IMG/VR virus record: IMGVR_UViG_3300018416_000146
Span: 1-20,844 of that record
Origin: a virus
Direction: 5' to 3' (one strand)
Length of the DNA stretch: 20,844 bases
Of the stretch, positions 1-20,844 are shown in pieces. A program made the translations under genes and the position numbers. Each line of letters starts with the position of its first letter. Positions within the stretch are counted from its first letter, which is position 1. The notes under the pieces were generated by a model that was not told the DNA's origin, searched no databases, and was given only the letters and a program-made list of their open reading frames with translations.

Positions 1-224
1 TCTGCTAGTTCTTCTACTAATTCTAATTTTGTTATCGGTTTTTCACCTGTTTTCGTAGTATACTCGGTTTTCTTGTATACACCTTCTCTACTTAGTTTAC
101 CTATGATAGATTTTATACTTTTATTCATTACTTCTGCTAGATTTTCTACTGTTTCTCTAGTTGGTTGTTCTGTATATTGTTCTACCATTTCTTTTACTTG
201 TTGTTCTGTATAGTTTACAGCCAT
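1..224 (-). CDS. Two-module small protein, 3' end cut by window
   Basis: Incomplete gene: the start (ATG at 224) is present and the reading frame runs off the left edge after about 74 codons. It begins MAVNYTEQQVKEMVEQ and contains PTRETVENLAE followed by KLSREGVY. It is a clear paralogue of the gene at 4557-4868, which has PTRETVDSLAE and KLSREGVY at matching places. The visible part covers the N-terminal module, which looks like a small helical, possibly HTH-like, fold, and the beginning of the second module. The start overlaps the end of the upstream gene by about 10 nt, so it is the last visible member of the minus-strand operon. Function is unknown; a nucleic-acid-binding role is only a guess. 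Confidence 0.75.
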   Translation of the reverse strand, partial: MAVNYTEQQVKEMVEQYTEQPTRETVENLAEVMNKSIKSIIGKLSREGVYKKTEYTTKTGEKPITKLELVEELA

Positions 225-373
225 AGGTTATCCTCCCACTTTTGAACCTTGAGTTTTACTTGAATCTGACTTGTTCCCCATTCTTCAGCAGCAACTCTTA
301 TTGCTTCTTCTTTGCCATACTGGGTTTGCCAAGCATAGAACTCTAACTCTTTTTCTTCATCAGATGTAGACAT
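215..373 (-). CDS. Small acidic hypothetical protein, 52 aa
   Basis: I do not recognise this protein. The start at 373 (MSTSDEEKELEFYAW) is preferred over an upstream one because AGAGGA lies about 8 nt before it. The protein is acidic at the N-terminus, has a central helix-like stretch (KEEAIRVAAEEWG), and ends in QKWEDNLWL. It overlaps the upstream gene by 14 nt and the downstream one by about 10 nt, the usual pattern in this operon, which suggests coupled translation. No domain, signal peptide or membrane segment is visible. Confidence 0.6.
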   Translation of the reverse strand: MSTSDEEKELEFYAWQTQYGKEEAIRVAAEEWGTSQIQVKLKVQKWEDNLWL

Positions 374-662
374 GTTTAGGTTTCCTCTTATCTGCACAAT
401 GTCTTTCCCATTCACGAATTAATTCGTCACCTCTTAGTCTTTCACCAAAATATATCGTTTCACCACTATCTAGTGTTCTTTTGATTAATCCACCATTGTA
501 TTCTATATCCATCACTGATTTACCATCTGCTGTATCTTCAGGTCTATCATCATACCACATCGAATTTAAACTATGTGCATGTAGTGCTTTAACGCCTCTA
601 GACCATTCTTCTGCTTCTATGAGTCGTCTTTGCCTTTCTACTTTATCGTCATACTGTCCCAT
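360..662 (-). CDS. Hypothetical early phage protein, 100 aa
   Basis: Unrecognised protein beginning MGQYDDKVERQRRL. The ATG at 662 is chosen because AAGGTGG stands about 10 nt upstream and because it overlaps the stop of the preceding gene as TAATG; a GTG four codons further upstream is also possible. The protein has a charged helical N-terminus, then a central part (YNGGLIKRTLDSGETIYFGE) that could be a small beta-rich domain, and a basic C-terminal tail (CADKRKPKHVYI). It lies in the overlapping minus-strand operon, so it is probably expressed early with MazG. Confidence 0.65.
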   Translation of the reverse strand: MGQYDDKVERQRRLIEAEEWSRGVKALHAHSLNSMWYDDRPEDTADGKSVMDIEYNGGLIKRTLDSGETIYFGERLRGDELIREWERHCADKRKPKHVYI

Positions 663-1303
663 TACATGCACCACCTTAATTCTTCTGTTTCAAAGAAATT
701 ATATACCATTTCATCTACTGCTTCACTAGGAACTATACCTGTGTCTTTGTATTCTTCAAACCACTCAAAGTCATCATCAGATACATCACAACCTAGTTCT
801 TCTTCTAGTAGCGCATTGAGTTCGTTACCATCAAGGTAGTTTTCATCATGAGCAACATAATACTCATCATCTTTGTATGATTCAAAGGTATCAACTCCAA
901 TAAAGTTTCTAAACTCATCTTCATAAGTCATTTTTGCAGTTAGTTCAACATTGAACTTATTACTTGCAAACTCTATTAAACTAACTACCATTTGGTATGG
1001 TGTAGACCATGCACTATAACCACTGATACATGGGTGTTCCCATTCATCAATATTACACCACTTAGCACCAATCTCTCTACAATACCAGTTGTAAGAGTCC
1101 TCTAACCAACCATCTTTGTCATATTCTCTAGGAACATTACTCATAAAAGGTTGCTCATGCACTTCTACTAACTCTTTAAACTTTATAGGTGGTTCTCCCT
1201 CTTGCCAGTGTGGTCTTTCGTGTTCTTCACTTTTGAATAAACACTCCCACTGTTCCTCAGTTAAACCCTCTACATTAATACTAAAATAAACATGATTTGC
1301 CAT
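662..1303 (-). CDS. Api92/YubB-like ferredoxin-fold protein
   Basis: A 213-residue protein that begins MANHVYFSINVEGLTEEQWE. The order of features (N-terminal beta strand with N-x-V-x-G-L, a middle YNWYCREIGAKW segment, then YSAWSTPYQMVVSL before an acidic C-terminal part) resembles the ferredoxin-like domain of phage Api92 and plasmid YubB proteins (DUF1281 type), whose function is not known. The acidic C-terminal third, around residues 140-205, is rich in Asp and Glu and could mimic DNA. The start is preceded by a GGGGG ribosome site and shares one base with the MazG stop (TAATG). The family call is from memory of the motif, not a search. Confidence 0.6.
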   Translation of the reverse strand: MANHVYFSINVEGLTEEQWECLFKSEEHERPHWQEGEPPIKFKELVEVHEQPFMSNVPREYDKDGWLEDSYNWYCREIGAKWCNIDEWEHPCISGYSAWSTPYQMVVSLIEFASNKFNVELTAKMTYEDEFRNFIGVDTFESYKDDEYYVAHDENYLDGNELNALLEEELGCDVSDDDFEWFEEYKDTGIVPSEAVDEMVYNFFETEELRWCM

Positions 1304-1737
1304 TATATATCCCCCTGTTCACGCACTTCACTTCTTATTACTTCAAAACCATTAGGATATCGTTTTTCTAGTTTCCTAATGTTTTCTTCCATTACTTCAT
1401 CAGGGGTAAAACCTAATGCTTTACAACCCTGCACCCAATACCAGAGAACATCACCTAGTTCTCTTTTCATGTGGAAAATCTCTTCGTTTGAGAACTTACT
1501 ATCTGCTTGAAATACTTTCTTTTTAACTACTTCAGCAAACTCTCCACTTTCTGCCATCATTCCTATCAAGGCAGTCATCAATCTTGCCATATCTATTTCT
1601 TGGTCTATGACTTCACCATTGCGTGTAGTGTAAGTTCCTCTTAGATATTCTACTCTATCACACATTTTGGTCGTATCTTTACTTGTTTCGGATGTGCACT
1701 GGTCTACAAACCTTGCGTAATCGTTGATTTTACTCAC
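1303..1737 (-). CDS. mazG: MazG-like nucleotide pyrophosphohydrolase
   Basis: All-alpha NTP pyrophosphohydrolase of 144 residues. The family hydrolyses (d)NTPs to NMP and pyrophosphate using metal held by an E-x-x-E plus E-x-x-D arrangement. Here the first metal-binding helix is GMMAESGEFAEVVKKKVFQ (residues about 59-77) and the second is KRELGDVLWYWVQGC (about 90-104), followed by NIRKLEKRYPNGF, a typical MazG tail. Phage MazG proteins are thought to adjust the nucleotide pool or host stress signalling during infection. The start is GTG at 1737, with GGGAGGTG just upstream and a GTGA overlap with the previous stop. It is the best-identified gene of the left operon. Confidence 0.88.
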   Translation of the reverse strand: MSKINDYARFVDQCTSETSKDTTKMCDRVEYLRGTYTTRNGEVIDQEIDMARLMTALIGMMAESGEFAEVVKKKVFQADSKFSNEEIFHMKRELGDVLWYWVQGCKALGFTPDEVMEENIRKLEKRYPNGFEVIRSEVREQGDI

Positions 1738-1991
1738 GCTACACCTCCCGAAATGTCTGATATAAACTTCTCTAACTTGTTTATATCTTTGATTTTAAAC
1801 TTGTTTTCTAGTAGTAAGTCCTTGCTACTGATAACTCTACCATCTTCTAACTCCACATCCATGTGTGCCACACAATTTCTTGCTGGACAATCCCAATGTT
1901 CCCACTTAGGTTGGGTGTTTTCTGGATATCGAATTGCCACTATGGTGCTACCATTTGCCTTCATTCCTACTCTATAATGCTTACTTGCCAA
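1734..1991 (-). CDS. Hypothetical protein, 85 aa, with two Cys
   Basis: Unrecognised 85-residue protein. The N-terminal half looks like beta strands (HYRVGMKANGSTIVAIRYPE) and carries W-x-x-W and a C-x-x-x-x-C pair (CPARNC). The C-terminal half is helical and charged. The best start appears to be TTG at 1991, with AAAGGAG about 12 nt before it; an ATG nine codons downstream has no well-placed ribosome site. It overlaps the upstream gene by 11 nt and MazG by 4 nt. The two cysteines might bind a metal, but that is speculation. Confidence 0.6.
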   Translation of the reverse strand: MASKHYRVGMKANGSTIVAIRYPENTQPKWEHWDCPARNCVAHMDVELEDGRVISSKDLLLENKFKIKDINKLEKFISDISGGVA

Positions 1992-2262
1992 TGTCTTTCA
2001 CTTCTCCTTTAGGTATCACTTGGTATGCACCCTTGTTGTAAGCAATCGATACCGTGTATTGCTTACTGATGTCTGCTTTATATGAGTTATCCTCAGGCAC
2101 AGTATATTCTCCAACTGGTGCACTTGGATAGTTTTCCTCATCTCTTTTGAACTGTTTCTTTGCGACTTTTTTGAAATTAGGTGTCGCTTTCTTACTTTTG
2201 TATAGATTTCCTACTTTACGCTTACGACCATATTGGTCATACATCATACTGCCTTTAATCAC
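1981..2262 (-). CDS. Basic hypothetical protein, 93 aa
   Basis: Unrecognised protein. The N-terminal half is strongly basic (YGRKRKVGNLYKSKK, then FKKVAKKQFKRDEE), which fits nucleic-acid binding. The C-terminal half is less charged and ends in IPKGEVKDIGK. The GTG at 2262 is chosen because AGGAG lies 9 nt upstream; internal ATG codons at the sixth and seventh positions are alternatives. It overlaps both neighbours by about 8-11 nt in the operon. Confidence 0.6.
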   Translation of the reverse strand: MIKGSMMYDQYGRKRKVGNLYKSKKATPNFKKVAKKQFKRDEENYPSAPVGEYTVPEDNSYKADISKQYTVSIAYNKGAYQVIPKGEVKDIGK

Positions 2263-2479
2263 TTTTGTCTTCTCCTATATGCTGTAATTCACACAGTCGA
2301 TTCAACAACATTTCATACTCTGCTGTTAAATCAACTATGTGTTCGTTAAGTGCCTCGAGGTCATCAAGGCACATCTTTATCTCCTCTTCCTGAAGTGCTA
2401 AGTCTTGAACTATCCTTGCCTTTTCAGTGCGATGCATGGGAAACAGAATTAGTTTACCCACGCCAGTCATTCCTGTCAT
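2255..2479 (-). CDS. Coiled-coil hypothetical protein, up to 74 aa
   Basis: Small protein dominated by one long amphipathic helix (LALQEEEIKMCLDDLEALNEH and onward), typical of a coiled coil. No catalytic motif is visible. The start is uncertain: ATG at 2479 and 2470 lack a good ribosome site, while GTG at 2461 has AGGA 9 nt upstream. It overlaps the 26-residue membrane peptide upstream and the basic protein downstream. A structural or anti-host role is possible but not shown. Confidence 0.55.
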   Translation of the reverse strand: MTGMTGVGKLILFPMHRTEKARIVQDLALQEEEIKMCLDDLEALNEHIVDLTAEYEMLLNRLCELQHIGEDKSD

Positions 2480-2534
2480 TGAAATACATATATACTAGGA
2501 ACATTGCTACTAATAGTATTACTGTTAAGTCCAT
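2454..2534 (-). CDS. 26-aa membrane micropeptide
   Basis: A tiny reading frame beginning MDLTVILLVAMFLVYMYF and ending in a short charged tail (NDRNDWRG). It is essentially one transmembrane helix with a soluble end. A GGGGG ribosome site is about 6 nt before the ATG. It overlaps its upstream neighbour by 10 nt in the same style as the larger genes, which supports it as a real gene. It and the next micro-gene form a pair of single-helix membrane peptides in the early operon, perhaps acting on the host membrane. Confidence 0.5.
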   Translation of the reverse strand: MDLTVILLVAMFLVYMYFNDRNDWRG

Positions 2535-2647
2535 AATGCCCCCAATATAATTGTAATCAATACTGTCCAACCGAACAGTAAGAGAAACCACTCTATAGAG
2601 TCACCACTGTCGAATGGTTCCCAAATTAAGTCTAGTAATTTTTTCAC
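2525..2647 (-). CDS. 40-aa single-pass membrane protein
   Basis: Begins with a GTG at 2647 (MKKLLDLIWEPFDSGDSIEW) and then forms one hydrophobic helix (FLLLFGWTVLITIILGALW) up to the stop. Its start shares GTGA with the stop of the upstream gene, and AAGGTAA plus GGGGG lie just before it. The neat overlaps at both ends argue for coding. Function unknown. Confidence 0.55.
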   Translation of the reverse strand: MKKLLDLIWEPFDSGDSIEWFLLLFGWTVLITIILGALWT

Positions 2648-2781
2648 TTACCTTGCCCCCTGTATTTTTTATATGAACGCTTCTTGTGTTTGTTCATATT
2701 GATACTGAAAGTGCCTCTGCCGTTGCCCTGTGATGTTTTCTTCACATGAGGCACATGATTACTTCCCCACGCTTTTGCCAT
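2644..2781 (-). CDS. 45-aa basic phage peptide
   Basis: Begins MAKAWGSNHVPHVKKTSQGN and ends in a very basic tail (KHKKRSYKKYRGQGK). AAGGAG sits 8 nt before the ATG, and the start overlaps the previous stop as TAATG. I recall similar short basic proteins starting MAKAWGSN in marine phages but cannot name a family. Nucleic-acid binding is likely from composition alone. Confidence 0.65.
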   Translation of the reverse strand: MAKAWGSNHVPHVKKTSQGNGRGTFSINMNKHKKRSYKKYRGQGK

Positions 2782-2999
2782 TATGCACTCTCCTTAGATA
2801 CCCATTGTACCTTGATGCCTCGTCTAGCGAGTTCGTTTAGACACTTTTGTCTTTGTTTCGGTTTTACACTAGATTTGTTTATCTCAGCGAATAACTCCTC
2901 TTTAGGTGTATTTTTAAGATAGAAGTGCTGCACTGGTAGTTTAGAAGCAGGAACTCCTCTCTTGTAAACTTTTTGTGATGGTTTGAATTTTGCTGGCAT
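2781..2999 (-). CDS. Conserved-looking basic phage protein, 72 aa
   Basis: First gene of the minus-strand operon, starting MPAKFKPSQKVYKRGV. It has a short beta-like N-terminus, a central YLKNTPKEELFAEIN segment, and a basic helix (KPKQRQKCLNELARRG). The TPxEEL...KPKxxxKxxNELxRRG pattern is one I associate with small proteins of cyanophages and pelagiphages, of unknown function. AGGAGGTGG precedes the ATG. Transcription would come from the promoter at 3136-3164 with a leader of about 130 nt. Confidence 0.7.
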   Translation of the reverse strand: MPAKFKPSQKVYKRGVPASKLPVQHFYLKNTPKEELFAEINKSSVKPKQRQKCLNELARRGIKVQWVSKESA

Positions 3000-3037
3000 T
3001 GTGCCACCTCCTGTTAATAAATTGTTAAAGTTAAAGT

Positions 3038-3060
3038 GTGGAGTCTATCTCATCCTCCAC
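3038..3060 (-). other. Leader hairpin in 5' UTR of early operon
   Basis: GTGGAG and CTCCAC pair across an 11-nt loop in the ~130-nt leader between the promoter and the first gene of the operon. It could stabilise or regulate the mRNA. The hairpin is small, so the functional claim is weak. Confidence 0.35.
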
Positions 3061-3135
3061 TGCCCATTCTCCGTTTGGGGACGCCACACTCATTCAAGTA
3101 GGAAAATGTGGTTTCCTTTTTCTTTTGATACATAT

Positions 3136-3164
3136 ATTATACTAAATTTTGACAGACTTGTCAA
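3136..3164 (-). promoter_or_regulatory. Sigma70 promoter of left operon
   Basis: On the minus strand, TTGACA (3164-3159) and TATAAT (3141-3136) are separated by exactly 17 bp. It points at the operon beginning at 2999, with a start site near 3129. Its -35 context TTCTTGACA and the TATAATATAT extension recur at four other promoters between 4179 and 5017. Confidence 0.85.
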
Positions 3165-3214
3165 GAACTATTTTGAATTAACATAAGAAATTTTGATGTT
3201 AAGGTTTCTGAAGC

Positions 3215-3243
3215 AAAAAAAGAGGGAACTGGTGTGTTCCCTC
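3215..3243 (-). terminator. Intrinsic terminator of the ~960-nt RNA
   Basis: On the minus strand an 8-bp perfect stem (GAGGGAAC / GTTCCCTC) with a 6-nt loop is followed by seven T. It lies upstream of the operon promoter and so ends transcripts coming from the promoter at 4179-4207, defining the 3' end of a non-coding transcript. Confidence 0.85.
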
Positions 3244-3500
3244 GAAAAAACTGTCTGTTTTTTACTTGATGTCGCCATCTACAGAGTGCACTCTGTGTGA
3301 CTGGGCACTTTATACAGATGGGTGTGTTTATGCGCTACCTTGCTGTTAAGTGCCTTCTTGGTAGATTATAAGCATCGCTTCCTCTACCTCAATCATGGTG
3401 GAAGTGGTCATTGGCGTCAACCTAGCACTTCCTCCCACTCGTGTGTGCCGTTCTTATGGTAGTTCACACACTATTCCTTATGCTACTTGCTTCTTTCAAC

Positions 3501-3515
3501 CTATGCTCTCATTAC
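3501..3515 (-). repeat. Repeat unit 1 inside large RNA
   Basis: CTATGCTCTCATTAC on the plus strand. It differs by one base from 3621-3635 (CTATGCTCTCGTTAC), 120 nt away. Both lie in the putative large RNA and may be equivalent loops or internal-loop motifs. Confidence 0.5.
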
Positions 3516-3620
3516 TTGGTGGCGTGGGACTTGCCCTACTACTTGCACACTGAAGTCTAATTGATAGTGTTTCACGCTAAGGTGCCTACTTTGACAGGTA
3601 AACCATGAATCGCCGTAGGT

Positions 3621-3635
3621 CTATGCTCTCGTTAC
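3621..3635 (-). repeat. Repeat unit 2 inside large RNA
   Basis: Second copy of the 15-nt motif at 3501-3515, with one substitution. The flanking sequence is not duplicated, so the repeat looks like a structural module rather than a recent duplication. Confidence 0.5.
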
Positions 3636-4178
3636 ATTGCACGGATATTGCTCTTTATGTGGAACGCCTCGACTGGTCGGTAATCTAAAACTACGCGCAG
3701 TATGCTGGTGGACTCACAAAGCGTGGTTATCTCACACTCCCTGATTGTTTAGTCATAATCTGGTGTCAATTACTGCAGATTTACTGTTTGCACTTCTGTA
3801 ATACTGCTAATCCCGAAGGTCTTATAGTGCCGACACACTACTTGAGGGACGACTCCACTACTCTGCTTACCGCCCTCTGTCAATGTCCGAAGACAAATTA
3901 CAAGGGACTTACTGATAAGGGTAGTTGCCACACTCTTTTACCGACAAGTCAATCGGATATACACTCACTTTTGTTTCCGCAAAATATCTCTGTATACGAG
4001 TATCAAAAACCGCACATCTATCTCATTAACGCGTCCTGTAGATGCAGTACAGCATACGGCAATATTTTATGTGATGCCTCACTTGGCGACTCCTTTTCTA
4101 GGCGAGTGCCACTCCGTAATACAACCTTTTTGGCGTTGCATCTTCCAATGTTTTTGTTTGTTTTCAAAATATAGATAT

Positions 4179-4207
4179 ATTATACTAACTTTGAAACCAT
4201 TTGTCAA
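4179..4207 (-). promoter_or_regulatory. Sigma70 promoter of the large RNA
   Basis: TTGACA (4207-4202) and TATAAT (4184-4179) on the minus strand with a 17-bp spacer, predicted start near 4172. Transcription from here meets no gene before the terminator at 3215-3243. Confidence 0.85.
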
Positions 4208-4352
4208 GAAGAATTTTACATTATTTTCTTGAAGGTGGGGTTGTGTTGCTACCATCAAATTGGTCTGTTATCACAACCCCTGCGGGTTTCTAGCACACTG
4301 TCGAGACAGTAATGGTGCTTTGTTTTCCCGTTTTTCTTTTTTCTCAAAATAT
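4208..4352 (-). ncRNA. Candidate ~145-nt hairpin RNA leader
   Basis: Minus-strand segment between two consensus promoters with no reading frame. It contains ACTGTC/GACAGT nested within AGCAC/GTGCT, and a 9-bp perfect helix (GGGGTTGTG / CACAACCCC) enclosing a 26-nt loop that holds a smaller ACCA/TGGT stem. No T-run follows, so it may be a separate small RNA by processing or simply an alternative 5' part of the ~960-nt RNA. Confidence 0.45.
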
Positions 4353-4358
4353 ATGTAT

Positions 4359-4387
4359 ATTATACTAACTTTTGAGGGTTTTGTCAA
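4359..4387 (-). promoter_or_regulatory. Sigma70 promoter of hairpin RNA
   Basis: TTGACA (4387-4382), 17 bp, TATAAT (4364-4359) on the minus strand. The sequence around it is nearly identical to the promoter at 4179-4207, including the TTCTTGACAAA and TTAGTATAATATA contexts. Confidence 0.85.
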
Positions 4388-4437
4388 GAAGAAATTCGAT
4401 TTATTTTCTACTTGCGTCGCTTTGAGAAGGGCAGAGA

Positions 4438-4509
4438 TACTTTACAGGTCAGGACTCGAACCTGCTACTTTCCCATTGGATGTGCTTCCGTAGACACTTC
4501 TGTAAAGTA
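4438..4509 (-). other. tRNA-like remnant with intact T-arm
   Basis: On the minus strand, CAGGTTCGAGTCCTG forms a textbook T stem-loop (4464-4450). The ends of the 72-nt element pair perfectly over 10 bp (4509-4500 with 4447-4438), and further pairing joins 4521-4514 with 4431-4424. A D-arm-like GTGT/GCAC stem with GG in its loop is present. The distance from the D to the T arm is about 8 nt too short and no normal anticodon arm can be drawn, so this is not a functional tRNA as read. It may be a decayed tRNA, an attachment-site-like tRNA fragment, or a tRNA mimic in the 3' UTR of the gene at 4557-4868. Confidence 0.5.
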
Positions 4510-4527
4510 GATACCCTTTTCAAAACG

Positions 4528-4544
4528 GATTACTTAGGGTAATC
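4528..4544 (-). terminator. Weak hairpin after gene at 4557
   Basis: GATTAC and GTAATC pair on the minus strand around a 5-nt loop, followed by CCGTTTTG. The T-run is short, so termination is likely to be partial, which would let transcription continue into the tRNA-like element. Confidence 0.3.
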
Positions 4545-4556
4545 ACTCCTTGACAA

Positions 4557-4868
4557 TTATTGTGAGATTGCGTCAACCAATCTTTGTAGGTCTTGCTTTC
4601 CTGCTTTGACAAGTGTAGGAAGTTCGATTCCAAAGTGTTCTGAGATTTGTGCTACAAGTTCTGCCTTTGCAACTACTGGTTCGCCAGATTTAGTTGTTCT
4701 AGGTTGTGCTTGGTAAACTCCTTCTCTAGACAGTTTGGCAATGATACTCCTAGTTGTTTTGCCTAAAGTCTCTGCTAGACTATCTACTGTTTCCCTTGTA
4801 GGGGTTTCTGTGTAAGCAGTAGTCATCATTTTGACTTGCTCATCTGTATAATTTTTTGCTGTTGCCAT
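4557..4868 (-). CDS. Two-module small phage protein, 103 aa
   Basis: Begins MATAKNYTDEQVKMMTTAY. It has an N-terminal module (about residues 5-48) with PTRETVDSLAETLGKTTRSI and KLSREGVY, and a C-terminal module (about 66-102) with KAELVAQISEHFGIELPTLV followed by KAGKQDLQRLVDAIS. The N-terminal module is shared with 1-224. The C-terminal module resembles the free-standing small proteins at 5508-5654 and 8416-8589. I recall similar proteins in T4-like and marine phages without a function. Two promoters (4896-4924 and 4989-5017) precede it. The frame stays open upstream to a GTG at 4961 with a perfect AAGGAGG site, giving a possible 134-residue form whose extra codons contain the nearer promoter. 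Confidence 0.8.
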   Translation of the reverse strand: MATAKNYTDEQVKMMTTAYTETPTRETVDSLAETLGKTTRSIIAKLSREGVYQAQPRTTKSGEPVVAKAELVAQISEHFGIELPTLVKAGKQDLQRLVDAISQ

Positions 4869-4895
4869 CTTTCTTTTTCTCCCAATTAAAAGTAT

Positions 4896-4924
4896 ATTAT
4901 ATCCGATTTTCCATATATTGTCAA
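4896..4924 (-). promoter_or_regulatory. Proximal promoter of gene 4557
   Basis: TTGACA (4924-4919), 17 bp, TATAAT (4901-4896) on the minus strand, about 21 nt of leader before ATG 4868. It lies inside the open frame of the possible longer protein form. Confidence 0.8.
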
Positions 4925-4988
4925 GAACTTTGTCTGAAAACTTTAATGTTTGTTTTTTCACTTTGTCCTCCTTTTTCAATATGTGTAT

Positions 4989-5017
4989 ATTATACGCGCA
5001 TTGAGTCCTTGTGTCAA
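4989..5017 (-). promoter_or_regulatory. Distal promoter of gene 4557
   Basis: TTGACA (5017-5012), 17 bp, TATAAT (4994-4989) on the minus strand, predicted start near 4982. The transcript would begin just ahead of an AAGGAGG site and the GTG at 4961. Confidence 0.8.
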
Positions 5018-5132
5018 CAATAAATGCGAATTATTTGTAAAACATCGCATCGGAACTTCGGGGGGCGGGACGCGAAACCACCGACCTTCGCCGCAAATCC
5101 TCGCCAAAAACGCAAATTTCCCAAAATTTCTC
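5018..5132. other. Intergenic, GC-richer stretch between divergent promoters
   Basis: No convincing gene. The segment separates the leftward promoter at 4989-5017 from the rightward one at 5133-5161. It is richer in G and C than its surroundings and contains GGGGGGCGGGA at 5060-5070, which recurs at 5735-5745. Confidence 0.5.
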
Positions 5133-5161
5133 TTGACACCCGCGCAAATTCGTGCTAAAAT
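5133..5161 (+). promoter_or_regulatory. Sigma70 promoter, control region
   Basis: TTGACA (5133-5138) and TAAAAT (5156-5161) with a 17-bp spacer. No gene with a ribosome site follows; the nearest downstream features are a small hairpin (AGTCT/AGACT) and the first 27-bp repeat, so it may make a non-coding or replication-related transcript. Confidence 0.6.
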
Positions 5162-5231
5162 ATAAATAAGTCTTATTATAGACTAGCCGCAGCGCACATC
5201 GCTTTGACACTTCGTTTTTGTACTTTTTAGC

Positions 5232-5258
5232 ATCGTTTCGGTACTGCACTGTCGGCGC
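5232..5258 (+). repeat. 27-bp repeat, copy 1
   Basis: ATCGTTTCGGTACTGCACTG followed by TCGGCGC. Copies 2 and 3 at 5817-5844 and 5860-5887 match it except for one extra C and, in copy 3, one G-to-A change. The three lie only in the control region. Confidence 0.75.
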
Positions 5259-5332
5259 AATGGCTTTTTGCGGGTGTTGCATCGCCCCTGTTTATGCGGG
5301 TTTGCGGCTGCTCTGCGGAGACTTGCCTTGTG

Positions 5333-5351
5333 AAAAAAGATTGAAGAAATT
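5333..5351 (+). repeat. AT-rich 19-mer, copy 1
   Basis: AAAAAAGATTGAAGAAATT; a near copy lies at 5423-5441 next to the first DnaA-box pair. Such AT-rich 13-mer-like repeats are typical of DNA-unwinding elements at DnaA origins. Confidence 0.45.
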
Positions 5352-5362
5352 GTAAAAAGTTC

Positions 5363-5391
5363 TTGACCCCGCTATCGATGTGTGGTATAAT
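5363..5391 (+). promoter_or_regulatory. Sigma70 promoter before DnaA boxes
   Basis: TTGACC (5363-5368), 17 bp, TATAAT (5386-5391). The predicted start, near 5398, lies a few bases before the DnaA-box pair at 5405-5424, so DnaA bound there could block or be displaced by the transcript. Confidence 0.7.
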
Positions 5392-5404
5392 CGGCGCGAT
5401 TTGC

Positions 5405-5424
5405 TGTGGATAACCTGTGGATAA
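5405..5424 (+). promoter_or_regulatory. Tandem DnaA boxes, pair 1
   Basis: Two perfect copies of TGTGGATAA (the complement of the DnaA box TTATCCACA) at 5405-5413 and 5416-5424, 11 bp apart and so on the same helical face. They are followed at once by AAAAAAGATTAAATAAATT (5423-5441), an AT-rich stretch suited to unwinding. Confidence 0.75.
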
Positions 5425-5441
5425 AAAAGATTAAATAAATT
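5423..5441 (+). repeat. AT-rich 19-mer, copy 2
   Basis: AAAAAAGATTAAATAAATT directly abuts the second DnaA box and matches 16 of 19 bases of the copy at 5333-5351. It is the best candidate for a DNA-unwinding element. Confidence 0.5.
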
Positions 5442-5452
5442 CGCTGTGGGTG

Positions 5453-5481
5453 TTGACATACCCGCCCAAAGTGCTTATAAT
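5453..5481 (+). promoter_or_regulatory. Sigma70 promoter of 48-aa gene
   Basis: TTGACA (5453-5458), 17 bp, TATAAT (5476-5481), about 20 nt of leader before an AAGGAGG site and the ATG at 5508. Confidence 0.85.
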
Positions 5482-5507
5482 AATACCATATTGTCAAGGA
5501 GGAAAAA

Positions 5508-5654
5508 ATGCAAAAAGAGAAAAAAGTCGCAAAAACCAAAGCAGTTTTGGTCAAAGAATTAGAGCAAGTTGTCAAAGTCGACAAAGGTTTCCTAAATTCG
5601 CTTGAAAGAGCAAATGCAGAAACAATCAAAAGATTAATCGACATCTGTTCCTAA
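5508..5654 (+). CDS. 48-aa helical protein, free-standing C-terminal module
   Basis: Begins MQKEKKVAKTKAVLVKELEQ and continues as two amphipathic helices ending in TIKRLIDICS. The pattern TKAVLVKEL...FLNSLERANAETIKRLIDI lines up with the C-terminal module of the protein at 4557-4868 (AKAELVAQI...LPTLVKAGKQDLQRLVDAI). So this looks like the second module expressed alone. It has its own promoter (5453-5481), a perfect AAGGAGG site 5-6 nt before the ATG and its own terminator (5659-5686), making it a solitary single-gene unit on the plus strand beside the DnaA boxes. It could compete with or partner the two-module proteins. Confidence 0.8.
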   Translation: MQKEKKVAKTKAVLVKELEQVVKVDKGFLNSLERANAETIKRLIDICS

Positions 5655-5658
5655 GTAG

Positions 5659-5686
5659 AACCCGCTTCGGCGGGTTTTATTTTTTT
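5659..5686 (+). terminator. Intrinsic terminator of 48-aa gene
   Basis: AACCCGC and GCGGGTT pair over 7 bp around a TTCG loop, followed by TTTTATTTTTTT. It starts 4 nt after the stop codon. Confidence 0.95.
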
Positions 5687-5697
5687 GAAAAAAGTTC

Positions 5698-5726
5698 TTG
5701 ACAAGAGCGGCAAAGTGTGCTACAAT
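5698..5726 (+). promoter_or_regulatory. Sigma70 promoter before second DnaA pair
   Basis: TTGACA (5698-5703), 17 bp, TACAAT (5721-5726). Upstream context AAAAAAGTTCTTGAC is close to that of the promoter at 5363-5391, and it is likewise followed by a DnaA-box pair. No gene with a ribosome site follows. Confidence 0.75.
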
Positions 5727-5771
5727 AATAGGGTGGGGGGCGGGATATGCTCGTGGCGCTGCGCAGAGACA

Positions 5772-5791
5772 TGTGGATAACCTGTGGATAA
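5772..5791 (+). promoter_or_regulatory. Tandem DnaA boxes, pair 2
   Basis: TGTGGATAA at 5772-5780 and 5783-5791, with the same 11-bp phasing and the same ACC linker as the pair at 5405-5424, 367 bp away. Confidence 0.75.
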
Positions 5792-5816
5792 GTCGCTCCT
5801 TGACAGAAAGACTTAT

Positions 5817-5844
5817 ATCGTTTCGGTACTGCACTGCTCGGCGC
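5817..5844 (+). repeat. 28-bp repeat, copy 2
   Basis: ATCGTTTCGGTACTGCACTG followed by CTCGGCGC. It is 43 bp upstream of copy 3. Confidence 0.75.
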
Positions 5845-5859
5845 CTGCGGCTTCATCAA

Positions 5860-5887
5860 ATCGTTTCGATACTGCACTGCTCGGCGC
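5860..5887 (+). repeat. 28-bp repeat, copy 3
   Basis: Same repeat with GATACT in place of GGTACT. Its 3' end runs into a GC-rich hairpin (GGCGCG / CGCGCC, 5883-5899). Confidence 0.75.
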
Positions 5888-5899
5888 GCTTCGCGCGCC
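5883..5899. other. GC-rich hairpin
   Basis: GGCGCG and CGCGCC form a 6-bp stem with a CTTCG loop. No T-run follows on either strand, so it is not an intrinsic terminator; it sits between a repeat copy and the Fur-like box. Confidence 0.5.
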
Positions 5900-5907
5900 T
5901 AAATGCG

Positions 5908-5926
5908 AATGAGAATCATTCTCATT
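5908..5926. promoter_or_regulatory. Fur-box-like 9-1-9 palindrome
   Basis: AATGAGAATCATTCTCATT is a perfect inverted repeat with one central base. It matches the Fur consensus core TGATAATNATTATCA at 13 of 15 positions, with the two differences symmetric. Fur is the ferrous-iron-responsive repressor of many proteobacteria. No gene start lies immediately beside it; it is about 120 bp from the promoter at 6014-6042. Confidence 0.6.
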
Positions 5927-5934
5927 TACAAGGC

Positions 5935-5964
5935 AAAAGAAAAATCCCACCTTTCGGCGAGATT
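5935..5964 (-). terminator. Intrinsic terminator of leftward control-region RNA
   Basis: On the minus strand a 9-bp stem (AATCTCGCC / GGTGGGATT, two G-T pairs) with a GAAA loop is followed by TTTCTTTT. It would stop transcripts from the minus-strand promoters at 6249-6277 and 6418-6446. Confidence 0.65.
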
Positions 5965-6013
5965 CCCCGTTTTATATATAATGAAGAAATATGAAGTAAA
6001 TATTAAAAGTGCC

Positions 6014-6042
6014 TTGAGGTGTCCAGCAATCGTTGATATAAT
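6014..6042 (+). promoter_or_regulatory. Rightward promoter into TCGG segment
   Basis: TTGAGG (6014-6019), 17 bp, TATAAT (6037-6042), start near 6049. It would transcribe the TCGG-rich segment in the opposite direction to the ~305-nt RNA. No ribosome site follows, so the product is probably non-coding. Confidence 0.55.
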
Positions 6043-6043
6043 C

Positions 6044-6256
6044 TCGGTATGAGTCCACCTCTCGGCGTATCGATTGTGAGTTCATTCTCGGTATGGATTC
6101 TCGGAAAGGTCGATAAATCGGTTCTATCCTTCGAATCGTTGGAGGTGGTCGGAAGTTCTGCCGTTTTCCTTGCTCTCAGTCGGTTGCCCTTTCGGAGGTC
6201 GGAGAGTTGGTTTCCTTCTCGGTTATTTCCCTCTCAATCAATATAAATATTATCGG
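6044..6256 (+). repeat. Strand-biased TCGG cluster
   Basis: TCGG occurs eleven times here, beginning at 6044, 6062, 6088, 6101, 6118, 6149, 6180, 6192, 6199, 6219 and 6253, often as CTCGG. The complement CCGA is absent on this strand. Random expectation for a 4-mer in 213 nt is about one. The spacing is irregular, so these are not classical iterons; short protein- or primase-recognition sites are possible. Confidence 0.6.
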
Positions 6257-6277
6257 TTATTTTTCCCCTTTGGTCAA
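6249..6277 (-). promoter_or_regulatory. Leftward promoter of ~305-nt RNA
   Basis: TTGACC (6277-6272), 17 bp, GATAAT (6254-6249) on the minus strand. It is one mismatch from consensus in each hexamer. Confidence 0.6.
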
Positions 6278-6366
6278 GTCTTTTTTCAAAATAATTTGAA
6301 ATTAATTATTTAAAATTTTCTTGACTTTTTTGGCGTTTCGTGTTATTGGGGTTAGAAGTTCGTGCG

Positions 6367-6428
6367 TGGTTTAAAATTTGTTCGCTTCGCTTTATCTAAA
6401 CTTGTTTAGATAAACAAATTTTAAACCA
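6367..6428. repeat. T-shaped palindrome, left copy
   Basis: A 16-bp perfect outer stem (TGGTTTAAAATTTGTT at 6367-6382, its complement at 6413-6428) encloses a 10-bp inner hairpin (TTATCTAAAC / GTTTAGATAA, 6392-6413) and a small GC-GAA-GC stem. The result is a three-armed structure. A homologous element with the same outer arms lies at 9028-9091; comparison of inner arms and flanks shows the two are in opposite orientation. Confidence 0.8.
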
Positions 6429-6446
6429 TGTTTCCGTTTTTGTCAA
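6418..6446 (-). promoter_or_regulatory. Outward promoter in left palindrome
   Basis: TTGACA (6446-6441), 17 bp, TAAAAT (6423-6418) on the minus strand; the -10 lies inside the outer palindrome arm. It points left, away from the gene block at 6556-8849. Confidence 0.65.
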
Positions 6447-6516
6447 ATTTTGTGTCAAGATTTTTTGAGGATTTTTTTACAGGATTTTGGGGTAAAAGTC
6501 AAGTCGTTTTCGAAAT

Positions 6517-6541
6517 AAAAAAAGGGGCAATTTCTTGCCCC
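6517..6541 (-). terminator. Intrinsic terminator of middle minus-strand block
   Basis: GGGGCAA and TTGCCCC pair over 7 bp around a GAAA loop on the minus strand, followed by seven T. It lies 15 nt after the last gene of the block. Confidence 0.95.
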
Positions 6542-6555
6542 CTAATGTCGCCCCC

Positions 6556-7071
6556 TTAGTGCAATCTGAAATGCTGATTCCATTCTCTAGCGTTGCAAAC
6601 AATCGCCCCCATGTCGGAAAGTTGGGCTAGGTTAGAATCATTATCATCATAGAAATATTTAACAATCTTATTAAATGGCTTTAGATTAAAAAACGGATTT
6701 AAAAGATTTCTCTTTAATTTCCAATCGGTCATATTTTCCCCAATAGGTCTTGATTTAACATAGTCATAATAAATCCCCATTGAGTGGATATATTCCCAAT
6801 CCCATTTGGTAAGTTCCCTTGCTGTGCAAAGAATGATGATGTCGCCATTCTTATAATCGTTGACAAGTTGCCAATACATAGGAAGTAAATCATCATTAAA
6901 GATGTTCTCTTTAGTGTTGTTAGCTTTCCAATGTTCAAGGTCTAGTTTTCCATTTTGATCCATTTTTGCTCGGTGGCTAGAATCTATAATCGTTCCGTCT
7001 AAGTCATAGATTCTAATTTTAGGAAACGGATTAAATAACCTATCAACAAATTTAGTTTTAGTTTTCATCAT
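6556..7071 (-). CDS. HAD-superfamily phosphatase
   Basis: About 171 residues starting at the double methionine MMKTKTKFVDRLFNPF; the ATG at 7071 overlaps the upstream stop as ATGA, and the next ATG is equally possible. HAD motif I is YDLDGTIIDSSH (about residues 21-32, with both nucleophile-type Asp), motif II is IILCTARELT (about 76-85), motif III is the Lys in TDWKLKRN, and motif IV is FYDDNDSN. The family removes phosphate from small molecules or polynucleotide ends; phage members include 5'-nucleotidases and the 3'-phosphatase part of polynucleotide kinases. No kinase domain is present. The pairing with a DEDDh exonuclease in the same operon suggests a nucleic-acid or nucleotide salvage role. 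Confidence 0.8.
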   Translation of the reverse strand: MMKTKTKFVDRLFNPFPKIRIYDLDGTIIDSSHRAKMDQNGKLDLEHWKANNTKENIFNDDLLPMYWQLVNDYKNGDIIILCTARELTKWDWEYIHSMGIYYDYVKSRPIGENMTDWKLKRNLLNPFFNLKPFNKIVKYFYDDNDSNLAQLSDMGAIVCNAREWNQHFRLH

Positions 7072-7331
7072 GCCCCCCAAATATAATGCCTTGCAATATT
7101 TGTTGCTTGAGCAATAAACATAACAATAGTTAAAAACATGAGCTTTCTTTTTTCTTGAGACCATGCAACCCAATATATGCAAAGATTCCCAACAAAAATA
7201 AAAAACCATGCAAATTCAAAGGGCAAGGGCAATAGCCCTTGAATCCCTATAGCGATACAGAAAGTTGAAAGCGTGAAAACCATATTCTGAATTTGTCTTA
7301 GCTTTTGTTCGGCTAGAGTTTCAATTTTCAT
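7068..7331 (-). CDS. Small membrane protein, 87 aa
   Basis: Unrecognised. The N-terminus is a short polar helix (MKIETLAEQKLRQIQN), then two hydrophobic segments (about residues 17-34 and 40-57) and, after a basic turn (QEKRK), a third (about 63-76). This looks like a three-helix inner-membrane protein with no conserved motif I can name. GGGGG precedes the ATG at 7331, which overlaps the upstream gene as ATGA. Confidence 0.7.
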   Translation of the reverse strand: MKIETLAEQKLRQIQNMVFTLSTFCIAIGIQGLLPLPFEFAWFFIFVGNLCIYWVAWSQEKRKLMFLTIVMFIAQATNIARHYIWGA

Positions 7332-7525
7332 TTTGCCCCCTTTCCCTTTATTCTTGTTTCTGAAATGTGCTTATTCATTCTATGCCATTCCTTATCAAAA
7401 AGAATTGCTTTGTGCCATTCTTCCTTGCTAGTGAATCCATGCTTTTTAAAGTCTGGAATCTCTTTATCTAGTTTTTTGAGTGTGTCGCTCTTTTCGTTAA
7501 ATTCTAATTCTAATTGTTTTGCCAT
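7328..7525 (-). CDS. Charged hypothetical protein, 65 aa
   Basis: Unrecognised soluble protein beginning MAKQLELEFNEKSDTLKKLD, with a central HGFTSKEEWHKAILFDKEWH stretch and a basic end (RIKGKGAK). GGGGG lies before the ATG at 7525. The two W-H pairs are curious but match no motif I know. It is the gene between the exonuclease and the membrane protein in a four-gene overlapping set. Confidence 0.65.
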   Translation of the reverse strand: MAKQLELEFNEKSDTLKKLDKEIPDFKKHGFTSKEEWHKAILFDKEWHRMNKHISETRIKGKGAK

Positions 7526-7534
7526 AGTTCCCCC

Positions 7535-8416
7535 TTATAGTGGCATTTCCATTTGTAAGGCTTGTTGCTTTACATTTGGCTTTTTAGTTTTCTTAGTTGC
7601 TTTTGCTTTCCCTAGTCTTAGCTGTCTTTTCTTAGTAGCTGAATAGCCCTTTTTCAAGTGTTGCCAAGATGGTGTTTTAACATTATTAACAAATTCAGCT
7701 TTTATAATTCTTTTCCATTTGCCCCAAAAGTGAGCGAATAGCTGAAATTCTAAAAGCGAATCTCTTAATGCTGTATGCTGTTCTTGATACCATAAATCAC
7801 GATTAATATATCTCATGCAAGATTGAGCCGAATAAGACGGATTCCCTTTCTCGGTAGTCATCTGATTCTTTTCTTCTTCAGTCAAATTATTAACCCAATT
7901 CAAATAATTGCGATTCATAAAAAGAGTTGCCCCTATATCCATTAAACAAACATAATCAACATTTCTAGGTAAAAAGAAAGTCTTATCCGTGAGTTGTTGA
8001 TGTGTTTTTCTAATGGTGGCAATCTCGCTTGAATCCGTGCCAATATCAAAATTAAAATTATAAGATGTAAGATATTGAACATTCATAGCGTGTAAATAGT
8101 CTTGCCATTCCTTGATAATATCTTTCCATTTTTTAACCTTATGTGGATTATTGATAGCATCTTTTAATGCTCTTGCCATAGATTTATTATAGCCGAAGTT
8201 ATGTCCCTCTTTATTCTGATGTAGAAATAAAGATAAATCTTCAATAACTTCTTTTACATAGTAATCCATTTTAACAACATTAAAAGAGTTCTCTTGCTCT
8301 ATATCTCCGAAAGTTGCCCCAAAGTGATATACCATTCTAGGCGTTTCATTGATAAAAGTAGTTTCAGTATCTACGACACATACAATAGTATGTGCCGTAT
8401 TCGTTCTAGGCGACAT
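7535..8416 (-). CDS. DEDDh-type 3'-5' exonuclease
   Basis: A 293-residue protein with the RNase T / DNA polymerase epsilon-type exonuclease motifs. Motif I is VCVVDTETTFI (residues about 12-22; Asp and Glu metal ligands). Motif II is LTSYNFNFDIG (about 115-125; Asp). Motif III is EQHTALRDSLLEF (about 216-228), giving the His and Asp of the DEDDh class. The C-terminal 50 residues are very basic (KKGYSATKKRQLRLGKAKA onward), probably binding nucleic acid. Such enzymes degrade single-stranded DNA or RNA from the 3' end. Its start overlaps the upstream stop as TAATG, with GGGGG as ribosome site. Confidence 0.85.
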   Translation of the reverse strand: MSPRTNTAHTIVCVVDTETTFINETPRMVYHFGATFGDIEQENSFNVVKMDYYVKEVIEDLSLFLHQNKEGHNFGYNKSMARALKDAINNPHKVKKWKDIIKEWQDYLHAMNVQYLTSYNFNFDIGTDSSEIATIRKTHQQLTDKTFFLPRNVDYVCLMDIGATLFMNRNYLNWVNNLTEEEKNQMTTEKGNPSYSAQSCMRYINRDLWYQEQHTALRDSLLEFQLFAHFWGKWKRIIKAEFVNNVKTPSWQHLKKGYSATKKRQLRLGKAKATKKTKKPNVKQQALQMEMPL

Positions 8417-8589
8417 TAATTTGCCCCCTTATAATCAGCATTAACTTTTAATGCTTTTGCGATATTGGAAATATCAACCTTAGTTGCTCTCTCCAATGCT
8501 GGAAGATTTAAGCTAGTTTGCTCAGTAATGATTTTAACCATTTGAGATTTAGTTAAATCTTCATAATATTTAGGCTTTTTATTTTCCAT
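8416..8589 (-). CDS. 57-aa protein, free-standing C-terminal module
   Basis: Begins MENKKPKYYEDLTKSQMVKI at the ATG 8589, chosen over an upstream GTG because AAAAGGA stands 7 nt before it. The segment TKSQMVKIITEQTSLNLPAL then ERATKVDISNIAKAL lines up with the C-terminal module of the protein at 4557-4868 and with the solitary 48-residue protein at 5508-5654. It therefore belongs to the same module family, a pair of amphipathic helices of unknown role. Confidence 0.65.
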   Translation of the reverse strand: MENKKPKYYEDLTKSQMVKIITEQTSLNLPALERATKVDISNIAKALKVNADYKGAN

Positions 8590-8633
8590 AATATTTCCTT
8601 TTGTTGTAGTGGCTTTAGTAAGGGTAGCCACAA

Positions 8634-8849
8634 TTAACCCTGTTGAAGTTTTTGCTTGAGTGAGCGTATCAATCCATTATATTTATTGATAGCCTTTTCA
8701 AAGTCTTTATATTCTTTTCCTATTGCTTTAGTAAGTTTAACATTTCTATTTGCTTTCCTAAATAGGTCTAGTTTTTGCTTAACCTCTAGCCTTTCTTGTT
8801 CGGCTTGATGTTTCGCTTTCAGTAAGTGCATATATAATTTATCGTGCAT
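8634..8849 (-). CDS. Coiled-coil protein, 71 aa
   Basis: First gene of the middle minus-strand block, beginning MHDKLYMHLLKAKHQAEQER. It is almost entirely helical and highly charged, with heptad-like leucines, and ends in LIRSLKQKLQQG. AAGGAG lies about 10 nt before the ATG, and the promoter at 8884-8912 is just upstream. Function unknown. Confidence 0.7.
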   Translation of the reverse strand: MHDKLYMHLLKAKHQAEQERLEVKQKLDLFRKANRNVKLTKAIGKEYKDFEKAINKYNGLIRSLKQKLQQG

Positions 8850-8883
8850 AGTGTTTAATCTCCTTAGTAATTAACATATAAAA

Positions 8884-8912
8884 AGTATAAAACATTTATA
8901 GAAAGTTTGCAA
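8884..8912 (-). promoter_or_regulatory. Promoter of middle minus-strand block
   Basis: TTGCAA (8912-8907), 17 bp, TATACT (8889-8884) on the minus strand, with a leader of about 28 nt to the gene at 8849. It is weaker than the other promoters here. Confidence 0.55.
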
Positions 8913-8941
8913 AACATTTAAAAAAAGTTGCCGAAAAAAGT

Positions 8942-8959
8942 TGACACAAAATTTGACAT
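8942..8959. repeat. 18-bp repeat, inverted copy at 6437-6454
   Basis: TTGACACAAAATTTGACA lies left of the right-hand palindrome. Its exact complement is beside the left palindrome at about 6437-6454. The -35 hexamer of the left outward promoter is part of that copy, so the inverted repetition extends beyond the palindromes themselves. Confidence 0.65.
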
Positions 8960-9009
8960 TTTCGCAAAAATCGTGTATGAGAATCGCCTAAAATTTCTTG
9001 ACACAAAAG

Positions 9010-9038
9010 TTGACATTTTCTCGTGCGTGGTTTAAAAT
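9010..9038 (+). promoter_or_regulatory. Outward promoter in right palindrome
   Basis: TTGACA (9010-9015), 17 bp, TAAAAT (9033-9038), with the -10 inside the outer palindrome arm. It mirrors the promoter at 6418-6446 and points right, toward the plus-strand genes. Confidence 0.7.
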
Positions 9039-9091
9039 TTGTTTATCAAACAAAGTTTGATTAACCCGAAGGGTAAACAAATTTTAAACCA
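9028..9091. repeat. T-shaped palindrome, right copy
   Basis: An 18-bp perfect outer stem (arms 9028-9045 and 9074-9091) encloses a 7-bp hairpin (ATCAAAC / GTTTGAT) and a small ACCC-GAA-GGGT hairpin. The outer arms match those of the element at 6367-6428 over 16 bp, while the inner arms differ in sequence but keep their shape. Confidence 0.8.
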
Positions 9092-9118
9092 TGTTCAAGT
9101 TTTTAATTTAAAAAAAAG

Positions 9119-9147
9119 TTGAACAAAATTTAAAAAGGAGTTATAAT
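9119..9147 (+). promoter_or_regulatory. Promoter of 54-aa gene
   Basis: TTGAAC (9119-9124), 17 bp, TATAAT (9142-9147). The predicted start site coincides with the ATG at 9154. Confidence 0.6.
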
Positions 9148-9153
9148 AGAATT

Positions 9154-9318
9154 ATGAAAATGGAAAATATGACAAAGCAACAATTAATCGACAGCATTAA
9201 CAAAGCTGAAAAATTAATTAATAATAAAAAGTGGATTAAATCTCAGTCAAAATTTTGGGTTGGGGTTTATGTTGTTCATCTTGCTAAGTTAAGGCAAGAA
9301 TTAAAAGGGAGAAAATAA
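9154..9318 (+). CDS. 54-aa helical hypothetical protein
   Basis: Begins MKMENMTKQQLIDSINKAEK and ends VHLAKLRQELKGRK: two short helices with a tryptophan-containing linker. The ATG at 9154 lies 7 nt after a -10 box, so the mRNA may be leaderless; a second ATG at 9169 would give 49 residues. The first gene of the plus-strand block, just right of the palindrome. Function unknown. Confidence 0.6.
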   Translation: MKMENMTKQQLIDSINKAEKLINNKKWIKSQSKFWVGVYVVHLAKLRQELKGRK

Positions 9319-9320
9319 AT

Positions 9321-9443
9321 ATGAAAAGATATAGTAAATTAAAAAGAAATGAGCCTGATTATTTATTAAGCTGTTTCTTTGGTGGGGTGGCTGTCTTAGT
9401 TGCAGTTGCATTATTTACATTAATGTATCATGGGGTATTATAA
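9321..9443 (+). CDS. 40-aa single-pass membrane protein
   Basis: Begins with a basic soluble stretch (MKRYSKLKRNEPDYLL) followed by one hydrophobic helix (GGVAVLVAVALFTLMY). GGGAGA precedes the start, and the stop overlaps the next ATG as TAATG. The positive N-terminus predicts an inside-facing N-terminus. Function unknown. Confidence 0.6.
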   Translation: MKRYSKLKRNEPDYLLSCFFGGVAVLVAVALFTLMYHGVL

Positions 9444-9625
9444 TGGAAAGGTATAGAGTAGAATTATCTTTAAATATTTGGTGTGATGATGACGACCAAG
9501 CAAGGCAAATCGCACAGAACATATGCGACGAGCAAAAGCAAAGATTTGATAATCGTTGCCAAGTGGTGAGCCTTCAAGAGTCGCCCTTTGGCTCATTACA
9601 CGAAAGGCAGTTAGAATTATTCTAG
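9443..9625 (+). CDS. 60-aa acidic hypothetical protein
   Basis: Begins MERYRVELSLNIWCDDDDQA, continues through a helix (ARQIAQNICDEQKQRF) and ends HERQLELF. The layout, one beta strand, then an acidic loop, helix and second strand (NRCQVVSLQE), suggests a small ferredoxin-like fold. It is coupled to the upstream membrane protein by TAATG. Function unknown. Confidence 0.65.
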   Translation: MERYRVELSLNIWCDDDDQARQIAQNICDEQKQRFDNRCQVVSLQESPFGSLHERQLELF

Positions 9626-9757
9626 CATATAGGGGGGTTAGTTGACTACCTAACCACCCACGCTCTGGACACCCCCACGCGTACGACTTTTGAAAAATTT
9701 GCGAACCGTAAAAAGACGCGAAACTTTGCATCATAATGATGCTCACATAAATACTTC
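9626..9757. other. Intergenic region with two inverted repeats
   Basis: No gene. It holds GGTTAG / CTAACC (6 bp, 8-nt loop) near 9637-9656 and the palindrome GCATCAT-A-ATGATGC at 9728-9742. The latter lies 16 bp before the -35 of the terminase promoter and could be an operator. The first hairpin has no T-run and is a poor terminator. Confidence 0.45.
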
Positions 9758-9786
9758 TTGACACGAGGATTAAAATTTGGTATAAT
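9758..9786 (+). promoter_or_regulatory. Promoter of the terminase gene
   Basis: TTGACA (9758-9763), 17 bp, TATAAT (9781-9786). The next ATG is at 9793, where the RNA should start, so the message is predicted to be leaderless. Confidence 0.85.
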
Positions 9787-9792
9787 TCAAGT

Positions 9793-10245
9793 ATGAAAAA
9801 TGAAATTGTAACCAAGATGAGTCCAGAGGGTCTAGAAATAGCTAATAACTATTTAGAACTCGGGAATATACAAGCCGTATGCCTTCGCATGAAATTAGAC
9901 GAAAATACCGTTCAAGAATATTTAGGGAAACGGGAAATTAAAGCATACATAGATCAAGTGTACTTAGATACAGGTTACAGGAATCGCTTTAAGTTAGCGA
10001 ATACACTTGATGATATAATTGAAAGAAAACTAGAAGAAGCAGACGAAAGTCAAATTTATACTAACAAAGACCTAGCGGATTTATTACAAATGGCACACAA
10101 GATGCGCATGGATGAAATCAAAGCTATGGCAGAGCTAGAAAAAGCAAAAACAGCTAATGTCAAAAATCAGACAAACGTACAGATCAACGAACTCCCATTT
10201 GGGCAAGGTAACTATGGAAAACTTATGGAGAAGTTGTTGAAATAA
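9793..10245 (+). CDS. Putative small terminase subunit
   Basis: A 150-residue protein beginning MKNEIVTKMSPEGLEIANNY. The N-terminal 50 residues look like an HTH (LELGNIQAVCLRMKLDENTV then QEYLGKREIKAYID), followed by long helices (KLANTLDDIIERKLEEADES, then a coiled-coil KMRMDEIKAMAELEKAKTA) and a short tail. This layout, HTH then oligomerising helices, is that of phage small terminase subunits, which recognise DNA for packaging. There is no large subunit beside it in this window. ATG 9793 coincides with the predicted transcription start. The terminase call is from architecture rather than a recognised signature, so another DNA-binding protein is possible. Confidence 0.5.
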   Translation: MKNEIVTKMSPEGLEIANNYLELGNIQAVCLRMKLDENTVQEYLGKREIKAYIDQVYLDTGYRNRFKLANTLDDIIERKLEEADESQIYTNKDLADLLQMAHKMRMDEIKAMAELEKAKTANVKNQTNVQINELPFGQGNYGKLMEKLLK

Positions 10246-10470
10246 ATGTACGCATATATGAGGGACGAAGAAATGCAAGAGCTTAGCACATATTGGAATG
10301 AAGGCCTTAGAGCCGACACAGTATTAAAAGAAGGGCACTACGGTGCCAGATTCTATGACAAACATGGAGTCATAATTAAAACAGAATTTTATAAAGGACA
10401 TAGCGAAAGCTACGCAGAAGATGCAGCCGAGAACTATGTATTTGGAATAAAAAAGATTGGCATACAGTAA
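10246..10470 (+). CDS. 74-aa hypothetical protein before iscU
   Basis: Starts directly after the upstream stop (MYAYMRDEEMQELSTYWNEG); internal ATG codons at 10258 and 10273 are alternatives because no good ribosome site marks the first. The middle part (GARFYDKHGVIIKTEFYKGH) looks like a beta hairpin and the end is helical. Its 3' end overlaps iscU by 14 nt. Not recognised. Confidence 0.55.
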   Translation: MYAYMRDEEMQELSTYWNEGLRADTVLKEGHYGARFYDKHGVIIKTEFYKGHSESYAEDAAENYVFGIKKIGIQ

Positions 10471-10876
10471 AGAGGTAGTGGACAGATTTGAGCAAGTACT
10501 CAATTCACCTAAGCAATTTAGTGTGGGGCGTTTTGACCCTACAGACCCTACTGTAGCAACTGGAATGACTGGAGCACCCGCATGTGGTGATGTCATGAAA
10601 TTACAACTAAAGATAGACCCAGGCAATAATAGAATTGTCGATGTTAAATTTAAAACATATGGATGTGGGTCAGCAATCGCGTCTTCCACAATGTTTGTAG
10701 AAATGTTGAAAGGAAAGACAATAGAAGAAGCTAAGTTAATTAAAGATAAAGATATAGCGGAGGCCTTAAAGTTACCCCCTATAAAATTGCATTGTTCAGT
10801 TCTAGCAGAAGATAGTATAAGTAAAGCTATTCAAGACTGGGAGAATAAATGTTCAGAAAAATTCATAAATTCATGA
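10457..10876 (+). CDS. iscU: Fe-S cluster assembly scaffold IscU
   Basis: A 139-residue IscU/NifU N-terminal-type scaffold on which [2Fe-2S] clusters are built before transfer to client proteins. All three ligand cysteines are present in their motifs: APACGDVMKLQ (about residue 43), KTYGCGSAIAS (about 70) and LPPIKLHCSVLAED (about 113). The LPPIKLHC loop that binds the HscA chaperone in bacterial IscU is intact. It starts with TTG at 10457; the translated MAYSKEVVD matches the start of E. coli IscU (MAYSEKVID), which supports this codon. No iscS or hscA is nearby, so it would rely on the host for sulfur and chaperones. An iscA homologue follows. Unusual for a phage. Confidence 0.93.
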   Translation: MAYSKEVVDRFEQVLNSPKQFSVGRFDPTDPTVATGMTGAPACGDVMKLQLKIDPGNNRIVDVKFKTYGCGSAIASSTMFVEMLKGKTIEEAKLIKDKDIAEALKLPPIKLHCSVLAEDSISKAIQDWENKCSEKFINS

Positions 10877-10920
10877 AAGCAGGAAGATTAACTAAAGTTA
10901 TAAAGCTTTTCATAAAATGA
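10849..10920 (+). CDS. Cationic micropeptide between iscU and iscA
   Basis: A 23-codon frame (MFRKIHKFMKAGRLTKVIKL then FIK) in the gap between the two Fe-S genes. Its inner ATG at 10873 overlaps the iscU stop as ATGA, and its own stop overlaps the iscA ATG as ATGA. It would give a 15- or 23-residue cationic amphipathic helix. The paired overlaps argue for translational relay, though a role as a mere coupling frame is possible. Confidence 0.4.
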   Translation: MFRKIHKFMKAGRLTKVIKLFIK

Positions 10921-11234
10921 TCGAGGTAACAAATGAGGCGTATACTAGACTTATACAGAAAGCGAGCCAACAGGAGAACTTTGTTTTTCGACTTGGTATT
11001 ACTGGGGGCGGCTGCGGTGGTATGGAGTATACTTTTGATTATTGTAATCAAACTTATACAAGTGATTTGGTACTGGATTGGGGGCGTATAAAATTTAGAA
11101 TCGACCCTGAATCTGCGCCTTATTTGGAAGGCATGACCTTAGATTGGAAAACAAATGGACTTAATGAACAATTTACATTCGACAACCCAAAAGAAACATA
11201 CAGATGTGGATGCGGAGTTAGCATCGGCTTCTGA
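10917..11234 (+). CDS. iscA: A-type Fe-S carrier IscA/HesB-like
   Basis: A 105-residue A-type carrier, the family that receives and delivers Fe-S clusters. It has the three conserved cysteines: TGGGCGGMEYTF (about residue 33) and the C-terminal YRCGCGVSIGF pair (about 98 and 100). An extra Cys follows in DYCNQ. The length matches bacterial IscA. It begins at an ATG sharing ATGA with the micropeptide's stop and is followed by a frame overlapping its last 80 nt. With iscU it makes a two-protein scaffold and carrier set. The host ErpA, SufA or IscA cannot be told apart from this, so the symbol is approximate. Confidence 0.85.
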   Translation: MIEVTNEAYTRLIQKASQQENFVFRLGITGGGCGGMEYTFDYCNQTYTSDLVLDWGRIKFRIDPESAPYLEGMTLDWKTNGLNEQFTFDNPKETYRCGCGVSIGF

Positions 11235-11427
11235 AGACGCAGCAACTGCTATGCAGAAGAAAGCATTGCAGATTGTTAATTTAGCACCTTCAGAAAGTAT
11301 AGTAGAAAAGTTAACAGAAATGCATCCAATGAAGCAGATTACATATGCTTCAGTAATTCAAGTCACGGTGCTGTTCGGCATGTTTGGTTGCATGGCAATC
11401 AACCAAGAGATAATTAAATACTTATGA
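11155..11427 (+). CDS. Small membrane protein overlapping iscA
   Basis: A frame of up to 90 residues. The N-terminal part is polar and Ala-rich (DAELASASEDAATAMQKKAL), and the C-terminal part is a single membrane helix (ITYASVIQVTVLFGMFGCMA). The start is uncertain: ATG at 11155 would make an 80-nt overlap with iscA, and a GTG at about 11206 and ATG at 11251 are alternatives, none with a strong ribosome site. The stop overlaps the following micro-ORF as ATGA. Function unknown. Confidence 0.55.
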   Translation: MDLMNNLHSTTQKKHTDVDAELASASEDAATAMQKKALQIVNLAPSESIVEKLTEMHPMKQITYASVIQVTVLFGMFGCMAINQEIIKYL

Positions 11428-11480
11428 GAACATTCTTTAAATACTGGATACTACCTTGGAGTTACCCATGGAGGAGCTAG
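11424..11480 (+). CDS. 18-aa aromatic micropeptide
   Basis: MRTFFKYWILPWSYPWRS, starting with an ATGA overlap of the previous stop and ending 13 nt inside the next gene. It contains three tryptophans and would be membrane-active if made. It may equally be a coupling frame that carries ribosomes to the next start at 11468. Confidence 0.35.
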   Translation: MRTFFKYWILPWSYPWRS

Positions 11481-11770
11481 GAGTATTTGATGTCATTGGA
11501 CAGGTAGGAGCGCCTATCGCTGCTGCACTGTTTATGGGTGGTTTTATATTTCTCATCATTCGCAAGATTATGGATGATGTAGTTGGAGATACAGAAGAAG
11601 TTAGAGGTATCTCAAAGATGCTTATTACTCGAATCAAAGTTATGAATAACGATATGATTAAAATTGATATGAGTGTAAGTTCTGCACTTGGTCTTACACC
11701 AGACTTAGATAAGATAGCAAGAGCAGAAAATTTCGTGGAATCTGGGAGTATTGATGCAAGACGTGATTGA
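11468..11770 (+). CDS. Holin-like membrane protein A
   Basis: About 100 residues beginning MEELGVFDVIGQVGAPIAAA. GGAG lies 7 nt before this ATG, so it is preferred to the TTG at 11456. One membrane helix (PIAAALFMGGFIFLIIRKIM) is followed by an amphipathic segment (MLITRIKVMNNDMIKIDMSV). This resembles its neighbour at 11754-12008 in order and motifs (PI-A---GF near the helix; N-DMI--- later), so the two look like diverged tandem duplicates. The layout, one N-terminal helix plus coiled coil, is that of BhlA-type holin-like proteins, but function is not proven. Confidence 0.6.
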   Translation: MEELGVFDVIGQVGAPIAAALFMGGFIFLIIRKIMDDVVGDTEEVRGISKMLITRIKVMNNDMIKIDMSVSSALGLTPDLDKIARAENFVESGSIDARRD

Positions 11771-12008
11771 TGCAATACAACAGTTCGGATTCCCCATTGT
11801 AGCAATGGTTGGACTTGGATATTTCGTATACTTTGTTTGGACTACTGTTACAGAAAAGATAGACCCTGCAATCGAAGAAATGAAAATAACAATCTTACAG
11901 TTAATAGACCAAATAAGAATGTTAGATAATGACATGATTCGACTGCAAAAGAAACTGGACACAGTTTTACAATTGAAAGAAAATGAGAAGAAAAGATACG
12001 AAAAGTAG
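11754..12008 (+). CDS. Holin-like membrane protein B
   Basis: 84 residues beginning MQDVIDAIQQFGFPIVAMVG. One membrane helix (about residues 12-31) is followed by a helical coiled coil with QLIDQIRMLDNDMIRLQKKL, ending in basic KKRYEK. It shares FPIVA and DNDMI patterns with the preceding gene at 11468-11770. GGGAG precedes the ATG; the frame overlaps its neighbours on both sides. BhlA-type phage holin-like proteins have this topology. Its position before the curli genes may mean it belongs to an envelope rather than a lysis function. Confidence 0.6.
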   Translation: MQDVIDAIQQFGFPIVAMVGLGYFVYFVWTTVTEKIDPAIEEMKITILQLIDQIRMLDNDMIRLQKKLDTVLQLKENEKKRYEK

Positions 12009-12474
12009 AAAACTACTTAGTGGAGTTTTAGCACTCGCACTACTTATTGTCGCCTTTCTATTTTTCACTAACAAAATTGAGGCGGACGAAATTAAATTTG
12101 GATTTAAGAATCCTTCATTCAGTGGTGTAGGTACATCTAGCCACTATCTTACTATTGACTCACAAGAAATGTCAAGAAAAGACGCACTAAAAGCGGAAAT
12201 TAAAGCACTCAAAGATGAAGCTGAAAGAGAGGCTGAGAATAGCACTCTGGCAAGATTTATAAAGAACTTTGAGAGTAGAGTATATGCACAGTTATCTCGA
12301 CAGCTGGTAGACCAGTTATTTGGAGAGAATCCTGCAGAAGAAGGTTCATTTGAATTATTCGATAATCTGATTACATGGACATCAGATGGAATATCAATAA
12401 CTATGACCATATTTAATGAGACAACAGGTGAGACAACTACTATTACTATCCCTATTGGCGACTTTGGTTTCTAG
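11983..12474 (+). CDS. csgF: CsgF-like curli assembly protein
   Basis: A 163-residue exported protein. Residues 1-34 form a signal sequence (MRRKDTKSRKLLSGVLALAL and onward). The mature part has the CsgF features: KNPSFSGVGTSS, matching the NPSFGG N-terminal motif that lines the CsgG pore, then the helical FESRVYAQLSRQLVDQLFGE region, and the C-terminal beta segment ISITMTIFNETTGETTTITI. In E. coli, CsgF sits on the outer-membrane CsgG channel and anchors the curli nucleator. The gene lies directly before csgG and overlaps it by 59 nt, which supports the assignment. The long charged linker (KDALKAEIKALKDEAEREAE) is larger than usual. Confidence 0.82.
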   Translation: MRRKDTKSRKLLSGVLALALLIVAFLFFTNKIEADEIKFGFKNPSFSGVGTSSHYLTIDSQEMSRKDALKAEIKALKDEAEREAENSTLARFIKNFESRVYAQLSRQLVDQLFGENPAEEGSFELFDNLITWTSDGISITMTIFNETTGETTTITIPIGDFGF

Positions 12475-13273
12475 TTGTGCAAACTGGACACATTATGAAT
12501 ATGTGTCTCCTTGTATATTTAATCCAGACGAAGACTATAAAGATTTAGCGACCATTGTAGGAAAAGCGCAATGCTTTTCTGGGGACGCTATTATCGAACA
12601 ACCAGTCACAAAAGCAATTCAAAATGTTCCACAACCATCACGATATCCTGTCGTGGCGGTATACTCATTTAGCGATTTAACAGGACAACGAAAGAGTGTC
12701 GATGGTATAGCTAGTTTCAGTACTGCTGTTACTATGGCTCCCGAAGCATATCTAATAAGAGCACTCAAACAGTCTGGCTTTTTCAAAGTTGTAGAAAGAA
12801 GTGGTCTTGACCATTTAACTAAAGAAAGACAACTAATTAGACAGACAAGACAAAGTTTTAATGATGACGATGAGCAACTTCCACTACTGTTCGCTGGTCT
12901 TATCATTGAAGGGGGTATAGTGGATTATAACACTAATTTATTAACAGGAGGTATGGGTGCTAGATATCTTGGCATTGGTAACTCCAAGCAATACCGTGAG
13001 GACACTGTAGTGGTCTCATTAAGGCTAGTTTCTGTGAGTACAGGAGAGATCTTAATGGAAATCCTTACGTCAAAGAAAATACTCTCTGTCGGAGTATCAA
13101 ATGACTTTTTCAGATTTATAGCAGAAGGCACAGAACTCGTAGAGTTTGAAAGTGGTAATGCAATGAATGAAAGCAAATCTATAGCTGTACAAGCAGCAAT
13201 GGAAACTGCAGTAGTACAGTTGATAAAAGACGGCAAAGAGAAAGGGTACTGGAAGTACTGGGGAGAGAAGTAA
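12416..13273 (+). CDS. csgG: CsgG-like curli secretion channel lipoprotein
   Basis: A 285-residue outer-membrane lipoprotein precursor. The signal peptide ends in a lipobox, LATLVSSC, with the lipidated Cys at residue 21. The body carries CsgG signatures: PVVAVYSFSDLTGQRKS, ASFSTAVTMAPEAYLIRAL, RSGLDHLTKERQLIRQTRQ, LIIEGGIVDYNTNLLTGGMG followed by ARYLGIG, and VSLRLVSVSTGEILMEIL. CsgG forms a nonameric pore that exports unfolded curlin across the outer membrane. The ATG at 12416 has no clear ribosome site and sits in the csgF reading frame, so translation may rely on coupling. Its signal peptide is encoded wholly in that overlap. The length is close to the E. coli protein. Confidence 0.92.
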   Translation: MRQQVRQLLLLSLLATLVSSCANWTHYEYVSPCIFNPDEDYKDLATIVGKAQCFSGDAIIEQPVTKAIQNVPQPSRYPVVAVYSFSDLTGQRKSVDGIASFSTAVTMAPEAYLIRALKQSGFFKVVERSGLDHLTKERQLIRQTRQSFNDDDEQLPLLFAGLIIEGGIVDYNTNLLTGGMGARYLGIGNSKQYREDTVVVSLRLVSVSTGEILMEILTSKKILSVGVSNDFFRFIAEGTELVEFESGNAMNESKSIAVQAAMETAVVQLIKDGKEKGYWKYWGEK

Positions 13274-13986
13274 TGAGAATATTACTCTTATTATTATCCT
13301 TTGGCCTTATGGCAGATAATGAAATCTATATTGACCAAACTGGTAACAATGTTGCCATAGACTTAGAACAGCTTGGCTCTAGCAATATTATTGGTGGAGA
13401 CGATGCAATCGCTGGGACTATGACAAAAGCTATCTTAAATGGTGGCTCTATGACATTGGATATCAACCAGATTGGTTCTACAAATAAGTTTCTTACTGAT
13501 GGTATAATAGGTGAAAACTTTACTGGCTTCTTCGAGTTTGACGGAGATTCAAATACATTCGAGTTTTCTATGGATACTACAGGATTAAACACAGTTGACT
13601 TTGCTGACATCAATGTAGATGTTACTGGTAGCACCAACACTTTTGATTGGGATATCGGTGAGAATGCAGGGGCAAGTTATCTGGACTTAGATTTGATACT
13701 AGACGGAGATGATAACAATTTAACTTTTGATATAGACTCTGACTATTATACTGCTTATATGGACATCTTAGGGGATGATAATACAATGAACTTAACCAAA
13801 ACTGGTTATGGAGCTTCATCAAGTGATGCAGGTTATTTCTACTTAGATTTAGGTGGAAGTGACAATACGTTGACAATCAAACAACAGTCAACACTAGCAC
13901 TTGATTGGCTAAAAATAGAAAGTGATGCGTCAAACAGTAACATTTGTGTTATTCAGTCTGATGGTGGTACAACCACTTCTTGCTGA
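13273..13986 (+). CDS. Curlin-like repeat protein
   Basis: A 237-residue secreted protein with a short signal peptide (MRILLLLLSFGLMA). The body has repeats of about 20-25 residues with the curlin-type pattern of alternating hydrophobic residues and G-S/D-x-N turns: QTGNNVAI, LGSSNIIG, QIGSTNKF, GDSNTFEF, VTGSTNTFDW, GDDNNLTFDI, GDDNTMNL and GGSDNTLTI. Real curlins carry Gln and Asn at fixed positions; here many are replaced by Asp, so it is an acidic variant. It ends with a cysteine pair (NSNICVI and TTTSC). Sitting between csgG and a FecR gene, it is the likely cargo of the CsgF/CsgG pore. Confidence 0.8.
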   Translation: MRILLLLLSFGLMADNEIYIDQTGNNVAIDLEQLGSSNIIGGDDAIAGTMTKAILNGGSMTLDINQIGSTNKFLTDGIIGENFTGFFEFDGDSNTFEFSMDTTGLNTVDFADINVDVTGSTNTFDWDIGENAGASYLDLDLILDGDDNNLTFDIDSDYYTAYMDILGDDNTMNLTKTGYGASSSDAGYFYLDLGGSDNTLTIKQQSTLALDWLKIESDASNSNICVIQSDGGTTTSC

Positions 13987-15028
13987 TATAGGCGAAATCA
14001 CAGAACTACGTGGGCAAGGTGCTGTCATTCGTGATGACACCTTTCCTGCAACTTTAGAACAAGACATTCAACAAATGGATGATGTACGAACAGCTAATGG
14101 GCGACTCGGTATCACATTCATAGATGATAGTCAAGTTCGACTCACAGAGCATAGTAAACTTGTCATAGACGAAGTAATCTTTGACCCAAACCCAAGTAAG
14201 TCAAAGATGAAAATGCAATTTGCAAGTGGAACTGCTCGATTTATTACTGGTAAGATAGGACAGATAAATAAACAAAATATCAACATCAGTACACCAACAG
14301 CACAAATCGCAATTCGAGGAACAGATTTTACTGTTACCGTTGATGAGTTCGGTAAGTCTTTGGTGATACTCTTACCTGATGCAAACGGACTGCCCTCTGG
14401 CGAGATTGTAGTAGCAACTGCTTTAGGACAGGTAATATTAAATAAACCGTATCAATCTACTGTTACAACTGTATGGGAACAGAGTCCTACTAAACCTGTT
14501 ATCCTCGACTTAACACTAGATCTGATAGACAATCTTTTGATTGTATCACCACCAAAGAAAAATGAAGAACTTGAACAAACTGAGGGATCGTCTGGAAGTA
14601 GCGACTCTAGTACTAATATTCTCGATATCGACTATCTCGCTTACGACGGGCTCGATGTAGATTTATTAGAAGTAGAAGAAGATTTTCGGGAACTCGACAT
14701 AGATTACCTAGGAACAAACTTCCTAGAAGATTTACTGGAAGTAATAGAATCAGTAGATGAACTAGACAATAATGAACTTGCGTCAGTTGGAATAGCACCA
14801 GTAGATATAAGAGGTACTACATTCGGCCAAGACGCAAGTACACAGATAACAACTTTTGGAGATGCAGAGTTTTTAACTATAATGCGCCAAGTAAATCAGA
14901 GCGTAAGATTAGATATAAATGGACAAACTGGATATAACATCATACTCGAACAAGATGGCAAAAGCTATAATGTTGTCATTGGCAACGGTTCCGATGTTAC
15001 TATCAGCATCCGTCAATCTTCAGGTTGA
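13925..15028 (+). CDS. FecR-domain exported protein
   Basis: About 367 residues. The signal peptide (MRQTVTFVLFSLMVVQPLLA) is encoded in the overlap with the curlin-like gene. Residues about 25-130 match the FecR domain: GQGAVIRD, QMDDVRTANGRLGITFIDDS, then KMQFASGTARFITGKI and ISTPTAQIAIRGTDF. The next 150 residues are acidic and low-complexity, and the C-terminus (LDINGQTGYNIILEQDGKS) returns to a curlin-like strand pattern. FecR proteins read or pass envelope signals, and FecR-type proteins are, as I recall, common neighbours of CHASE2 cyclases such as the gene at 15404. The classic FecR membrane topology is absent; this one is simply exported. GTG at 13922 is an alternative start. Confidence 0.78.
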   Translation: MRQTVTFVLFSLMVVQPLLADIGEITELRGQGAVIRDDTFPATLEQDIQQMDDVRTANGRLGITFIDDSQVRLTEHSKLVIDEVIFDPNPSKSKMKMQFASGTARFITGKIGQINKQNINISTPTAQIAIRGTDFTVTVDEFGKSLVILLPDANGLPSGEIVVATALGQVILNKPYQSTVTTVWEQSPTKPVILDLTLDLIDNLLIVSPPKKNEELEQTEGSSGSSDSSTNILDIDYLAYDGLDVDLLEVEEDFRELDIDYLGTNFLEDLLEVIESVDELDNNELASVGIAPVDIRGTTFGQDASTQITTFGDAEFLTIMRQVNQSVRLDINGQTGYNIILEQDGKSYNVVIGNGSDVTISIRQSSG

Positions 15029-15419
15029 TATACCTTGGGATTATGAACAGATAAAAGCTGACAGTAAACTACTAGCACAAGAAAAAGAAGACTTCGGCAT
15101 ATATTTAGAGTGGAAAGATGAAAGTACTGCCTTTCAGTGGTATTTATTCTGGACTATACAAGCATTAGATGTTTACTCCACTCAGAGAGGATTAAAGTAT
15201 GATTGTATCAAAGAAGGCAATCCACTACTAGGAGAAAGACCATCAGTAGGAAGAATGGTTACTCATAAGACTGTATTTTTAGCTCCTTACTGGATGTTAC
15301 AACACGAAGGAGTATTCACGAGAGCAGAGATAGATTTTGTAAATTTCTTAGGATCTGCAGTAGTCATTAGTAACTTTAATTTACTAAATAAGGCAAAAAC
15401 AAAATGTACCAAAAGATAA
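14955..15419 (+). CDS. Exported DUF5658-like membrane protein
   Basis: About 154 residues starting at ATG 14955, chosen because it opens a good signal sequence (MAKAIMLSLATVPMLLSASV). That leader is encoded in the overlap with the FecR gene. Then comes a soluble part and two or three hydrophobic segments: WYLFWTIQALDVYSTQRGL, a CIKEGNPLLGERPSVGRMVTH loop, and FLAPYWML / FLGSAVVISNF. The W-x-x-Q-x-L-D-x-x-S/T...EGNPL layout resembles DUF5658 membrane proteins of unknown function. It could take the place of CsgE or a small regulator in the envelope system, but this is a guess. It overlaps the cyclase by 16 nt. Confidence 0.6.
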   Translation: MAKAIMLSLATVPMLLSASVNLQVDIPWDYEQIKADSKLLAQEKEDFGIYLEWKDESTAFQWYLFWTIQALDVYSTQRGLKYDCIKEGNPLLGERPSVGRMVTHKTVFLAPYWMLQHEGVFTRAEIDFVNFLGSAVVISNFNLLNKAKTKCTKR

Positions 15420-17188
15420 TAACAATACTAATATTCATGGGGTTACTTATTTGGAATCCCGGTGTTATGCAGAGACTCGAACTAATTGGTTACGACTATC
15501 TGATTATGAATACCGAACCAGTACAGAATGAGAACATTCTTATTGTAGACCTTGACGAAGATTTACTTAAGACTTATGGGGGATGGCCGCTTCCTAGATC
15601 TTTATATGGAGACTTGATAACAACAACAAGTGCCATACCTGGATTTACAGTATTGATGCCAAACCCCGACCTTCGTGGCAAAGACTATGATACATACTTT
15701 GCAATGCGAATGAATCAAGTACCAACTGTCCTTGCTAGTGCAGCATCGACACAAGTTACTGGGATTAATCCTCATGTAGGAACAGCCCAGTTAGGAGAAG
15801 ACCCAACACCATGGCTATATCAGTATCCAGGAATTTTACCTACAGAACCCACGCTGGAGTCAAAGGCAAAGGGACTAGGAGTAGTAACCGCTACGCCGGA
15901 AATAGACGGGGTTACGCGTCGTATTCCCCTAGTCGTAAACGTAGAGTCAAAACTTTACCCGAGTTTCGCCTTGGAACTCTTAAGAGTCGCCGTAAACGAT
16001 CCTTCGTACCAGCTAAAAACAACACCAGAAGGCGTGCAATGGGTTAGAATCCCAAACTACCCTTTAATGAACACAGATGCGAATGGTCGTATCTTTCTTA
16101 ATTGGAACACAAAGTTCTACAAACAAACAGGATTGGAGTTTCTAAAGAATCCTATAGAAGCTCCTTTCGTCATCTTCGGCACGACTGCAGAGGGTATAAC
16201 TAATCCTGTGCCGACCCCTGCGGGGGCAAAATACCCTCATGAAATACAAGCAAACATACTTCACAATCTTATTACTGGTACTGCTCCTTCCCAACCAACT
16301 TGGGCTACAGGAGTCGAAGTACTCGCAACCTTCATCGGACTATTACTACTCGCCTTTGCCACAAGGAGCGTGTATCTCTCAATCCCAGCACTCGGACTCA
16401 TTGTCGGTGGTAGTTTATATGGAGCCTGGCATTTATATAAATCTTCCTACTTGTTTGACGTCACAGGAATCGTAATAATCTCGGTTGGCTTTTGGAGTAT
16501 TCATACATTCCTGAGTTTCTTATCCGAGTATCGTCAGAAACTTCGAATCAAACAACAATTTGGGACGTACGTTAGTCCGGACTTAGTGAAAAAATTACAG
16601 GAAGACCCATCATTACTGAGATTGGGTGGGTCGACAGAACGACTAACTTTTCTTTTTTCTGATATCAGGGGATTTACACCAATATCGGAAAAATACCAAA
16701 AGAATCCACAGGGACTTACTACTCTGATTAATCGTTTTCTTGACAATCAGACTCAGATAATTCTCAAGCATGGAGGAACAATTGATAAGTACATGGGAGA
16801 TTGCATCATGGCGTTCTGGGGCGCTCCTGTAGCAGATGAAAATCATAAAGAGAACGCAACAGCAGCTCTTTTAGAAATGAGGAAGAGCTTGGAGGAATTA
16901 AATGAGAAACTCAGAAGTGAAGGATTGGATGAAATTAATACGGGAGCAGGAATCAACTCCGGATTATGCGTGGTTGGGAACTTTGGCTCAAGTAGCCGTT
17001 TCGATTACAGCGTCCTTGGCGATTCTGTTAATCTTGCTGCTAGACTAGAATCATCTTGTAAAAACTATGATGTAGATAATGTGATTTCCGAGTACAGTTT
17101 AGTAGATGGTTATGAATACGAATTTCTTGACGAAGTCACTGTCAAAGGTAAGTCAGAGCCTGTAAAAATCTATACCATACGAAAATAG
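15404..17188 (+). CDS. CHASE2-class III adenylate cyclase
   Basis: A 594-residue receptor-like cyclase. An N-terminal helix (about 5-20) precedes a periplasmic CHASE2 domain (about 40-300) with ENILIVDLDEDLLKTYGGWP and the GVTRRIPLVV strand. Two or three membrane helices follow (about 310-370), then a linker and the cyclase domain from about 415. Catalytic motifs are intact: LFSDIRGFTPISE (first metal Asp), GGTIDKYMGDCIMAFWG (Lys for adenine and second Asp), and SRFDYSVLGDSVNLAARLES, whose FDY Asp fits ATP and whose NLAAR supplies the transition-state Asn and Arg. So it should make cAMP. A complete signalling cyclase is remarkable in a phage. It follows the FecR gene. Confidence 0.93.
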   Translation: MYQKIITILIFMGLLIWNPGVMQRLELIGYDYLIMNTEPVQNENILIVDLDEDLLKTYGGWPLPRSLYGDLITTTSAIPGFTVLMPNPDLRGKDYDTYFAMRMNQVPTVLASAASTQVTGINPHVGTAQLGEDPTPWLYQYPGILPTEPTLESKAKGLGVVTATPEIDGVTRRIPLVVNVESKLYPSFALELLRVAVNDPSYQLKTTPEGVQWVRIPNYPLMNTDANGRIFLNWNTKFYKQTGLEFLKNPIEAPFVIFGTTAEGITNPVPTPAGAKYPHEIQANILHNLITGTAPSQPTWATGVEVLATFIGLLLLAFATRSVYLSIPALGLIVGGSLYGAWHLYKSSYLFDVTGIVIISVGFWSIHTFLSFLSEYRQKLRIKQQFGTYVSPDLVKKLQEDPSLLRLGGSTERLTFLFSDIRGFTPISEKYQKNPQGLTTLINRFLDNQTQIILKHGGTIDKYMGDCIMAFWGAPVADENHKENATAALLEMRKSLEELNEKLRSEGLDEINTGAGINSGLCVVGNFGSSSRFDYSVLGDSVNLAARLESSCKNYDVDNVISEYSLVDGYEYEFLDEVTVKGKSEPVKIYTIRK

Positions 17189-17191
17189 TAC

Positions 17192-17220
17192 TTGACAGCA
17201 GGTATCGAATTTGATATAAT
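17192..17220 (+). promoter_or_regulatory. Promoter after the cyclase
   Basis: TTGACA (17192-17197), 17 bp, TATAAT (17215-17220). The RNA should begin at 17225-17227, at the first codon of an 11-codon leader frame. Confidence 0.75.
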
Positions 17221-17224
17221 TATC

Positions 17225-17260
17225 ATGTATTTAATACAAAAGTGTAAGGGAGAACAATAA
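17225..17260 (+). CDS. 11-aa leader peptide
   Basis: MYLIQKCKGEQ, starting at the predicted transcription start and ending TAATG with the next gene's ATG. A possibly leaderless leader frame could load ribosomes onto the following gene, which also has AAGGGAGA within the leader. Confidence 0.4.
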   Translation: MYLIQKCKGEQ

Positions 17261-17457
17261 TGGATGCCGAACAAGTAGCTAGCGATTTAGCCAAGCATGA
17301 AGCAGTCTGCGCGGAGCGATGGAAAACTGCATTTAACCGCTTTGACGATATGGATGAGAGTATCAAGAGAATAGAAACGATACTTATCTCTGCATGCGGA
17401 GGAATCATCGTTGGAGGCGCCACAGTAGCATTAACCATATGGACAATGCACGGATAG
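17260..17457 (+). CDS. XhlA/BhlA-like membrane protein, 65 aa
   Basis: Soluble N-terminal helix (MDAEQVASDLAKHEAVCAER then WKTAFNRFDDMDESIKRIET) followed by a single membrane helix (SACGGIIVGGATVALTIWTM) at the C-terminus. This layout, coiled coil then membrane anchor, is that of hemolysin XhlA and related phage membrane proteins, which assist holin action. The motif ERWKTAFNRFDDMD fits that family's typical HExRWxxxxxR-DxxE style loosely. AAGGGAGA precedes the ATG. A lysis role is likely but unproven. Confidence 0.6.
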   Translation: MDAEQVASDLAKHEAVCAERWKTAFNRFDDMDESIKRIETILISACGGIIVGGATVALTIWTMHG

Positions 17458-17469
17458 GAGAAAATAACA

Positions 17470-17652
17470 ATGGAAATGGATTATTCTAAAAAAGATATTC
17501 AAAAAGCACCAAAAATAAAGAAAGTCGTAAAACCAGAATTACCTGAAGGGTATGAAGTTTACGAAAAAAGAGGACTATGGCACTTAGTTGGTCATGGTAT
17601 CCATGAAATATTTACAAGTAAACAGGAAGCAATTAAATGGCTAACGAAATAA
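17470..17652 (+). CDS. 60-aa hypothetical protein
   Basis: Begins MEMDYSKKDIQKAPKIKKVV and continues ELPEGYEVYEKRGLWHLVGH then GIHEIFTSKQEAIKWLTK. The basic N-terminus and the compact Y-E-V-x-x-R-G-x-W-H-L-V strand pattern suggest a small two-stranded domain. AGGAG lies about 9 nt before the ATG. It overlaps the next gene. Function unknown. Confidence 0.65.
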   Translation: MEMDYSKKDIQKAPKIKKVVKPELPEGYEVYEKRGLWHLVGHGIHEIFTSKQEAIKWLTK

Positions 17653-17789
17653 AAGAAGCCCTTAAGAAGGCAGTGGAGCAATCAGAAGAAACTAATGAAG
17701 CTCCAGAACTTACTGGCAGAGTAAAACAACTACTCGCAAGAAAGAAAAGATTACAAAGAAAAACTCATAACCCTAGACGAAGAAGATGA
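17637..17789 (+). CDS. 50-aa hypothetical protein with Arg-rich tail
   Basis: Begins MANEIKEALKKAVEQSEETN and ends KRLQRKTHNPRRRR. An acidic helix is followed by a strongly basic tail. AGGAAG sits about 8 nt before the ATG, which overlaps the previous gene by 16 nt; the stop overlaps the next start as ATGA. Probably nucleic-acid-associated from composition alone. Confidence 0.6.
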   Translation: MANEIKEALKKAVEQSEETNEAPELTGRVKQLLARKKRLQRKTHNPRRRR

Positions 17790-18289
17790 TAAGTAAGGGC
17801 AGACTTGCTGAAGAGTATGCCTGGGTTCATAAAAACACTACTACAATGAGTGGTAGAACAACAGTAAGGAACAAAGACAAAATAAAAGCAGTCATTGAAA
17901 AGGTAAATCCTTTTAATATATTAGATTATGGCTGTGGTAAAGGTTGGCAGTACACTCGTGATGAGGTACATAAAGAATGGGGAGTACCTATTCCAACATG
18001 TTATGACCCTTATATAAAAGAGTTTGAAAAGTTACCAGGAGTTAGTGCTAAATGGTTTGATTTGGTACTGTGTGTAGATGTAATGGAACACATACTTCCC
18101 GAGGAAGTTGATGATGTTTTACACGAGGTTATGTTTTTAGGAAACTTCGTATATTTTCACATTGATACTAAACCAGCATTAAAGACATTTAGTTGTGGAA
18201 CTAATTTTCATGTAAGTTTACACTCAAAAGAAGAGTGGATTGAAAAAATAAGCAAACATGGAGACCATTTTCATGCAGACTTCGAATAA
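17786..18289 (+). CDS. Class I SAM-dependent methyltransferase
   Basis: A 167-residue protein with the Rossmann SAM-binding signature ILDYGCGKGWQY (residues about 45-56, motif I), an acidic residue after the second strand (TCYDPYIKEF, about 71-80) and the motif IV-like strand FDLVLCVDVMEHILPEE (about 91-107), typical of methyltransferases of small molecules or lipids. There is no NPPY motif of adenine DNA methyltransferases and no PC motif of cytosine ones, so DNA is not the likely substrate. It is short, with little room for a substrate-binding cap. The gene overlaps both neighbours and lies just ahead of small structural-type genes. The substrate cannot be inferred. Confidence 0.8.
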   Translation: MISKGRLAEEYAWVHKNTTTMSGRTTVRNKDKIKAVIEKVNPFNILDYGCGKGWQYTRDEVHKEWGVPIPTCYDPYIKEFEKLPGVSAKWFDLVLCVDVMEHILPEEVDDVLHEVMFLGNFVYFHIDTKPALKTFSCGTNFHVSLHSKEEWIEKISKHGDHFHADFE

Positions 18290-18440
18290 AAAGTCACACG
18301 AAGAAAGACTAAAGATATGTCAGAAGTGTCCAAACTATAGTAAGTTTTGGAAGACTTGTAAGATATGTCATTGTTTTATGCCCCTCAAGACAAAGTTAAG
18401 ATGGGCTGAGTGTCCAGACGAGCCACCTCGTTGGACTTAG
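18273..18440 (+). CDS. Small zinc-ribbon phage protein
   Basis: 55 residues starting at ATG 18273, chosen because GGAGA is about 8 nt upstream. It has two C-x-x-C pairs (KICQKCPN and KTCKICHC) plus a later Cys (WAECPDEP), enough for one zinc site. The LKICQKCPNYSKFWKTCKIC pattern then CFMPLKTKLRWAECP resembles short zinc-ribbon proteins (DUF6171-like) common in T4-like phages and cyanophages, with unknown function. It overlaps the methyltransferase by 17 nt. Confidence 0.75.
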   Translation: MQTSNKKSHEERLKICQKCPNYSKFWKTCKICHCFMPLKTKLRWAECPDEPPRWT

Positions 18441-18451
18441 GGAGGAAAGAT

Positions 18452-18508
18452 ATGCCAGGACATTACGGCAAAAAGAAGAAAAAGAAAAAAGGCGGAAAGA
18501 AAAAGTAA
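18452..18508 (+). CDS. 18-aa Lys-rich micropeptide
   Basis: MPGHYGKKKKKKKGGKKK, with a perfect GGGAGG site 6-7 nt before its ATG. It has 11 lysines in 18 residues. I recall similar MPGHY-plus-lysine mini-proteins in marine phages, which supports the call. It could bind DNA or RNA or neutralise packaged DNA. Confidence 0.6.
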   Translation: MPGHYGKKKKKKKGGKKK

Positions 18509-18537
18509 CAGGCCTTGTAAATAGCCCAAGCTCCAAG

Positions 18538-18548
18538 AGGAGGTGATC
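18538..18548 (+). promoter_or_regulatory. Extended Shine-Dalgarno without a nearby start
   Basis: AGGAGGTGATC is complementary to the 16S rRNA 3' end over 11 nt. No ATG of a gene lies within the usual range. Its downstream gene starts at 18653, and a folded segment (18558-18636) lies between. Confidence 0.6.
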
Positions 18549-18557
18549 AACGATTTA

Positions 18558-18636
18558 GGATTGGATGACCTTATACTAAGCAAACTTGCATGATATTATA
18601 TCATGACACGGAAAAATATCGAGGGGTCTCCAATCC
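18558..18636 (+). ncRNA. Structured leader RNA, three-way junction
   Basis: GGATTGG plus GACC (18558-18570) pair with GGTC plus CCAATCC (18625-18636), 11 bp with a small internal loop. Inside are a GCAA/TTGC hairpin (18580-18589) and a CATGATA/TATCATG hairpin (18589-18605). The element lies in the untranslated region before the gene at 18653 and could act as a switch. Confidence 0.5.
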
Positions 18637-18652
18637 ACCCTTTTAACAAATT

Positions 18653-19252
18653 ATGAAAAAGACAGTAACACAAATAGCAAAAGAATTCTACAGGAACTAC
18701 AGAAGAACAAACTGGAGTCTATTACCTCACTGGTTACATCCTGCTTTAGAATGGGAAAGAAAGAATGGAACTTTCTTTCACAAGAGTTCTTGGAGAGAGG
18801 TTGAAGACTCAGGAACTGCTAACACTAAAAACCCATTCAATCTATGGGCTCACGCGCATACTCTAAGCGTCGAAGATGAAGTAATAACGATCACTCGCGA
18901 CGAAGACAATAATGTGTCTCAGCATACCTATCAACTAGATTCATTTAATACTATTTGTGTAAAAAACTTAGATGAAGCCAGAAAAATAGAAAATAACAAA
19001 GGACTATTTGGAGGTTTATACGTTGTAGATTACTCTACAAAGAAAGTTTATCGATTAGTGTCAAAAATAAATAACAAGGTAAGATTAGAAAGAATTATGA
19101 ATACGTATGTTACTCAATTACCTTGGTTTTTTGGTAAAACAAAGATAACAAATAGACCATGGCGACAAGGTTTCACCCCGCAGAGGATCGAAGAGGCATT
19201 TGATGGTGTATTAGACACCACAAATCTTAAACCTTACGATAATGGCTACTAG
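18653..19252 (+). CDS. 199-aa hypothetical phage protein
   Basis: Unrecognised. Begins MKKTVTQIAKEFYRNYRRTN with an N-terminal helix, then an aromatic-rich segment (WSLLPHWLHPALEWERKNGT), a beta-rich middle (EVITITRDEDNNVSQHTYQL), another (GLYVVDYSTKKVYRLVSKIN) and a C-terminal helix. No signal peptide or membrane segment. There is no Shine-Dalgarno close to the ATG; an extended one lies about 105 nt upstream, separated by a folded leader. The next small gene overlaps its end by 11 nt. Confidence 0.65.
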   Translation: MKKTVTQIAKEFYRNYRRTNWSLLPHWLHPALEWERKNGTFFHKSSWREVEDSGTANTKNPFNLWAHAHTLSVEDEVITITRDEDNNVSQHTYQLDSFNTICVKNLDEARKIENNKGLFGGLYVVDYSTKKVYRLVSKINNKVRLERIMNTYVTQLPWFFGKTKITNRPWRQGFTPQRIEEAFDGVLDTTNLKPYDNGY

Positions 19253-19364
19253 AAAGTGGACGATTTCTCGTAAGAGGAAGATAAACTGTGCAAGACCTAA
19301 AGGTTTTTCGCAAAAGCAGTACTGTAAGCGCCAAAAAAGGGGCGGAAAGTACCGAAGGAGATAA
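19242..19364 (+). CDS. 40-aa basic Cys-containing protein
   Basis: MATRKWTISRKRKINCARPK then GFSQKQYCKRQKRGGKYRRR. The CARPKGFSQKQYCKRQ part resembles the SCxxPKGFSxxQYCK motif of small basic proteins of marine phages and algal viruses. Over a third of the residues are basic. Overlaps the upstream gene by 11 nt with no clear ribosome site, suggesting coupling. Confidence 0.55.
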   Translation: MATRKWTISRKRKINCARPKGFSQKQYCKRQKRGGKYRRR

Positions 19365-19366
19365 AT

Positions 19367-19543
19367 ATGTTAGGATTCTTTGAATGGCTCCAAGCGTGGA
19401 TAGCAGTCATCCCTACTATAGTGATGTTGTGCTCATTCATAGCGGCTATCACTCCAACCCCGATTGACGATGGTTGGATGAAGAAAGTCTACAAATTAGT
19501 TGACTGGTTTGCCTTAAATGTTGGCAGAGCCAAAGACAAGTAA
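19367..19543 (+). CDS. 58-aa small phage membrane protein
   Basis: Begins MLGFFEWLQAWIAVIPTIVM, one membrane helix running to about residue 28, then ITPTPIDDGWMKKVYKLVDW and FALNVGRAKDK. The TPTPIDD...YKLVDWFALNVG-AKDK motif is one I recall in small conserved phage proteins, sometimes annotated as holin-like. GAAGGAG lies 8 nt before the ATG. Confidence 0.65.
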   Translation: MLGFFEWLQAWIAVIPTIVMLCSFIAAITPTPIDDGWMKKVYKLVDWFALNVGRAKDK

Positions 19544-19557
19544 CATTGCAGGGGTAT

Positions 19558-19577
19558 CGTGGGCTGAAATGCCCACG
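19558..19577 (+). other. Intercistronic hairpin
   Basis: CGTGGGC and GCCCACG form a 7-bp stem around TGAAAT, in the short gap before the next gene. No T-run follows, so it may be an RNA-processing or stabilising element rather than a terminator. Confidence 0.5.
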
Positions 19578-19594
19578 GTGCATTTAGGAGAGAA

Positions 19595-19795
19595 ATGGCA
19601 GTAAGAAGAAGAAAAAGGAAAGCCGCTAAAAAGCGTCCCGTACCAACAAACCCAACGCTATATGCTAGAGTAAAAGCTGAAGCAAAGCGAAAGTTTAAGG
19701 TATATCCATCTGCTTATGCAAATGGTTGGTTAGTAAAAACTTACAAAGCCAGAGGCGGAAGGTATCGTATGGGTACTGGAAGAAAGAGAAAATAA
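19595..19795 (+). CDS. DUF5872-like basic protein
   Basis: 66 residues. After a very basic start (MAVRRRKRKAAKKRPVPTNP) comes TLYARVKAEAKRKFKVYPSA then YANGWLVKTYKARGGRY. The TNPxLYARVKAEAKRKFxVYPSAYANGWLVKxYK pattern matches what I recall for the DUF5872 family, found in phages and large algal viruses, with unknown role. GGAGAG precedes the ATG and the stop overlaps the next ATG as TAATG. Confidence 0.75.
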   Translation: MAVRRRKRKAAKKRPVPTNPTLYARVKAEAKRKFKVYPSAYANGWLVKTYKARGGRYRMGTGRKRK

Positions 19796-20079
19796 TGGCA
19801 AAACCTAAAGGTGGATTAACTAAATGGTTTAAAGAAGGCTGGGTAGATATTTCTCGTAAAAGAAAAGGCGGAGGACATCCACCCTGCGGAAGAAAATCAG
19901 CAAGAAGTAAAAGTGGTTATCCAAAGTGTGTACCAGCAAGTAAAGCTAGACGTATGACCGAAGCACAAAAACGGTCAGCAGTACGTAGAAAGAGAAAAGC
20001 AGGCAACCCAGGTGGTAAACCTAGAAATGTATCTACTTTTGTTAAACGAAAACGAACAACACGAAGAAGGAGAAAGTAA
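19795..20079 (+). CDS. DUF6321-like basic protein
   Basis: 94 residues starting at ATG 19795 by the TAATG overlap. It begins MAKPKGGLTKWFKEGWVDIS and carries RKRKGGGHPPCGRKSARSKS, SGYPKCVPASKARRMTEAQK and SAVRRKRKAGNPGG. The GWVDISR...PCGR...YPKCVPASKARRMTExQKxSAVRRKR order matches what I recall for DUF6321 proteins. It has two cysteines and ends RKRTTRRRRK. The co-occurrence with a DUF5872-like protein is typical of marine phages. Possibly histone-like or ribosome-related. Confidence 0.75.
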   Translation: MAKPKGGLTKWFKEGWVDISRKRKGGGHPPCGRKSARSKSGYPKCVPASKARRMTEAQKRSAVRRKRKAGNPGGKPRNVSTFVKRKRTTRRRRK

Positions 20080-20276
20080 TGACTAAAGTCGCACTAGCTA
20101 GAAAGTATGAAATGACTAGAAGGCTATCGGCAATAGAGAAAACAGTAGCAACTGTAGTTATTGAAAGAAGAAGAGCTTTATCCCAATTAGTAAAACTGAA
20201 AAATTACGCAACTATGCAGGAGTGTAATTTTCGAGATAAGCAACTTAAAAAGCTTATAGGAGAGAGAAATGGCTAG
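20079..20276 (+). CDS. 65-aa coiled-coil hypothetical protein
   Basis: Starts with a TAATG overlap (MTKVALARKYEMTRRLSAIE) and continues as a charged helix (VIERRRALSQLVKLKN), ending RDKQLKKLIGERNG. No motif recognised. Overlaps the next gene by 8 nt. Confidence 0.6.
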   Translation: MTKVALARKYEMTRRLSAIEKTVATVVIERRRALSQLVKLKNYATMQECNFRDKQLKKLIGERNG

Positions 20277-20541
20277 AACAGGCGGTTTTTTAAGCGGACC
20301 TACTGGTGTTCATAACACACAGAAGATTCGTAAACATAGACTCAATAGAGGAGTTACAAGAGACATGAACGCAGCAGCTGGAACTTTAGTAAATACTAAA
20401 GATGCTTACAGTGTTGGTGGACTCAGATATGGTGCCAGACCTAAACCAATAGGCCCAAGATTTGGCAAAACTGTTAGACCAAAAGCAGCAAGATTTGGTA
20501 AAAGCGGTGCAGGAAGAATTTTACCAAGAAGAGGTAGATAA
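20269..20541 (+). CDS. Gly- and Arg-rich hypothetical protein
   Basis: 90 residues beginning MARTGGFLSGPTGVHNTQKI, with RHRLNRGVTRDMN-like basic segments and repeated R-F-G-K turns (GPRFGKTVRPKAARFGKSGA). The low complexity with glycine and arginine suggests an extended nucleic-acid-binding or virion-associated protein. AGGAGAG precedes the ATG. The stop overlaps the next ATG as TAATG. Confidence 0.65.
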   Translation: MARTGGFLSGPTGVHNTQKIRKHRLNRGVTRDMNAAAGTLVNTKDAYSVGGLRYGARPKPIGPRFGKTVRPKAARFGKSGAGRILPRRGR

Positions 20542-20795
20542 TGAAAGCAGTATTCAGAGATGGAAAACTAGTACTAAAAAGTGGTCACACTGATGCTGCT
20601 TCTGCTATTACAAGTTGTAAAGTAATTATATCACATTGTCAAATGATTTTAGATAATCTAGAAGGCAACGAAGAAATGTCTTTAGATACTTGGTGGACAA
20701 ATAAAATTGCAGTATCAGAACATGAGTTAGTACAAGCCGCAAACTATTTAGTAAGCGGAGATATGGATCACGACCATGGCACTGACAGCGAGTGA
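20541..20795 (+). CDS. 84-aa acidic hypothetical protein
   Basis: Begins MKAVFRDGKLVLKSGHTDAA and forms mostly helices afterwards, with an acidic end (SGDMDHDHGTDSE). Its acidity contrasts with its basic neighbours. The C-terminal Asp/His run could bind metal. Overlaps the next gene by 20 nt. Confidence 0.6.
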   Translation: MKAVFRDGKLVLKSGHTDAASAITSCKVIISHCQMILDNLEGNEEMSLDTWWTNKIAVSEHELVQAANYLVSGDMDHDHGTDSE

Positions 20796-20844
20796 GAAAG
20801 CTAGATTAAAAAGGGCAGGACTTACAGGATTAAATAAACCAAAA
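20776..20844 (+). CDS. SEKxRLKxAG-type phage protein, cut by window
   Basis: Starts at ATG 20776 and runs off the right edge after 23 codons: MALTASEKARLKRAGLTGLN then KPK. This resembles the start of small phage proteins with an SEKxRLKxAGxxGxNKPKRTP pattern. The call rests on the visible N-terminus only. Confidence 0.55.
   Translation, partial: MALTASEKARLKRAGLTGLNKPK

Follow-up and report, generated by a model that had tools for sequence, protein, structure and literature searches.

A region between a promoter and a terminator

On the minus strand of this phage DNA, a consensus promoter and a strong terminator enclose a region whose product and role are the question raised by the locus. 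The window, by which we mean the whole stretch of DNA analysed, is an IMG/VR virus record of 20,844 bases, and the RNA unit was analysed on its minus strand. The first-pass annotation had placed here a long ornate non-coding RNA in a phage control region, and the transcription signals, shuffle-like open reading frames, covariation and pseudoknots described below bear this out. The unit and its signals are as follows.

3215-4172, minus strand: large non-coding RNA of about 958 nt, its ends predicted from promoter and terminator
4179-4207, minus strand: promoter of the large RNA, TTGACA-N17-TATAAT, matching the sigma-70 consensus at 12/12 positions, with an A/T-rich stretch upstream
3215-3243, minus strand: intrinsic terminator, stem 3243-3222 followed by seven T
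4989-5017, 4896-4924, 4359-4387, 4179-4207 and 3136-3164, minus strand: 12/12 promoters, at a density far above chance and kept in relatives

Both enclosing signals had been annotated correctly, the promoter reading from 4207 to 4179 and the terminator from 3243 to 3222 with its seven T. Promoter matches between 2000 and 6000 numbered 20, against 9.5 +/- 3.0 in shuffled sequence, and a span of 1.9 kb on the minus strand contains five sigma-70 promoters that match the consensus perfectly (12/12), each with a 17-nt spacer.

A coding explanation of the region was rejected. The longest sense open reading frame averages 54 aa across 54 homologues versus 56 aa in shuffles, in agreement with the earlier statement that the minus strand holds no credible gene. 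The antisense frames are somewhat long (mean 89 aa versus 68 aa in shuffled antisense), their positions do not coincide between relatives, and the 128-aa antisense frame of the window is not common to them. Conserved codons, which had been named beforehand as evidence against a non-coding RNA, were found on neither strand in the relatives. We also considered the large RNA as the 5'-leader of a 72-aa gene just downstream (2999-2781); the promoter of this gene comes after the terminator, and the leader reading was therefore rejected. The gene encodes a basic protein and has, besides its own 12/12 promoter, a structured-looking long leader of its own (L020, about 3873-4000). As the gene is likewise present in contigs that show no sign of the large RNA, its product is not established as a partner protein.

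Relatives in uncultured T5-like phages

The 72-aa gene led to the retrieval of 80 viral loci. Where enough upstream sequence is available, most of these loci have a consensus promoter (matching at 12/12 or sometimes 11/12 positions) about 1.2 kb upstream of the gene and a second one from which the next unit begins, with no shared long sense open reading frame between the two. The promoter-to-promoter segments represent 48 distinct RNAs of 674-1275 nt, and most of them have an evident intrinsic terminator that keeps its fold although its stem sequence varies. Independently of gene context, a degenerate DNA pattern taken from the core of the RNA matched 73 viral contigs, of which 55 are flanked by a promoter, as expected, on one side or both; the remaining 18, where a promoter is absent on both sides, were set aside as chance matches. 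Both routes combined gave 54 non-redundant representatives, all from uncultured marine phages. As the pattern fixes some letters (TTTTGA, TC, ASATA and AG), the invariance of these letters is partly by construction, and the covarying helices cited below occupy positions that the pattern leaves free or does not cover.

In a 105-kb relative (G001, which contains L020), the terminase is 48% identical to that of Pectobacterium phage My1 and 47% to that of Vibrio phage 234P1, and this identity of about 48% to Demerecviridae identifies the relatives as uncultured T5-like phages. In T5, every gene class is read by the host sigma-70 polymerase (PMC7472727), which fits the 12/12 promoters found here.

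A covariance model of nt 92-245 found the RNA once per genome in G001 and recognised L030 and L033, neither of which had contributed to it (E about 1e-19 to 3e-20). With the same model, T5 and three other cultured T5-like phages (Vibrio phages 234P1 and D419 and Serratia phage Kamaji) gave no match, and a 13-bit match in phage My1 was dismissed as being at chance level. A blastn search of the core against catalogued phages returned no homologue; earlier Vibrio matches were discarded as two short pieces covering 9% of the query, probably promoters. A stricter version of the pattern had no occurrence in the genomes of 84,980 bacterial and archaeal species. Within the collections searched, the large RNA is thus shown to be restricted to phages, and a search of open-access papers found no description of it.

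Covariation and the pseudoknotted core

Covariation was assessed with a home-made R-scape-like test, in which a G statistic with average-product correction is compared with a null obtained by replaying substitutions on the tree. The first alignment gave 13 pairs at E<=0.05, 11 of them Watson-Crick, and alignment A1 gave 9 significant pairs, 9/9 Watson-Crick, in the core, while the same pipeline returned 0 pairs in the adjacent coding gene (59 sequences) and 0 in five simulated alignments. When the 78 pairs of the core structure were counted on A1, 90.9% of cells were paired, against 36-46% with the 3' partners slid by 1-3 columns; 50 of the 78 pairs change on both sides, and the covariation score was 0.398 versus at most 0.09 when slid and 0.153 when shuffled. 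As the structure was derived from the same sequences, the slid control favours it, and cleaner evidence comes from the test on the tree. The elements of the core are listed below.

4071-4082, minus strand: hairpin GUGA-GGCA-UCAC at the 5' edge of the core, 94% paired, with UA/AU, GC/CG and AU/UA exchanges
4014-4052, minus strand: pseudoknot 1, hairpin 4052-4048/4040-4036 whose loop 4045-4041 pairs with 4018-4014
3957-4000, minus strand: pseudoknot 2, CUC 4000-3998 with GAG 3990-3988, and loop 3997-3991 with 3963-3957 (7 bp)
3941-3956, minus strand: conserved hairpin adjoining pseudoknot 2, 100% paired, with CG/GC/UA exchange
3817-4011, minus strand: long-range helix closing the central domain, 4011-4005 with 3823-3817
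3826-3839, minus strand: hairpin in which 3834, the first base of the loop, pairs with 3819 beyond the hairpin; 99.5% paired, one position showing four pair types
3740-3773, minus strand: GURAUUGA motif and two-storey hairpin, outer stem 3763-3762/3741-3740, inner stem 3760-3757/3746-3743

Pseudoknot 2 is 100% paired in 37 sequences, with E of 0 to 0.017 in the tree test, and contains the strongest helix of the RNA (3997-3991 with 3963-3957), which is paired in 37/37 and changes on both sides at all 7 pairs. Pseudoknot 1 is paired in 92% of cells with double changes at all five pairs; the RNA of the window is shifted by one column in A1, and its pairs were therefore taken directly from its letters. 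The UUUU/AAAA part of the long-range helix is 99% paired, some of its letters being fixed by the search pattern, and the tertiary pair 3834-3819 is standard in 37/37 with several pair types. The GURAUUGA two-storey hairpin is common to nearly all representatives, including the most diverged groups, and at least six inner-stem and at least nine outer-stem sequences occur, all of which pair.

In group B, a 19-member subgroup, 15 pairs were significant. Of these, 8 are Watson-Crick, and three of the 8 lie in the 3' half (at 500-543, 641-651 and 801-877 of L035); a block of non-pairing signal at 300-319 reflects alternative modules. Covariation thus supports multiple helices both in the core, where the significant pairs of A1 are all Watson-Crick and the 78 pairs are largely kept, and in the 3' half, and the absence of covariation that would have spoken against the initial reading was not what we found. 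The folding energy of the large RNA is modestly low (z = -1.7, 20 shuffles). The structure is real as judged by sequence covariation; folding energy alone would not prove the case.

Individual hairpins of the first-pass annotation fared less evenly. A UUCG hairpin at 3895-3884 exists, but in a hypervariable arm. The second, at 3819-3812, is not supported as a hairpin, as its bases serve the conserved core: 4010-4011 are the partners of 3818-3817 in the long-range helix, and 3819 forms the tertiary pair with 3834.

One U.G pair is invariant (37/37) and at another pair U.G occurs in 26/37, which shows that selection acts on the minus-strand RNA and not on the DNA. This bears on the possibility that the conserved element acts as DNA, being an origin, a packaging site or a recombination hotspot. 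Recombination hotspots too typically show mosaic swapping of modules, of the kind described in the next section, but conservation of strand-specific G.U pairs, a promoter and a terminator on one strand, and covariation that amounts to single-strand folding with pseudoknots make such a role very improbable.

A modular 3' domain built from exchangeable cartridges

Whereas the pseudoknotted 5' core is conserved, the sequences 3' of it diverge by exchange of short hairpin modules, which we call cartridges. Those followed in the window, together with a palindrome, are given below.

3502-3552, minus strand: slot D, CAGUGUGCnAG, then the cartridge, then CCAyCAAGUAAUGnGAGCAUA; the cartridge in the window is UAGUAGGGCAAGUCCCACG
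3590-3614, minus strand: cartridge e, GGCGAUUCA-stem-UGUCAAA
3441-3471, minus strand: cartridge c, CUACCAUAAGAACGG in a GUGUG/CACAC stem
3281-3296, minus strand: 16-nt palindrome ACAGAGUGCACUCUGU, common to the RNA of the window and L008 only, with G-C to A-U changes read from the sequence

The flanks of slot D enclose at least six different cartridges among the relatives. Cartridge e is present in 27/54 relatives at relative positions of 0.17-0.66, and cartridge c in 9/54 at 0.33-0.80, lying within slot D in L003. Terminators are present in the relatives with different stem sequences, and in L035, L110, L131 and L133 the cartridge GUAGUAGGGCAAGUCCCAC is found inside the stem of the intrinsic terminator hairpin. 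Cartridge a (GAUAACAGACCAA...GGUAGCAACA) occurs in the large RNAs of related phages and in a separately promoted small RNA of the window at 4352-4210. As cartridges change slot, terminator and companion RNA, they behave as interchangeable parts, which may bind proteins, bind one another or spread as selfish elements.

Such reuse of small hairpins between slots and in a separate small RNA would be expected of shared binding sites, and the RNA could accordingly be a decoy or regulator, with the cartridges as repeated sites that sequester a host or phage protein in the manner of a sponge, or with the RNA pairing to mRNAs. A sponge needs repeated simple sites, however, whereas each cartridge usually occurs once per RNA; sites of the CsrA type were rejected, being no more frequent than in shuffles (GGA 14.9 versus 14.2 and ANGGA 5.0 versus 4.7 per RNA); and a conserved pseudoknotted core of 78 pairs far exceeds what a sponge would need. 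We consider this explanation unlikely, though the most probable of the alternatives weighed here.

Two further elements that had been pointed out lie in the variable 3' region. The GNRA (GCGA) hairpin is present at 3279-3268, though L008 does not preserve its stem. A shape switch, proposed in the same annotation for the competing stretches 3275-3280 and 3315-3320, is hypothetical. The palindrome of 16 nt at 3281-3296 likewise exists, and only in L008 is it kept with compensating changes; on the evidence of its letters, its GUGCAC loop could pair with itself and form a possible dimer contact.

Neighbouring RNA elements

Upstream of the large RNA, in the same orientation, are two further elements.

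4210-4387, minus strand: small-RNA unit with its own 12/12 promoter (4387-4359), a hairpin at 4280-4237 containing cartridge a, and a predicted transcript at 4352-4210
4440-4507, minus strand: tRNA-like element with T-arm GGUUCGAGUCC, an acceptor-like stem and the constant AAGUGUCUACGGAAGCAC

The acceptor stem of the tRNA-like element changes sequence and keeps pairing in about 15 relatives, and the element may serve as a substrate of RNase P or imitate a tRNA. At 4440-4507 it was not called by ARAGORN or Rfam, and ARAGORN found no tRNA in the loci scanned. The anticodon arm is short or odd, and the element is seen in L017, L025, L110, L128 and others. In other phages, the slot of the small RNA is occupied by a different small RNA.

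The tRNA-like element and the small RNA adjoin the large RNA in the same orientation and one cartridge is held in common, as would be expected if the unit were a long precursor cut into several small RNAs (the tRNA-like element and hairpin RNAs), the full length not being the working form. However, the large RNA does not share its 12/12 promoter with the small RNA, which has one of its own, and long-range helices join distant parts of the core; we regard a precursor as improbable.

Comparison with known RNA classes

To our knowledge, only a handful of natural RNA classes of such size and complexity are known. The RNA has the features by which a large ornate non-coding RNA is informally recognised, namely a length above 500 nt, lack of coding, a promoter and a terminator, covarying helices and pseudoknots. 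No match at gathering score was found by cmscan with all 4227 Rfam models (Rfam 15) in the window or in 8 related loci, and a permissive cmscan of 2900-6000 gave nothing relevant; introns, RNase P, tmRNA, OLE and HEARO were rejected on this basis.

The Rfam search that had been proposed for GOLLD and ROOL found no relevant match, in agreement with the earlier impression that the RNA is not obviously either. The GOLLD covariance model (RF02032) matched 0/11 related phage records at E<=10, with none by cmscan. The ROOL model (RF03087) matched 0/11 related records at E<=10, a silence to be read with the equal silence of the ROOL control genomes, and cmscan of the window gave no ROOL match.

The lack of a match to any Rfam intron, RNase P or ribozyme family also bears on whether the RNA is a ribozyme or derived from one, with a large pseudoknotted core and a variable periphery as in group I introns. 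The conserved core, the exchangeable periphery and conserved unpaired stretches such as GURAUUGA would suit a ribozyme, but flanking exons are absent and the RNA ends at its own terminator, and we think this origin improbable, if slightly less so than a precursor.

Two phage RNAs of comparable length, GOLLD and ROOL, which often lie close to tRNA islands, form cages made of RNA alone (PMC12286853). Like GOLLD, the large RNA is a phage-encoded non-coding RNA of about 0.8-1 kb with pseudoknots and with one conserved and one variable half. The order is reversed, however: GOLLD has a conserved 3' and a variable 5' part, and here the 5' part is conserved and the 3' part variable. GOLLD lies near tRNA genes; the large RNA, also in phages, adjoins a conserved tRNA-like element, with no tRNA called in the loci scanned. 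It differs from GOLLD in its T5-like phages, in a variable part made of exchangeable cartridges, and in having no sequence or structure match. ROOL, found in phages and prophages and often near tRNAs, is likewise large and pseudoknotted, but the RNA described here is longer, has different helices and was not found in bacterial genomes. OLE, HEARO and raiA are also large structured RNAs, but bacterial ones; there was no cmscan match to them and no nuclease or membrane-protein gene adjoins the large RNA. CsrB/CsrC-type sponges share the construction from hairpins in a non-coding RNA and are highly expressed, whereas the large RNA has a conserved tertiary core and GGA sites without enrichment.

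A possible scaffold with docking parts

The large RNA almost certainly represents a new class. It is non-coding and highly structured, is encoded by marine T5-like phages, and combines a conserved 5' core containing pseudoknots with a 3' domain of mosaic make-up. Our main reading joins to this class an early scaffold or particle mechanism with docking cartridges, and we give the statement as a whole a probability of roughly 55%. The host sigma-70 polymerase would make the RNA early and in large amounts. The core may then fold into a stable particle, either alone as a homo-oligomer like GOLLD and ROOL or together with protein, and the exchangeable hairpin cartridges would be docking sites that choose which phage or host factors are bound. 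A particle core with docking cartridges would make the large RNA a structural scaffold or compartment RNA rather than a messenger. Taken by itself, the scaffold or particle mechanism is argued by analogy and we put its chances at about even. The comparison with GOLLD and ROOL is meant as a lead and not as a claim of membership, and the likeness is probably functional, without homology. Against the particle idea, the sole palindromic loop candidate is common to just two relatives. The reading can tentatively be carried further, though we find it doubtful in this form: the RNA would be a third, evolutionarily independent phage RNA particle, with a fixed self-assembling core and mobile cartridges that hop between slots, terminators and a small RNA, so that docking sites differ by lineage and the particle, unlike GOLLD and ROOL, would be customisable.

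Two classes of this size, GOLLD and ROOL, form hollow phage RNA cages. A further class with no relation to them, in a different group of phages, suggests that phages have repeatedly made use of giant structural RNAs, and it offers an independent system for finding their purpose. The exchange of cartridges provides natural variants in which the core and the putative docking parts can be told apart.

Elsewhere in the contig, adjoining genes on the plus strand at 10457-11234 encode a NifU-like scaffold and IscA/ErpA-like iron-sulphur proteins in a phage, and those at 12416-17188, also on the plus strand, bring together CsgG (the curli secretion channel), a curlin-like repeat protein, a FecR-domain protein and a CHASE2 adenylate/guanylate cyclase.
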